Shown here: piece by piece, positions 1 to 50,756 of the stretch | Layout: each line of letters opens with the position of its first letter | Numbering within the stretch: position 1 is the first letter of the stretch | NCBI GenBank assembly: GCA_016882195.1 | Contig: VGLU01000008.1 | Location: forward strand, 1-50,756 | Direction of reading: 5' to 3' | Length of the DNA stretch: 50,756 bases | DNA from: Thermoproteota archaeon | Lineage (GTDB): Archaea; Thermoproteota; Methanomethylicia; Methanomethylicales; Methanomethylicaceae | Notes under the pieces: model-generated | The model's database searches: none | What the model was told of the DNA's origin: nothing | Seen by the model: the letters and a program-made list of their open reading frames with translations, nothing else | Position numbers and translations under genes: made by a program

Positions 1-2
1 AC

Positions 3-839
3 AACAAGCCGAAGAGTCCGCTCTTCGGAAGAGAGGTCGCAAGGGAGGTAACCGTGGTGGAGGTCCCTCCAATTTATGTTTATGGCTTCAGGGCATACGT
101 CAAGTCACCGAAGGGCCTCAAGACGCTGGGAGAGGTTCTCTCAAAGTCGCTTCCCAAATACGCGGAGAGGGCGGTGACGGTTCCGAAGGACTATGATCCC
201 ACCAAGGCGCAGGCACTTATTGAGGCGAACCTCCAGAATATCGCAGAGTTGAGGGTGCTGGCATTGACCCAGCCGGACAAGACCGGCGTGGACAAGAAGA
301 CCCCCGAGGTCCTCGAGATAAAGGTGGGCGGGGACGGCGTCAAGGCAGCCTACGACTACATTAAGGGCATCATGGGTAAGGAGATAAAGGCAAAGGACTT
401 CTTTACAGAGGGCCAGATATTGGATGCGACAGCCGTAACCAAGGGCAAGGGCTTCGCCGGCGCTGTTAAGAGGTTTGGGGTGAAGATCCTGCCCAACTGG
501 CACAAGCACAGGAAGGGACACAGGGTCGTGGGTGCCATCAGCCCATCAAAGCCGCACATGATGTTTACGATACCGAGACCGGGCAAGATGGGCTTCCATC
601 AGAGGACCGAGTACAACAAGCTGATCCTAAAGGTCGGCGAGAACCCGGCAGAGATAAACGTCGCTGGTGGATTTCTCCACTACGGCCCCGTAAAGGGCGA
701 CCATGTCCTTGTGAGCGGCACCCTTCCAGGACCCACAAAGAGGCTTGTCAGGTTCAGGTATCCTGTGAGGGCCAGGGTGCCTAAGGTCGAGCCGCCAAAG
801 GTTGTGGCCATAAGCCTGGCATCAAAACAAGGGGTGTAG
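3..839 (+). CDS. rpl3: 50S ribosomal protein uL3 (L3), 5' end cut by window
   Basis: Large-subunit protein uL3, which binds 23S rRNA near the peptidyl transferase centre. The frame is open from the first bases, so the gene begins before the window. About 278 codons are visible, and roughly 70-80 N-terminal residues of a normal archaeal uL3 (about 330-350 aa) are missing. The GTG at 54 lies inside the conserved block preceding IYVYGFRAY and is not the start. Recognisable segments are GFAGAVKRFGVK, HKHRKGHRVVGAI and FHQRTEYN. It is followed after 3 bases by uL4, as expected for the archaeal S10 operon. Identification is firm; only the start is unknown. Confidence 0.95.
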   Translation, partial: NKPKSPLFGREVAREVTVVEVPPIYVYGFRAYVKSPKGLKTLGEVLSKSLPKYAERAVTVPKDYDPTKAQALIEANLQNIAELRVLALTQPDKTGVDKKTPEVLEIKVGGDGVKAAYDYIKGIMGKEIKAKDFFTEGQILDATAVTKGKGFAGAVKRFGVKILPNWHKHRKGHRVVGAISPSKPHMMFTIPRPGKMGFHQRTEYNKLILKVGENPAEINVAGGFLHYGPVKGDHVLVSGTLPGPTKRLVRFRYPVRARVPKVEPPKVVAISLASKQGV

Positions 840-842
840 TGA

Positions 843-1634
843 ATGCCAGCCCAGATAACCGAGAAGAGGACCGTGCCCGTCTACTCCTTAGACGGCGGCG
901 TGAAGGAACAAGTCCCGCTTCCAACAGTCTTCACACAAGAGATCAGGCGTGACCTGATCCAAAGGGCTGTAATCTCTTCTCTAACCGCAAGGATCCAGCC
1001 AAAGAGCCGGGACCCCATGGCTGGAAAGCGGACCAGCGCTGAGAGCTTAGGCGTGGGCCTCGACCTGGCCAGAGTTCCCCGCGTAAAGGGTGGAGGACCG
1101 GCAGCCTTCGTCCCCAACGTGATAGGCGGAAGGCGCGCATTTCCTGAGCGGCTTGAGAAGATATACCACGAGAGGATAAACGAGAAGGAGCGCCTGCTCG
1201 CCCTGAGGTCGGCTATAGCTGCCACCGGCGTAAAGGACATGGTGGTGGGCAGGGGCCACGTCGTGCAGGAGGGGCTGACCATTCCCATCGTCGTGTCCGA
1301 CGAAATAAAGAACCTCAAGAAGGCCTCAGAGTTCCGAGATTTCCTCAAGAAGATCTCCCTCTGGGACGACGCCGTCCGCGCCAAGGAGGGCATAAAGGAG
1401 AGATCCGGAAAGGGGAAGTACCGCGGCAGGCGCTGGATAAGACCAAAATTCATCCTACTGGTCGCCGACAAGCTAAACCCGCCGGTCAGGCTGGCTGCTA
1501 GGAACTTTCCGGGCTTGGACTTCGCTGAGGTCGGCTCGCTGAACGTTGAGAGGCTTGCGCCGGGAGGTCATCCCGGAAGGCTCACCGTCTGGACAGAATC
1601 TGCCTTCAAGAGGCTTGATGAACTATTCAGCTGA
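843..1634 (+). CDS. rpl4: 50S ribosomal protein uL4 (L4)
   Basis: Ribosomal protein uL4 (archaeal L4/L1e type), 263 aa, a core 23S rRNA binder lining the exit tunnel. The N-terminal beta strand (VPVYSLDGG) is followed by the conserved tunnel-loop region (SLGVGLDLARVPR, then GGRRAFPE) and the C-terminal helical part ending in AFKRLDELFS. The ATG lies 3 bases after the uL3 stop, so the two are surely co-transcribed and translationally coupled. Length is normal for archaea. No anomaly seen. Confidence 0.96.
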   Translation: MPAQITEKRTVPVYSLDGGVKEQVPLPTVFTQEIRRDLIQRAVISSLTARIQPKSRDPMAGKRTSAESLGVGLDLARVPRVKGGGPAAFVPNVIGGRRAFPERLEKIYHERINEKERLLALRSAIAATGVKDMVVGRGHVVQEGLTIPIVVSDEIKNLKKASEFRDFLKKISLWDDAVRAKEGIKERSGKGKYRGRRWIRPKFILLVADKLNPPVRLAARNFPGLDFAEVGSLNVERLAPGGHPGRLTVWTESAFKRLDELFS

Positions 1635-1647
1635 ATGGTGAATTGAA

Positions 1648-1908
1648 ATGGAACCCCGCGATCTGATAATAAGGCCCGTCTCATCAGAGTCTGCCCTTGA
1701 GAGGGTGGAGAAGGAGAACAAGCTCACCTTCATAGTCAGCATCAAGGCAAATAAGAACGATATCAAGCACGCCATCGAGAAGCTCTACGCCGTCAAGGTA
1801 AAATCCGTCAACACGAACATTAACACCTCGGGCGAGAAGAGGGCCATCGTGGCGCTCGAGAAGGAGTTCAGCGCCACGGAGCTGGCAACAAAGATAGGTT
1901 TACTGTAG
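1648..1908 (+). CDS. rpl23: 50S ribosomal protein uL23 (L23)
   Basis: uL23, 86 aa, binds 23S rRNA at the tunnel exit and serves as a docking site for SRP and the translocon. Family features seen are the N-terminal IIRPVSSESA segment (usual form xxRPxxTEKA), the KANKNDIKHAIEKLYAVKVKSVNT core and a short C-terminus ending in TKIGLL. The ATG follows the uL4 stop by 13 bases. Typical archaeal length (80-90 aa). Confidence 0.95.
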   Translation: MEPRDLIIRPVSSESALERVEKENKLTFIVSIKANKNDIKHAIEKLYAVKVKSVNTNINTSGEKRAIVALEKEFSATELATKIGLL

Positions 1909-1918
1909 GTGACATAAA

Positions 1919-2641
1919 ATGGGAAAGAGACAGGTTCTACAGAGAAGAGGTCGTGGAGGGTCCGTCTTCAAGGCTCCATCATGGAACAGGATAGGAAGAG
2001 TAAGGTACCATCCGATCCTCCCAGAAGAGAAGACCTCCTCTTTAGAGTTCGTAATTAAGGACATAGTTCATGATCCTGGCAGGGGCGCACCAGTAGCGAT
2101 CGTGAGGAACAGCTCCGGCGTAACCTCATTGATGGTCGCTCCAGAGGGCGCCTTCGTGGGACAGAAGATAGCCTTCGGAGCCGGGGCATTCTCAGACGTG
2201 GGAAACGTCCTCCCGCTCATGAGCATCCCTGAAGGGACGCTGATATGCAACATCGAGGGTAGACCGAGCGACGGCGGCAAGTACGTAAGGTCCGCAGGCG
2301 GATACGCGACTCTCGTGTCCCACTCTGCCGGCAACGTCTTGGTCCAGTTCCCGTCTGGACTGGTGAAGCCCTTCGACAGCATGTGCAGGGCCACTGTGGG
2401 CATAGTTGCCTCTGGAGGGATCGTCGAGAAGCCCCTGCTCAAAGCCGGCGCCAACTACCACAAGTTCAAGGCAAGGTCCGTGAAGTACCCGAGGGTAAGA
2501 GGAAAGGCCATGAGCGCCTACGCCCATCCGCACGGAGGCGGCAGCCACCCGACGGGTGGTCGACCCGTTAGCAGGAATGCTCCTCCGGGACAGAAGGTGG
2601 GGGTAATCGCCTCAAGGAGAACCGGAAGGAGAAAGAAGTGA
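1919..2641 (+). CDS. rpl2: 50S ribosomal protein uL2 (L2)
   Basis: uL2, 240 aa, a highly conserved rRNA-binding protein needed for subunit joining and peptidyl transfer. The N-terminus MGKRQVLQRRGRGGSVFKAP and the C-terminal HPHGGGSHPTGG motif (with the conserved His that in bacteria is important for peptidyl transfer) are diagnostic of archaeal uL2. An extended basic tail (SRRTGRRKK) ends the protein. It starts 10 bases after uL23 and is followed by uS19 after 24 bases. Confidence 0.97.
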   Translation: MGKRQVLQRRGRGGSVFKAPSWNRIGRVRYHPILPEEKTSSLEFVIKDIVHDPGRGAPVAIVRNSSGVTSLMVAPEGAFVGQKIAFGAGAFSDVGNVLPLMSIPEGTLICNIEGRPSDGGKYVRSAGGYATLVSHSAGNVLVQFPSGLVKPFDSMCRATVGIVASGGIVEKPLLKAGANYHKFKARSVKYPRVRGKAMSAYAHPHGGGSHPTGGRPVSRNAPPGQKVGVIASRRTGRRKK

Positions 2642-2665
2642 TCTAGCTAATTTGGAGGAATGGAT

Positions 2666-3070
2666 ATGTCAAGAGAGTTCACGTACCGCGGATATACCAT
2701 CTCGCAACTGATGGGAATGCCCATGGATGAGTTCATAAGGCTCCTCCCGAGCAGGCAGAGGAGGTCTCTACTGAGAGGTCTTACCCCTGAGCAGAGGTCG
2801 CTCTTCGAGAGGATAAGGAAGGCCAAGACCTCCAGTTCGAAGGGCAAGAAGATCGTCATAAGGACGCACTGCAGGGACATGATAATCCTTCCGGAGATGG
2901 TCGGTTTGACCATATCCGTGCACAACGGCAAGGAGTTCACGCCGGTGGAGATCCTTCCCGAGATGATAGGGCGGTACCTTGGCGAGTTCGCAATCACCTG
3001 TGGCAAGGTGACCCATGGTGCCCCAGGCCTTAAGGCGACAAGGAGCTCCATGTTCGTACCCTTAAAATAA
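2666..3070 (+). CDS. rps19: 30S ribosomal protein uS19 (S19)
   Basis: uS19, 134 aa from the chosen ATG, sits in the 30S head. Seen: [11 protein letters not shown] near the N-terminus, the [15 protein letters not shown] core and [10 protein letters not shown], followed by a C-terminal basic tail ending in MFVPLK. Two ATGs (2660 and 2666) are in frame; the second has GGAGG at 2654-2658 at a proper 7-base spacing, while the first is only 1 base away, so 2666 is preferred. It is the last gene before an internal transcription break in the superoperon. Confidence 0.95.
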
Positions 3071-3098
3071 ACCCTTTTTTTATCCTCTTCTCTTTCTG
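3071..3098 (+). terminator. T-rich probable terminator after uS19
   Basis: Immediately after the uS19 stop there is a seven-T run (3075-3081) followed by a pyrimidine tract rich in TCT. Archaeal RNA polymerase terminates on such U-runs without needing a hairpin. A TATA box for uL22 follows about 25 bases later, which supports this being a transcript end. Inference from sequence only. Confidence 0.5.
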
Positions 3099-3105
3099 TA
3101 AAAAA

Positions 3106-3116
3106 CCTTTTATAGC
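3106..3116 (+). promoter_or_regulatory. TATA box upstream of uL22
   Basis: TTTTATAG at 3108-3115, preceded by a purine-rich stretch that could be a BRE. Its centre is about 33 bases before the uL22 ATG, so transcription starting about 26 bases downstream would give a leader of only about 7 bases, nearly leaderless. It lies in the 73-base uS19-uL22 gap, an unusually long gap for this operon. Confidence 0.55.
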
Positions 3117-3143
3117 CCTCCCAAGTTGTAAACTTGCGATTCA

Positions 3144-3650
3144 ATGAGTCATGGTAAACTGGATGTGTGGGTAATGCCTGAATGGGGATATTCAACGGTA
3201 GAGGTGGACCCTGACAGAATGGCAAGGGCGAGTGGACGAGATCTACACATCTCGCCTAAAGAAGCCAGGGAGATCTGTAATGCCATAAGGCACATGCGAT
3301 TGGACGACGCCATCTCATATTTGGAGCGCGTAACTCAGAAGAAGGAGGGCGTTCCTTACAGGAGGTTCAAGAAGAACGTCCCACACCATTCCGAGATCGC
3401 CGCCAGGTTCGGAATTCCCTCAGGCAGGTACCCTGTGAAGGCATCATCCGAGATCCTCAACGTCCTGAAGAACGCGAAGGCCAATGCCGAGAACAAGGGG
3501 CTGGATACCGAGAGCCTGCGGATACGCCACGCCTGCGCACAGGCTGCCATGCGGATGAAGAACTACATACAGAGGGCGTTCGGCAGATCCACGCCGTATT
3601 ATCACCCGCTCACCCACGTCGAGATAGTCGTAGAGGAGGTTGGCGCATGA
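3144..3650 (+). CDS. rpl22: 50S ribosomal protein uL22 (L22)
   Basis: uL22, 168 aa, contacts all 23S rRNA domains and lines the exit tunnel with its beta-hairpin loop. Archaeal features are a short N-terminal extension (MPEWGYSTVEVDPDRMARASG), the ISPKEAREICNAIRHMRL helix and the tunnel hairpin and tail ending in HPLTHVEIVVEE. A TATA box about 33 bases upstream and no convincing Shine-Dalgarno sequence suggest a near-leaderless transcript. The stop overlaps the uS3 start. Confidence 0.95.
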   Translation: MSHGKLDVWVMPEWGYSTVEVDPDRMARASGRDLHISPKEAREICNAIRHMRLDDAISYLERVTQKKEGVPYRRFKKNVPHHSEIAARFGIPSGRYPVKASSEILNVLKNAKANAENKGLDTESLRIRHACAQAAMRMKNYIQRAFGRSTPYYHPLTHVEIVVEEVGA

Positions 3651-4258
3651 GCGTCATGAAATTTTTCATCAATAAGGCATCAAAGAACATGATCATTGAT
3701 AATTACCTAAGGAATGAGCTGAAGCGTGCAGGATACGCGGGGGTGGAGTTCCAGAAGACGCCTCTTGGAAACAGGGTCGTGATCTACGCAGAGAGACCGG
3801 GAATGGTGATAGGCAGGCAGGGCGCCACCATCCGGGAGCTCGCTCACATCATAGAGACCAAGTACGGCTTGGAGAACCCCCAGATAGCGGTGATCCCGGT
3901 ACAGAGCCCCGAGCTCAACGCCAGAATAATGGCGAGCAGGGTTGCCTCCGCCTTGGAGAGGGGCATCCACTTCAGAAGGGCGGCATTCATAGCCCTCAGG
4001 CAGATAATGGAGGCCGGCGCAAGGGGCGCCGAGATCGTCATCCGCGGCAAGCTTTCTACCGAGAGGTCGCGCTACGAGAAGTTCAAATCCGGGGCCATAC
4101 TGAAGGCCGGCCAGCCTAGGAAGTACGCCGTGGATATCGCCGTCACCCACGTCCTGCTGAAACCGGGCGCATTCGGGATAAAGGTGAGCATCTACCTCCC
4201 AGTGAAGACCATAGACGACATCAGCGTTGTGGAGGTTGCGCCGAAGGCAGCGGAGTGA
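3647..4258 (+). CDS. rps3: 30S ribosomal protein uS3 (S3)
   Basis: uS3, 203 aa, at the mRNA entry channel of the 30S subunit. It carries a KH domain with the typical RPGMVIGRQGATIRELAHII motif (about residues 50-70) and a C-terminal domain with SRYEKFKSGAILKAGQP. The ATG at 3647 overlaps the uL22 stop in ATGA fashion; a second in-frame ATG lies 9 bases on (3656) and could also be used. Archaeal lengths vary from about 200 to 260 aa; this is a short form without a long charged tail. Confidence 0.95.
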   Translation: MSVMKFFINKASKNMIIDNYLRNELKRAGYAGVEFQKTPLGNRVVIYAERPGMVIGRQGATIRELAHIIETKYGLENPQIAVIPVQSPELNARIMASRVASALERGIHFRRAAFIALRQIMEAGARGAEIVIRGKLSTERSRYEKFKSGAILKAGQPRKYAVDIAVTHVLLKPGAFGIKVSIYLPVKTIDDISVVEVAPKAAE

Positions 4259-4264
4259 TGAACG

Positions 4265-4564
4265 ATGGCGATCATTAGAATTGACGAGATAAGAAAGATG
4301 GGCATGGATGAACGGAGCAAGAAGCTCTCCGAGCTCAAAACCGAACTGTCAAAGATGATGGCCATGAAAGCCATGGGCGGGTCCCTCGAGAACCCCGCCA
4401 GAATACGGCTGCTCAGGAAGACCATCGCAAGATTCCATACTGTGAGCAGGGAGGAGGAGCTGGGGATCCGAAGAGCCGAGAAGGCTGAGGGGGAGAAGAA
4501 GGCGAAGACGAAGGCGAAGGCGAAAAGAGAGAAAGCCGAGAAGGAAGAGGGTGACGAGGAATGA
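4265..4564 (+). CDS. rpl29: 50S ribosomal protein uL29 (L29) with charged C-terminal tail
   Basis: uL29, a small two-helix protein at the tunnel exit. The family core covers about residues 5-70 (IDEIRKMGMDERSKKLSELK to LRKTIARFHTVSREEELG). The remaining 30 residues are a Lys/Glu/Ala-rich low-complexity extension (KKAKTKAKAKREKAEKEEGD), which makes this 99 aa rather than the usual 65-75. The ATG lies 6 bases after uS3, and its stop overlaps the rnp1 start. The tail resembles tails on other ribosomal proteins here (eL32, eL8). Confidence 0.93.
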   Translation: MAIIRIDEIRKMGMDERSKKLSELKTELSKMMAMKAMGGSLENPARIRLLRKTIARFHTVSREEELGIRRAEKAEGEKKAKTKAKAKREKAEKEEGDEE

Positions 4565-4839
4565 AGGTAAACGTCTCAAACTTATTGTATCACAACTTGG
4601 TGGGTCTGGAGGTACGGGTGGCGTTCTCCACCGACCCCACCCAGATAGGCGTTGAGGGAAGGGTTATCGACGAGACCACAAAGACGCTACTTATCTCGAC
4701 AACAGATGGTGATAAAATGATACCGAAACAGAACTCAAAATTTGCCTTCTATATTCCACACGAGGTTTCCGTGGAGGGTAATGCGATACTCCTCAGTCCT
4801 GAGGAGCGCCTGAAGAGGCTGCAGAGGAGGAGACACTGA
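4561..4839 (+). CDS. rnp1: RNase P protein component 1 (Rnp1/Pop4/Rpp29)
   Basis: Archaeal homologue of eukaryotic Pop4/Rpp29, a protein cofactor of RNase P that removes 5' leaders from pre-tRNA. The 92-aa protein shows the family Sm-like barrel: NLLYHNLVGLEVRVAFSTD, then GVEGRVIDETTKTLLI, KMIPKQNSKFAFYIP and a basic C-terminal helix (EERLKRLQRRRH). Its position between uL29 and uS17 is the classical archaeal location. The Sui1/aIF1 gene often found just before it in other archaea is absent here. The ATG overlaps the uL29 stop. Confidence 0.93.
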   Translation: MKVNVSNLLYHNLVGLEVRVAFSTDPTQIGVEGRVIDETTKTLLISTTDGDKMIPKQNSKFAFYIPHEVSVEGNAILLSPEERLKRLQRRRH

Positions 4840-5160
4840 ATGCCACAGGCATCCAAAGAGACCAAAACCAGTTCATGTGACGACGAGAACTGCCCGTTCC
4901 ACGGCTCTCTCTCAATCAGAGGGACGACCCTCACGGGCAAGGTGGTCAGCGACAAGATGCACAAGAACGTCGTCGTCCAGATAGATTTCCTACAGCACTT
5001 CCCGAAGTATAAGAGGTACGGCAGGAAGAGGTCAAAGATACACGCCCACAACCCCCCGTGCATCGGGGCCGCGAAGGGCGACAACGTGAAGATCACCGAG
5101 TGCAGGCCCCTGAGCAAGACGGTCTCGTTCGTGGTCGTCAGGAAGACTGGCGGTGTCTGA
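4840..5160 (+). CDS. rps17: 30S ribosomal protein uS17 (S17)
   Basis: uS17, 106 aa, an OB-fold primary 16S rRNA binder. Archaeal features are an N-terminal Cys/His segment ([16 protein letters not shown]), then [18 protein letters not shown] and the basic loop [18 protein letters not shown], ending in the [14 protein letters not shown] strand. It begins directly after the rnp1 stop. Normal length. Confidence 0.95.
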
Positions 5161-5162
5161 GC

Positions 5163-5591
5163 ATGGCGAAGAGAGGGAAGGGTCTAGGCGGAGGAATCAC
5201 ATACCGCCCGGGGATAAGCGCAGGCCTCCACCACGAATCGATACTGACCTGTGCCGACAACAGTGGGGCTAAGTTCGTCATGATCATAGGCGTACCCAGC
5301 GCAAAGAGCAGGATACGAAGGCTTGCAAGCGCAGCGGTGGGCGACAAGGTCATAGTATCCGTCAAGCAGGGCACGCCCGAGACGAGGCGCCAGATCTTCC
5401 ACGCCGTCATAGTCCGGCAGAGGAAGCCATTCAGAAGGGCTGACGGAACCTGGGTACAGTTTGAGGATAATGCAGGCGTAATAGTCACCGAGGAAGGAGA
5501 GTGCAAGGGAACAGAGATCAGGGGGCCGGTGGCAAAGGAGGCTGCTGAGAGGTGGCCTAAGGTCGCGGGCCTCTCATCAATGATAATGTGA
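5163..5591 (+). CDS. rpl14: 50S ribosomal protein uL14 (L14)
   Basis: uL14, 142 aa, forms intersubunit bridges. The start chosen is the ATG at 5163, two bases after the uS17 stop, giving [20 protein letters not shown]; the frame stays open upstream but that part is uS17 coding in another frame. Core motifs are [30 protein letters not shown] and the [15 protein letters not shown] loop. The archaeal N-terminal extension of about 20 residues is present. Confidence 0.95.
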
Positions 5592-5601
5592 GGTGCTATG
5601 G

Positions 5602-5958
5602 TTGACCAGCATTAAACCAAAAGTCCAGAGAAAGATAATTTCGTCCCTTGGCAAGAGGGCGGCGATGATGCGCGCTCCGCTATCAAAGGACTTGCGCTCG
5701 CAGTACGGCTTCAAGACCGCCTCGTTGAGGAAGGGCGATACCGTACTCGTCGCAAGGGGCGATTACACAGGTCATGAGGGCAAGGTCAGTTCCCTGGTCC
5801 TATCGAGGATGAGGATGACCATTGAGGGCGTGAGCATGAAGAAGATGGACGGAACCAACAAGCCCGTGTACATATCGCCGTCCAAGGTGACCATCACAAA
5901 GTTGGACCTCTCCGACAAGAGAAGGAAGCGACTCTTCGAATCGAGATCTAAAAAATAG
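5602..5958 (+). CDS. rpl24: 50S ribosomal protein uL24 (L24), TTG start
   Basis: uL24, 118 aa, an assembly initiator protein with a KOW motif (RKGDTVLVARGDYTGHEGKV, about residues 44-63). I chose the TTG at 5602 because GAGGTG at 5590-5595 lies at correct distance and the resulting MTSIKPKVQRK matches archaeal uL24 N-termini; a GTG at 5593 is in frame but sits within the ribosome binding site. The basic tail ends in RSKK. Confidence 0.92.
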   Translation: MTSIKPKVQRKIISSLGKRAAMMRAPLSKDLRSQYGFKTASLRKGDTVLVARGDYTGHEGKVSSLVLSRMRMTIEGVSMKKMDGTNKPVYISPSKVTITKLDLSDKRRKRLFESRSKK

Positions 5959-5970
5959 GAGGAAATCTTC

Positions 5971-6705
5971 TTGAAAAGACATCTAAAGACCTATCCTGCT
6001 CCGCGGTTCTGGCCTATAATGATAAAGGAACACGAGTTCACCATACGCCCGGCTTCTGGCCCTCACCCAATCTCCTGGGCCATACCCTTGGGGATCCTGC
6101 TCAGAGACGTCCTCAAGTACGCGAAGACCCTGGGCGAGGTCAAGAGGGTCCTCGCAGAGGGCAAAGTGCTGATAGACGGCAAAGTGAGGACCGACCACAA
6201 GTTTCCAGTGGGCCTGATGGACGTGGTGTACCTGAAGCCCGCCAACGAGTATTACAGAATTCTCCCCAACAGCGTCAACAGGTTGGCTCTGGTAAAGATC
6301 ACGCCAGAGGAGGCCGCCTTCAAACTGGTCAGGCTGACCGGTAAGCGGATTCTAAGAGGCAACAGAGTTCAGCTGAACCTCCACGACGGGAGGTCATCCG
6401 TAGTAAAGGTCGAGGATCCATTCAACATCCAAGTGGGGTACAGGATCTTCGACGTCCTAAAGATCTCCATCCCAGACGGTCAGGTGATGGACTCCATACC
6501 CCTGGAGCCGGATGCCTTCGTCTCAATAATAGGTGGGACGAACATCGGAAGGTATGGAACCCTGAAGGAGACCCCTGACACAAGGGGCCCCAACAGCCTT
6601 GCAAAGGTAATGATCGGCGATGTGGAGAATACCGTTACGCTTAAGTATCTATTCCCGATAGGTAAGGGGAGTCCAATCATAAATATCAGCGGAGATGTGG
6701 CGTAG
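5971..6705 (+). CDS. rps4e: 30S ribosomal protein eS4 (S4e), TTG start
   Basis: eS4, 244 aa, found in archaea and eukaryotes. N-terminus KRHLKTYPAPRFWPI and KEHEFTIRPASGPH are diagnostic. Next come an S4-like RNA-binding domain (LRDVLKYAKTLGEVKRVLAE) and a C-terminal KOW-type region. The TTG at 5971 is preceded by AGGAGG at 5957-5962, a strong ribosome binding site that overlaps the uL24 stop. It sits between uL24 and uL5 as in most archaea. Confidence 0.95.
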   Translation: MKRHLKTYPAPRFWPIMIKEHEFTIRPASGPHPISWAIPLGILLRDVLKYAKTLGEVKRVLAEGKVLIDGKVRTDHKFPVGLMDVVYLKPANEYYRILPNSVNRLALVKITPEEAAFKLVRLTGKRILRGNRVQLNLHDGRSSVVKVEDPFNIQVGYRIFDVLKISIPDGQVMDSIPLEPDAFVSIIGGTNIGRYGTLKETPDTRGPNSLAKVMIGDVENTVTLKYLFPIGKGSPIINISGDVA

Positions 6706-6706
6706 A

Positions 6707-7258
6707 ATGTCCGAGGGTGCTAAGGCCGCCCCGAGCGGCCAATTGAACCCCATGCAGAAAATAAGGATAGGCAAAGTAGTTGTGAACATGGGTATAGGAG
6801 AGGGCGGAGAGAAGCTAGAGAAGGCAATGACAGTTCTCAAGTCCCTCACTGGGGCTAAGCCTTGTCCCAGAAAGGCAAAGAGGGCAATAAGGGACTTTGG
6901 CGTCAGAAAAGGGGAGAACATCGGCTGCGCTGTGACACTGAGGGACCAAGCAATTGATGACTTCTTGAGACGCGCCTTCGACTCGAGGAAGAATAAGATC
7001 AAGGAGAGCTGTTTCGACGACTACGGCAACGTCTCCTTTGGCATAACCGAGCATATCAATATACCCGGCACGAAGTACGACCCCTCCCTCGGCATATTCG
7101 GCATGAACGTCTGCATTGTGCTCGAGAGGCCGGGGTACAGGGTCGCTCGAAGGATGGGGCGTCCGGGCAAGATCGGTCGCGAACAGAGGGTAAGGAAGGA
7201 GGAGGCTATCTCCTTCCTAAAGGAGCGCTACGGAATCAAATTGGAGACGGAGAGTTAG
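6707..7258 (+). CDS. rpl5: 50S ribosomal protein uL5 (L5)
   Basis: uL5, 183 aa, binds 5S rRNA and contacts P-site tRNA. Motifs are [39 protein letters not shown] and [21 protein letters not shown] 6707, one base after the eS4 stop, is preferred; an ATG at 6695 overlaps eS4 and has GGAG directly against it with no spacing. The N-terminal dozen residues before the conserved core are slightly long and weakly conserved in character. Confidence 0.94.
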
Positions 7259-7262
7259 AGAC

Positions 7263-7430
7263 ATGGGAAAATATCGTCGCCCTAAAGAGAGGAAGTTCGG
7301 AAAGGGCAGCAGGCGTTGCAAACGTTGCGGCTCAAAGGGCAGCACCATCATCAGGAGATACGGTCTCAACCTCTGCAGGCAGTGCTTCCGCGAGACCGCG
7401 GAGACGCTCGGCTTCAAGAAGTATCTGTAG
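7263..7430 (+). CDS. rps14: 30S ribosomal protein uS14 (S14), zinc-binding
   Basis: uS14, only 55 aa, the short zinc-binding form. Four cysteines at about residues 19, 22, 38 and 41 (CKRC and CRQC) form the zinc ribbon; the protein opens [19 protein letters not shown] and ends ETLGFKKYL, both typical. The ATG follows the uL5 stop by 4 bases and the stop is a TAG. Its position between uL5 and uS8 is canonical. Confidence 0.95.
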
Positions 7431-7442
7431 GGGGTGGAGAAG

Positions 7443-7835
7443 ATGTGGGTTCAGGATCCTCTTGCAAATGTGCTCGCCAACATAATGAATAGCGAGGAGA
7501 GGGGCAGGAGCGAGTGCATAGTCACACCGGCCCCCAAGCTCATAGCCAACGTCCTCAGGGTCCTCCAGAAGTCAGGCTATGTGGGCGAGTTTGAGTTCAT
7601 AGACGATGGAAGGCTTGGAAAGCTGAGGATCCAGCTCTTGGGCAGGGTCAACAAATGCGGCGTGATCAAGCCTTACTATTCGGTCTCTTACAAGGAATTG
7701 GAGGAGTGGGCGCACCAGTACCTCCCTGCCAAGGATATCGGTCTCCTAATCCTGACGACCTCCAAGGGAATACTCACGCATAAGGAAGCCATTGCCAACA
7801 AAGTGGGCGGGAGACTGATGGCCTACGTCTATTAG
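7443..7835 (+). CDS. rps8: 30S ribosomal protein uS8 (S8)
   Basis: uS8, 130 aa, binds helix 21 of 16S rRNA. N-terminus MWVQDPLANVLANIMNSEE matches the family (DPLANALSNI). The C-terminus LILTTSKGILTHKEAIANKVGGRLMAYVY is the usual rRNA-binding end. ATG 7443 has GGTGG at 7432-7437 at good distance; the GTG at 7434 in the same frame lies within that ribosome binding site and would add three residues. Confidence 0.94.
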   Translation: MWVQDPLANVLANIMNSEERGRSECIVTPAPKLIANVLRVLQKSGYVGEFEFIDDGRLGKLRIQLLGRVNKCGVIKPYYSVSYKELEEWAHQYLPAKDIGLLILTTSKGILTHKEAIANKVGGRLMAYVY

Positions 7836-7846
7836 GGGGAAGGGCG

Positions 7847-8377
7847 ATGTCTGCTTACGCTTCTGAATCAATCAAAATCCCAGAGGGCATCGAGGTCTCC
7901 GTGGAAGGAATGTTGGTCACGGTCTCTGGTCCGAAGGGCAAGATATCAAGGGACTTTGCCCACTCAAGGCTGAAACTCTCAAAGAGGGGCGGCGAGATAC
8001 TCTTAGAGTCCCCCAGCAAAGGGAAGCGCCTCAACGCAACGGTTGGTACTATAGCGTCGCACATCCGGAACATGTTCAAGGGAGTGACCGAGGGTCACGT
8101 CTATAACATGAGGGTCATCTACGCCCACTTCCCCATAACCGTGAAAGTTGCCGGAAAGGATGTCCTGATCGAGAACTTCATGGGCGAGAGGTCGAAGAGG
8201 GTTGCCAAGATCGTGGGTAACGTCAAGGTCACCGTTCAAGGTGACGAGCTAATCCTAGAGGGGATAGACAAGGAAGAGGTAGGTCAGACCGCCGCGAACA
8301 TCCATATGGCCACTCATGTGAAGAAGATGGACCCGCGGGTCTTCCAGGACGGCGTCTATCTCGCGGAGAGGAGGTAA
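7847..8377 (+). CDS. rpl6: 50S ribosomal protein uL6 (L6)
   Basis: uL6, 176 aa, two repeated alpha/beta domains near the sarcin-ricin loop. Domain 1 includes IPEGIEVSVEGMLVTVSGPKG; domain 2 includes HFPITVKVAGKDVLIENFMG. The C-terminus KKMDPRVFQDGVYLAERR is typical of archaeal uL6. The start ATG follows uS8 after 11 bases. No irregularity. Confidence 0.95.
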   Translation: MSAYASESIKIPEGIEVSVEGMLVTVSGPKGKISRDFAHSRLKLSKRGGEILLESPSKGKRLNATVGTIASHIRNMFKGVTEGHVYNMRVIYAHFPITVKVAGKDVLIENFMGERSKRVAKIVGNVKVTVQGDELILEGIDKEEVGQTAANIHMATHVKKMDPRVFQDGVYLAERR

Positions 8378-8381
8378 TTCC

Positions 8382-8948
8382 ATGGCAAAGCGTTCACTCA
8401 AGAAGTTCAGCAAGTCCCTCAAGCTTAGGGAGAAGATCTCATCCGAAAGGCCAACGTTCAAGAGGTCGGAGACCCACAGGTTCCCGCGTCTCGGCGATAA
8501 ATGGAGGAGCAGCAAAGGCATACGATCCAAGATGCGCCTCAAGAAGATGAGCAGGGCTGCTATCGTCGAGACAGGATACAGAGGACCGGTACTTACGAGA
8601 GGTCTGCACCCGACCGGGAAGCACGAGGTCATTGTTTACAGGGTCGAAGACCTGACGGTTGTGAACTCTGATCTGGACGTCGTGAGGATCGCGGGAACAG
8701 TTGGGACGAGGAAACGCCTCGAGATCCTCCGGAAGGCGAAGGAGCTAGAGCTTCACGTCATCAACAGGCGCCCTTCAGAGAAGGAAGAGAGGAGAGAGGA
8801 AGCGAAAGAAAAGGAGAAGGAAAAGAAGGAGAAAGAGGCTCCAAAAGAAGCCGAGAAGGAGGAGAAGGAAGCCGAGGTAAAAGAAGAGGAGGAGTGGTCG
8901 GCAGAGAAGGAAGAGGCTCAAATCGAAGAGGAGGAGGAGCGCAGATGA
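8382..8948 (+). CDS. rpl32e: 50S ribosomal protein eL32 (L32e) with long acidic tail
   Basis: eL32, specific to archaea and eukaryotes. The core runs to about residue 130: RPTFKRSETHRFPRLGDKWR, KMSRAAIVETGYRGP, RGLHPTGKHEVIVY and IAGTVGTRKRLEILRKAKEL. After it comes a tail of about 60 residues made almost only of Glu, Lys, Ala and Arg. Total 188 aa against a usual 120-135 without a tail. The DNA of the tail is strongly purine-biased. The stop overlaps the eL19 start (ATGA). Confidence 0.93.
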   Translation: MAKRSLKKFSKSLKLREKISSERPTFKRSETHRFPRLGDKWRSSKGIRSKMRLKKMSRAAIVETGYRGPVLTRGLHPTGKHEVIVYRVEDLTVVNSDLDVVRIAGTVGTRKRLEILRKAKELELHVINRRPSEKEERREEAKEKEKEKKEKEAPKEAEKEEKEAEVKEEEEWSAEKEEAQIEEEEERR

Positions 8949-9379
8949 GCCTAAAGATTCAGAAGAGGATCGCATCAGACGTACTAAACGTCGGAGAGAG
9001 CAGGGTGTGGATGGACCCGGAGCGCTTCGAGGACATCAGCATCGCAATCACACGCGATGACATACGCGCCCTCATAAATGAAGGCGCCATAAAGGCCCGC
9101 CCCGAGACCGGGGTGAGCAGGGGAAGGTACAGGCATGCTCACCTGCAGAAAAGGAAGGGGCTAAGAAAGGGACCGGGAACACGTAAAGGTCCCGTCACCG
9201 GGGACGAGTGGATCAACAGAATCCGCTCCATAAGGGAGTTCCTCCGCCTGCTTCGCAGGAGGAAGATAATCACGCCCGCCGTGTACAGGGCGCTCTACCT
9301 TAAGGCAAAGGGCGGTGCGTTCCACGACAAGAGGCAACTCAAGACTTACATCGAGGAGCACAACTTGGCGAGGAGGTAA
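8945..9379 (+). CDS. rpl19e: 50S ribosomal protein eL19 (L19e)
   Basis: eL19, 144 aa, an extended helical protein that bridges to the small subunit. Sequence features are LKIQKRIASDVLNVGESRVW, DIRALINEGAIKARPETGVS and RGRYRHAHLQKRKGLRKGPG, all diagnostic. The true start is the ATG at 8945 that overlaps the eL32 stop; the longer open frame upstream is the eL32 tail read in another frame. Confidence 0.95.
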   Translation: MSLKIQKRIASDVLNVGESRVWMDPERFEDISIAITRDDIRALINEGAIKARPETGVSRGRYRHAHLQKRKGLRKGPGTRKGPVTGDEWINRIRSIREFLRLLRRRKIITPAVYRALYLKAKGGAFHDKRQLKTYIEEHNLARR

Positions 9380-9384
9380 AAAAG

Positions 9385-9975
9385 TTGGCCAAAGGCACTA
9401 TCTACAAGGTTACCTTCCGAAGAAGGCGGGAGGGTAGGACGGACTATCATCAGAGAAAGAAACTGATCTCAAGCCGAAAGCTTAGGTTAGTCGTAAGGAA
9501 GACGATAAAGCACATCAACCTTCAGCTGGTGGAGGCAAAGATTGAGGGCGATCGGGTCTTGGCTCACGCCAGTACCTCGGAGTTGAAGAAGTATGGCTGG
9601 AAGGTTGGAACGGGCAACCTCCCAGCAGCCTACCTTGCGGGCTTTCTATTGGGAAGGCGAGCCGTCGGCAGGGGGCTCAAGTCTGCAATCCTGGACCTCA
9701 ATGGGTACGTGATAACCAAGGAGAACCGGCTTCTGGCTGCACTTAAGGGCGCGATCGACGCCGGGCTTGAGGTTCCGCACGACGAGGAGGTCCTGCCTAA
9801 GGATGAGCGTGTCAGCGGAGTCCACATCGCAAAGTACGCGGAGCATATCCAGAAGGAGGACCCCGCTAGGTATCAGAGTTACTTCTCCCAATACCTCTCG
9901 GGTGGAATCTCCCCAGAGAGGCTCGTGGAGCACTTTGAAGAGGTTAAGGGAGCTATCTCTAAGAGGGTGAAGTAG
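9385..9975 (+). CDS. rpl18: 50S ribosomal protein uL18 (L18), TTG start
   Basis: uL18, 196 aa, the 5S rRNA-binding protein. N-terminus YKVTFRRRREGRTDYHQRKK and the RLVVRKTIKHINLQLVEAK strand are archaeal/eukaryotic uL18 signatures, followed by TGNLPAAYLAGFLLGRRA and HEEVLPKDERVSG-like residues. The start is a TTG 5 bases after the eL19 stop, with GAGGAGG in the last codons of eL19 as ribosome binding site. Confidence 0.94.
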   Translation: MAKGTIYKVTFRRRREGRTDYHQRKKLISSRKLRLVVRKTIKHINLQLVEAKIEGDRVLAHASTSELKKYGWKVGTGNLPAAYLAGFLLGRRAVGRGLKSAILDLNGYVITKENRLLAALKGAIDAGLEVPHDEEVLPKDERVSGVHIAKYAEHIQKEDPARYQSYFSQYLSGGISPERLVEHFEEVKGAISKRVK

Positions 9976-9976
9976 A

Positions 9977-10582
9977 TTGGCATACCAACAGACTCAATGG
10001 GTACCGCGAACGACATTAGGTAAGCAGGTAATGGAAGGTAAGGTCACAAGCATAAAGGACGTCTTCGAGCAGAACATCCCGATCAAGGAACCGGAGATCG
10101 TGGACGCCCTGATCCCAGACATGAAACACGAGGTTCTCGACGTCAGCATAGTCCAGAAGCAGACCGACGCGGGCGAGATAACAAAGTTCAAGATCGGGGT
10201 CGTCGTAGGGAATGGCGACGGCTATATCGGTGTAGGCATCGGAAAGTCAAAGCAGATGCGATTCGCCATAGACAAGGCGGTGGCCGACGCAAAACTCAAC
10301 CTCACCCCCGTGAGGAGGGGATGCGGGAACTGGGAGTGCCCCTGCGGTCAACCCCACAGCCTCCCCTTCACCGTAACCGGGAAGAGCGGGAGCGTAAGGG
10401 TGACCCTGATCCCTGCCCCAAAGGGCATCGGGCTCGTGGGCGGCGCCGTTGCGAAGACCCTCCTCACGTTCGCTGGCATAAAGGATGCTTGGGTCGTCTC
10501 CAGAGGCGAGACTAGGACGACGATCAACTTTGCCGGAGCGGTCTATGAGGCGCTTAAGAACACTTACAGGTTCAAACAATGA
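9977..10582 (+). CDS. rps5: 30S ribosomal protein uS5 (S5), TTG start
   Basis: uS5, 201 aa, involved in decoding accuracy and mRNA unwinding. It has the archaeal N-terminal WVPRTTLGKQVMEGKVTSIK and the double-stranded RNA-binding region KFKIGVVVGNGDGYIGVGIG, then GCGNWECPCGQPHSLPFTV with three cysteines (the archaeal-type insertion). A TTG start one base after the uL18 stop is the only convincing initiation site. Typical length. Confidence 0.95.
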   Translation: MAYQQTQWVPRTTLGKQVMEGKVTSIKDVFEQNIPIKEPEIVDALIPDMKHEVLDVSIVQKQTDAGEITKFKIGVVVGNGDGYIGVGIGKSKQMRFAIDKAVADAKLNLTPVRRGCGNWECPCGQPHSLPFTVTGKSGSVRVTLIPAPKGIGLVGGAVAKTLLTFAGIKDAWVVSRGETRTTINFAGAVYEALKNTYRFKQ

Positions 10583-10592
10583 GGTGCGACCA

Positions 10593-11051
10593 ATGAAACT
10601 CTATCTAGTCATCAGACTCAGAGGCAGGATGGGGATAGCCCCCGAGCTGCTGGATACGATGAATCGCCTCAACCTTCCGAGGAAGCACAACGCTGCACTG
10701 ATCACCGACACCCCCTCCAACATCGGGATGCTGAACAAGGCGGTGGACTACATCACCTGGGGCGAGATAACCAAGGGGTCCCTCGTAGACCTCCTGAAGA
10801 AGAGAGGCCGTCTAGCTGGCGATGAGAGGATAACCAAGGAGTCCCTCAAGAAGGCAGGTATGGGAACCTTTGAGGCCCTCGCCGGTCGGATAATGGAGGA
10901 GGGCAAGGTCCCAGCACCGATAAAGAGGACGTTCAGGCTCACCCCCCCAAGCGGAGGGTTCAAGGGGCATGTCATGAGGCACATCGGTTCTGGCGGCGAG
11001 CTTGGATACAGGGGCTCTGCGATAAACGACCTCATCCAAAGGATGATCTGA
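10593..11051 (+). CDS. rpl30: 50S ribosomal protein uL30 (L30)
   Basis: uL30, 152 aa, long archaeal form. KLYLVIRLRGRMGIAPE opens the protein, with TMNRLNLPRKHNAALI next and the archaeal C-terminal part TFRLTPPSGGFKGHVMRHIG. The ATG at 10593 has GAGGTG at 10581-10586 upstream; the frame is open further 5' only because it runs through uS5. It is followed by a 72-base gap with a promoter for hsp20, so it may end a transcript. Confidence 0.95.
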   Translation: MKLYLVIRLRGRMGIAPELLDTMNRLNLPRKHNAALITDTPSNIGMLNKAVDYITWGEITKGSLVDLLKKRGRLAGDERITKESLKKAGMGTFEALAGRIMEEGKVPAPIKRTFRLTPPSGGFKGHVMRHIGSGGELGYRGSAINDLIQRMI

Positions 11052-11075
11052 TCCTCCTGTTTTCTATCTGCTAAC

Positions 11076-11090
11076 CAGAAAATTTTTCTG
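11076..11090 (+). promoter_or_regulatory. Palindrome over probable hsp20 promoter
   Basis: A perfect 7+1+7 inverted repeat, CAGAAAATTTTTCTG, whose AT-rich centre is also the best TATA-like element for the Hsp20 gene (centre about 40 bases before its ATG). A dimeric repressor bound here would block TBP. The sequence is directly seen; the regulatory role is inferred. Confidence 0.45.
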
Positions 11091-11123
11091 CCCCCGCCAC
11101 TTTACCATATTTGGGTGGATCGC

Positions 11124-11621
11124 ATGTCCTCAAGGAGACGGCCGTTCCGGTTTGATCCATTCTGGGATCTGGACCAAATAGACGAGATGATGGAGCGGTT
11201 CATGAACGAGGCATTCGACCAGGCGAAGGATAGGGAGGGCCCCATATTCTACGGCTTCTCGGTCTCCGTTGGACCGGACGGAAAGCCAATGATACAGGAG
11301 TTCGGGAACGTAAAGCCCGGACTGAAGGGACCGGAACTCAAGGAGGAGATAGAGCCGCTCGTGGACGTAGTGGACAGCAAGGACTCCCTTATGGTCTATG
11401 CAGAGCTCCCTGGCGTGGATAAGAAGGACATCCAACTCTCCGTTACCGACGAGAGCCTGACGATATCTGTGGAGAGGGAGAAGAGGCGGTACTACAAGGA
11501 GGTCTCCCTCCAGACCAAGGTCAAGCCCGACACCGCCAAGGCCAGCTACAAGAACGGCGTCCTGGAAGTTACCTTCGAAAAGGCAGTCAAACAATCCAAG
11601 AAGCAGATAAGAGTGGAATAG
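11124..11621 (+). CDS. Small heat-shock protein, Hsp20/alpha-crystallin family
   Basis: Hsp20-type chaperone, 165 aa, an ATP-independent holdase that forms oligomers and keeps unfolding proteins soluble. The alpha-crystallin domain covers about residues 75-160: LVDVVDSKDSLMVYAELPGV, the SLTISVERE strand and the hallmark SYKNGVLEVTF (A-x-x-x-N-G-V-L type). The C-terminal IRV is the I-x-I-like oligomer motif. The N-terminus (FDPFWDLDQIDEMMERFMNE) is amphipathic. ATG 11124 has GGGTGG before it; GTG 11115 is an in-frame alternative. It is not a usual member of this superoperon and probably has its own promoter. Confidence 0.9.
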   Translation: MSSRRRPFRFDPFWDLDQIDEMMERFMNEAFDQAKDREGPIFYGFSVSVGPDGKPMIQEFGNVKPGLKGPELKEEIEPLVDVVDSKDSLMVYAELPGVDKKDIQLSVTDESLTISVEREKRRYYKEVSLQTKVKPDTAKASYKNGVLEVTFEKAVKQSKKQIRVE

Positions 11622-11639
11622 AACCGACCGGAAAAAGGT

Positions 11640-11652
11640 AAAAATATATTAG
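11640..11652 (+). promoter_or_regulatory. TATA box upstream of uL15
   Basis: AAAATATATTAG (11641-11652) about 50 bases before the uL15 ATG, in the 75-base gap between hsp20 and uL15. It would restart transcription of the uL15-secY-adkA part of the operon after the hsp20 insertion. Inferred from sequence match only. Confidence 0.5.
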
Positions 11653-11696
11653 ATAGCCGTCTTTTTGATAATCGCTAACCGTAGTGGTGTTTACAG

Positions 11697-12131
11697 ATGG
11701 TAGTTCGAAGGGAGCGGAAGGTTCGTAGGCAGCGTGGATCTAGACTCTACGGCTGGGGTCAGGTCGGTCAGCACAGAAAGTCTGGATCTCGCGGGGGCTT
11801 TGGTAAAGCCGGTCTTCACAAGCATAAATGGAGCTGGACCACGAAGTACGGCTCGGATCACTTTGGCAAAGATGGCTTCGTCAGACCGACCGCAGTGACG
11901 CACGAGGTCAAGGCAATAAACGTTGGGGCGCTATCCTCGCTGATTCAAGGGAAGGTACTGAAGCAGGACGAGAAGGGAAGGGCGGTCTTAGACCTCTCCA
12001 CGCTGGGCTATGACAAGGTTCTAGGCAGCGGAAAGATCGGCTTCTCTCTGGTTGTAAAGGCACCGCACATCACCGAACTCGCAAAGAAGAAGATCTCTGA
12101 AGCCGGTGGGGAGGCAGTCCTAGCAGAATGA
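11697..12131 (+). CDS. rpl15: 50S ribosomal protein uL15 (L15)
   Basis: uL15, 144 aa, a late assembly protein of the large subunit. It shows the Gly/Arg/His-rich N-terminus (RRQRGSRLYGWGQVGQHRKS, then GGFGKAGLHKHKW), followed by a globular C-terminal part with VLGSGKIGFSLVVKAPHITE. It is normally preceded by uL30, but here Hsp20 intervenes. secY follows after 13 bases. Confidence 0.95.
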   Translation: MVVRRERKVRRQRGSRLYGWGQVGQHRKSGSRGGFGKAGLHKHKWSWTTKYGSDHFGKDGFVRPTAVTHEVKAINVGALSSLIQGKVLKQDEKGRAVLDLSTLGYDKVLGSGKIGFSLVVKAPHITELAKKKISEAGGEAVLAE

Positions 12132-12144
12132 GGTTGCCACTACC

Positions 12145-13569
12145 ATGGTCCGCTTCTTGGATCTCATGGAGCCGGTAATAAAGTATCTGCCGGAGATCCC
12201 AAAACCTCAACGAAAGATCAGCCTCAAGGAGAAGGCGCTCTGGACGGGCCTCGCGCTCGCTATCTACCTAGTAATGGCCGAGATCCCCCTCTACGGGGTT
12301 CCCTTCTTCCAGCAGGGGTATGAGGAGTTCTTCTTCTACAGGGTCATATTCGCATCCAAGAAGGGCTCGCTGACGGAGCTCGGAATCGGGCCAATAGTCA
12401 CCGCCGGCCTTATCATGCAGATTCTGGCGGGCTCAAAGCTCATCAACGTTGACATGACGAAGACCAAGGACAGAGGATTATTCACCGGCACACAGAAGGT
12501 TCTGGCGGTGGCAATGACCGCCTTCGAGGGCATCGCCTTCCTAATGGGAGGCGCCTATGGAACGCCTGACATGGCCACCGGGGCGCTGATTGTAGCACAG
12601 CTGGTGGTTGTGGGGGTGCTCATCCTGCTATTGGACGAGATGGTTCAGAAGGGCTGGGGTCTAGGCAGCGGCGTGAGCCTCTTCATCCTCGCTGGTGTAT
12701 CCCAGCAGGTGGTCTGGCTCACCTTCTCGCCTGTGGGACCGCTCGCCGACGGCAAGTCCCTCGGTGCCATAATCGCCTTCTTCCAGACTGCACTCAGCGG
12801 AGAGAACATACTAGGCGTCTTCACGAGGTACCCCTACCCGGACATGACCGGCTTCATCACAATGATCATAGTCTTCTTGGTGGCGGTATATCTGGAGGGC
12901 ATGAAGATAGAGATTCCCGTGGCATACGCGAAGTATGGAGGCATGAGGGCAAAGATCCCGCTGAAGTTCATGTACGTCTCGAACATACCCGTCATCCTAG
13001 CATCCGCCCTCTTTGCGAACTTCTTCCTCTTCGGCCAGGTGCTCTGGCAGAACATCAACCTCGCCAACGCCAATCCATGGGTTAACTGGTTCGCGATGTT
13101 CAACGCAACCTCCACAGGCAGGGAGCTGCTGCCCGGCTGCTTCCTTTACTACATCTCGCCGCCTAGGAGCATCACCACCGTCGCCCAGGATCCCGTCCAC
13201 GCTCTCCTCTACACCCTGATCCTTGTCGCCTTCTCCGTCGCCTTCGCCAAGATCTGGGTCGAGGTATCTGGCATGAGCGCAAAGGCGCAGGCCGACCAGC
13301 TCGTGAAAGCAGGTCTCCAGATACCCGGCTTCAGGAGGTCGCCCGGGGTAATCGAGCAGATCCTGAACAGGTACATCCCGTCCCTCACCATAATAAGCGG
13401 CATCACCATAGGTCTCTTGGCCGGTTTAGCCGATATGTTGGGCGCGATCGGAAGCGGTATAGGCATACTCCTATCCGTAGGTATTATCTACCAGTACTAC
13501 CAGATACTTGCAAAGGAGCAGCTGGCTGAGGCCTATCCAGGTCTCGGTAGGTTCCTTGGGCAGGAGTAA
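12145..13569 (+). CDS. secY: Preprotein translocase subunit SecY (Sec61 alpha)
   Basis: Channel-forming subunit of the Sec translocon in the cytoplasmic membrane, 474 aa, with about ten hydrophobic membrane segments. The first helix region follows LKEKALWTGLALAIYLVM; GIGPIVTAGLIMQILAGSK matches TM2 with the conserved GIxPxITSxxIxQ pattern; cytosolic loops include DKLxxKG-like LLDEMVQKGWGLGSGVSLFI and EGMKIEIPVAYAKYGGMRAK. Its position after uL15 is the conserved spc-operon location. Archaeal/eukaryotic length. Confidence 0.96.
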   Translation: MVRFLDLMEPVIKYLPEIPKPQRKISLKEKALWTGLALAIYLVMAEIPLYGVPFFQQGYEEFFFYRVIFASKKGSLTELGIGPIVTAGLIMQILAGSKLINVDMTKTKDRGLFTGTQKVLAVAMTAFEGIAFLMGGAYGTPDMATGALIVAQLVVVGVLILLLDEMVQKGWGLGSGVSLFILAGVSQQVVWLTFSPVGPLADGKSLGAIIAFFQTALSGENILGVFTRYPYPDMTGFITMIIVFLVAVYLEGMKIEIPVAYAKYGGMRAKIPLKFMYVSNIPVILASALFANFFLFGQVLWQNINLANANPWVNWFAMFNATSTGRELLPGCFLYYISPPRSITTVAQDPVHALLYTLILVAFSVAFAKIWVEVSGMSAKAQADQLVKAGLQIPGFRRSPGVIEQILNRYIPSLTIISGITIGLLAGLADMLGAIGSGIGILLSVGIIYQYYQILAKEQLAEAYPGLGRFLGQE

Positions 13570-13582
13570 TGACCGAGGAGTG

Positions 13583-14191
13583 ATGACGTTGATAAAAAGA
13601 CCCGCAAGGGCTGGAAAGCTGGTGATAGTGACAGGCGTGCCGGGCGTGGGCAAGACAACCGTCCTAACCTCGGCAATCACCCTCTGCAAAGAGCGCGGGG
13701 TGGACGTAAAGCACGTCAATTACGGGGACGTGATGTTTGAAGAGGCCACCGCCAAGGGGCTGGTCAAGGACAGGGACGAGATGCGGAGGCTCCCTCTCAA
13801 AGGACAGGTGGCCCTCCAGCTGAGCGCTGCAAAGAAGATACGATCCATCACCGAGAAGAGCAACGTGATAGTTGATACTCACATCTTCATAAGAACACCC
13901 GATGGCTACATGCCCGGAATACCTTCATGGGTGGCAGAGTCCCTTCTCCCCGACTCCATAGTCTTACTTGAGGCAGATCCCGAGTCCATATCTAAGAGGC
14001 GGATGAAGGACGTGGGGATACGAACCCGCGAGGACGACGAACCATCCAAGATAGATGAGCACCAACTGATGGGGAGGGGAGGGGCGGCTGCGATCTCGGT
14101 GCTAACCGGCTGCACGGTTGCGATAGCGGATAACAGAGAGGGCAGGCACATGGCTGCAGGAGCGGTCATTGCCGACCTCTTCAAGAGGTGA
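13583..14191 (+). CDS. adkA: Adenylate kinase, archaeal AdkA type
   Basis: Adenylate kinase (ATP + AMP = 2 ADP) of the archaeal AdkA class, 202 aa from ATG 13583. Walker A is VTGVPGVGKTT (about residues 16-26). The NYGDVMFEEA segment and the DTHIFIRTPDGYMPGIPSWV region match the nucleoside monophosphate binding parts of AdkA. Archaeal adkA typically follows secY, as here. GAGGAG at 13575-13580 is very close to the ATG; the TTG at 13589 would be an alternative start with better spacing. Confidence 0.93.
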   Translation: MTLIKRPARAGKLVIVTGVPGVGKTTVLTSAITLCKERGVDVKHVNYGDVMFEEATAKGLVKDRDEMRRLPLKGQVALQLSAAKKIRSITEKSNVIVDTHIFIRTPDGYMPGIPSWVAESLLPDSIVLLEADPESISKRRMKDVGIRTREDDEPSKIDEHQLMGRGGAAAISVLTGCTVAIADNREGRHMAAGAVIADLFKR

Positions 14192-14727
14192 GGCTATTGG
14201 TGTTAGAGTTCTTCTCTCAGATTTACCTTGCAATTATTAACGGGCTCTCCTACGCGCTCGGTCCTGCAAAGGACTACCCTCTGGCGGCAGTTACGATCCT
14301 CCTGCTCTCCGTAGCGATGGCCATGATATCGGCCGTCGCCACGAGGACCCTTACCGACGTGGATATAATGAGGAGGAGGATGACCGAGGTAAGGGAGTGG
14401 CAGAGCGCGTATAGCAAGGCCGTTAGGGCGAAGGATCAGAAGGCGATCGATAGGCTAAAGAAGAAGGAGACCACGATCAAGAGGGCCCAGTCAGAGATGA
14501 CGAAGAACCAGTTCAAACCCATGCTCCTGACCATAATACCCTTCTTCATATTCTACTACCTCTTCTACGCGGTATTCGGCTACAACCTAGTCACAGTCGC
14601 AATCTCCCCCATAACCCTGCCGTACATCGGGACGGACTTCAACTTCTGGGTCTGGTACCTCATCAGCTCCTTCAGCGTATCCACGTTAATCCAAAGGGTC
14701 TTCAACATCCCATCAGTCTCCGACTAG
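14188..14727 (+). CDS. DUF106 membrane protein, archaeal YidC/Oxa1-like insertase (Ylp1)
   Basis: Archaeal DUF106 protein, structurally related to YidC/Oxa1/EMC3 insertases that help place membrane proteins. The 179-aa protein has an N-terminal membrane segment (about 28-52), a charged coiled-coil cytosolic hairpin (IMRRRMTEVREWQSAYSKA to KKKETTIKRAQSEMTKNQFK) and two further hydrophobic segments (LLTIIPFFIFYYLFYAVFGY; WVWYLISSFSVSTLIQRVF). Placement after secY/adkA is conserved and supports a role beside the translocon. The GTG overlaps the adkA stop; TTG 14197 or GTG 14200, just after GAGGTGAGG, are possible starts. Confidence 0.87.
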   Translation: MRLLVLEFFSQIYLAIINGLSYALGPAKDYPLAAVTILLLSVAMAMISAVATRTLTDVDIMRRRMTEVREWQSAYSKAVRAKDQKAIDRLKKKETTIKRAQSEMTKNQFKPMLLTIIPFFIFYYLFYAVFGYNLVTVAISPITLPYIGTDFNFWVWYLISSFSVSTLIQRVFNIPSVSD

Positions 14728-14785
14728 CGCCTCAAAACCCTTTTCTTTAGGAACGAGCAGAGATACCAGCAATACGGTGAGACAA

Positions 14786-15355
14786 TTGGGTTCAAAGTCG
14801 CTGGTGAAGAAGATCCTCATCACAATAAGCGGACCCGCCGGATCAGGAAAGTCCCACTGTGCCTCCAGACTTGCCGAGCTATACGGAATACCCTGCCACT
14901 CTGCCGGCTCCATATTCAGAAAGATGGCGATGGAGAAGGGAGTTTCCCCTGAAGAATTCTCCAAGGTGGCGGATAAGGATCCAAAAATTGACAAGGAAAT
15001 AGACCGTCGTACGTCCGAGCTGGCAAAGAGGGGCGGTTTGATCCTAGAGGGCAGGCTTGTCTCTTTCTTCTCCTCTTCCTCTGCGCGCAAGATAAGCTTC
15101 TACCTGACCGCCCCGTTCGAGGAGAGGGTAAAGCGGATAGCCGAGAGGGAGGGGATAAGCCTCAAGGAATCCGAGGCGAAGACCCGGACCCGCGAGGAGA
15201 GCGAGCGCCAGCGATACCTTGCCATCTACGGCCTGGACGTAAATGATCTATCACATTACGACTTCGTGATAAATACGGCGCTCTGGGACAAGGAAGCAAC
15301 AGTCACCCTCCTAAAGACCATAGTGGGCACGTACCTCAAAACTCACGTGCAATAG
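14786..15355 (+). CDS. cmk: Cytidylate kinase, archaeal type
   Basis: CMP/dCMP kinase, 189 aa, of the compact archaeal group. Walker A is ISGPAGSGKSHCASRLAE (about residues 13-30). YGIPCHSAGSIFRKMAMEKG matches the CMP-binding part; EGRLVSFF is the LEGRL segment typical of archaeal Cmk. The LID region includes RTREESERQRYLAIYGLDVND. TTG 14786 has GGTGA 5 bases upstream; GTG 14777 would lengthen it by three residues. The eL34 gene often found between DUF106 and cmk in other archaea is missing. Confidence 0.92.
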   Translation: MGSKSLVKKILITISGPAGSGKSHCASRLAELYGIPCHSAGSIFRKMAMEKGVSPEEFSKVADKDPKIDKEIDRRTSELAKRGGLILEGRLVSFFSSSSARKISFYLTAPFEERVKRIAEREGISLKESEAKTRTREESERQRYLAIYGLDVNDLSHYDFVINTALWDKEATVTLLKTIVGTYLKTHVQ

Positions 15356-15467
15356 GATCGAGAGGACTTACACAATATGGAAATCAAACTGCCCTGAGGG
15401 CAGGACTTCTCGCAAAGCATAAGATAGAGTGGATCGATGTAACTAATCTAGGAAACCTGAGATACTG
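15356..15467 (+). other. Non-coding gap between cmk and cbf5
   Basis: About 110 bases with no supportable gene, in the place where many archaea carry eL14. It contains a 6-bp hairpin CTGCCC-TGA-GGGCAG, a possible outer pairing CGAGA/TCTCG around it and a repeated GGATCGA. One frame is open through much of it and into cbf5 but has no start codon. It may be a leader for cbf5 or a degraded gene; nothing can be concluded. Confidence 0.35.
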
Positions 15468-16442
15468 GTGTTGTTTTTGCAGCCAAGAACGCCGTCTATC
15501 AAGGACAAGGAGCAGACGGACCCTGCACACGGCTGGACGCCTAGGTCTCGCCCTTTGAAAGAGTACCTAGAGACGGGTGTAATAAACCTGGACAAGCCGC
15601 CTGGTCCAAGCAGCCACGAGGTGGTGGCATGGGTCAAACGCCTCCTCGCTATAGACCGCGCCGGCCATGGCGGTACCCTGGATCCCAAGGTGAGCGGGGT
15701 CCTCCCGATAACCCTTGGCCGCTCCACCAGGATAATCTCCTTCATAATGAAGTCTGGCAAAGAGTACGCCTGTCTGATGGAGCTGCACGGCGATGTGGAT
15801 GATGACCCGCTTGAGAAGGTGATCAAGGAGTTCGTTGGGCCCGTCTATCAGATGCCTCCCGTGAGGTCGTCCGTCAAGAGGGCGCTGAGGGTTCGCACAA
15901 TCCACTCCATAAAGGTTCTTGAGAGGCAGGGGAGGTACGTTCTGATGAGGGTGGACTGCGAGGCAGGGACCTACATAAGGAAGCTCTGCCACGACATAGG
16001 CGAGGTTCTGGGCTGCGGCGCCCACATGCGGGAGCTCCGTAGGACCAAGGCCGGGCCGTTCAAGGAGGGCTCGGGCAGCATGAAGTTGCACGACCTCCTC
16101 GATGCCATAACCTTCTGGAAGGGGTCCGGCGACGAATCCCTGCTGAGGGAGGTCATAATCCCCATAGAGGAGGCGTTGTGGCAGTTCCCAAAGATCTTCG
16201 TGAGGGACTCCGCGGTCGATGCCATCTGCCACGGCGCGAATTTGGCCTCTCCTGGCGTTCTCAGGGTTGAGGGTGAGATAAAGGCTGGCGATACCATCTG
16301 CTTCATGACCATGAAGGGTGAGCTGATCGGGCTAGGGAGGGCCACGCTCTCCGGAGAGGAGATCCTGAAGTCAGATCATGGCATAGTGGCGAACACGGAG
16401 CGGACCGTCATGCAGCCGGGAACCTACCCGAAGGGCTGGTGA
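15468..16442 (+). CDS. cbf5: rRNA/tRNA pseudouridine synthase Cbf5 (TruB family)
   Basis: Catalytic subunit of H/ACA ribonucleoproteins, 324 aa, also able to make pseudouridine 55 in tRNA. The catalytic motif GHGGTLDPKVSGVLPI carries the active-site Asp (about residue 71). NLDKPPGPSSHEVVAWVKRL, the RRALRVR-like RSSVKRALRVRTIHS and CEAGTYIRKLCHDIGEVLG are family hallmarks. The C-terminal PUA domain runs from about 240 to the end (AVDAICHGANLASPGVLRVE). The exact start among GTG 15468, TTG 15471 and TTG 15477 is not decided by a clear ribosome binding site. Confidence 0.93.
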   Translation: MLFLQPRTPSIKDKEQTDPAHGWTPRSRPLKEYLETGVINLDKPPGPSSHEVVAWVKRLLAIDRAGHGGTLDPKVSGVLPITLGRSTRIISFIMKSGKEYACLMELHGDVDDDPLEKVIKEFVGPVYQMPPVRSSVKRALRVRTIHSIKVLERQGRYVLMRVDCEAGTYIRKLCHDIGEVLGCGAHMRELRRTKAGPFKEGSGSMKLHDLLDAITFWKGSGDESLLREVIIPIEEALWQFPKIFVRDSAVDAICHGANLASPGVLRVEGEIKAGDTICFMTMKGELIGLGRATLSGEEILKSDHGIVANTERTVMQPGTYPKGW

Positions 16443-17146
16443 ACTCCCTGCCGCCCCTAAACCGTGATGCACCTCCAGCACACTATTACTCTAGGGAACC
16501 ACCTAAGGAGAGGCGGAGGTTCGTCCTCAGGCTGGACATCAGGGGTCATCGCATGGAGTTCGCGAGTTCGAGCGGGATCTTCTCCAAGGACAGGATAGAC
16601 CTCGGCACCCTAGTGCTCCTGGAAAGCATGGTTCTTCCAGACGAGGGGGTAGTCCTCGATATGGGGTGCGGCTGCGGCGTGATAGGGATCACCATAGCAA
16701 AGATAAGGCCGAGGCTGAGGGTAACCATGGTTGATGTCAATCCGACTGCGGTAAAGCTTGCGAAGGAGAATATAGATACCAACGACGTTCAGAATGCTGA
16801 GGCCATTCACAGCGACCTCTACTCCGGTCTCGAGGGCAGGAGGTTCGACCTTATAATCTCCAACCCCCCACTGGCAGCAGGTTACAAGGTCATCTTTCCC
16901 CTCATAGAGGGTGCCAAGTCCCACCTCAAGAAGGGTGGCTGCCTGCAGCTGGTTCTCAGGAAGGGGGTCAATGCGATATCAAAAAAGATGAACGAGACCT
17001 TCGGTAACGTAGAACTTGTCTCGAGGAAGAGTGGCTACAAGGTCTTCAGGTCCTTGAACCAGAACGGTAAGCGACAAAGCCTCTCTGCAACCAATCGGTA
17101 TATGGGAGGATACGGGAAGCAAGAGCAAAAGCAAAAAACAAAATAA
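16439..17146 (+). CDS. Class I SAM methyltransferase, MJ0882/RsmC-like
   Basis: S-adenosylmethionine-dependent methyltransferase, 235 aa, of the small-domain RsmC-type family to which MJ0882 belongs; such enzymes usually methylate guanine N2 in rRNA or tRNA. Motif I is VLDMGCGCGVIGITIAK (about 73-89), the acidic residue of motif II is in VTMVDVNPTAVKLAKENI, and motif IV is IISNPPLAAGYK. A low-complexity tail (GKQEQKQKTK) ends it. The GTG overlaps the cbf5 stop, so it is probably co-translated with cbf5, which fits an RNA modification role. The substrate is not determinable. Confidence 0.8.
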   Translation: MNSLPPLNRDAPPAHYYSREPPKERRRFVLRLDIRGHRMEFASSSGIFSKDRIDLGTLVLLESMVLPDEGVVLDMGCGCGVIGITIAKIRPRLRVTMVDVNPTAVKLAKENIDTNDVQNAEAIHSDLYSGLEGRRFDLIISNPPLAAGYKVIFPLIEGAKSHLKKGGCLQLVLRKGVNAISKKMNETFGNVELVSRKSGYKVFRSLNQNGKRQSLSATNRYMGGYGKQEQKQKTK

Positions 17147-17208
17147 GAGGTATTCAAAAAGCTAGACAGGGGGCTTTTGCCGAGGTGTCCTAGCCTGGTA
17201 GGGAGCAG

Positions 17209-17224
17209 ACCAATCAAGGCTCAT
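17209..17224 (+). other. tRNA intron 1 (position 29/30), 16 nt
   Basis: Canonical bulge-helix-bulge: central helix GAGC (17203-17206) with GCTC (17219-17222), bulges AGA (17207-17209) and ATG (17223-17225), and an outer exon helix AGG (17200-17202) with CCT (17226-17228). Cutting after the second base of each bulge removes exactly 16 nt. The position within the anticodon stem is noncanonical. Confidence 0.85.
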
Positions 17225-17232
17225 GCCTGGAA

Positions 17233-17249
17233 AACGGCTAGGTCCTGCG
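17233..17249 (+). other. tRNA intron 2 (position 37/38), 17 nt
   Basis: Lies at the classical 37/38 site. Possible bulges are AAA (17231-17233) and CGA (17248-17250), with a central helix CTGG/CCTG that has one T-T mismatch (17227-17230 with 17244-17247). Its outer exon helix, the anticodon stem, forms completely only when intron 1 is gone. The boundary can slide by one A without changing the product. Confidence 0.8.
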
Positions 17250-17352
17250 AGCCTGTGACTCGCAAGGGTCGCGGGGGTTCAAATCCCCCCCTCGGCGCCA
17301 TCCTTACGACCCCTTAAACCACTCCTATTCGTGAGGTCTTACAAAAGAAATT

Positions 17353-17361
17353 CTTAAATAC
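17353..17361 (+). promoter_or_regulatory. TATA box upstream of uS13
   Basis: CTTAAATAC (17353-17361), about 47 bases before the uS13 TTG, in the AT-rich 100-base gap after the tRNA. It probably starts the uS13-uS4-uS11 transcript. The same CTTAAATAC string recurs before rpo3. Confidence 0.6.
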
Positions 17362-17403
17362 TATCATATTGTTCTTATTTTGCCTTAAAGTAGGAGATGT
17401 CTG

Positions 17404-17892
17404 TTGAGTTCGTCATATAGACACATAGTCAGAATAGTGGATGCGGATCTCAAGGGTGAGGACAAGGTAGCGTACGCCCTAACCAAGATTAGGGGCATAG
17501 GGATCAACACCTCGTTTGCCATCTTGAGGAGCTGCGGTGTGGATCCGGAGACTCGCGTTGGCCTCCTTCAGGACAGCGATATAAAGAGGATAGAGGAGGC
17601 GCTCACGACCATCCAAACCAAGTTCCCCCGCCACATGCTCAACCGAAGGAAAGATCCGTTCACCGGTCAGGATCACCACTTACTCGGCTCAGACCTTGTG
17701 GTCGGTATGAAGTCGGACATCGACCACATGAAGAAGATGAAGTGCTGGAAGGGCGTAAGACACTCACAGGGTCTCAAGGTTCGCGGCCAGTGCACGAGGA
17801 CCACCGGAAGGTTTGGCGCTGCGGTCGGCGTTGCAAGGAAGGCGATCCTGCAGCAGCAACAGGCAGCGCAACAACAGGAAAAGAAGGAATGA
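17404..17892 (+). CDS. rps13: 30S ribosomal protein uS13 (S13), TTG start
   Basis: uS13, 162 aa, in the 30S head contacting P-site tRNA and uL5. Signatures are YRHIVRIVDADLKGEDKVAY, LTKIRGIGINTSFAILRSCG and the tail region WKGVRHSQGLKVRGQCTRTT. The end is a Gln/Ala run (QQQQAAQQQEKKE), unusual low complexity. The TTG start is supported by AGGAG at 17392-17396, seven bases upstream. Confidence 0.95.
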   Translation: MSSSYRHIVRIVDADLKGEDKVAYALTKIRGIGINTSFAILRSCGVDPETRVGLLQDSDIKRIEEALTTIQTKFPRHMLNRRKDPFTGQDHHLLGSDLVVGMKSDIDHMKKMKCWKGVRHSQGLKVRGQCTRTTGRFGAAVGVARKAILQQQQAAQQQEKKE

Positions 17893-17902
17893 GGCGTTCA
17901 GA

Positions 17903-18415
17903 ATGGGAGATCCTAAGAAAAGCAGGAGGCGTTGGCAAGGACCGCGCCATCCATGGAAGAAGGACACTCTAGGCAAAGAACTGTCCCTGCTCGGCAAGTA
18001 CGGACTTAGGAACAAGAGGGAACTCTGGTACGCTAATTCGATCGTCAAATCCTACAGAAACCAGGCAAGCGCAATCTTGGCGCTGGAGGAGAGCGAGAGA
18101 GCCGTAAAGGAGAAGGACCTTATCAAGAAACTCTCAAAATTGGGTCTCCTGAATGAGGACGCCGTTCTCGACAATGTCTTGGGTCTCAGCGTCGATGAGA
18201 TCCTCGAGAGGCGCCTTCAGACGATCTTGTTAAAGCTAAACATTGCCAAGACCCCGTATCAGGCGAGGCAGTTGATAGTTCATGGGCACATCTCCATTAG
18301 CGATAGGTGTGTCTCCGCCCCTGGCTATCTCGTGAGCAGGGACGAGGAGTCCCAGATAAGGTGCGGAATAGCGATACCCGTGGAAGCGGAACCGATGGCA
18401 GAGAAGGGGGCATGA
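17903..18415 (+). CDS. rps4: 30S ribosomal protein uS4 (S4)
   Basis: uS4, 170 aa, a primary 16S rRNA binder and assembly initiator. It starts MGDPKKSRRRWQGPRHPW, typical of archaea, and contains the S4 RNA-binding motif RRLQTILLKLNIAKTPYQAR with QLIVHGHISI. ATG 17903 is chosen because it gives this standard N-terminus; the longer open frame comes from overlapping uS13. The C-terminus is short and mildly acidic. Confidence 0.95.
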   Translation: MGDPKKSRRRWQGPRHPWKKDTLGKELSLLGKYGLRNKRELWYANSIVKSYRNQASAILALEESERAVKEKDLIKKLSKLGLLNEDAVLDNVLGLSVDEILERRLQTILLKLNIAKTPYQARQLIVHGHISISDRCVSAPGYLVSRDEESQIRCGIAIPVEAEPMAEKGA

Positions 18416-18419
18416 TTAG

Positions 18420-18821
18420 ATGTCAAGGCTCGATAAGGGCATGAAATGGGGCGTCGCCAACATCTACAGCTCGTATAACAACACAATCGTTCATATAACC
18501 GACCTGACGGGGGCCGAGACTGTGGCCTTCCAGTCAGGGGGGAGGATCGTAAAGTCCGACCGCGAGAAGCCCTCCCCCTACGCCGCCATGGTCTCCGCGA
18601 CGAGGGCGGCGCAGGCTGCCTTGGAGAAGGGGATCAGCGGGATACACATCAGGGTCAGAGCACCGGGCGGTCACAAGAGCAAGACCCCTGGACCTGGCGC
18701 CCAGGCCGCAATCAGGGCCTTGGCAAGGGCTGGTATGATCATCGGCAGGATCGAGGACGTCACCCCCATCCCCCACGATACCACCAGAAGGCCCGGAGGC
18801 AGGAGGGGGAGAAGGGTCTAA
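18420..18821 (+). CDS. rps11: 30S ribosomal protein uS11 (S11)
   Basis: uS11, 133 aa, in the platform. Family sequence is clear: [58 protein letters not shown] and the basic end [14 protein letters not shown]. It follows uS4 after 4 bases. Normal length. Confidence 0.97.
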
Positions 18822-18830
18822 CCGCGAAAG

Positions 18831-18839
18831 CTTAAATAC
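18831..18839 (+). promoter_or_regulatory. TATA box upstream of rpo3
   Basis: CTTAAATAC (18831-18839) just after the uS11 stop. Its centre is about 26 bases before the ATG at 18862, the distance expected from TATA box to transcription start, so a leaderless rpo3 mRNA starting on that ATG is plausible. Confidence 0.6.
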
Positions 18840-18861
18840 CCTTCCTCAGGTTTCAAAAACA

Positions 18862-19692
18862 ATGCTTTTGGGGGTTCAAATTATCATGGATGTTGAGGTT
18901 CTCGGCACGACCAATGACCAGCTCAGACTTCTGGTGCGCGAGATCGAGCCCACGTTTATGAGTGCCATAAGGCGCATCATAATGGCTGAGGTTCCGATCC
19001 CTGCCATAGACAAGGTATACATCGCTGAGAACACAGGCGTCCTTTACGATGAGATGCTTGCCCATAGGCTGGGGCTGATCCCGCTCAAGGGCGGTGAGAC
19101 GCTGACACTGCCCGAGAAATGCAGCTGCGATAAGAAGGGCTGCAACCTCTGCGAGTCCGTCCTCACTCTTGAGGTCGAGGCGAAGGAGGACAATTCCATT
19201 GTATACTCCGGGAGGCTAAAGGCAGAAGGGTCTGTCTTTCCTGCAAATAATGAGATCCCGATAGTCAAGCTCAACTCAGGCCAGAAGGTGGCCTTGGTGG
19301 CACACGCGAGGCTCGGACTGGGGAAGGAGCACGCCAAGTGGCAGCCTGTATCCGCATGCGTCGTGAAGTACGAGCCCGTGATATCCATAGACTCCAAAAA
19401 GTGCGAGCTGCGTGCCGTATGCGTCGAGGAGTGCCCCAAGAAGATACTGGCGGTGAAGGGCAAGAACCTTGCAGTGACCTCCATCTGGGACTGCTCGCTC
19501 TGCAAGGTCTGCGAGGAGGTCTGCCCGAACTCCGCTATAAGGGTGTCCTACAACGACAGGAACTCCGAGCTTATCGTGGAGACCACAGGCTCGCTCTCAA
19601 CCGAGGAACTCGTATTAGCCGCCTGCGAGGTCCTGCTCCACAAATGTGAGGATCTGAAGAACTCCATTAAGGACTTACCGGAGGCGTCTTAA
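18862..19692 (+). CDS. rpo3: RNA polymerase subunit Rpo3 (RpoD) with Fe-S domain
   Basis: Archaeal RNA polymerase subunit D, homologous to bacterial alpha and eukaryotic RPB3, forming the assembly platform with Rpo11, Rpo10 and Rpo12. 276 aa. FMSAIRRIIMAEVPIPAIDK is the alpha-motif. Cys 87, 89, 94 and 97 form a CxC..CxxC knuckle. The inserted ferredoxin-like domain (about 170-230) has a full CxxCxxCxxxCP motif (Cys 211-221) but the first motif has only three Cys (181, 187, 191). ATG 18862 fits a leaderless start; ATG 18886 (MDVEVLG) is the alternative. Confidence 0.94.
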   Translation: MLLGVQIIMDVEVLGTTNDQLRLLVREIEPTFMSAIRRIIMAEVPIPAIDKVYIAENTGVLYDEMLAHRLGLIPLKGGETLTLPEKCSCDKKGCNLCESVLTLEVEAKEDNSIVYSGRLKAEGSVFPANNEIPIVKLNSGQKVALVAHARLGLGKEHAKWQPVSACVVKYEPVISIDSKKCELRAVCVEECPKKILAVKGKNLAVTSIWDCSLCKVCEEVCPNSAIRVSYNDRNSELIVETTGSLSTEELVLAACEVLLHKCEDLKNSIKDLPEAS

Positions 19693-20058
19693 ATGGTCAA
19701 GAGAACGCTTCCAACGAGCCCGAGGACAAGGCATATCATAAAATTACTGAGGAGAGCCTCGAGATCAAATAATGCAGATGTATGGAGATCCCTCTCCGAC
19801 TCCCTCTCCGCGCCTTCTAGGAGGAGCGTGGCCATCAACTTGAGTAAGATCGACAAACTCACAAAGAAGGGGGACTTTGTGGCCGTCTCGGGGAAGGTGC
19901 TCGGCTTCGGTAACGTCTCAAAGAAGGTCGATGTGGCTGCCCTTTCCTTCAGCCAGACCGCAAAGGCCAAGATAGCCCAGTCGGGTGGCAGGGCGGTATC
20001 GCTGGAGGTACTCCTAAAACTGAACCCACGAGGTCGTGGCGTTAAGATACTGAGGTGA
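19693..20058 (+). CDS. rpl18e: 50S ribosomal protein eL18 (L18e)
   Basis: eL18, 121 aa, an archaeal/eukaryotic relative of uL15. TNPxxxxLIxxLRRASRSNNADVW-type features are seen in RHIIKLLRRASRSNNADVWR, followed by SRRSVAINLSKIDKLTKKGD and SGKVLGFGNVSKKVDVAALS. The ATG follows the rpo3 stop directly. It lies between rpo3 and uL13 as in most archaea. Confidence 0.95.
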   Translation: MVKRTLPTSPRTRHIIKLLRRASRSNNADVWRSLSDSLSAPSRRSVAINLSKIDKLTKKGDFVAVSGKVLGFGNVSKKVDVAALSFSQTAKAKIAQSGGRAVSLEVLLKLNPRGRGVKILR

Positions 20059-20060
20059 GG

Positions 20061-20498
20061 ATGATGCCAGATACCGTATACATAGACGGGACCAACCTGA
20101 GGTTGGGAAGGGTTGCGACCGGCGTCGCAAAGCAGCTAATAAACGGCAACAGCGTGGTCATTGTCAATGTCGAGAAGATGGTGGTCTCAGGTAGCAGGGC
20201 ATCCGTAATGAGCAAGTATGCGCGGTGGATGGAGCTGAAGACCTACAAGAATCCGGAGGAGGTTGGTCCGAAACAGCACCGCCCCCCGGACCGGCTGGTC
20301 TACTACGCCATAAGGAACATGCTGCCCAAGTCGCCATCCGGCAAGGACGCTCTGAAGAGACTCAAGGTCTACATCGGTGTTCCCGAAGACCTGAGGTCCA
20401 AGTCATTTCAGAGGATAGACGAGGCCGACGCAAAATATCTTAGGGGTTCCTATATGAGGATTGAAGACATCTCTAGAACCTTGGGGTGGGCTGTGTAA
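20061..20498 (+). CDS. rpl13: 50S ribosomal protein uL13 (L13)
   Basis: uL13, about 145 aa. Core motifs are YIDGTNLRLGRVATGVAKQL, VVIVNVEKMVVSGSR and GPKQHRPPDRLVYYAIRNML, archaeal style. ATGs at 20061 and 20064 both follow GAGGTGAGG (20052-20060); the second has better spacing and would shorten the protein by one Met. A GTG at 20055 overlaps the eL18 stop. Its stop shares a base with the uS9 start. Confidence 0.94.
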   Translation: MMPDTVYIDGTNLRLGRVATGVAKQLINGNSVVIVNVEKMVVSGSRASVMSKYARWMELKTYKNPEEVGPKQHRPPDRLVYYAIRNMLPKSPSGKDALKRLKVYIGVPEDLRSKSFQRIDEADAKYLRGSYMRIEDISRTLGWAV

Positions 20499-20902
20499 TG
20501 GGTGAGAAGGTTGTTGCCGCCAGTGGTAAGAGGAAGACGGCGGTGGCGAGGGCCGTAGCCTTTAGCGGGAACGGCAAAGTCTTCATAAACAACATCCCGC
20601 TTGAATTATTCAAGCCTGAAGTGGCTAAGCTGAAGATCGCTGAGCCGATAGAGGTAGTCGGCCGCGACGTTGCGGACAAGGTAGATGTACACATCAGAGT
20701 GGCGGGTGGCGGAATCATGGGCCAGGCCGAGGCGACCAAGGTCGTAATCTCCAACGTGCTTTCCGCGTTCGGCGGGGAGGCCGTCCGCAGGAGGCTCCTG
20801 GCGTATGACAGGAGGATGCTCGTGGGCGACTCCAGAAGGACCGAACCGAAGAAGTTCGGTGGGCACAGCGCCAGGAGAAGGAAGCAGAAGTCCTACAGAT
20901 GA
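20498..20902 (+). CDS. rps9: 30S ribosomal protein uS9 (S9)
   Basis: uS9, 134 aa, whose C-terminal tail reaches the P-site tRNA. It reads EKVVAASGKRKTAVARAVAF at the start, DVHIRVAGGGIMGQAEATKV centrally, and ends in GHSARRRKQKSYR, the conserved basic tail. ATG 20498 overlaps the uL13 stop codon by one base (TAATG). Confidence 0.96.
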   Translation: MGEKVVAASGKRKTAVARAVAFSGNGKVFINNIPLELFKPEVAKLKIAEPIEVVGRDVADKVDVHIRVAGGGIMGQAEATKVVISNVLSAFGGEAVRRRLLAYDRRMLVGDSRRTEPKKFGGHSARRRKQKSYR

Positions 20903-20911
20903 GGTGCTCAC

Positions 20912-21130
20912 ATGATCATACCCGTGCGCTGCTTCACCTGCGGCAAGGTTGTCGCTGATAAATGGGAGGAGTTCAAGAAGGAGGTATCTAAGGGGGAGAA
21001 CCCCGCAAAGGTTCTGGACTCTCTGGGCATTAAGAGGTACTGCTGCAGGCGGATGTTCCTCTCACACGTGGAACTGATCGACGAGTCCCTCAAGTTCCAC
21101 GTCCACGGCAAGGAAGAAGGAAAAATATAA
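20912..21130 (+). CDS. rpo10: RNA polymerase subunit Rpo10 (RpoN)
   Basis: Small zinc-binding RNA polymerase subunit, homologue of RPB10, 72 aa. [14 protein letters not shown] (Cys 7 and 10) and [11 protein letters not shown] (Cys 44 and 45) give the unusual CxxC...CC zinc site of the family. It is an assembly partner of Rpo3, encoded nearby. The stop lies within a TATA-like region for uS2. Confidence 0.96.
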
Positions 21131-21133
21131 AAG
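21123..21133 (+). promoter_or_regulatory. TATA box upstream of uS2
   Basis: AAATATAAAAG overlapping the rpo10 stop codon. A start about 26 bases downstream would give a leader of about 10 bases to ATG 21165 or about 25 to ATG 21180. rpo6 (rpoK), often encoded at this place in archaea, is absent. Confidence 0.6.
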
Positions 21134-21179
21134 AGGTATGGCGAATTCAACCTAATTACCATTAATGGTGTGGAACTCG

Positions 21180-21833
21180 ATGGCTGCTCTTGAAACTGCC
21201 GACCTGCTCATCCCGCTCGAGGTATACCTGGCCGCCGGCATCCATATCGGCACGCACGTCAAGACCAACGACATGCGCCCGTTCATATACCGAGTCAGAC
21301 CGGACGGGCTATACGTACTCGATGTGCGGAAGACGGACGACAGGATCAGGGTCGCATCGAAGTTCATATCCCGGTTCAAGGGGGATAAAATCTTCTCCGC
21401 CTCTGCTAGGCAGTACGGGTTCAAACCGGTCGAGAAGTTCTCCTCAATCATAGGCGGGAGGAGCCTCACCGGCAGGTTCATCCCAGGAACCTTCACCAAC
21501 CCCAAGCTTCCCAACTATGCTGAGCCAGACCTGCTGATCGTCACGGATCCGAGGGCTGACTGGCAGGCCATCGTCGAGGCCGCGGAGGTGGGAATCCCCG
21601 TAATAGGGTTCTGCGACACCGACAACAGGTCGCAGCTGATAGACCTCGTTATTCCGATAAACAATAAGGGAAGGAAGTCGCTCGCCTTAGCCTACTGGCT
21701 ACTCTCAAGGCAGATCCTCAGGGAGAGGGGTGAGTTGCCCCCAACGGCAGAGCTGCCAGCCTCCATAGAGGACTTCGAATCAAAGGTGCTTGTCGCTGAG
21801 GAGGAGTACGGAGGATACGATCTTGAGGGATAG
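21180..21833 (+). CDS. rps2: 30S ribosomal protein uS2 (S2)
   Basis: uS2, 217 aa from the preferred ATG. Signatures are [57 protein letters not shown] and [23 protein letters not shown] 21180 has GGTGTGG at 21167-21173 as ribosome binding site; ATG 21165 and GTG 21168 are in-frame alternatives. An acidic C-terminal end ([13 protein letters not shown]) is typical of archaea. Confidence 0.95.
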
Positions 21834-22668
21834 ATCCCCCTCTGTCGCAGGTACCTTCTACGAAGCCAGTCCATCCTCCATTAAAGACCAGCTAAGATGG
21901 TGCTTCCTTCACAAGGTAGGCCCGGGCGCCCTCCCTGAGAGAACCCCCTCAGGCAAGAGGAGCATCCTGACCGTGATCTCCCCCCATGCGGGCTACGTCT
22001 ATTCCGGTCCGGTGGCGGCTCACGGCTACTATCAGCTCTCAAAGGAGCCCCCTCCAGACGTCGTGGTCCTTTTAGGGCCGAACCACACGGGCATGGGCGC
22101 CGGCATCTCTGTCTGGGGCGGGGAGGACTGGATCACCCCAATGGGAAGGGTCGCGGTGGATAAGCCTCTCGCAAAGTCCGTCTCCCAGACCTGCTCGGCT
22201 GAGCTGGACGATGAGGCCCACCTATATGAGCACTCCATAGAGGTGCAGCTGCCCTTCCTCCAGTACATCTACGAGGGGAACTTCAAGATCCTACCCATCT
22301 GCATGATGCTTCAGGACTACGGCACCTCCCTTGAACTGGGCAGATCTCTCGCTAAGGTTCTAGGGGACAGGTCAGCCCTCCTCATCGCGAGTACCGACTT
22401 CTCACACTACGAACCATACTCCGTGGCGTACAAGAAGGACGCAAAGGTTGGCGAGGCCATCCTCGCCATGGACGCACAAGGCGTCGGCGAGATCGTGATA
22501 AGAGAGGGAATAAGCATGTGCGGCCCAGGACCCGTGATGTCCACAATAGTCGCCGCTCAGGAGCTCGGGGCAAAGTCCTGCAGGAGGCTCTGCTACGCCA
22601 CATCGGGCGACACCTCTGGGTCAAGGGGCGGGGTCGTAGGATACGGCTCCTTCGTCGTGACGCGCTGA
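21823..22668 (+). CDS. MEMO1 family protein (archaeal Memo homologue)
   Basis: Memo-like protein, 281 aa, of the family related to non-haem iron dioxygenases (LigB fold); its reaction in archaea is not settled. Conserved segments are [34 protein letters not shown] with a metal-ligand His, [24 protein letters not shown] and [10 protein letters not shown]. The TTG at 21823 with GGAGG at 21810-21814 is the best start; it overlaps uS2 by 11 bases. The uS2-Memo-mevalonate kinase order is conserved in many archaea, without a known reason. Confidence 0.88.
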
Positions 22669-22719
22669 CGGGCACTAAACCGCCCAATAAGGATTAATGC
22701 ACTGCCAGAGCAGATCTAG

Positions 22720-23562
22720 ATGATCAGTATGGCGGATACCCTTCTGGCAATTCCCTTCTCAATCCCCATTCTGGGGGAGGCCTTCACAAGCCTCGGCAAC
22801 CCGCTGATCGTCTCCACCCTCGACTTCTTCGTCCAGGTCGGTGTAACCAAGGAGGAATCAAAAGACCTTGATATTCCGCTCCACCCCCCCTCCCTGAGAC
22901 ATGCGATAGAAAGTTACCTGAAATCTAGGGGGATCAGCGGCAAATTCTCCATCTCATCGAACATAGAGGAGAAGACTGAGCGCGATTTTCTTGGCACAGC
23001 ATCCCTCCTCTTCCTTTCAGGTATAGAGGATGCGGAATCGGCGGTTCCAGCCCTTCTCGGCCGGGTGAAAGGCAGATCCTTCATCACGCTTGCCAGGGCC
23101 CTGACCTCCATATCCGGCGGCTTCGTGGTCTGCAGAAGCGGGGAGGGGCTGATCTCTCTGGAGGGCGGGATAGACGCCTCCGTCCACCTAAGAATCCGGC
23201 ATAAAGGGCGGGCGGTGCAGAGGGCACTGAACTCGTTCTCAGCGTCCTTCCCTGAGCTGGCGAGTCCGCTCTGGCACCTGCTCGGACACCTCGTCTTGGA
23301 GGGCGGCAAGGCCATCAGGGGGAATGACGCCCCCACGCTGGGCAACCTCATCTCCCTTGAGGGGGCGCTCGTCCATTCTATCGGGCTAACTAGTCTTAGG
23401 GATCTCAACAGGGTCGCCCGCCTACGGCCTTCCTATGGTGGCAAAACCATCTGCTCTGAGGTCTTTATGGGAGAACTTATATTGGCGCCGAAAGAGACTC
23501 TACCACTGACCTCTTACGATCGGTTCCGGTTCACCTCATCGGGGGTACGAGAAGTTGGTTAG
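22720..23562 (+). CDS. GHMP-kinase-like protein in mevalonate kinase position, motifs degenerate
   Basis: 280 aa, occupying the slot of mevalonate kinase between Memo and isopentenyl phosphate kinase. The N-terminus (LAIPFSIPILGEAFTSLGNP) still resembles the kinase start (APGKVxLFGEHxVVYGxP): GE and the final G-P are kept but PGK and the His are lost. The Gly-rich ATP loop expected near residue 80-95 is replaced by SNIEEKTERDFLGTASLL, and the C-terminal Gly-rich motif is absent. I infer a diverged mevalonate kinase homologue; whether it is active is doubtful. ATG 22729 is an alternative start. No frameshift seen. Confidence 0.6.
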   Translation: MISMADTLLAIPFSIPILGEAFTSLGNPLIVSTLDFFVQVGVTKEESKDLDIPLHPPSLRHAIESYLKSRGISGKFSISSNIEEKTERDFLGTASLLFLSGIEDAESAVPALLGRVKGRSFITLARALTSISGGFVVCRSGEGLISLEGGIDASVHLRIRHKGRAVQRALNSFSASFPELASPLWHLLGHLVLEGGKAIRGNDAPTLGNLISLEGALVHSIGLTSLRDLNRVARLRPSYGGKTICSEVFMGELILAPKETLPLTSYDRFRFTSSGVREVG

Positions 23563-24328
23563 AGCCGATTTCGTCATAAAGCTGGGAGGAAGCGCTATAA
23601 CGAATAAGGACTCCCCGCTCTCCCCCAACATGGAGGTCATGGAACAAATAGCGAGAGAACTGGCAAAATTCGACCTGAAAGAGAAGAAAATTGTTCTGGT
23701 CTACGGGGGAGGATCCTTTGGTCACTTCATCGCTAAGAGGTATCTCTCAAAGGGTGCCGTCCTGAGCCCGAAGGGGTGCGCCGAGATCCGGGCGGCAATG
23801 CTCTCGCTTGCGAAGATAATTACCGACACGTTCCTCAAATATGACCTACCGATCTTCGTCATAAACCCGTCCAGCTGTTTCCTGCTCAAAGACGGCGAGA
23901 TAGAGCCTAACAGCTCTTTCCTTATTCCCATCGAGCGTTCTCTCCAGACTGGTCTTCTGCCTGCCGTCGGGGGTGACGTGGTCCTCGACTCGGTAAATGG
24001 CGCCCGCATCCTCTCCGGTGACCGCATAGCCCGCCTCATCGCCAGAAGGCTGGAGGTCAAGGCCCTCATATTCGGGACAGACGTGGATGGCATCCTCACA
24101 GATAAGGGGCTACTGAGGAGGATCAAGAAGGGTGAAATAAAGCGCACTCTCGCCGTGCTCGGCGGCCGCCCCGGGGATGTTACAGGCGGGATCGCGGGGA
24201 AACTGAGAGAGATCGATAGTTACCTCTCTGAGGGTGGACGGCTCGCCATAGTGTTCAACATCACCCGCCCAGGTCTGCTGACCAAGATCCTGTCGGGTGA
24301 TGAGGTCATAGGTACTTATATTGGATAA
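23555..24328 (+). CDS. ipk: Isopentenyl phosphate kinase
   Basis: Amino acid kinase family enzyme, 257 aa, phosphorylating isopentenyl phosphate to IPP in the archaeal mevalonate pathways. FVIKLGGSAITNK is the N-terminal Gly-rich loop; VLVYGGGSFGHFIAKRY contains the diagnostic catalytic His (residue 57) that separates IPK from other kinases; GTDVDGIL and DVTGGIAGKLREI complete the ATP-binding part. TTG start overlapping the upstream gene by 8 bases, indicating co-translation. Confidence 0.93.
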   Translation: MVRADFVIKLGGSAITNKDSPLSPNMEVMEQIARELAKFDLKEKKIVLVYGGGSFGHFIAKRYLSKGAVLSPKGCAEIRAAMLSLAKIITDTFLKYDLPIFVINPSSCFLLKDGEIEPNSSFLIPIERSLQTGLLPAVGGDVVLDSVNGARILSGDRIARLIARRLEVKALIFGTDVDGILTDKGLLRRIKKGEIKRTLAVLGGRPGDVTGGIAGKLREIDSYLSEGGRLAIVFNITRPGLLTKILSGDEVIGTYIG

Positions 24329-24352
24329 AACTCATAATCAGAGGGGGTACAC

Positions 24353-25441
24353 TTGACTTCAGAAAGGAAGATGTCTCATCTGGAAATCTGCAGGGATCGG
24401 GAAGTTGGCTCAAAGGAGAAGTCCACCCACCTAGGCGATGTGGAACTCGTCCATAATGCCCTCCCCGAACTTGATTTTGAGGATATGGATCTCTCGGTCA
24501 GAGTCTTTGGGAAGACCCTCTCCGTACCAGTGGTCATCTCGGCCATGACCGGGGGCCACCCTGAGACCAAGAAGGTAAACGCGAACCTAGCCAAGGCCGC
24601 AAAGGATCTGGGGATCGGAATGTGCGTTGGTAGCCAGCGGGCTGCCCTAGAGAACCCGAGGCTGGAGGACAGCTTCCGTGTGGTAAGAAAGGTCTCAAGC
24701 GATATACTCGTCGTGGCCAACATGGGCGCCACCCAGCTCCTCTCTCCCAAAGTCGTGGATTCTGCTGAGAGGGCTATCGAGATGATCGATGCCGATGCCC
24801 TCGCGGTCCACCTCAATCCCCTGCAGGAGCTGGTGCAGCCCGGAGGGGATACCCGATACAAGGGAGTGCTGAGCGGCCTCTCGAGGCTCGCCGCCTCCAT
24901 CAAAAAACCTATAATTGTTAAGGAGACCGGCTGCGGCATGTCTAGGGAGGCCGCAGAGAGGCTGGTTGGCGCCGGCGTATCCGCCATCGACGTTGCCGGG
25001 GCGGGCGGTACCAGCTGGGCTGCGGTTGAGTACTACAACGCAAAACTCCAAGGCGACAGTATGAAGGCAGAGGTCGCAGAGACGCTCTGGGACTGGGGCA
25101 TACCCACTGCTATGAGCCTCTGTGAGGTCTCATCCCTCGGTTCAAAGGTCAAGATACTCGCCTCCGGAGGCATAGGGAGCGGTCTGGACATGGCCAGGTC
25201 AATAGCCCTCGGGGCAGACTTGGTGGGGGTGGCGCGCCCCCTCCTGATCCCGGCGTTTACAAGCCCTAAAGCTGTTGAGTCAAAGCTGAATCGCATGATC
25301 CGTGAGCTCAAAGTCGCCTCCCTGCTCACCGGTTCCCGAACCGTGAAGGAACTCAAGACGGCGCCAGTGTTTCTAAAGGGGGAGTTGCTGAACTGGGTGA
25401 CCCAGAGGGGTCTCGGGGTGAGGAGTAACGCTAGAGGATGA
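24353..25441 (+). CDS. fni: Isopentenyl-diphosphate isomerase, type 2 (FMN-dependent)
   Basis: Type 2 IDI, 362 aa, interconverting IPP and DMAPP with FMN and NAD(P)H. It is a TIM barrel: VVISAMTGGHPETKKVNANL, GMCVGSQRAALENPRL, ALAVHLNPLQELVQPGGDT (HLN and Q of the active site), IIVKETGCGMS, DVAGAGGTSWAAVEYYNA and LASGGIGSGLDMA. TTG start 24 bases after ipk. It supplies DMAPP for the prenyltransferase gene that follows. Confidence 0.95.
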   Translation: MTSERKMSHLEICRDREVGSKEKSTHLGDVELVHNALPELDFEDMDLSVRVFGKTLSVPVVISAMTGGHPETKKVNANLAKAAKDLGIGMCVGSQRAALENPRLEDSFRVVRKVSSDILVVANMGATQLLSPKVVDSAERAIEMIDADALAVHLNPLQELVQPGGDTRYKGVLSGLSRLAASIKKPIIVKETGCGMSREAAERLVGAGVSAIDVAGAGGTSWAAVEYYNAKLQGDSMKAEVAETLWDWGIPTAMSLCEVSSLGSKVKILASGGIGSGLDMARSIALGADLVGVARPLLIPAFTSPKAVESKLNRMIRELKVASLLTGSRTVKELKTAPVFLKGELLNWVTQRGLGVRSNARG

Positions 25442-25442
25442 G

Positions 25443-26396
25443 ATGAAGAAAGTTGCCGCGCTCGTGGGCGAGGCGATCAAAAAGTCTCTGGCAGGTGACG
25501 GCAGCCAGCTCTACAAAGCAGCGATCCACCTGCCGATCCAGGGCGGCAAACGGATGCGACCCTTTCTGGTCGTGAAGTCCTGCGAGGCGGTGGGTGGAGA
25601 GGCGAAGGATGCCCTGCCGGCAGCAACAGCCGTTGAGCTGGTCCACAACTTTACCCTGATCCACGATGACATAATGGATCGCGACCTCCTTAGGAGGGGC
25701 GTCCCCACGGTCCATACGGTATGGGGCGTACCCATGGGCATACTGTCAGGGGACCTCCTCTTTGCCGAGGCATTCAACGTGCTCCTCTCAGGGGGAGTTG
25801 ACTGTGAGAGGTTGAGAAGGTCGGCGGAGATCCTCGCCAAGGCCACGGTAGTCCTCTCGGAGGGGCAGAATATGGATATGGCATTCGAGTCTAGGATCGA
25901 TGTCTCCGAAGCCGAGTACCTCGATATGATTTACAGGAAGACGGGCGCCCTCTTTCAGGCAAGCGCAGAGATGGGCGGGGTGATGGGTGGCGGCGACGAG
26001 CGCTCCATACGCCTCCTCGGCGAGTACGGCCGGAATATGGGGATTGGATTTCAGATATTCGACGACTACCTCGGCATGACATCCAAGGAGGAGGTTCTCG
26101 GGAAGTCGGTTGGAAACGACATCAGGGAGGGCAAGAAGACCCTGATAGTGATAATGGCCCTCGCAAGCCTGGCCAGAGGCCAACTGCTGAAGGTTCTGGG
26201 CAAGAAGACCGCCTCAGACTCCGAAATCGCCAAACTGCTCGAGTCTATGGGGCGGCACGGGGTGCTCGAATACGTTTACGGAAAGGCGGAGGCCTACATC
26301 AGTAAGGCAACAGTCGCCATCTCCAAACTTCCGTCATCCCCCGCAAGGGATGCCCTGATGGACCTTGCCAAGTATGCGATCTCTCGAAAGAAGTAG
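25443..26396 (+). CDS. idsA: Polyprenyl (geranylgeranyl/farnesyl) diphosphate synthase
   Basis: Trans-isoprenyl diphosphate synthase, 317 aa, probably making the C20 precursor of archaeal membrane lipids. First Asp-rich motif DDIMD (residues 75-79) in NFTLIHDDIMDRDLLRRGVP, GQNMDM, KTGALFQ and second Asp-rich motif DDYLG (207-211); GGKRMRP binds the diphosphate. The start ATG is one base after the fni stop. Chain length cannot be assigned surely from sequence alone. Confidence 0.92.
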   Translation: MKKVAALVGEAIKKSLAGDGSQLYKAAIHLPIQGGKRMRPFLVVKSCEAVGGEAKDALPAATAVELVHNFTLIHDDIMDRDLLRRGVPTVHTVWGVPMGILSGDLLFAEAFNVLLSGGVDCERLRRSAEILAKATVVLSEGQNMDMAFESRIDVSEAEYLDMIYRKTGALFQASAEMGGVMGGGDERSIRLLGEYGRNMGIGFQIFDDYLGMTSKEEVLGKSVGNDIREGKKTLIVIMALASLARGQLLKVLGKKTASDSEIAKLLESMGRHGVLEYVYGKAEAYISKATVAISKLPSSPARDALMDLAKYAISRKK

Positions 26397-26431
26397 CAGC
26401 ACGCTCTGTGCCGCCCTTCGGCTCCCAACTG

Positions 26432-26448
26432 ATTGATATGATATCAAT
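26432..26448 (+). promoter_or_regulatory. 17-bp perfect palindrome upstream of gltX
   Basis: ATTGATAT-G-ATATCAAT, a perfect 8+1+8 inverted repeat in the 131-base gap before gltX, lying about 40 bases upstream of the TATA-like element. It resembles an operator for a dimeric regulator such as an Lrp-type or winged-helix protein. The repeat is directly seen; function is inferred. Confidence 0.45.
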
Positions 26449-26486
26449 ACCCATAAGAACTTGAATTCCGATACACAGATACGTCA

Positions 26487-26494
26487 CTATAATG
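26487..26494 (+). promoter_or_regulatory. TATA-like element upstream of gltX
   Basis: CTATAATG centred about 37 bases before the gltX ATG, predicting a leader of about 10 bases. Weaker than the TATA boxes before uS13 and rpo3. Confidence 0.4.
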
Positions 26495-26527
26495 CAACGT
26501 TAAGCAGGGACGAGAGAGGCAATAATT

Positions 26528-28249
26528 ATGGCCGATCGGGATCTGGAGCGAATTAGGGGCATACTCAAGAAATACGCCCTCTTAAACGCTCTAAAGTATG
26601 GTGGGAAGGCAAACCCCAAGGCTGTGGCTGGCAAGGTCTTCTCCGAGGATCCCACGGCAAAGGAGCACGCTGCGGAGGTCTTTCGTCTCGCGGACGAGGT
26701 CGTCTCCGAAATAAACTCCATGAGTGCCGATGCCCAAAAGTCCATGGCAAACTCTCTCGGTCTCTCGGTCACCAAGGAGAAGGTCAAGCAACCGGAGCGC
26801 CTCCTCCCTCCGCTGCCCAACTTGGGAAAGTACAAGAGGATTCATGTAAGGTTCGCCCCCAACCCTGACTCGGTCATCCACCTTGGGAATACCCGCGCCG
26901 CCCTGCTGAGCGACGAGTATGCCAAGACGTATCACGGTCTGTTCACCCTCAGGTTCGAGGACACCTCTCCCTCGGTCAAGCCACCCGTGCACGAGGCATA
27001 CGAGGTCATAAAGGAGGATCTTAAGTGGCTCGAGATACACTGGGACGAAGAGATCGTCCAATCCGACAGGTTGCCAATCTACTACGAATATGCCCAGAAA
27101 CTTCTCTCCATTGGGGGTGCCTACATCTGCACCTGCGCGCCCGAGTCCTTCAAGAGACGCACTCTGGATAGGCGGCCGTGCCCCTGCAGGGATCTACCGG
27201 CGGAGGAGCAGCTTCACCGTTGGGAGGGCATGCTCAGCGGCAAGATCAGGAAGGGGGGTGCGGTGATGCGGGTCAAGACCGATCTGAACCACCCCAACCC
27301 AGCCCTGAGGGACTGGCCAGCCATGCGCATCGACACCAAGCCCCACCCCTTGCAGGGCAAGAAGTTCAGGGTCTGGCCACTATACAACTTCGCCTCAGGC
27401 ATCGACGACCACCTCACGGGCATCACCCACATCCTCCGCGGCAAGGAGCACGAGGTCAACATGCTAAGGCAGCTCTACATGTACCGGCACTTCGGATGGG
27501 ATTATCCGGATGCCATCCACTACGGGCGTCTCAAGATTGAGGGGACTGTTCTCAGCAAGTCAAAGATACGCCAAGGCATCGAGGAGGGTCTCTATAAGGA
27601 CTGGAGCGACCCGCGCCTCGGCACCATAGCCGCCCTTAGAAGGAGGGGGTTCCTGCCGGAGACCATCAGGCGCCTGATGCTGGAGGTCGGCGTTAAGCCC
27701 TCTGAGGCCATGATCAGCTGGGACAATCTGGATTCGATTAACAGGAAGATCCTAGATCCAATGGTGAAGCGCTTCGTCTTCATAGAAGACCCGGTTCCGT
27801 TCGAGTTAACCGGTCTCGACAGGGAGTTCTGCGCCAGGATACCCCTCCACCCCGACCACCACGAGTGGGGGAGCAGGGACTACGCCGTGGGACAAAAGAA
27901 GAACTCCGTCCTGCTCCAGTCCAAGGATGTGGCCACCCTCAAAAAAGGTTCGGTATTCCGCCTCATGAACCTCTTCAACGTCAAAGTCGTCGGTTCCAAC
28001 AAGGGATGCCTACTGAGCGAGGACGTTGCCGAGGCCAAGATGCTGCGTGCGTCCATAGTGCAGTGGATCCCATCTGGAATTGGCGTTCCGCTCAGCGTGA
28101 CTATGCCCGACGCTAAAGTTGTGGAGGGCGTTGCGGACCCAGCCGTAATGGAGGAGCCGCTTCCCAGCACCTTCCAATTCTACAGGTTTGGCTTCGTGAG
28201 GGTTTACCGCGAGGGCGATGGGATAATCGGCTATTACACCCACAATTGA
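26528..28249 (+). CDS. gltX: Glutamyl-tRNA synthetase (GluRS, archaeal type)
   Basis: Class I aminoacyl-tRNA synthetase, 573 aa, attaching Glu to tRNA-Glu (and, in archaea lacking GlnRS, usually to tRNA-Gln for later amidation). After an archaeal N-terminal helical extension comes VRFAPNPDSVIHLGNTRAAL with the HIGH-equivalent HLGN (118-121); the KMSKS-equivalent is LSKSK (342-346). A possible zinc site is CTC (201-203) plus CPC (218-220). The C-terminal part is the beta-barrel anticodon-binding domain of GlnRS/archaeal GluRS. It stands alone with its own promoter. Confidence 0.95.
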   Translation: MADRDLERIRGILKKYALLNALKYGGKANPKAVAGKVFSEDPTAKEHAAEVFRLADEVVSEINSMSADAQKSMANSLGLSVTKEKVKQPERLLPPLPNLGKYKRIHVRFAPNPDSVIHLGNTRAALLSDEYAKTYHGLFTLRFEDTSPSVKPPVHEAYEVIKEDLKWLEIHWDEEIVQSDRLPIYYEYAQKLLSIGGAYICTCAPESFKRRTLDRRPCPCRDLPAEEQLHRWEGMLSGKIRKGGAVMRVKTDLNHPNPALRDWPAMRIDTKPHPLQGKKFRVWPLYNFASGIDDHLTGITHILRGKEHEVNMLRQLYMYRHFGWDYPDAIHYGRLKIEGTVLSKSKIRQGIEEGLYKDWSDPRLGTIAALRRRGFLPETIRRLMLEVGVKPSEAMISWDNLDSINRKILDPMVKRFVFIEDPVPFELTGLDREFCARIPLHPDHHEWGSRDYAVGQKKNSVLLQSKDVATLKKGSVFRLMNLFNVKVVGSNKGCLLSEDVAEAKMLRASIVQWIPSGIGVPLSVTMPDAKVVEGVADPAVMEEPLPSTFQFYRFGFVRVYREGDGIIGYYTHN

Positions 28250-28260
28250 ACCAAAAAGCT

Positions 28261-28268
28261 CATAAATC
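28261..28268 (+). promoter_or_regulatory. TATA-like element upstream of eL8
   Basis: CATAAATC about 57 bases before ATG 28322 and 33 before the in-frame ATG 28298, in the short gap after gltX. Moderately convincing. Confidence 0.45.
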
Positions 28269-28321
28269 CCTTTCTCCTCCTCTTAACGAAATGAACGATG
28301 AAGCAATCTGAGGGATTGTAT

Positions 28322-28888
28322 ATGTCAAAGAAAGCTATGTTTGTAAGGTTTGAAGTGACTCCAGATATAGTGGAGCGCGCCTACGAGACCGTGAAGCTTG
28401 CCACCGAGGACGGCAAGATAAGGAAAGGCGCAAACGAGTCTACAAAGGCCGTGGAACGAGGAATCGCGAGGCTCTTGGTGATCGCGCAGGACGTTGATCC
28501 GCCAGAGATCGTTGCACATCTACCTCTGCTCGCCGACGATAAGAAGATAGCATACGTCTACGTGGATTCAAAGAGCAAACTGGGCGAGTCAGCCGGTATA
28601 GATGTCCCAACATCCGCCGTGGCCGTTATTGAGGCAGGCAAGGGGAAGTCGCTCTTGGACGAGGTCATCTCCAAGGTTGCAGCGTTGAGGCTGAAGGGCG
28701 CACCTGAGGCGGCTAAAGAAGCACCAGCGAAACCAGAGGTCCCCAAGGAGGCTCCAAAAGAGGTTCCTAAGAAAGGGGCTCCCAAGAAGGAAGTTCCAAA
28801 GGAAGCCGAAGAGGCGCCTAAACCAAAGGAGAAGCCCAAGAAGAAGGCCCCAAAGAAGGCTGAGAAGGCTGAGAAAGGGGAAGCCTAA
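28322..28888 (+). CDS. rpl7ae: Ribosomal protein eL8/L7Ae with Lys/Pro/Glu/Ala tail
   Basis: L7Ae, the kink-turn RNA-binding protein of the ribosome, of C/D and H/ACA RNPs and of archaeal RNase P. Core about residues 1-120: RKGANESTKAVERGIARLLV is the signature RNA-contact helix, then IAQDVDPPEIVAHLPLL. The remaining 65-70 residues are a repetitive Lys/Pro/Glu/Ala tail (APAKPEVPKEAPKEVPKKG and so on), while archaeal L7Ae is normally about 120 aa with no tail. ATG 28322 has GAGGGA upstream; ATG 28298 is also in frame. Confidence 0.93.
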   Translation: MSKKAMFVRFEVTPDIVERAYETVKLATEDGKIRKGANESTKAVERGIARLLVIAQDVDPPEIVAHLPLLADDKKIAYVYVDSKSKLGESAGIDVPTSAVAVIEAGKGKSLLDEVISKVAALRLKGAPEAAKEAPAKPEVPKEAPKEVPKKGAPKKEVPKEAEEAPKPKEKPKKKAPKKAEKAEKGEA

Positions 28889-28915
28889 TAATCCCCTCTT
28901 TTGGAGGTTTAGACG

Positions 28916-29134
28916 TTGAGCCACGAGACGAGCGAAGCCTCGCCCGCAGAAGTGATACAGATCGTAGGGCGCACAGGGGTGACTGGCGAGGTCATACAGG
29001 TTAGGGTGCGCGTTATGGATGGTAAGGACAAAGGGCGCATCCTCACCAGAAATGTCAAGGGGCCCGTCAGGATTGGTGACGTCTTGCTGCTCAGAGAGAC
29101 CGAGCGCGAGGCGAAGAAGCTCATCCCAAGGTAA
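28916..29134 (+). CDS. rps28e: 30S ribosomal protein eS28 (S28e), TTG start
   Basis: eS28, 72 aa, small OB-fold protein near the mRNA exit. [40 protein letters not shown] and the end [14 protein letters not shown] are diagnostic. TTG start with TGGAGG at 28901-28906. In archaea it normally is followed by eL24; here a mobile element begins less than 20 bases after its stop. Confidence 0.94.
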
Positions 29135-29149
29135 GGTGCTGGTGAACTA

Positions 29150-29169
29150 CCCCTCCCTATCGGAAGGGG
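29150..29169 (-). repeat. Right-end hairpin of tnpB element
   Basis: On the minus strand CCCCTTCC-GATA-GGGAGGGG, eight pairs (one G-T) closing a GATA loop, overlapping the tnpB terminal stop codon. In this family the 3' end of tnpB and this hairpin also form part of the guide (omega/re) RNA. The guide would then read into the eS28 end. Confidence 0.65.
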
Positions 29170-30377
29170 CTTCCAGCGTTCAGAGCAGGCTTTACGCCCA
29201 TCCCCGCATCTGCTGGTCCGGGGGGTTCACCGCTCCCCCATCCCATACCTCTCATTAAGATATGGGCTATATTTACACAGGCGTTCAGGTCTCTGTTGTA
29301 CCTCAGTCCGCAGTTGGGGCATGCGAACTCCCTCCCTTCTACCTAGGTAACATACCCGCATTTATGGCATGTCTGAGACGTATACATGGTTTCTTTCTTA
29401 GTTAGACATCTCACCGCTATGCCCTCTAAGTTCGCCTCATGCTCTACGTACATCTGGAGCCTCCTGAATGGAAGGCTGTGTAACCTTCTATTTAACTTCC
29501 TTGATTTGTTGAAGTTCTCCCGTATCCCATTCAGGTTCTCCATCACTATTACTGGTTTGGGGAACTGCCTGGCGTATTGTATCATCTGGTTCGCTATAAT
29601 GTGCAGTTGCTGGTCGGCAAGCCCATTCTCCCTTCGTCCGATCTCTTTCACCTTTTTCAACAACTTCTTCCTCAGTAAATTCCTCCTGATGTGGCCGTAA
29701 AGCCCCCTGACCCTCTTTATCTCGGCCCCGGACCAGAACTGCCCCCTTAAAGGCTTTTCTGGGTTGTCCCTGGATACTGCCACCGCAACGGCAAGGTTCC
29801 TCTCACCCCTGTCTATGGAGATCACGGTCTCTGGCTCGTCTTCTAAAGCAACAGCCCTCTTTAGTACGAGGTGGGCATACCACTCCCCGTTCCGCCTTAT
29901 CATCTCAACAGTTGTGAACTCCCACTCACCTTTAAAAGCCGACTCTATCCGTTGCCTCTGCCTCTCGCCGAAGACTAAAGGGAGCGATATTCTCTCTCTC
30001 CCGTTCAGGCTTAAAGTGAGCCAATATGGTGTTAAGGTATTGGTGGTTTTGGAGAACGTATAGCCCCTCTTATCAAAGCGTATAGATATCTTTTTCAGTC
30101 TCAGAACGCTACCCTTCTCTTTGTTCCCCTCAAAGGACTTCAGCGTTTCGATAGCCTTGTCCCTTGCCGTCTGGATCAGGGCGGTGTTGATGTTGAAGAG
30201 TTGCCTCGCCTTCTCATAGCCGTTGTCGTGGAGGTACTTCTTTGAGGCACTGTTAAAACGGAGGTGCCACTCAACCAGTCCAAAGTATTTATCGAGAACC
30301 CTGTTTAATGCCAGGACCTTACTCGGATTCGCCTTGAAGACCTTTCCTGCAACAGTCACTTGAACATCTTTCCACAA
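29157..30377 (-). pseudogene. tnpB: TnpB RNA-guided nuclease, amber codon in zinc finger
   Basis: TnpB, the IS605-family RNA-guided nuclease related to Cas12. A TTG start gives 344 residues to a TAG at 29343-29345, directly after the first zinc-finger cysteines (CHKCGYVT). Past the TAG the frame continues 61 codons with the second half of the finger (CPNCG), the last RuvC acidic residue (RDLNACVNIAH, about 363) and a normal C-terminus ending at 29157. Earlier RuvC residues are present (IDRGERN, Asp 189; VIVMENLNG, Glu 280). The truncated form lacks the third catalytic Asp and a complete zinc finger, so it is probably dead unless TAG is read through. Otherwise intact, suggesting recent loss. 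Confidence 0.88.
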
Positions 30378-30432
30378 AGGGAACGTCCCTAATCATTTTT
30401 AGTATCCTAATATTTAATTTTACGCAATTCAT

Positions 30433-30452
30433 CCCAGTCCTATCAGGCGGGG
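30433..30452 (-). repeat. Left-end hairpin of tnpB element
   Basis: Minus strand CCCCGCCTGATAGGACTGGG, an imperfect palindrome that matches the right-end hairpin at CCCC, GATAGG and GGG. It lies about 55 bases upstream of the tnpB TTG. A second palindrome, GGGAACGTCCC (30379-30389), sits directly before the tnpB start. Confidence 0.6.
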
Positions 30453-30476
30453 TCTTCTTGCGAGAGAAGATAAAAG

Positions 30477-30484
30477 TTTATAAC
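30477..30484 (+). promoter_or_regulatory. TATA box upstream of eL24
   Basis: TTTATAAC about 42 bases before the eL24 ATG, just outside the tnpB element. Another hairpin, TCTTCT/AGAAGA (30453-30470), lies in between. It lets eL24-ndk be transcribed despite the insertion. Confidence 0.55.
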
Positions 30485-30522
30485 TTCCAAAACTTTTACC
30501 TCTCTGGATTGGGGCGTTTAAG

Positions 30523-30705
30523 ATGGTCAGAACCTACAAATGTTCATTCTGCAACCGTGACATGAATGTCGGCACCGGTCTCATGTACGTCAAGAACGAC
30601 GGCACGATACTGAGGTTCTGCTCGAGCAAGTGCAGGAAGAACATGCTGGAGCTAAAGAGGGCTGCACGCCACCGCAAGTGGTCATCCAAGGTGCCCGCGA
30701 AATGA
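30523..30705 (+). CDS. rpl24e: 50S ribosomal protein eL24 (L24e)
   Basis: eL24, 60 aa, zinc-ribbon protein. YKCSFCNRDMNVGTGLMYV (Cys 7, 10) and RFCSSKCRKNMLELKR (Cys 33, 37) form the zinc site. The stop overlaps the ndk start. It normally follows eS28; the mobile element now separates them. Confidence 0.95.
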   Translation: MVRTYKCSFCNRDMNVGTGLMYVKNDGTILRFCSSKCRKNMLELKRAARHRKWSSKVPAK

Positions 30706-31151
30706 TCGAAAGAACCTTTGTCATGTTAAAACCAGACACCGTGGTAAGGGGTCTGATGGGTGAAGTTCTATCCAGGCTTGAGGGAAAGGGCCTGAAGATA
30801 GTTGGAATGAGGCTCAGTCACATGTCCGAGGCACAGGCGAAGGCCCTCTATTCAGCGCACCAGGGTAAGCCGTTTTTCAACGACCTTATAAAATTCGTCA
30901 GATCCGCTCCAGTCGTGGTGATGGCAGTTGAGGGCGAGAGCGCAGTCTCAATCATCCGACTGTTGATAGGCTCCACCGATTCCAAAGAGGCCCTCCCCGG
31001 TACCGTGAGGGGCGACCTCTCATGCTCCAAGACTATGAACATAATACACGCCTCGGACTCGCTGGACAGCGCCCAGAGGGAGCTCGCCATCTTCTTCAAG
31101 GAATCCGATCTCGTGAAGTACTCCAGATTGGACGCGACTTGGGTTTACTAG
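30702..31151 (+). CDS. ndk: Nucleoside diphosphate kinase
   Basis: NDP kinase, 149 aa, balancing nucleoside triphosphate pools by a phosphohistidine mechanism. RTFVMLKPDTVVRGLMGEVL opens the protein, VRGDL binds phosphate and the catalytic His is residue 116 in NIIHASDS. ATG 30702 overlaps the eL24 stop (ATGA); the open frame upstream is eL24 in another frame. eL24-ndk-infB order is common in archaea. Confidence 0.96.
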   Translation: MIERTFVMLKPDTVVRGLMGEVLSRLEGKGLKIVGMRLSHMSEAQAKALYSAHQGKPFFNDLIKFVRSAPVVVMAVEGESAVSIIRLLIGSTDSKEALPGTVRGDLSCSKTMNIIHASDSLDSAQRELAIFFKESDLVKYSRLDATWVY

Positions 31152-31239
31152 CAGAACGGGCAGACCGGCACGCCCATCCACGTCTTTCAACCCCACACTT
31201 GGGTGACCGCCTGAGGACGCGCCGGTTGTGGACTATCAA

Positions 31240-31248
31240 TTTTAAAAG
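31240..31248 (+). promoter_or_regulatory. TATA box upstream of aIF5B
   Basis: TTTTAAAAG about 38 bases before the ATG, in the 130-base gap after ndk; predicts a leader of roughly 12 bases. Nothing else notable was seen in the gap. Confidence 0.5.
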
Positions 31249-31281
31249 GGGGAGCACATTTACGATCTCGGGTGATCTTCG

Positions 31282-33054
31282 ATGCCAGTCCGTCAGCCGA
31301 TCGTAACGGTTCTCGGACATGTGGATGTGGGCAAGACCCTCCTCTTGGATAAGATAAGAGGGACGGGCGTGATGTCGCGCGAGGTCGGGGCCATGACCCA
31401 GCACATCGGCGCGAGCTTCCTGCCCATAAGCACCGTTGAGAATTACTGCAGCACGGTCATCAAGGGGTTCCAGTCCAAGACCTCCCTGCCCGGTATACTG
31501 GTCATCGACACGCCGGGGCACGAGGTCTTCTCTAACCTCCGCGTGAGGGGCGGCTCTGTCTCAGACATTGCCATCCTAGTGATAGACATACTGGAGGGAG
31601 TGGAGAAGCAGACGGAGGAATGCATCGACATACTGAAGTCGCGGAAGACCCCCTTTGTGGTCGCCGCAAACAAGGTCGACAAGGTCCCAGGCTGGAGGTC
31701 TTATCCCAACAAGTCCTTCTTGGAGTCGTATAAACTCCAGCCCCCTGCTGTTCAGTCGAAGGCAGATGACAAGATTTACAGGATTGTGGGCGACCTCTCT
31801 AGGTTCGGCTTCTCCTCAGACCGTTTCGACCGGATACACGACTTCACAAAGTCCGTCGCCATAGTCCCGACGAGTGCCACGACCGGGGAGGGCATACCAG
31901 AGCTCCTCGCCCTGATCTGCGGGCTTGTCCAACAGTACCTCCTGAAGCGCCTCTCGGTGACCGACGGCCCCGGAAGGGGAGTGGTGCTGGAGTGCAAGGA
32001 GGAGCCAGGCCTCGGCACAACCATCGATGTCATCCTTTACGACGGGATCCTCAACAAAGGCGACCGGATAGTCATCGGCGGTTTCGAGGGACCGTTGACC
32101 ACAAGGGTAAGGGCGCTGCTACTCCCCAAACCCCTAAACGAGATAAGAGATCCGGAGGACAAGTTCCAGTCGGTGGAGGACGTGGTCGCCGCCGCTGGCG
32201 TAAAGATCGTCGCCACAGGCCTCGAGGGGGCGGTGGGCGGCGCTCCAGTGGTTGTCGCCAACGATGACGCAGCGCTTGACGCAGCCTCAAAGAAGATAAA
32301 GGAGGAGATGTCTGAGCTCCGCTTCTCCACCGAGACCGAGGGGGTAATAGTCAAGGCGGATACCCTGGGCTCCCTGGAGGCCTTGGTAAAGTTCCTGAAG
32401 GACTCTGGCATTCCGGTGAGGGTCTCGGACATCGGTCCCATTGGCAGGCGTGAGCTCATAGAGGCTGGAATAGTCAAGAGGAGCAAGCCCGAACTGGCTA
32501 CCATAGTCGGCTTCAACATCAAAACCACCCCTGATGCTGAGGTCGAGGCCAAGGATCGTGGCATACCCATCTTCACCAGCAACGTGATCTACCACATCGT
32601 GGACGACTTCAAGGCTTGGTCCGAGAGGACGGTCGCGGATATGCGCAGCAGGGAGTTCAGCCAGATAACTCTTCCAGGAGAGATCCGCATCATACCCGGG
32701 TGCGTATTCAGGAAGAAGGACCCGCCCATCTTCGGCGTCGAGATCCTGGTCGGAACAATAAAGCCGGACTACAAGATCATGAAGCAGGACGGGGAGATCT
32801 TGGGGGGCATCATGCAGATCCAAGACGGCGGTAAGACCATCCCGCAGGCAAAGAAGGGGGAGAAGATCGCCGTCTCGATCAAGGGGAATTTCACCGTCGG
32901 CAGGCAGGTTCAGGAGGGCGACACCCTCTTGGTCTCGATCCCTGACGAAGACATAATTCTCCTGAAGGAGAAGTACAGGAGCGAACTTGGCGAGGATGAG
33001 CTGGCGGTGATAGAGAAGGTCCTTCGTATACGATGGAAGGACTCCCTCCTTTAG
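31282..33054 (+). CDS. infB: Translation initiation factor aIF5B (IF-2 homologue)
   Basis: GTPase that promotes subunit joining, 590 aa. G1 is GHVDVGKT (12-19; most archaeal forms have GHVDHGKT), G3 is VIDTPGHEVF and G4 is AANKVDKVPG. Domain II, III and IV follow, with FTSNVIYHIVDDFKAW and EIRIIPGCVFRKKDPPIFGV in domain IV and a C-terminal helical end typical of archaeal/eukaryotic eIF5B. No intein and no long N-terminal extension. The G-domain insert QHIGASFLPISTVENYCS resembles eIF5B. Confidence 0.95.
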   Translation: MPVRQPIVTVLGHVDVGKTLLLDKIRGTGVMSREVGAMTQHIGASFLPISTVENYCSTVIKGFQSKTSLPGILVIDTPGHEVFSNLRVRGGSVSDIAILVIDILEGVEKQTEECIDILKSRKTPFVVAANKVDKVPGWRSYPNKSFLESYKLQPPAVQSKADDKIYRIVGDLSRFGFSSDRFDRIHDFTKSVAIVPTSATTGEGIPELLALICGLVQQYLLKRLSVTDGPGRGVVLECKEEPGLGTTIDVILYDGILNKGDRIVIGGFEGPLTTRVRALLLPKPLNEIRDPEDKFQSVEDVVAAAGVKIVATGLEGAVGGAPVVVANDDAALDAASKKIKEEMSELRFSTETEGVIVKADTLGSLEALVKFLKDSGIPVRVSDIGPIGRRELIEAGIVKRSKPELATIVGFNIKTTPDAEVEAKDRGIPIFTSNVIYHIVDDFKAWSERTVADMRSREFSQITLPGEIRIIPGCVFRKKDPPIFGVEILVGTIKPDYKIMKQDGEILGGIMQIQDGGKTIPQAKKGEKIAVSIKGNFTVGRQVQEGDTLLVSIPDEDIILLKEKYRSELGEDELAVIEKVLRIRWKDSLL

Positions 33055-33099
33055 GGTCCGCCATACGGCGCATTGACCTCCCGCATTTTGGCGAAAGGG

Positions 33100-33107
33100 A
33101 TATAAAC
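33100..33107 (+). promoter_or_regulatory. TATA box upstream of eS6
   Basis: ATATAAAC about 57 bases before the eS6 start, with the purine-rich GCGAAAGG before it as possible BRE. It would drive the eS6-aIF2gamma-PIN transcript. Confidence 0.6.
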
Positions 33108-33160
33108 ATTATTATACTTCGAACTCCTATCAACAACAAAAGTTTCTACGGTGATAGGGA

Positions 33161-33532
33161 TTGGTGGAGTTCAAGGTCGTAATATCAAACCCCTCTGATG
33201 GAAAGTCAAAGACGGTTGCAGTGGCCGACGCCCAAGCACAGTCCCTAATTGGATTGCGGATAGGGGACTCGGTGAACGGGGAGGCCTTCGGCTTCTCCGG
33301 CCAAGAGCTGGTGATAACGGGCGGAAGCGACAAGAGCGGCACACCCATCAGGGGCGACATCCCCGGCGGCGGGAAGAGGCGGATTCTGCTCTCCGGAGCC
33401 CCCGGCTATCGCCCAAAGAAGAAGGGCGGTAGGAAGAGAAAGCTCGTAAGGGGTAACATGATCACCGAAGATATCGTTCAGATAAATGCCGTACTCAAGA
33501 AGGGTGAGGAGGCAGGGAAGAAGAGTGAGTGA
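33161..33532 (+). CDS. rps6e: 30S ribosomal protein eS6 (S6e)
   Basis: eS6, 123 aa. FKVVISNPSDGKSKTVAVAD, LIGLRIGDSVNGEAFGFSG, ELVITGGSDKSGTPIRGDIP and GKRRILLSGAPGYRPKKKGG are all typical of the archaeal protein. Start TTG 33161 or GTG 33164. The end overlaps the next gene by 8 bases, and the eS6-aIF2gamma pairing is conserved in archaea. Confidence 0.95.
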   Translation: MVEFKVVISNPSDGKSKTVAVADAQAQSLIGLRIGDSVNGEAFGFSGQELVITGGSDKSGTPIRGDIPGGGKRRILLSGAPGYRPKKKGGRKRKLVRGNMITEDIVQINAVLKKGEEAGKKSE

Positions 33533-34760
33533 GGAGAAGAGGCAGCCCGAGTGCAACATCGGTCTGACCGGTCATGTCGATCATGGCAAAACTACTCTGG
33601 TCGCCGCCTTAAGCGGGGTATGGGCTGCCCATCACAGCGAGGAACTGAAGAGAGGAATCACGATAAAATTAGGTTATGCCGATACGGTCTTCAGGAAATG
33701 TCCTAAATGCGCTCCGCCGGAGGCCTACACCACAAAAAAGACCTGTTCAATGCATGGCGTGGAGACAGAGTTCTTAAGAAAGGTCTCCTTTGTGGACGCC
33801 CCAGGTCATGAGAGCCTGATGGCGACGATGCTCTCGGGGGCGGCTCTGATGGATGGAGCCATACTCGTCATCTCCGCCGCTGAGGAGTGCCCACAGCCAC
33901 AGACGAGGGAGCACCTGGTCGCGCTGGAGATTATAGGCGTAAAGAACATCGTGGTGGTTCAGAACAAGATCGACGCCGTCGACAGACAAAAGGCCACCGA
34001 GAATTATAAGCAGATCCTGGCCTTCACAAAGGAAACCATAGCAGAGGGTGCGCCCATAATCCCAGTCTCGTCCCTTCACGGCTCAAATATTGACTACCTT
34101 ATCCAGATGCTCGAGGAGAGGATCAAGTCCCCCATAAGGGACCCTACAAAACCCGCTAGGATGTACGTGGCGAGGTCATTTGATGTAAATAAGCCGGGCA
34201 CCACCCCTGAGAAGCTGAGGGGTGGCGTCCTGGGCGGGTCGCTTATTCAAGGTAAATTCAAGGTTGGCGATGAGGTGGAGATCCGTCCGGGAATAAAGAT
34301 CGAGCAGGGCGGTAAGGTATCGTACGAGCCAATTTTAACGTACATATCGAGCCTCATGTCCGGCAGCATGGTGGTAGACGAGATCGGACCTGGAGGGCTG
34401 GTTGGGGTAGGCAGCACCCTCGATCCGGCCGTCACCAAGGCAGACAACCTTGTGGGCAGCGTGGTAGGCAAGCCGAGCACCCTTCCGCCCACGAGGACCG
34501 AGCTGCACCTCAAGGTCTCGCTCCTCGATAGGGTCGTGGGTACGAAGGAGATGCAGAAGGTGGAGCACATCAAGGCAAGGGAGAGCTTGATGCTGGTGGT
34601 TGGCTCCGCCGTCACCGTAGGTGCGGTCACCGCCGCTTACAAGGATGATGCTCAGCTCGCTCTCAAGCGGCCTGTCTGCGTGGAGTCCGGGTTGAGGGTC
34701 GCCATAAGCAGGATGTTGGCCGGTAGATGGCGGCTGATAGGGTATGGCTTCGTCCGGTAA
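33525..34760 (+). CDS. eif2g: Translation initiation factor aIF2 gamma subunit
   Basis: GTPase that delivers initiator Met-tRNA to the 30S, 411 aa. G1 GHVDHGKTT (16-24), switch I with LKRGITIKLGYAD, G3 VDAPGHESLMATM, G4 VVQNKIDAVD. The zinc knuckle reads CPKC...CSMH, i.e. the fourth Cys is a His. Domains II/III include PARMYVARSFDVNKPGTTPE. GTG 33525 overlaps the eS6 stop; the frame further upstream is within eS6. Confidence 0.95.
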   Translation: MSEEKRQPECNIGLTGHVDHGKTTLVAALSGVWAAHHSEELKRGITIKLGYADTVFRKCPKCAPPEAYTTKKTCSMHGVETEFLRKVSFVDAPGHESLMATMLSGAALMDGAILVISAAEECPQPQTREHLVALEIIGVKNIVVVQNKIDAVDRQKATENYKQILAFTKETIAEGAPIIPVSSLHGSNIDYLIQMLEERIKSPIRDPTKPARMYVARSFDVNKPGTTPEKLRGGVLGGSLIQGKFKVGDEVEIRPGIKIEQGGKVSYEPILTYISSLMSGSMVVDEIGPGGLVGVGSTLDPAVTKADNLVGSVVGKPSTLPPTRTELHLKVSLLDRVVGTKEMQKVEHIKARESLMLVVGSAVTVGAVTAAYKDDAQLALKRPVCVESGLRVAISRMLAGRWRLIGYGFVR

Positions 34761-35175
34761 GCTCAGCACGATAACGGTCATCCTAGACACAAACATCTTG
34801 ATCTATTCCGCGTCCGAGCCATTCGACATTGCCCACCAACTGAGGCGCGTGGGTTTTGTCAAGGTAAAGGTTCCCAAAGGCGTCGTGGACGAGCTGGAAA
34901 GGATATCGTTGATGCGAACCGGAAAGGAGCAGAGGTTCGCGAAGTTGGCTCTGGAGATCGCAAAGAAGTTTGACGTTCTGAAAGAACATGCCCCGAAGGC
35001 TCCCATTGACGATCAGCTGGTCCAGATGGCAAAGAGCAAGGGATACATCGTCGCAACCTCCGACTCCCCGCTAAGGAGGCGACTCCGGAAGGAGGGCGTT
35101 TCTGTTATCTATCTAAAGCATGGGCGTCTCATACCGGAGAGCGATTTGATTACAAAGATGGGCTCCCAAAACTGA
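34744..35175 (+). CDS. PIN-domain protein, Fcf1/Utp24-like
   Basis: PIN-fold nuclease candidate, 143 aa, in the place of archaeal aFcf1, whose eukaryotic relative Utp24/Fcf1 cleaves pre-18S rRNA. Acidic active-site residues are visible: Asp 15 (VILDTNILIYS), Glu 50 (GVVDELERI), Asp 89/90 (APIDDQLV) and Asp 107 (ATSDSPLRRRLR). It overlaps the aIF2gamma end by 17 bases. Association with ribosome and initiation genes argues against a VapC toxin: there is no antitoxin neighbour. Confidence 0.85.
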   Translation: MASSGKLSTITVILDTNILIYSASEPFDIAHQLRRVGFVKVKVPKGVVDELERISLMRTGKEQRFAKLALEIAKKFDVLKEHAPKAPIDDQLVQMAKSKGYIVATSDSPLRRRLRKEGVSVIYLKHGRLIPESDLITKMGSQN

Positions 35176-35221
35176 TCTGCGCCCTGCCTGCTTAGCGAGA
35201 CTGGCGGGTTGCTACGTCAAG

Positions 35222-35230
35222 TTTTTATAG
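35222..35230 (+). promoter_or_regulatory. TATA box upstream of rpo7
   Basis: TTTTTATAG about 51 bases before the rpo7 ATG, within a 100-base gap. Similar in form to the TATA box before uL22. Confidence 0.55.
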
Positions 35231-35276
35231 CCCTTTTGAATGTGCTATCAATAAATCGCCATTTTTGGTGAGTTTC

Positions 35277-35879
35277 ATGTATAAGCTTCTCCAAATGAAC
35301 GATGTCGTCAGGATCCCTCCGGAGAAGTTTGGATCTCCTCTGGAGACGGTGGCCGCTGAGGTTCTTAGGGCCTCTTACGAGGGGATAGTGATGCGTGAAT
35401 TCGGTGCGGTTCTTGCCGTCCTCAACGTCCAAGTCTCCAACGTCGGGAAGATCCTGCCTGGAGACGGGGCTATATATCACAAGACCTCCTTCGACCTTCT
35501 AATCTACACGCCCATAATTCAGGAGGTCGTCGAGGGAGAGGTCGTCGAGGTCACCGACTTCGGCGTATTTGTGCGAATAGGTCCAATGGACGGACTGGTT
35601 CACGTCTCGCAGGTCATCAACGACTTCATAACCTACGACGAGAAGAGGGGCGCCCTGATAGGCAAAGAGACGCAACGGGTGCTGGAGAAGGGGGTCTCGG
35701 TTAGGTCGAGGATAATAACCGTCAGCCTAAGCGGCGGCGCCTCAAGGAGCAGCAAGATAGGTATGACGATGAGGCAGCCGTATCTAGGAGCTCTGAGCTG
35801 GATCGATGAGGACGTGAAGAAGGCGAGGGGCGAGAAGGCGCCGAAGGGGTCGGCGGATGAAAAGAAGGGAGAGAAATGA
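35277..35879 (+). CDS. rpo7: RNA polymerase subunit Rpo7 (RpoE')
   Basis: Stalk subunit of archaeal RNA polymerase, homologous to RPB7, 200 aa. The N-terminal part MYKLLQMNDVVRIPPEKFG and the S1 domain VVEGEVVEVTDFGVFVRIGP with MDGLVHVSQV are clear. ATG 35277 has GGTGAG at 35267-35272. The C-terminus extends in a charged low-complexity tail (KARGEKAPKGSADEKKGEK). It overlaps spt4 by ATGA. Confidence 0.95.
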   Translation: MYKLLQMNDVVRIPPEKFGSPLETVAAEVLRASYEGIVMREFGAVLAVLNVQVSNVGKILPGDGAIYHKTSFDLLIYTPIIQEVVEGEVVEVTDFGVFVRIGPMDGLVHVSQVINDFITYDEKRGALIGKETQRVLEKGVSVRSRIITVSLSGGASRSSKIGMTMRQPYLGALSWIDEDVKKARGEKAPKGSADEKKGEK

Positions 35880-36085
35880 GCAAAGATAAGCCCTCCTCCA
35901 CAAAGTATGCCTGCAGGAAAGACAAATACATCTTGACCGAGGACGAGAAGAGGTGCCCCATCTGCGGTGGGTCTGATCTCTCAGACGAGTGGAGCGGGAT
36001 AGTGATTATCATGGATCCGTCCTCAAAGCTGGCGGAGATAATTGGCGCCAAGAAGACGGGGCGATACGCAATAAAGGTGCGATGA
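35876..36085 (+). CDS. spt4: Transcription elongation factor Spt4 (RpoE'')
   Basis: Spt4, 69 aa, partner of Spt5 in processive elongation. KYACRKDKYIL is the N-terminal zinc-ribbon half and CPICGGSDLSDEWSGIVIIM the second. The first half has only one Cys (CRKD rather than CxxC), so the zinc site seems incomplete. The end IGAKKTGRYAIKVR is canonical. Placement after rpo7 is conserved. Confidence 0.93.
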   Translation: MSKDKPSSTKYACRKDKYILTEDEKRCPICGGSDLSDEWSGIVIIMDPSSKLAEIIGAKKTGRYAIKVR

Positions 36086-36089
36086 GAAA

Positions 36090-36602
36090 TTGGGCTCACT
36101 GAGGATGCCTACGCGCCTCAGGGACGAGTTATCTAAGCAGTACGGTACCCTCCTCACGGGCGATCCAAGTTCAAACGTGAGGGCGGCACTTGACATTCTG
36201 AGATCGAGGCGTCCCCCAAAAGTAATCGTGGTGGGCGACTTTACGCTCAAGGCTTTCATCGAATCGGGATACCGCCCTGATCTAGGTATATTCGATAATA
36301 AGACAAAACGGTCCTCATTTCTTGTCTCCGAGAAGCCCACAAACGTGGTCTCAAATCCGGCGGGTCACATCTCCGATGAGGCGGTATCCTCCATAAGGCA
36401 GTTGGTGCTCTCGAAGGGCCCCTTCCTTCTTTTTGTTGACGGGGAGGAGGATCTCCTCTCCCTGCCGGCCATCCTGTACTCTCCAGAAGGTTCCATCGTG
36501 ATATACGGCATGCCGGGTAAGGGCATGGTGGTAATCGTTGCCGACAAGGACATGAAAGAAAAAACAGCGTCACTGATCAGCCAATTCGAGAGAACAGACT
36601 GA
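36090..36602 (+). CDS. GTP-dependent dephospho-CoA kinase (DUF359)
   Basis: DUF359 protein, 170 aa, the archaeal GTP-dependent dephospho-CoA kinase that completes coenzyme A synthesis. Visible features are a short GTLLTGDPSSN segment, VIVVGDFTLKAFIESGYRPDLGIFD-type sequence (VGDFT, IFDNKTKRS), SNPAGHISDEAVSSIR and LFVDGEEDLLSLPAIL, followed by GSIVIYGMPGKGMVVI. Start TTG 36090 has GGTGCGATGAG upstream; ATG 36105 is an alternative. The DUF359 gene commonly follows spt4 in archaea. Confidence 0.88.
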   Translation: MGSLRMPTRLRDELSKQYGTLLTGDPSSNVRAALDILRSRRPPKVIVVGDFTLKAFIESGYRPDLGIFDNKTKRSSFLVSEKPTNVVSNPAGHISDEAVSSIRQLVLSKGPFLLFVDGEEDLLSLPAILYSPEGSIVIYGMPGKGMVVIVADKDMKEKTASLISQFERTD

Positions 36603-36619
36603 TCAAGCGCGTTACCGCC

Positions 36620-37864
36620 TCAAACCCAGCCCCTAATCCTCATTGCCTCCGTCACGCGGTTGATGGCGCAGATGTACGCCGCCATCCTCATATCCGTCTC
36701 GTATCTGAGGTAGGTCTCGTAGACGCTGTTGAACGCCTTCACCATCAGCCTATCTAGCTTGTCGTTTACCTCCTCCCTGGACCAGTAGTAGTTCTGCAGG
36801 TTCTGAACCCACTCAAAGTAGGAGACGCTCACGCCACCGGCATTTGCCAGTATGTCTGGAACAACCATGACTCCGCTCTGGTGCAGTATCTCGTCAGCCT
36901 CTGGCGTCGTAGGACCGTTTGCGCCCTCCAGTACCAACCTCGACTTTATCCTGTGCGCATTCTCTTCTGTTATCTGGTTCTCAAGCGCGCATGGGATGAG
37001 GATATCACACTTGCGCTCCAGCAGTTCCTCATTCGTGATCTCCTTTGCGTCAGGATATCCTACTAGTGTTCCCTTCTTTTCCTTGAACCTGAAAACCTCA
37101 TCCACGTTGAACCCCTTAGGGTTATATATGCCGCCCTTGGAGTCACTCAGCCCGGTAATCTTGCAGCCAAACTCGCTCATGAATTTTGCAGAATGGTATC
37201 CCACATTCCCGAATCCCTGAACCACAACATCTGCCCGCCTCAGCTCTATGCCGAGCTTCTTTGCCCCCTCTCTGCCGGCTATGGATACGCCCTTGCCTGT
37301 GGCCTCGACCCTTCCCTCCGACCCTCCTATGGGCAGCGGCTTCCCTGTCACTGTGCCCGGGACGTTGTACGTCCTCAACCTGCTGTACTCATCCATGAAC
37401 CAGGCCATCTCCCTCCCAGAGGTGTTCACGTCTCCGGCTGGGATGTCCCTATCGGGTCCAACGATCACTGATATGGCCGAGAAGTAACCCCTAGAGAGCC
37501 TCTCGATCTCCCCAACGCTCATCTCCTTGGGGTTGCATATCACTCCCCCTTTGCTCCCTCCGTAAGGCAGGGCGGCCACGGCGCACTTCCACGTCATCCA
37601 GACGGAGAGCGCCATTACCTCCTCCATGGTCACGTTGGGATGGTACCTGATCCCCCCCTTAAATGGACCGAGGGCGTCATTGTGTTGAGATCTGAATCCC
37701 TGAAAGACCTTCACGGTGCCGTCGTCCATCTTAACTGGCACGTTCACACAGAGTACTCTCTTCGGGTACTTCAGTATCTCGTGGACGTTTGGATCTAATT
37801 TCATCATCTTGGCACATTTATCGAGCTGTTCTAATGCCATTTGATACGGGTTCCTTTCTGACAA
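36620..37864 (-). CDS. gdhA: Glutamate dehydrogenase
   Basis: Glu/Leu/Phe/Val dehydrogenase, 414 aa, converting glutamate and 2-oxoglutarate with NAD(P). GPFKGGIRYHPNVTMEEVMA and AVAALPYGGSKGGVICNP hold the catalytic lysines, PAGDVNTSGREMAWFMD follows, and the Rossmann segment is VVVQGFGNVGYHSAKFM. The end FEWVQNLQNYYW is typical of hexameric archaeal enzymes. TTG start with AGGAGATGAG upstream. It is one of only three intact genes on this strand and splits the DUF359 and eS24 operons. Confidence 0.96.
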   Translation of the reverse strand: MSERNPYQMALEQLDKCAKMMKLDPNVHEILKYPKRVLCVNVPVKMDDGTVKVFQGFRSQHNDALGPFKGGIRYHPNVTMEEVMALSVWMTWKCAVAALPYGGSKGGVICNPKEMSVGEIERLSRGYFSAISVIVGPDRDIPAGDVNTSGREMAWFMDEYSRLRTYNVPGTVTGKPLPIGGSEGRVEATGKGVSIAGREGAKKLGIELRRADVVVQGFGNVGYHSAKFMSEFGCKITGLSDSKGGIYNPKGFNVDEVFRFKEKKGTLVGYPDAKEITNEELLERKCDILIPCALENQITEENAHRIKSRLVLEGANGPTTPEADEILHQSGVMVVPDILANAGGVSVSYFEWVQNLQNYYWSREEVNDKLDRLMVKAFNSVYETYLRYETDMRMAAYICAINRVTEAMRIRGWV

Positions 37865-37903
37865 CCTCTCATCTCCTTGGGATGTGGAAGAATAACCATT
37901 AAT

Positions 37904-37917
37904 GTCTTAATAATATT
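37904..37917 (-). promoter_or_regulatory. TATA-like element upstream of gdhA
   Basis: Minus-strand AATATTATTAAGAC about 45 bases before the gdhA start. The 196-base divergent gap to eS24 also holds a weak TATA candidate for eS24 (CTAAAAAAG, 38014-38022); nothing else definite. Confidence 0.45.
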
Positions 37918-38060
37918 TCTGCTTTGGTACATTCATTTGGGATTATGGGAGGAATTCAAAACATTTCGCCACGTTGTGCCGCCTTTACCTTCCCAGCGCC
38001 TCCAATAGGAAAGCTAAAAAAGGAGTTCTACTTCTTCTACCCCGAAATGGATGTGGTAAA

Positions 38061-38453
38061 ATGTCCTCCCAAGAGGCAGAGTATCAAATATCTATTATCG
38101 AAGACAAGGCCAACCCGCTCATGGAGCGGAGGGAAGTTAAACTCGAAGTCGCCTCCAAATCTACGCCCAGAAGGGATATTCTTAGGAAGGCAGTGGCATC
38201 CTCCCTAAAAGTTCCGCTGGAGAGGGTATATGTAAGAAGTTCTCTATCCTCGTACGGCACCAACATCTCGATCTGTAAAATACACGTCTACGACGACGAG
38301 GAGCGCGGCAAGCAGATCGAGCAGAAGTACGTCCAGTTGAGAAACCTGTCTCGGGAGGCCAGAAAGCAGGCCGTGGGCGCACAGGCAGGCGCGAAGGCCG
38401 CAGAGTCGAAACCTGCAGAGGCAAAGGCGCCCGAGGGGCAGAAGGTAAAGTAG
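38061..38453 (+). CDS. rps24e: 30S ribosomal protein eS24 (S24e)
   Basis: eS24, 130 aa. IIEDKANPLMERREVKLEVA and STPRRDILRKAVASSLKVPL then VRSSLSSYGTNISICKIHVY are the family core. A tail of about 30 residues rich in Ala, Lys, Glu (GAQAGAKAAESKPAEAKAPE) extends the usual 100-aa form. ATG 38061 has GGATGTGG upstream; the frame is open further 5' but without family sequence. Confidence 0.93.
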   Translation: MSSQEAEYQISIIEDKANPLMERREVKLEVASKSTPRRDILRKAVASSLKVPLERVYVRSSLSSYGTNISICKIHVYDDEERGKQIEQKYVQLRNLSREARKQAVGAQAGAKAAESKPAEAKAPEGQKVK

Positions 38454-38464
38454 GGTGAATCGTC

Positions 38465-38629
38465 ATGTCAAAATCGTCAACGCTCTATGAGTTTGACTAC
38501 AACCAAGGCACAATTAAGCCAAAGAACAAGAAGTGCTCCAGATGCGGAAGGATGATGGCAAGGCACACGAAGCCCGGCCCCAGATGGGCGTGCGGTTACT
38601 GCGGTTACACCGAATTTATACGGGCATAA
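38465..38629 (+). CDS. rps27ae: 30S ribosomal protein eS31 (S27ae)
   Basis: eS31, 54 aa, zinc-binding, the partner that in eukaryotes is fused to ubiquitin. It reads from ATG 38465 with KNKKCSRCGRMMARHTKPGP and RWACGYCGYTEFIRA; Cys 24, 27, 43 and 46 bind zinc. It follows eS24 after 11 bases and precedes kae1 after 14, the conserved archaeal order. Confidence 0.94.
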   Translation: MSKSSTLYEFDYNQGTIKPKNKKCSRCGRMMARHTKPGPRWACGYCGYTEFIRA

Positions 38630-38643
38630 AGGCAGTAACAAAA

Positions 38644-39636
38644 ATGAGCTCAGTGCAATACGTGCTGGGCATCGAATGCACAGCCCACACGTTTGGGTGC
38701 GGGGTGGTCTCTTCCGAGGGTACTGTGCTCTCCAACACTAAGGCGGAATACGTCCCGAAGACGGGCGGGATCCACCCCAGGGAGGCGAGCCAGCACCACG
38801 CCGCCAAGGCATCCGCGACCATAAGGGATGCCCTCAAGGAGGCCGATCTCCGCCTCTCAGACGTAGATGCGGTCGCCTTCTCGGCAGGACCAGGTCTGGG
38901 ACCGTGCCTGAGGACGGGGGCAACGGTCGCGAGGATGCTCTCGCTCCTCTCGAGCAAACCGCTCGTGCCAGTCAACCACTGCATCGCCCACATCGAGGTG
39001 GGCCGAATGGTGACAGAGGAGGAGGACCCGCTCGTGGTATACGTCTCCGGCGGTAACACCATAGTCTCGGCCTTCTCGGACGGCAGGTACAGGATCTTCG
39101 GGGAGACATTGGACATAGCCCTCGGCAACTGCCTCGACTCCTTCGCCAGATCCCTTGGTCTAGGCCACCCCGGCGTCCCGAAGCTCGAGTCGCTTGCCAA
39201 CGAGGGGCGCTCCTTCATACCACTGCCCTACGTCGTGAAGGGGCAGGACGTCTCCTACTCTGGCCTGCTCACCATGGCCGTCAGGAAGATAGAGGAATCC
39301 GATCCGCACGATCTGAGCCTCAGCCTCCTGGAGGTTGCGTATGGGACGCTCGCAGAGGTCACCGAGAGGGCCCTCGCACACACAGAGAAACCCTCCCTCC
39401 TGCTCACGGGGGGCGTTGCGCGAAGCCCGAGGCTGCAGAGGATACTCGAGTCCGTCTGCCAAGAGCACTCCTCCAGATTCTACGTGGTCCCTCCTGATCT
39501 CGCCGGGGACAATGGAGCGATGATCGCATGGACGGGTTATCTGGCCTTGAAGGAGGATCTGACCGCCCCCATAGAGACCAGCTACATAAGGCCAAAGTGG
39601 CGACTTGATGAGGTCGAGGTGCCATGGCGGAGATGA
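38644..39636 (+). CDS. kae1: KEOPS subunit Kae1, tRNA t6A synthesis
   Basis: Kae1/TsaD family, 330 aa, the catalytic subunit transferring threonylcarbamoyl to A37 of ANN-decoding tRNAs. VLGIECTAHTFGCGVV begins the ASKHA fold, GGIHPREASQHHA and VNHCIAHIEVG (metal ligands) follow, then YVSGGNT, DIALGNCLDSFARSLGLGHP, LLLTGGVARSPRLQ and GDNGAMIAWTG. The ATG at 38644 gives a standard N-terminus. Its end overlaps bud32 by 13 bases. Confidence 0.96.
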   Translation: MSSVQYVLGIECTAHTFGCGVVSSEGTVLSNTKAEYVPKTGGIHPREASQHHAAKASATIRDALKEADLRLSDVDAVAFSAGPGLGPCLRTGATVARMLSLLSSKPLVPVNHCIAHIEVGRMVTEEEDPLVVYVSGGNTIVSAFSDGRYRIFGETLDIALGNCLDSFARSLGLGHPGVPKLESLANEGRSFIPLPYVVKGQDVSYSGLLTMAVRKIEESDPHDLSLSLLEVAYGTLAEVTERALAHTEKPSLLLTGGVARSPRLQRILESVCQEHSSRFYVVPPDLAGDNGAMIAWTGYLALKEDLTAPIETSYIRPKWRLDEVEVPWRR

Positions 39637-40265
39637 CCCTGATAAAGAAGGGCGCAGAGGCCGAGCTCTACAGAGGAAAGTGGCAGGGCTTCGACGTGAT
39701 CTTCAAGCGGAGGATAAGGAAGCCCTACCGGAACCCTGACCTGGACTCCTACATCAGGACCAGCAGAACCTCCTTGGAGTCGAAGCTAATCTCTGAATCG
39801 AGGCGTCTCGGCGTGCCAACGCCCATCATCTACTTCGTGGATCTGGATAGGACCGAGATAATCATGAGCTACATCCCAGGTCTCCCCCTCAAGAAGATGA
39901 TGCCCACTATGGACGAGACCTCAATCAAGCAGTTCTTCGTCAAGATAGGCAAGATGGTGGGAAGGCTCCATAGAGGTGGCATCGTGCACGGCGACCTCAC
40001 CACATCAAACATGATCGTGAAGGACGGGAGCGTCTTTTTCATAGACTTCGGGCTCGGCGAGTACACGCCGGACCTTGAGGCCCGGGGCGTGGACATACAC
40101 CTCATGCGCCGGACCCTGGAGAGTTCACACCACGAGGTCTCCAAGATCGCATACAACAGCTTCATCAGCGGCTACTCTCGAGTGATGGGTGGTGAGACCG
40201 AGGAGGTGCTACGAAGGGTCAGCGAGATCCGGCGCAGGGGCAGGTACGTTGAGGGTGAAAGGTGA
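39624..40265 (+). CDS. bud32: KEOPS-associated kinase Bud32
   Basis: Minimal atypical protein kinase/ATPase of KEOPS, 213 aa. KKGAEAELYRG is the Gly-poor nucleotide loop, VIFKRRIRKPYRNPDLD the Lys region, VHGDLTTSNMIV the catalytic loop and FIDFGLGEYTPDLEARGVDI the DFG segment. In many archaea Kae1 and Bud32 are fused; here they are separate but overlap, so they are translated together. ATG 39633 is an alternative start. Confidence 0.95.
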   Translation: MAEMTLIKKGAEAELYRGKWQGFDVIFKRRIRKPYRNPDLDSYIRTSRTSLESKLISESRRLGVPTPIIYFVDLDRTEIIMSYIPGLPLKKMMPTMDETSIKQFFVKIGKMVGRLHRGGIVHGDLTTSNMIVKDGSVFFIDFGLGEYTPDLEARGVDIHLMRRTLESSHHEVSKIAYNSFISGYSRVMGGETEEVLRRVSEIRRRGRYVEGER

Positions 40266-40273
40266 TGGGTAGC

Positions 40274-40861
40274 ATGAGCGCGATGAATGAAGTTCTCTTC
40301 GTTACTGGGAACAGTCATAAGGTGAAGGAGGCAAATAGGGTCCTCTCCCTATTCGGGATAACCGTAAAGATGGTAGAGTGCGAGAAGGTCGAGATCCAGT
40401 CCGAATCCCTGACAAGGATAGCCAAGTACGCCGCGTCATTGGCGGCAAAGAGACTCGGAAAACCTGTAATTGTGGAGGACTCTGGGCTCTTCGTTAAGGC
40501 TCTGGAGGGGTTCCCCGGTCCCTTCTCTTCCTACGTCTACAAGACCATAGGCTGCGGGGGCGTGCTCCAGCTGATGTCTGGAATAACTGATAGGCGCGCC
40601 GTCTTCAAGTGCGCGGTTGCCTTCTGTTCCCCCGGATTGCCTCCACTGGCATTCGAGGGCAAGGCCTACGGCAGCATCTCCTCATCCATCAGAGGATCGG
40701 GCGGCTTTGGCTTTGACCCCATATTCATACCAAGGAGTGGAGACGGCAGGACATTTGCAGAGATGCCCCCCGAGGACAAGGACCGCCTCTCACACAGGGG
40801 GGCGGCCTTCAGAGCCTTCGGGGAATGGTACGCCAAATCAGGCAGAGCACTAAACCTTTAA
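40274..40861 (+). CDS. XTP/dITP pyrophosphatase (Ham1/RdgB family)
   Basis: Removes noncanonical purine triphosphates (XTP, dITP) from the nucleotide pool; 195 aa. VLFVTGNSHKVKEANRVL is the family N-terminus; VIVEDSGLFVKALEGFPGPF and GSGGFGFDPIFIP are the substrate-binding signatures, then SHRGAAFRAF. ATG 40274 has GGTGATGG five bases upstream; ATG 40265 and 40283 are also in frame. It follows bud32 closely as in several archaea. Confidence 0.93.
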   Translation: MSAMNEVLFVTGNSHKVKEANRVLSLFGITVKMVECEKVEIQSESLTRIAKYAASLAAKRLGKPVIVEDSGLFVKALEGFPGPFSSYVYKTIGCGGVLQLMSGITDRRAVFKCAVAFCSPGLPPLAFEGKAYGSISSSIRGSGGFGFDPIFIPRSGDGRTFAEMPPEDKDRLSHRGAAFRAFGEWYAKSGRALNL

Positions 40862-40891
40862 TAATGGCTTTTTATTCTATGCTTTGCTCAG

Positions 40892-41350
40892 GTGGGCTCA
40901 TTGAGGAAGAGTAAGATCAAAGGTAAATCTCATTCCATAAGGCCGATTGAGAGCGGAGCGCCCAAGTGGGTAAAGTCCTCTGCGGAGGAGGTGGAGTCCA
41001 TCGTGATGGACGTTGCCAAGAAGGGCGTCCCGCCATCACAGGTAGGTATCCTCCTCAGAGATCAGTACGGCATACCTCTGACGAGGCAACTCACGGGTAA
41101 GAAGCTGGGCAAGGTTCTCTCGGAGAAGGGGCTCGCGCCGGAGCTGCCTGAGGACCTCTTCAACCTCATAAAACATACGGGAGCCATCCGCAGGCACTTG
41201 GAGGAGCACCCAAAAGACATGAACTCAAAGAGGGGCCTTCACCTTCTTGAGTCCAAGATCAACCGCCTCGCAAAGTACTACATCTCGGCGGGCAAACTCC
41301 CGCGCGACTGGAAGTACTCCCCAGAGAAGGCCTCAATCCTGGTCCGATAG
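40892..41350 (+). CDS. rps15: 30S ribosomal protein uS15 (S15)
   Basis: uS15, about 150 aa, archaeal/eukaryotic type with N-terminal extension. [39 protein letters not shown] and [20 protein letters not shown] with the end [20 protein letters not shown] are diagnostic. GTG 40892 and TTG 40901 compete; the second has GGTGGG before it. AT-rich TATA candidates lie at 40857-40877. Confidence 0.95.
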
Positions 41351-41364
41351 AGGGAACATGCGTC

Positions 41365-42804
41365 TTGTCCCTACCCGGGGGGTCGTTCTCTTCTTTTGAT
41401 GAGAGAGCGAGTAGCATCGCCGAGGTCCTTTTGGCAATCCCTCCTGGCGAGGAGATACTTATCATATCCCACCTCGATGCCGACGGACTATCAGCAGGAA
41501 GCTTAATGCTCCAAGCGTTGCTAAGGTCGGGGGCGTCTCCTCAGTTGAGGATCGTGAAGCAACTTGACGAGGAAGTCGTCAAGGAAGTTTCCCAGTCCAA
41601 GTTACGCTTCATCGTTTTCACTGACATGGGCAGCGGGCAGAAATCCCTTCTCAAGAACATTGGTGACAGAACCCTTGTCGTGGTCGATCATCACCCGCCA
41701 GAGCAGGTGGAGACGGATCTGCTGGAGCTGAACCCGCACCTCTTTGGCTTCGACGGATCCACAGACCTCTCTGCAGCTGGGACTGCCTACCTCTTAGCGG
41801 TCAAGATGAACAAGGCAAACAGATCCTTGATCCCGCTGGCGATAGTTGGCGCCCTTGGCGACGTCCAAGACAAGGGGGAGAGGGGCACGCTGATTGGGAT
41901 AAATACCAGGATAGTCGAGGAGGCCGAGAAGGAGGGCGTACTTATCGTAAAGAAGGGCCTCAAGCTCTACGGGTTTGAGTCCCGACCCTTGGCTCAGTGC
42001 CTCGCCTACACAATGGAGCCTTACCTGCCTGGATTAAGCGGGGACGAGGGCGCATGCTACAAGCTCATCAAGGGTCTAGGCATCGACCCTAGGAAGCCCG
42101 ACGGCAGCTGGAGGTCTCAAGCGGACCTCTCGAGGGAGGAACTTCGGACCATCATAAATGGCGTGATCAAATACCTCATCTCGCAGGGGCTCTCAAGCAG
42201 GGACGCAGAGAGCGTGATCGGCGCCATATACATCTTTACAAAGGAGGCAGCCGATAGCCCGCTCAGGGATGCGCGGGAGTTCTCCTCGTCCATAAATGCG
42301 TGTGGGCGCTTAGGGCGGTACGGTCTCGGCGTCTCCATCTGCTTGGGCGACCGGGATAATGCCCTCGCAGAGTTCAAGGCGGTGCTGCAGGAGTACAGGC
42401 GGACCATCTCGGGCTACCTCAGCTGGCTCCACAATAACAAGGACGCGGTCAAGATCCTGCCACACGTCCAAGCCATCTACGGCGGAACACAGGTGGACGA
42501 GAAGATGATCGGCACCCTGGTATCCATCGCATTCCCATCCAAACCCTTCACCATGGACAGGCCGATAGTGGGGTTCGCCATGTCCTCAGGGGTCATGAAG
42601 GTCTCGGCGAGGGGGACGGCAGACCTCGTCCGCCGCGGCCTCAACTTGGGGAGGGTCATGAAGGAGGCTGCGGAGAGGCTGGGCGGGACCGGGGGAGGGC
42701 ACAACATAGCAGCGGGTGCCCAGATTCCGTTGGGCAAGGAGGATGAATTCCTCTCCCTCGCGGAGAGCCTCATATCCAAGACCATGGTTGGTGTCAAGCT
42801 TTGA
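41365..42804 (+). CDS. DHH-family phosphoesterase, archaeal RecJ-like/GAN
   Basis: DHH/DHHA1 phosphoesterase, 479 aa, of the archaeal RecJ-like group, single-strand exonucleases linked to the replisome (GAN) or RNA processing. Motif I is ISHLDADGLSAG, motif II IVFTDMGSGQ, motif III VVDHHPPEQ and motif IV is in ALGDVQDKGERG. The C-terminal DHHA1 part ends LGGTGGGHNIAAGAQIP. TTG start just after uS15. It commonly sits between uS15 and eS1 in archaea, supporting a role in nucleic-acid metabolism; GAN or RNase cannot be chosen from sequence. Confidence 0.88.
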   Translation: MSLPGGSFSSFDERASSIAEVLLAIPPGEEILIISHLDADGLSAGSLMLQALLRSGASPQLRIVKQLDEEVVKEVSQSKLRFIVFTDMGSGQKSLLKNIGDRTLVVVDHHPPEQVETDLLELNPHLFGFDGSTDLSAAGTAYLLAVKMNKANRSLIPLAIVGALGDVQDKGERGTLIGINTRIVEEAEKEGVLIVKKGLKLYGFESRPLAQCLAYTMEPYLPGLSGDEGACYKLIKGLGIDPRKPDGSWRSQADLSREELRTIINGVIKYLISQGLSSRDAESVIGAIYIFTKEAADSPLRDAREFSSSINACGRLGRYGLGVSICLGDRDNALAEFKAVLQEYRRTISGYLSWLHNNKDAVKILPHVQAIYGGTQVDEKMIGTLVSIAFPSKPFTMDRPIVGFAMSSGVMKVSARGTADLVRRGLNLGRVMKEAAERLGGTGGGHNIAAGAQIPLGKEDEFLSLAESLISKTMVGVKL

Positions 42805-43046
42805 GATCCGAGATAACCATCAAGAGGGACTACGGTTCTCGATCTCTTGCAGGGAAGGTGCTGAGGGCAGTCCAGCCCGACAACAAAGGGGTGCCCGCAG
42901 ACACGTCGATTGAGATGAAGGTCTCAGGCAGCTCCCTCCTCATAAAAATCTCCTCCACAGGAGCGCTGCCGTCCTTCCTGAGGACCGTGGACGACCTCCT
43001 CCTCTGCATTCAGGTTGCGGAGGGCGCGACCAAGGCCGTGCATTAA
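42801..43046 (+). CDS. pcc1: KEOPS subunit Pcc1
   Basis: Small dimeric KEOPS subunit that bridges Kae1 dimers and helps bind tRNA; 81 aa. Recognisable sequence is AVQPDNKGVPADTSIEMKVS (the P-D motif of the family) and the amphipathic helix LPSFLRTVDDLLLCIQVAEG. TTG start overlapping the DHH gene stop by 4 bases. With kae1 and bud32 5 kb upstream it gives three of the KEOPS subunits; Cgi121 was not seen. Confidence 0.85.
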   Translation: MRSEITIKRDYGSRSLAGKVLRAVQPDNKGVPADTSIEMKVSGSSLLIKISSTGALPSFLRTVDDLLLCIQVAEGATKAVH

Positions 43047-43050
43047 AAAG

Positions 43051-43059
43051 CTTATATTG
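43051..43059 (+). promoter_or_regulatory. TATA box upstream of eS1
   Basis: CTTATATTG about 43 bases before the eS1 ATG, just after the pcc1 stop and an A-rich stretch. Predicts a leader of about 17 bases that includes GCGGTGAG as ribosome binding site. Confidence 0.55.
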
Positions 43060-43097
43060 TTGTTCCACTTTTGCTCTTCTGCTATTGCGGTGAGACC

Positions 43098-43727
43098 ATG
43101 TCTGAACAAAAGGCACCAGCTAAACTGAAGGACAAATGGCGCCAGAAGAAATGGTACATGGTAGTGGCGCCCGCTGCCTTCGGCAACGTTGAGCTAGGGA
43201 AGACCCTGTCTGCTGATCCGCAGAAGCTCGTCGGGCGGGTCTTGGAGTCCACACTCTACAACATAACCGAGGACTTCTCACAACTTCATGTTAAGCTCTT
43301 CTTCAGGATAACCAAGGTCGAGGGTGACAAGGCCTATGCCCTCTTCAAGGGTCACGACCTTGCGCGCGACTACCTGAGGAGCTTGGTGAGGAGAGGGAGT
43401 TCAAGGATCGACGGGATATTCCCGATAGTGACGAAGGATGGCTACACCATGAGGGTGGGTGTAATAGCCCTATCAACGGTCCGAACGAAGAGTTCCCAGA
43501 AGCACTCCATCCGGCGCTTGATGGAGGAGGTAATCGGCAAGAAGAGCGGGCAGCTCATGTACGATGAGCTCATCCAGCAGCTGGTTCTGGGGAAGATCGC
43601 ATCAGAGATCTACAACGCGGCAAAGTCGGTGTACCCCCTCAGGAAGATCGAGGTCAGGAAGAGCGAGCTCGTCACGATCGGGGGCACCCAAACCGTTGAG
43701 GAGCCCGCGCCTCCAGCGCCTCAATGA
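43098..43727 (+). CDS. rps3ae: 30S ribosomal protein eS1 (S3Ae)
   Basis: eS1, 209 aa, at the mRNA exit of the 30S subunit. KDKWRQKKWYMVVAPAAFGN, VGRVLESTLYNITEDFSQLH and FKGHDLARDYLRSLVRRGSS are family features. The tail ends in EEPAPPAPQ. ATG 43098 has GGTGAG at 43089-43094. A T-run follows, so it ends its transcript. Confidence 0.95.
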   Translation: MSEQKAPAKLKDKWRQKKWYMVVAPAAFGNVELGKTLSADPQKLVGRVLESTLYNITEDFSQLHVKLFFRITKVEGDKAYALFKGHDLARDYLRSLVRRGSSRIDGIFPIVTKDGYTMRVGVIALSTVRTKSSQKHSIRRLMEEVIGKKSGQLMYDELIQQLVLGKIASEIYNAAKSVYPLRKIEVRKSELVTIGGTQTVEEPAPPAPQ

Positions 43728-43730
43728 AAG

Positions 43731-43741
43731 CATTTTTTACC
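43731..43741 (+). terminator. T-run terminator after eS1
   Basis: CATTTTTTAC just after the eS1 stop, followed by a C/T tract. Six T, no hairpin. Plausible transcript end before the sugar-nucleotide genes. Confidence 0.4.
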
Positions 43742-43778
43742 CCCTCCCTCCCTATTCTCTTATCGGTGAATATCTTTA

Positions 43779-45128
43779 ATGCAGGAGCTCATCAGTAGCT
43801 CTGGCCTGAGGGGCCTCGCCATGAAGGAGTTTTCGCCGGAGCTATGCATGAGGGTCGGTACCGCTCTCTCAGGGATGAATAGAGGCTCATACGTAGTCGG
43901 TCACGACGTCAGACTCTCGTCGCCCCTCCTGGTCCAGTCCCTCATCAACGGACTGAATGCCGGCGGATCCGATGTGCTCTATCTCGGTCTGGCGTCGACT
44001 CCTGCGGTTGCCTTCTACTCAAGGGGTCACAAAGGGGGCGCCGTAATAACGGCCAGCCATAACCCGCCCGAGTACAACGGGCTAAAGATTTTTGATGGCA
44101 GGGGCGCCTCAGTGTCCCAGTTCTTCTACTCCGTTCTGCTCCGCAAACGAGGGGGCGGCCCAGAATATGCGAAATGGGGCTCACTTGGCTCCTCGAGGGC
44201 TGGCGCTGGGCTCCACCAGTACGTCGAGCATATTGCGTCGGCATCCCGGATCAGAAGGAGATGGAAGGTCGGCCTAGACCCCGGCAACGGTACCACCTCT
44301 GTAACGGCCCCCCTTGCCCTGTCCCTGAGCGGCTGTGAGGTCTCCACGATAAACCTGGCTCCTGACGGGACGTTTCCCGGCAGGGGCTCTGAACCCGATG
44401 AGAAGTCCCTCTCCGGTTTATGCGACATGGTTAGGGAAAGACACTTGGACATCGGATTTGGATACGATGGAGACGGGGATCGGTTGGCAATAGTGGACGA
44501 GAGGGGCGTCCCCATACCGCAGGACCTCGCCCTCGCCTTTGCCGCTGGGGAGTCCGTCAAGGAAAGTGGGGGCGGCTCGGTGGTTGTCAACATCGACACA
44601 TCTGCCTTGGTGGATGTTGTCGTGGAATCTGCGGGTGGCAAGGTATACAGGTCAAAGGTGGGCGATCCCTATGTCCTTGGAGAGATTACTAATAGGAGGA
44701 GCATATTTGGAGGGGAGACATGTGGCGCGTGGATACATCCGAGGTACAGCCTATGCCCGGACGGCGTCCTCTCCTCGGTCGTTTTCCTCAACTTTCTTGA
44801 GAGATCGAGGCTCAAGCCCTCTCGGTTGGGCGAGGGGCTACCAAAGTTTTATCTTGTTAGGCGAAAGGTGCCATGCCCCAACAAACTTAAGCTCCCAATC
44901 ATGAAGATCCTGAAAGGGAAGGTCGCCGGGCTCTACCCACGCGCAGAGATCCTCACCATCGATGGCATAAGGGGGGGTCTGCCCGACAGATCTTGGGTTC
45001 TGGTCAGACCATCCGGAACAGAGCCGATCCTGAGGATAACCGCCGAGTCCTCTGAAGCGAAACTTTCCAACAGGCTGGCCGAAGATCTTGCTAATCTGAT
45101 AGAGAAAATAAGGGGGGGTTTAACATGA
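43779..45128 (+). CDS. Phosphoglucosamine/phosphomannomutase family
   Basis: Alpha-D-phosphohexomutase, 449 aa, moving phosphate between the 6 and 1 positions of a hexose (glucosamine, mannose or glucose). The active-site phosphoserine is Ser 93 in TASHNPPEYNG, the metal loop DGDGDR (230-235), the sugar-binding loop FGGETCG and the phosphate loop VRPSGTEP near the C-terminus. Next to a GlmU-like gene (ATGA overlap), so I infer glucosamine-1-phosphate formation, but the sugar is not fixed by sequence. Confidence 0.9.
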   Translation: MQELISSSGLRGLAMKEFSPELCMRVGTALSGMNRGSYVVGHDVRLSSPLLVQSLINGLNAGGSDVLYLGLASTPAVAFYSRGHKGGAVITASHNPPEYNGLKIFDGRGASVSQFFYSVLLRKRGGGPEYAKWGSLGSSRAGAGLHQYVEHIASASRIRRRWKVGLDPGNGTTSVTAPLALSLSGCEVSTINLAPDGTFPGRGSEPDEKSLSGLCDMVRERHLDIGFGYDGDGDRLAIVDERGVPIPQDLALAFAAGESVKESGGGSVVVNIDTSALVDVVVESAGGKVYRSKVGDPYVLGEITNRRSIFGGETCGAWIHPRYSLCPDGVLSSVVFLNFLERSRLKPSRLGEGLPKFYLVRRKVPCPNKLKLPIMKILKGKVAGLYPRAEILTIDGIRGGLPDRSWVLVRPSGTEPILRITAESSEAKLSNRLAEDLANLIEKIRGGLT

Positions 45129-46399
45129 AAGCCATAGTATTTGCGGCAGGAAAGGGCGTAAGGCTGGAACCGCTTACGCTGAACAGACCGAAGCACCTGA
45201 TTCCAGTTGGGGGTGCACCACTTATTGAGCACACATTGCGCTCGATAAAATCCGCCGGTATAGAGGACGTACTGATGGTCGTCCACTACATGAAGGAGGC
45301 AATCGCCTCACACCTAGGGGATGGATCATGCCTCGGCCTGAGCATAGAGTACCTAGATCAGGGCGGCATATTCGGCACCGGAGACGCCTTGAAGCTGGGG
45401 GAGTCCTTCGTGGGTAAGGGGCCATTTCTGGTCGTCTATGGCGACCTTGCCTTCCATCCACGGGTACTGAAGGAGATGGTCTCCTCCTTCAAAAAGGGGT
45501 CCTCTGGTATGATTGCCGGAGTCGATCTTGAGGACGTGAAGGAGTACGGTGTCGTGGAGACAAGGGGAGCCCTCCTCAAAAGGATACTGGAGAAGCCACA
45601 GAGCGGGGGCGCCGGCACAATAAATGGTGGCATCTACGTCCTCACACCCGAGATCTTCGAATTGGCAGCAAAGACGCCGAAGTCCAGCAGGGGTGAGGTC
45701 GAGCTCACCACAACCATCAATATGGCCATAGAGCGCGGCGGAACCTTCGACGTGTACCATATTGGCTCCGATGAGTGGGCGGACGTGGGTCGCCCGTGGA
45801 ACGTCCTAGAAGCGAACAAGGTGCTGTTGGACGCCTACCTGAAGGAGAGCCGGGTGGACGGCCCCCTTGAGGGCAACGTCCACTTACACGGCAACGTCTA
45901 CGTCGAGAAGGGAGCCCAGCTCCTCTCTGGGACGTACATAGAGGGACCCGTGTGGATCTCCTCCGGCTGCAAGGTGGGTCCGAACTCCTACCTTAGATCC
46001 TACACCTACCTCTGCAAGGGGGTGAGGGTAGGCAATGCCTGTGAGATAAAAGGGAGCATTCTCATGGAGAACTCCCACGTGGGCCACCTCTCCTATATCG
46101 GCGACAGCGTGATAGGCGCCAACTGCAACCTGGGGGCTGGGACGATCACCGCGAACCTCAGGTTCGACGAGCTTCCGGTAAAGATGAGCATCAGAGATGA
46201 GGTTGTCAGCAGCGGCAGGAGGAAGCTCGGGGCGTTTCTGGGGGACGACGTGAAGACCGGTATAAACGTGAGCCTGTTCCCGGGCGTGAAGGTCGGTTCA
46301 GGAAGCTGGATCGGGCCACACGTGCCCCTCTCTGAGGACGTGCCTCCACAGACCCTCGTCACTGCCAAGATCGAATTCAGGATGAGTCAAAGGCGGTAA
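45125..46399 (+). CDS. GlmU-like bifunctional sugar-1-phosphate transferase
   Basis: 424 aa with an N-terminal nucleotidyltransferase domain (AAGKGVRLEPLTLNRPKHLI, DLAF for metal binding, INGGIYVLTPEIF) and a C-terminal left-handed beta-helix of hexapeptide repeats (SYLRSYTYLCKGVRVGN, then ANCNLGAGTITANLRFD). Archaeal proteins of this design make UDP-GlcNAc or dTDP-sugars, and some also acetylate amino sugars. Overlaps the mutase gene, so the two reactions are probably successive steps toward UDP-N-acetylglucosamine for glycans. Confidence 0.88.
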   Translation: MKAIVFAAGKGVRLEPLTLNRPKHLIPVGGAPLIEHTLRSIKSAGIEDVLMVVHYMKEAIASHLGDGSCLGLSIEYLDQGGIFGTGDALKLGESFVGKGPFLVVYGDLAFHPRVLKEMVSSFKKGSSGMIAGVDLEDVKEYGVVETRGALLKRILEKPQSGGAGTINGGIYVLTPEIFELAAKTPKSSRGEVELTTTINMAIERGGTFDVYHIGSDEWADVGRPWNVLEANKVLLDAYLKESRVDGPLEGNVHLHGNVYVEKGAQLLSGTYIEGPVWISSGCKVGPNSYLRSYTYLCKGVRVGNACEIKGSILMENSHVGHLSYIGDSVIGANCNLGAGTITANLRFDELPVKMSIRDEVVSSGRRKLGAFLGDDVKTGINVSLFPGVKVGSGSWIGPHVPLSEDVPPQTLVTAKIEFRMSQRR

Positions 46400-46402
46400 T
46401 AG

Positions 46403-47971
46403 ATGCTTGATAACGAGCGAAACGTCGTTGTCAAGGATCACAGAAAGGTAAGGCTGCGATTTGCCCTAGCATACCCGAGCCCGTACGTTGTTGGCATGAG
46501 CAACCTCGCCGTCAGGCTGCTCTATGAATGGATAAACAACCGAGACGACGCCCTCTGTGAGAGGTTCTTCTTCGCGGACTACGGCGGAATGCCCAAGAGC
46601 ATCGAGTCAGGCATGTCCCTGAAGAACTTCGATGTGATGGGTTTCTCGCTTCAGCACGAGATGGACTACCTTCGAATGCTCGATATGATCGCCAGATCCA
46701 GTATCCCTCTGAGGAAGGGCGAACGCACCGGTCCAGTGGTCATCGCTGGGGGTCCCTCCGTGACATCGAACCCACTCCCGCTAGCGCCCTTTGTTGACTT
46801 CTTTGTTATAGGCGAGGTGGAGCCGATCCTAGACCAACTGCTGGGTGCCCTCCATGGCAGGCGAGAGAGAGTGGAAGAGGCGCTGGCATCAATCCCAGGG
46901 GTCTACAGGTACGGCTCAACAGCAGAGAGGATATTTGTTAAGGACCTGAACCTTGCGTACCATTCTCTCAGGCAAGTTCACTCCACGTCCGATGAGGGCT
47001 TCTCCTCCTCCTTCCTGCTCGAGGTGAGCCGCGGCTGCAGCAGGGGCTGCAGGTTCTGCATGGAGTGCTTCCTGTACAGCCCCAAGCGTGAGAGATCCCT
47101 TAAAGCAATAAACAGGATTGTAGAGGAGGGGATCCCTCTAACCGGTGTGAATAAGGTCACCTGCATCAGCTCTGCCTTCTTCGATCACTCCGATCTCACC
47201 GGGATACTCGCCTCCCTAAAAGACCGGGGACTGAGGTTCTCCCTTCCATCCGTAAGGATCTCGGAGGTCAAGGAGGAGTTCATAGAACTGTTGGCCTCCG
47301 GCGGGCAGCGGACTCTGACGCTTGCTCCAGAGACGCCCTCTGAGCGGCTCAGATCTATTATAAACAAGCGTTTCGAGGACGACCAACTCTACGGCACGCT
47401 CGCAAAGGCCAGGGCCGCAGGCATAAGCTCCGTGAAGCTTTACTTCATGCTGGGCATCCCGGGAGAAACCGACTCGGATGTGGCGGAACTAAAAAACATG
47501 CTCTCTAGGATTATATCGGTAGGTTTCAAGCCGAACTCAATTCACATAAGCATCAACCTCATGATCCCGAAGAGCAATACCCCGTTTCAGTGGGCGCCCA
47601 TTATAGCAAAGAAGGACTTTGATCGGCGCTTAACACTCTTCAGAAGGATTTGTTCGGACCTGAGCATTAGGCGTGTAGAGGCGATGGACTACAGGTGGGG
47701 GGTCGTCCAAGCATACCTCTCCACAGCTGGGGTGGAGGCCTCCGAGGTGCTCACCTCCTTGGCTCTGGATCTGGAACGAGGGGGGAGGGGGGATCTCGGC
47801 GCTTGGAGGCGGGTCCTTAGGGTGTTCGGAAGGGAGATCGAGGGCCTTTACGTTCCAAAGAAACTCGAGGATCCGCTGCCTTGGGAATCAATAAAAGGCA
47901 CTGTTCCAAAGTCTATCCTGTGGCACGAGTTCGAGCGGGCAACGGTCGATGCCTATGCGAGGGGTCTCTGA
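46403..47971 (+). CDS. Radical SAM protein with N-terminal B12-binding-like domain
   Basis: 522 aa. The radical SAM cluster motif is SRGCSRGCRFCMECFLYSP (Cys 212, 216, 219). The N-terminal 150 residues resemble a cobalamin-binding Rossmann fold (ALAYPSPYVVGMSNLAVRLL, VDFFVIGEVEPIL), as in MiaB/YgiQ-like and anaerobic cyclase families; the usual DxHxxG is not obvious. RTLTLAPETPSERLR and YFMLGIPGETDSD are radical SAM barrel motifs. Substrate unknown. Four bases after the GlmU-like gene, and its end overlaps the next small gene. Confidence 0.75.
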   Translation: MLDNERNVVVKDHRKVRLRFALAYPSPYVVGMSNLAVRLLYEWINNRDDALCERFFFADYGGMPKSIESGMSLKNFDVMGFSLQHEMDYLRMLDMIARSSIPLRKGERTGPVVIAGGPSVTSNPLPLAPFVDFFVIGEVEPILDQLLGALHGRRERVEEALASIPGVYRYGSTAERIFVKDLNLAYHSLRQVHSTSDEGFSSSFLLEVSRGCSRGCRFCMECFLYSPKRERSLKAINRIVEEGIPLTGVNKVTCISSAFFDHSDLTGILASLKDRGLRFSLPSVRISEVKEEFIELLASGGQRTLTLAPETPSERLRSIINKRFEDDQLYGTLAKARAAGISSVKLYFMLGIPGETDSDVAELKNMLSRIISVGFKPNSIHISINLMIPKSNTPFQWAPIIAKKDFDRRLTLFRRICSDLSIRRVEAMDYRWGVVQAYLSTAGVEASEVLTSLALDLERGGRGDLGAWRRVLRVFGREIEGLYVPKKLEDPLPWESIKGTVPKSILWHEFERATVDAYARGL

Positions 47972-48272
47972 GAAGGAGTTAAAGAAGAACTTTCCCCATC
48001 TCTTGAAGGAGCTGGAAGAGCGCAAGTCGGGCAAGAACAAGCCCCCCAAGATGAAGATCGATAAGGGCCGGGGCTACGACCCCTCCATCCTGGACTTTCT
48101 GAAGCGATGCGATAACGACAGAGAGGCTCTGGAGATCGTGGACTACCTAGAGAGGCGTGGGGAGATAACAAAGGCCTATGCCACCTCCCTGAGGACACGG
48201 ATCAAGGAAGAGGGTGTGAGATCCTTCGGGGAGAAGAGGGCGCCTGGGCATTATTTCAGGGAGTTCGGCTGA
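47949..48272 (+). CDS. Small conserved archaeal protein, possibly DUF2095
   Basis: 107 aa, basic, soluble. It has a charged N-terminus (LKKNFPHLLKELEERKSGKN) and a C-terminal half that reads YDPSILDFLKRCDNDREALE, then IVDYLERRGEITKAYATSLR and VRSFGEKRAPGHYFREFG. I recall this pattern from the archaeal family DUF2095 but cannot check it. Function unknown. It overlaps the radical SAM gene by 23 bases, so they are expressed together. ATG 47955 is a second in-frame start. Confidence 0.6.
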   Translation: MPMRGVSEKELKKNFPHLLKELEERKSGKNKPPKMKIDKGRGYDPSILDFLKRCDNDREALEIVDYLERRGEITKAYATSLRTRIKEEGVRSFGEKRAPGHYFREFG

Positions 48273-48284
48273 TCATTCTGATCA
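48270..48284. terminator. Inverted repeat shared by two convergent stops
   Basis: TGATCA-TTC-TGATCA. The first TGA is the stop of the plus-strand gene and the last TCA is the stop of the minus-strand GTPase. A 6-bp hairpin with a three-base loop forms on either strand and could act as a bidirectional transcript end. No T-run follows on the plus strand. Confidence 0.4.
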
Positions 48285-49493
48285 ACCCTTCAGCCCCTTC
48301 GCAGAGACTATCTTAATTATATCACGTTCCTTTAGGATGTAGTCCTCACCTATCTTCTGGCCCGTCCTGGCATTGACGGCATAGAGGAACCCCTCACCGA
48401 GGTCTGTGTGTATCTTATATGCCAGCCCCCTAGCCGTCGTCCCCTCCTGGACAAGGAAGACGTCCGGCAGGACGCTGCCTTTGTGGTCTGTGAACTTACC
48501 AGCGTCCTCAACGGGGAAGACCGGGATCATCTTCAGCTCCCTCTTATATACTGCCTCTACGGCCTCCTGCACGCCCGTGTTCCCCCACCTGCTGAGAAGC
48601 CGCTCTATCCTCTTTAGTGCCCCCCTCTGCTTCTCGGTCAGCTCCGAGTCCTTCAGGACTCTGAACTCGCTGTCCCCAGCCATGTAGCTTATCAGCCCCT
48701 TCTTCGCGGCGAGCCTGAGGGCCAGCTCAGCCTCGGCAGAGCAGGGCACGACCGAGAAGTCCTTGAACTCTGCCCTGAGCCTCTCTATGTTTCCCTCGGC
48801 AGTCGGTAGGTCTATCTTGTTGGCCGCTATGACCATCGGCTTGGAGGCCCTTCTCAGCCTCTCAACGAAGAGCCTCAGGTCGTCCTCGGACCACTGATCT
48901 ATCCTCTTACCCAACACGTCATCCGACTTCATAACCGTGAGTATGTGCTTCTTGGTGATCATCAGCCCCGTGAGCCTGTCCGAGAGGAGGGCTAGGGGGT
49001 CCTCCTTGAGTTGAAGGACGCCCTTCACGATCCTGTCCCACTCCTTCTTCAGGATCTGTAGCATCCACATCGTTACCTCGTACTCCAGAAACCTCACGTC
49101 GTCAATGGGGTCTCTGGCTCCGGGCTCGCACATGTTGCCGTTGGCGTCGGTGCACCCAGCGGCGTCTACAATTTGTATGAAGCCGTCTGCTTGGCGGAGG
49201 TCGTCGAGGAACTTGTTTCCAAGTCCCCTCCCCTTGTGCGCGTCCGGGACGAGCCCTGCGACGTCCACGAGCTCGACCGGCACCCACCTGATGCCGTTGA
49301 CGCAGACAGAGTTGCGCGGCTCGTCCTTCACGCCCAGTTCTTGGCAGACGCACTTGACCCTGATGCTCGCGATACCCCTGTTCGGCTCTATTGTGGTGAA
49401 GGGTACCTGCCCTATCTTTGCCGGTGCGAGCGTCGCTGCCGAGAAGAACGTAGACTTGCCCACGTGCGTCTTACCCACGACACCCGCGATCAT
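48282..49493 (-). CDS. Obg-family GTPase with TGS domain (YchF/Ygr210-like)
   Basis: 403 aa. N-terminal G domain: Walker A VVGKTHVGKST, switch region IGQVPFTTIEPNRGIASIRV, G3 DVAGLVPDAHKGRGLGNKFL, and G4 IAANKIDLP. The NKID is the GTP-specific form, unlike the NKxE of YchF/Ola1, pointing to the archaeal/fungal Ygr210-type branch. A TGS domain closes the protein (ARGLAYKIHTDLGEGFLYAV). Such GTPases are linked with ribosomes or translation. Single gene, minus strand, own TATA box. Confidence 0.87.
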   Translation of the reverse strand: MIAGVVGKTHVGKSTFFSAATLAPAKIGQVPFTTIEPNRGIASIRVKCVCQELGVKDEPRNSVCVNGIRWVPVELVDVAGLVPDAHKGRGLGNKFLDDLRQADGFIQIVDAAGCTDANGNMCEPGARDPIDDVRFLEYEVTMWMLQILKKEWDRIVKGVLQLKEDPLALLSDRLTGLMITKKHILTVMKSDDVLGKRIDQWSEDDLRLFVERLRRASKPMVIAANKIDLPTAEGNIERLRAEFKDFSVVPCSAEAELALRLAAKKGLISYMAGDSEFRVLKDSELTEKQRGALKRIERLLSRWGNTGVQEAVEAVYKRELKMIPVFPVEDAGKFTDHKGSVLPDVFLVQEGTTARGLAYKIHTDLGEGFLYAVNARTGQKIGEDYILKERDIIKIVSAKGLKG

Positions 49494-49546
49494 GCTCTCA
49501 GCTTCCGGATTAAAAATGATCCTTGCTATCGATAATGGGAGAGAGA

Positions 49547-49556
49547 TATTTATAAC
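49547..49556 (-). promoter_or_regulatory. TATA box upstream of the TGS GTPase
   Basis: Minus-strand TTATAAATAT about 55 bases before the GTPase start. The remaining part of the 283-base gap (49557-49714) shows no gene. Confidence 0.55.
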
Positions 49557-49714
49557 CCTATAACTTAATCCTCCTATTGTGGAGTTTTAAGTCTCAACAA
49601 GTCCCGCCCGTTCATCAGAACATCTTTCTTGCGTGGATCACCGACGGAATAAACCAAGACTGCTGATGATGAATGTGGGTACGATCATACTGACGGGTAG
49701 GTTGGAAAGAGGCC

Positions 49715-49729
49715 GTGTAAGTATTACAC
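49715..49729 (+). promoter_or_regulatory. Inverted repeat, probable vapBC operator
   Basis: GTGTAA-GTA-TTACAC, a perfect 6+3+6 repeat that ends four bases before the TATA candidate GGATAAATAG. The position fits autorepression by the AbrB-type antitoxin encoded downstream. Role inferred. Confidence 0.45.
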
Positions 49730-49732
49730 AAA

Positions 49733-49742
49733 GGATAAATAG
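49733..49742 (+). promoter_or_regulatory. TATA box upstream of vapB
   Basis: GGATAAATAG about 40 bases before the vapB TTG, immediately following the inverted repeat. Confidence 0.5.
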
Positions 49743-49776
49743 GATACTCTCTTATTAAAAGTATGGTGAAAAAGAC

Positions 49777-50016
49777 TTGGGCTATACCGTCACCGAAAAA
49801 GGCACCGTGACAATCCCTGCCGAGATTAGGAAAAAGTATAGGCTAGAAAAGGGCTCCTGTATCGAGTTCATTGAAACTGATGAGGGCGTATTGCTTGTCC
49901 CGGTAATTCCGTTTGAGGACCTCTTCGGTGCAGATAAGGCCATTAAGGAAACGGTATATCAGATGATAAAGGAATTGCAGGAAGAAAGGAGGAAGGAGGC
50001 ATCTGATGAAGAGTAG
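49777..50016 (+). CDS. vapB: AbrB/SpoVT-type antitoxin VapB, TTG start
   Basis: 79 aa. The N-terminal swapped-hairpin DNA-binding domain is YTVTEKGTVTIPAEIRKKYR with LEKGSCIEFIETDEGVLLV; the C-terminal helix (LFGADKAIKETVYQMIKELQ) binds and blocks the toxin. TTG start with GGTGA at 49765-49769. It overlaps vapC by 11 bases, the standard arrangement, and likely represses its own operon. Confidence 0.88.
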   Translation: MGYTVTEKGTVTIPAEIRKKYRLEKGSCIEFIETDEGVLLVPVIPFEDLFGADKAIKETVYQMIKELQEERRKEASDEE

Positions 50017-50410
50017 GCTCATCTTCGATACTGGTCCAATCTTTCTCTACTTTGCAGAGGATAAGCAGGTAAAAGAAATGTTCGACAAGGTCGCAGCCGG
50101 AAGGGTGGAGGGCTACATGTGCGAGACCAACATCGCAGAGTTCTACTACAAGACCTGTGAAAAGCTTGGGCGTGAAGTTGCGGAAGTGAGGCACACCTCT
50201 ATCAGACACTCTAAGTTGTCAATACTGGTTGCGGACGAGCGGCTCACCCACATAGCCGGAGGCTTGAAGTGCATTCACCGGGGCAAAATCTCCCTGGCGG
50301 ATGCCTATATCGTGGCAGCTGCAAAAATGCTGGGAGGCGCCTTAGTCACAACAGATCCTCAACTTACAGAGCTAAAGCTGGTACAAACCAGATTGCTTCC
50401 GGTTCCGTGA
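50006..50410 (+). CDS. vapC: PIN-domain toxin VapC
   Basis: 134-aa PIN ribonuclease of a type II toxin-antitoxin pair. All four acidic residues are recognisable: Asp 8 (LIFDTGPIFLY), Glu 45 (TNIAEFYYK), Asp 99 (ISLADAYIVAAA) and Asp 117 (LVTTDPQL). It looks intact. The target RNA is unknown; archaeal VapCs cut tRNA or rRNA. Confidence 0.9.
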   Translation: MKSRLIFDTGPIFLYFAEDKQVKEMFDKVAAGRVEGYMCETNIAEFYYKTCEKLGREVAEVRHTSIRHSKLSILVADERLTHIAGGLKCIHRGKISLADAYIVAAAKMLGGALVTTDPQLTELKLVQTRLLPVP

Positions 50411-50621
50411 AGAACCGGGGGCAGTCAATATCCGGTTGTTAAATAATTATGCGCCAACGAAAAGTACCTGTGGCCCATTTTTTGGTGCGATGATTTCGTA
50501 GCCTCTGCTAACATATTGAGATGCTATTACCATACCCCGAGGTTTGGTCATGTACCTAAATCGGCGTTACAGTGATTTTTATTTCTCCGAACCCTTTTGA
50601 CCTGAATCCCCCAAGGCTGTC
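50411..50621. other. Gene-free region between vapC and CRISPR
   Basis: About 210 bases, fairly AT-rich, with no supportable gene. Because the adjacent repeats read on the minus strand, this is the trailer side of the array rather than its leader. Contains scattered T-runs that could end the precursor RNA. Confidence 0.5.
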
Positions 50622-50756
50622 GATCTTTCAATCCCCGTATAATGGGGTTTTCGACTTCAACGATAATTCGTTGCAACAATCCCAAAGTTATGATGATCTT
50701 TCAATCCCCGTATAATGGGGTTTTCGACTTCAACTGTGCTTGTTCGCATACAGCTC
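50622..50756 (-). CRISPR. CRISPR array, trailer end, continues beyond window
   Basis: Two identical repeats, 50625-50661 and 50698-50734 (37 bases each; period 73), each with an internal inverted repeat CCCCgtataatGGGG. One complete spacer of 36 bases lies between and a second spacer starts at 50735 and is cut by the window end. The match extends three bases (GAT) further left in both copies, so repeats of 40 and a 33-base spacer are also possible. The minus-strand repeat ends in ATTGAAAG, the 8-base 5' handle known in archaeal crRNAs, so transcription is right to left and the leader lies outside. Confidence 0.9.

Follow-up and report, generated by a model that had tools for sequence, protein, structure and literature searches.

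A tRNA-Ser(GGA) gene of Methanomethylicales with two short introns in overlapping bulge-helix-bulge motifs

Positions 17179-17300 of the window (the whole stretch of DNA analyzed, 50,756 nucleotides) contain a 122-base tRNA-Ser(GGA) gene, which is interrupted by two introns of 16 and 17 nt and encodes its own CCA (Table 1). With a probability of about 0.96, this is a functional single-copy gene, from which one precursor would be made that carries two bulge-helix-bulge (BHB) introns, to be cut out by the archaeal splicing endonuclease, with the exons joined by RtcB. The S13 protein encoded downstream matched proteins of a Candidatus Methanomethyliaceae SPRUCE bin (87%) and of Methanomethylicia LCB019-004, Candidatus Methanomethylicus oleisabuli and Candidatus Methanomethylicus mesodigestus (77-78%), the last of which NCBI taxonomy assigns to Methanomethylicales, Thermoproteota; judged by this protein identity, the genome probably belongs to a Methanomethylicales relative.

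Table 1. Coordinates of the gene, its splicing motifs and neighbors in the window, and of three other intron-bearing tRNA genes of the same genome (G000).
Feature	Position	Strand	Details
Exon 1	17179-17208	plus	positions 1-29; acceptor 5' strand and D arm; its end is the join point in intronless and single-intron orthologs (L070, L112-L114)
Intron 1	17209-17224	plus	16 nt at 29/30, ACCAATCAAGGCTCAT; alone in L068/L069, missing from L070, L112-L114 and L121
Exon 2	17225-17232	plus	positions 30-37, anticodon GGA inside
Intron 2	17233-17249	plus	17 nt at 37/38, AACGGCTAGGTCCTGCG; alone in L070 and L121, missing from L068/L069 and L112-L114
Exon 3	17250-17300	plus	position 38 to G73 and encoded CCA; class II variable arm, T arm, acceptor 3' strand
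BHB1, 5' side	17199-17206	plus	outer strand UAGG (17199-17202) and central strand GAGC (17203-17206); D-arm 3' region
BHB1 central helix, 3' strand	17219-17222	plus	GCUC, within intron 1
BHB2 central helix, 3' strand	17244-17247	plus	CCUG, within intron 2
Bases common to both motifs	17226-17230	plus	CCUG (17226-17229), BHB1 outer strand; CUGG (17227-17230), BHB2 central strand
D-arm stretch	17189-17195	plus	CCUAGCC, perfect complement of the intron-2 stretch
Intron-2 stretch	17236-17242	plus	GGCUAGG, perfect complement of the D-arm stretch
Upstream neighbor	16439-17146	plus	small-domain methyltransferase (MTS), PF05175; next to the gene in 20 of 20 first-search orthologs
Downstream neighbor	17404-17892	plus	ribosomal protein S13 (rps13); next to the gene in 17 of 20 first-search orthologs, some ortholog stretches stopping short of rps13
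tRNA-Leu(TAA), L140	G000:C2 ~52924-53051	minus	20 nt at 30/31 (helix GGCA/UGCC), 20 nt at 37/38 (helix CUUA/UAGG)
tRNA-Trp(CCA), L101/L125	G000:C2:51564-51738	minus	30 nt at 28/29, 64 nt at 37/38
tRNA-Arg(GCG), L100	G000:C4 ~48883-48992	plus	one 34-nt intron at 29/30

Splicing of the three exons in silico generated an 89-nt RNA with the structural features of a class II tRNA-Ser(GGA): a 7-bp acceptor stem (GCCGAGG/CCTCGGC), a D stem, a 5-bp T stem, a long variable arm and a 5-bp anticodon stem (CAGGC/GCCTG) closing the loop CTGGAAA, with GGA as the anticodon. The original prediction had described such a tRNA, with introns totaling 33 nt and an anticodon arm that takes shape only after excision of both. 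All of its coordinates proved correct when the exons and introns were re-read in the window, and the five-pair stem indeed appeared only in the joined sequence. The anticodon, G73, the variable arm and conservation suggest that the tRNA is charged with serine and used in translation.

A first search of 40 relatives yielded 19 orthologs (20 genes with that of the window), to which a broader search, run with the sequence freed of introns, added L112-L114 and L121. Both introns were present in 17 genes, the window's included, with 12-17 nt for intron 1 and 11-23 nt for intron 2. Two genes (genus g7) have only the first intron, of 12 nt, and two have only the second, namely L070, from another family of the order (12 nt), and L121, from family f8 (11 nt at 37/38). 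Three genes of family f4 are devoid of introns and show an unbroken anticodon arm, reading continuously CAGGCCTGGAGAGCCTG. The boundaries of each intron are fixed by these comparisons because some orthologs lack that intron. The two-intron gene is also found in four named genomes, where it is identical to L053, L059, L063 and L064 across the matched stretch.

The mature fold is fully maintained: all 420 of 420 alignment cells were paired for the 21 pairs tested (20 distinct rows), a count that does not represent independent events since the orthologs are related. The anticodon GGA is invariant among them. Ten of the 20 genes have G-C at pair 29-41 and the other ten A-U, without a single mismatch; this pair forms only after removal of intron 1, and its partners flank intron 2. 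At the level of sequence comparison, this 10:10 covariation and the existence of orthologs with both, either or no intron at the same sites exclude a chance origin of the two-intron pattern.

Intron 1 is embedded in a complete motif (BHB1), with an outer helix (UAGG/CCUG), a central helix (GAGC/GCUC), bulges AG-A and AU-G (the hyphen marking the cut) and an inner helix of only 1-2 bp. It displays the 4-bp helix, the two 3-nt bulges and a cut site behind the second base of either bulge, which together define archaeal BHBs. The 3' strand of the central helix is GCUC or GCUU in all 19 intron-1 genes and pairs with GAGC every time. Among the orthologs, 97.3% of the BHB1 cells were paired (96% in the outer helix, 100% in the central helix) versus 17-58% when the partners were slid, and the inner pair (columns 33-40) has undergone changes on both sides. 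The full motif with outer helix originally proposed at 29/30 is therefore present and supported by the orthologs.

The motif around intron 2 (BHB2) uses the anticodon stem as outer helix. Its central helix, CUGG/CCUG, contains one U.U mismatch, and the bulges are AA-A and CG-A, so that the archaeal BHB appears here at 37/38 in a relaxed form with three of four central pairs. A mismatch is present in BHB2 of 13 of the 18 intron-2 genes of the alignment, the central helix being perfect (CUGG/CUAG) in L057, L061, L062, L065 and L066. Pairing amounted to 92.4% of the BHB2 cells in the orthologs versus 19-52% with slid partners. From the sequence of the window alone, the intron could be placed at 37/38 or 38/39. 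The latter is ruled out by L059 and L060, whose intron begins with C or T, and 36/37 by the window gene itself; comparison with the orthologs thus leaves the 37/38 site that had been predicted.

In ViennaRNA predictions, BHB2 had a low probability for nearly all orthologs, as did the mature anticodon stem in its G-C versions, while most A-U versions folded as expected (0.97). Both low values are due to a competing hairpin. tRNAs lacking their modifications are often mispredicted in folding, and as a proof of BHB2 such probabilities are uninformative. We also considered an alternative hairpin of the intron-1-less precursor (GCAGG-CCUGG...CUAGG-U-CCUGC). Its lower part requires CAGG/CCUG, which is lost where position 29 is A; as this pairing is not maintained, the BHB is the better supported of the two structures.

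The enzymes that splicing would require are encoded in the genome. Two paralogs of the splicing endonuclease family (PF01974) are present there and in nearly all relatives. The first has the Tyr/His/Lys pattern of a catalytic-type subunit and matches crenarchaeal catalytic subunits (PDB 3p1z_B, E 2.5e-46); the second, aligned to M. jannaschii EndA, reads KEPAKY versus KEHSVY and is without the His. Such a pair fits a two-subunit alpha2beta2 endonuclease, the type that accompanies non-canonical introns (PMC4090602, PMC4033280). The RtcB ligase is encoded as well. Its gene (L096/L097, G000:C11:26366-29068, plus strand) is split by an intein-like insert of ~440 aa, which ends ...NFVAEGFIVSN ahead of Cys.

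BHB1 and BHB2 are mutually exclusive, because their strands overlap and because BHB2 needs the whole anticodon stem. This overlap leads us to expect stepwise splicing, most simply with intron 1 leaving first. BHB1 would form between the 3' strand of the D arm and exon 2, and the endonuclease would cut it, followed by joining at 29/30. Loss of intron 1 would rebuild the anticodon stem, BHB2 not being intact earlier; BHB2 would then form from the anticodon stem and loop and be cut and joined at 37/38, RtcB presumably performing the joining. For introns that lie close together, the authors of tRNAscan-SE 2.0 describe multi-intron tRNAs whose next BHB can form only once one intron has left (PMC8450103).

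The same two-intron gene could conceivably lose intron 2 first, or its introns in free order. The bases of BHB1 would still be available after removal of intron 2, and for one relative, L066, folding of the unspliced precursor predicts BHB2 (P 0.96). Yet, as long as intron 1 is present, BHB2 is flanked by just two anticodon-stem pairs (30-40 and 31-39), and its predicted probability does not exceed 0.01 in the other unspliced precursors. We therefore regard this alternative as unlikely and favor removal of intron 1 first.

A feature of intron 2 may bear on this order. Of the 17 two-intron genes, 11 show complementarity between the D arm (CCUAGCC) and intron 2 over 7-10 bases, G-U pairs counted, a length that shuffled introns reach in 0.4-7% of cases, depending on the gene. 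No such complementarity was found in the six two-intron genes with a CCUAGUC D arm, nor in L070, which has intron 2 only. Intron 2 might pair with the D arm, keep that arm open and make its 3' strand available for BHB1; the intron would then serve as an internal chaperone determining the order in which the two introns leave. Removal of intron 2 lowered the predicted BHB1 probability in eight of the 11 genes and raised it in three, among them the window gene (from 0.02 to 0.12). We consider a chaperone role doubtful; since the genes are closely related, the complementarity may be a single ancestral accident.

Standard tools do not retrieve the gene. ARAGORN reported no tRNA in the whole window, and a genome-wide search with the Rfam tRNA model gave only a partial match of 15.2 bits, under the cut-off of 29. 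In a permissive cmscan, the best local Rfam match was tRNA-Sec (28.1 bits, for a cut-off of 47). The warning that a standard finder might miscall its type was thus justified. Rejection by ARAGORN as well as by the Rfam tRNA model would be expected of a pseudogene, or of a decayed tRNA that merely resembles an intron-bearing gene. This is very improbable, as the gene is found at this locus in 20 genomes, its stems being intact and showing compensatory changes, and is the sole Ser(GGA) gene found in its genome. A second one, which the original prediction had said would, together with absence of spliced reads, speak against it, was not found in G000 (1.45 Mb, 97.4% complete) with Rfam, hand analysis and inspection of additional T-arm-like sites; the other Ser genes are GCT, without intron, and TGA and CGA, each with one intron at 37/38. 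It is hardly credible that the locus encodes a selenocysteine tRNA, as the cmscan match would have it, or a tRNA of some other type and fold. The score lies below the family cut-off, the anticodon is GGA rather than UCA, and the match treats the introns as loops and requires the D arm to pair over a long range. Moreover, the orthologs without introns are ordinary class II tRNAs carrying the loop CTGGAGA, which refutes the tRNA-Sec reading.

By Rfam and hand analysis, the genome contains ~45 tRNA genes, roughly 20 of which bear introns. At least two others, Leu(TAA) and Trp(CCA), have two introns and share with Ser(GGA) the placement of these, one within the 5' anticodon stem plus one at 37/38. 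Both central helices of the Leu(TAA) gene are perfect; the Rfam tRNA model misses this gene, and many relatives have full-length or near full-length matches. In Trp(CCA), whose overall layout is conserved in the 15 genes aligned, the inner stem of the 28/29 intron covaries, and the 64-nt intron has conserved TGATGA-like and TGACC stretches, which may represent the known box C/D guide. The Arg(GCG) gene has the same anticodon stem as Ser(GGA) (CAGGC/GCCTG), with a dissimilar intron sequence.

Several other tRNA loci of G000 were recorded. 3' fragments of tRNA-Phe (L049, G000:C10:3869-3931) and tRNA-Asp (L145, G000:C11 ~8096-8150) may be scars left behind by elements that inserted into tRNA genes. 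A tRNA-like gene (L039, G000:C17:5319-5392) seems to have an anticodon loop of 8 bases, GTTGGTAC, flanked by the stems CCAGT/ACTGG. At the ends of contigs C2/C15 and C11/C33 lie near-identical genes for tRNA-Leu(CAG) and tRNA-Asn(GTT), probably assembly repeats at tRNA genes.

That archaeal tRNAs may contain several introns, up to three, is established (PMC8450103), and 29/30 is a listed non-canonical site, for recorded intron lengths of 11-129 nt (PMC4090602). Of the statement that such tRNAs are known in some archaea, mainly thermophiles, and are uncommon, the first part holds and the rest is out of date. The multi-intron genes of Thermoproteales (Pyrobaculum and relatives; PMC4090602, PMC4033280) similarly carry several short BHB introns each, at 37/38 and at non-canonical sites including 29/30, and are accompanied by a two-subunit endonuclease; they belong, however, to another class of archaea, and most tRNAs of the present genome carry at most one intron. 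Caldiarchaeum subterraneum has a two-intron tRNA-Thr, along with other multi-intron tRNAs and a natural variant without one of the introns (PMC3293823), but the sites are 24/25 and 45/46 instead of the 29/30 and 37/38 of our tRNA-Ser. Non-canonical multiple introns are also found in soil archaea, the wetland Asgard Atabeyarchaeia and Freyarchaeia (PMC11291895), where they affect over half of the tRNA genes, compared with three such genes found here. Our search, which reached few subscription journals, yielded no paper on tRNA introns in Methanomethylicia/Verstraetearchaeota. While multi-intron tRNAs and site 29/30 were already known, we found no report of a two-intron Ser(GGA) gene in Methanomethylicales.

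These findings extend the range of archaea bearing multi-intron tRNA genes to the Methanomethylicales and uncover an essential tRNA overlooked by standard searches, indicating that routine annotation under-counts the tRNA sets of such genomes. Furthermore, the series of orthologs with no intron, the first only, the second only or both allows intron gain, intron loss and the order of intron removal to be tested directly.
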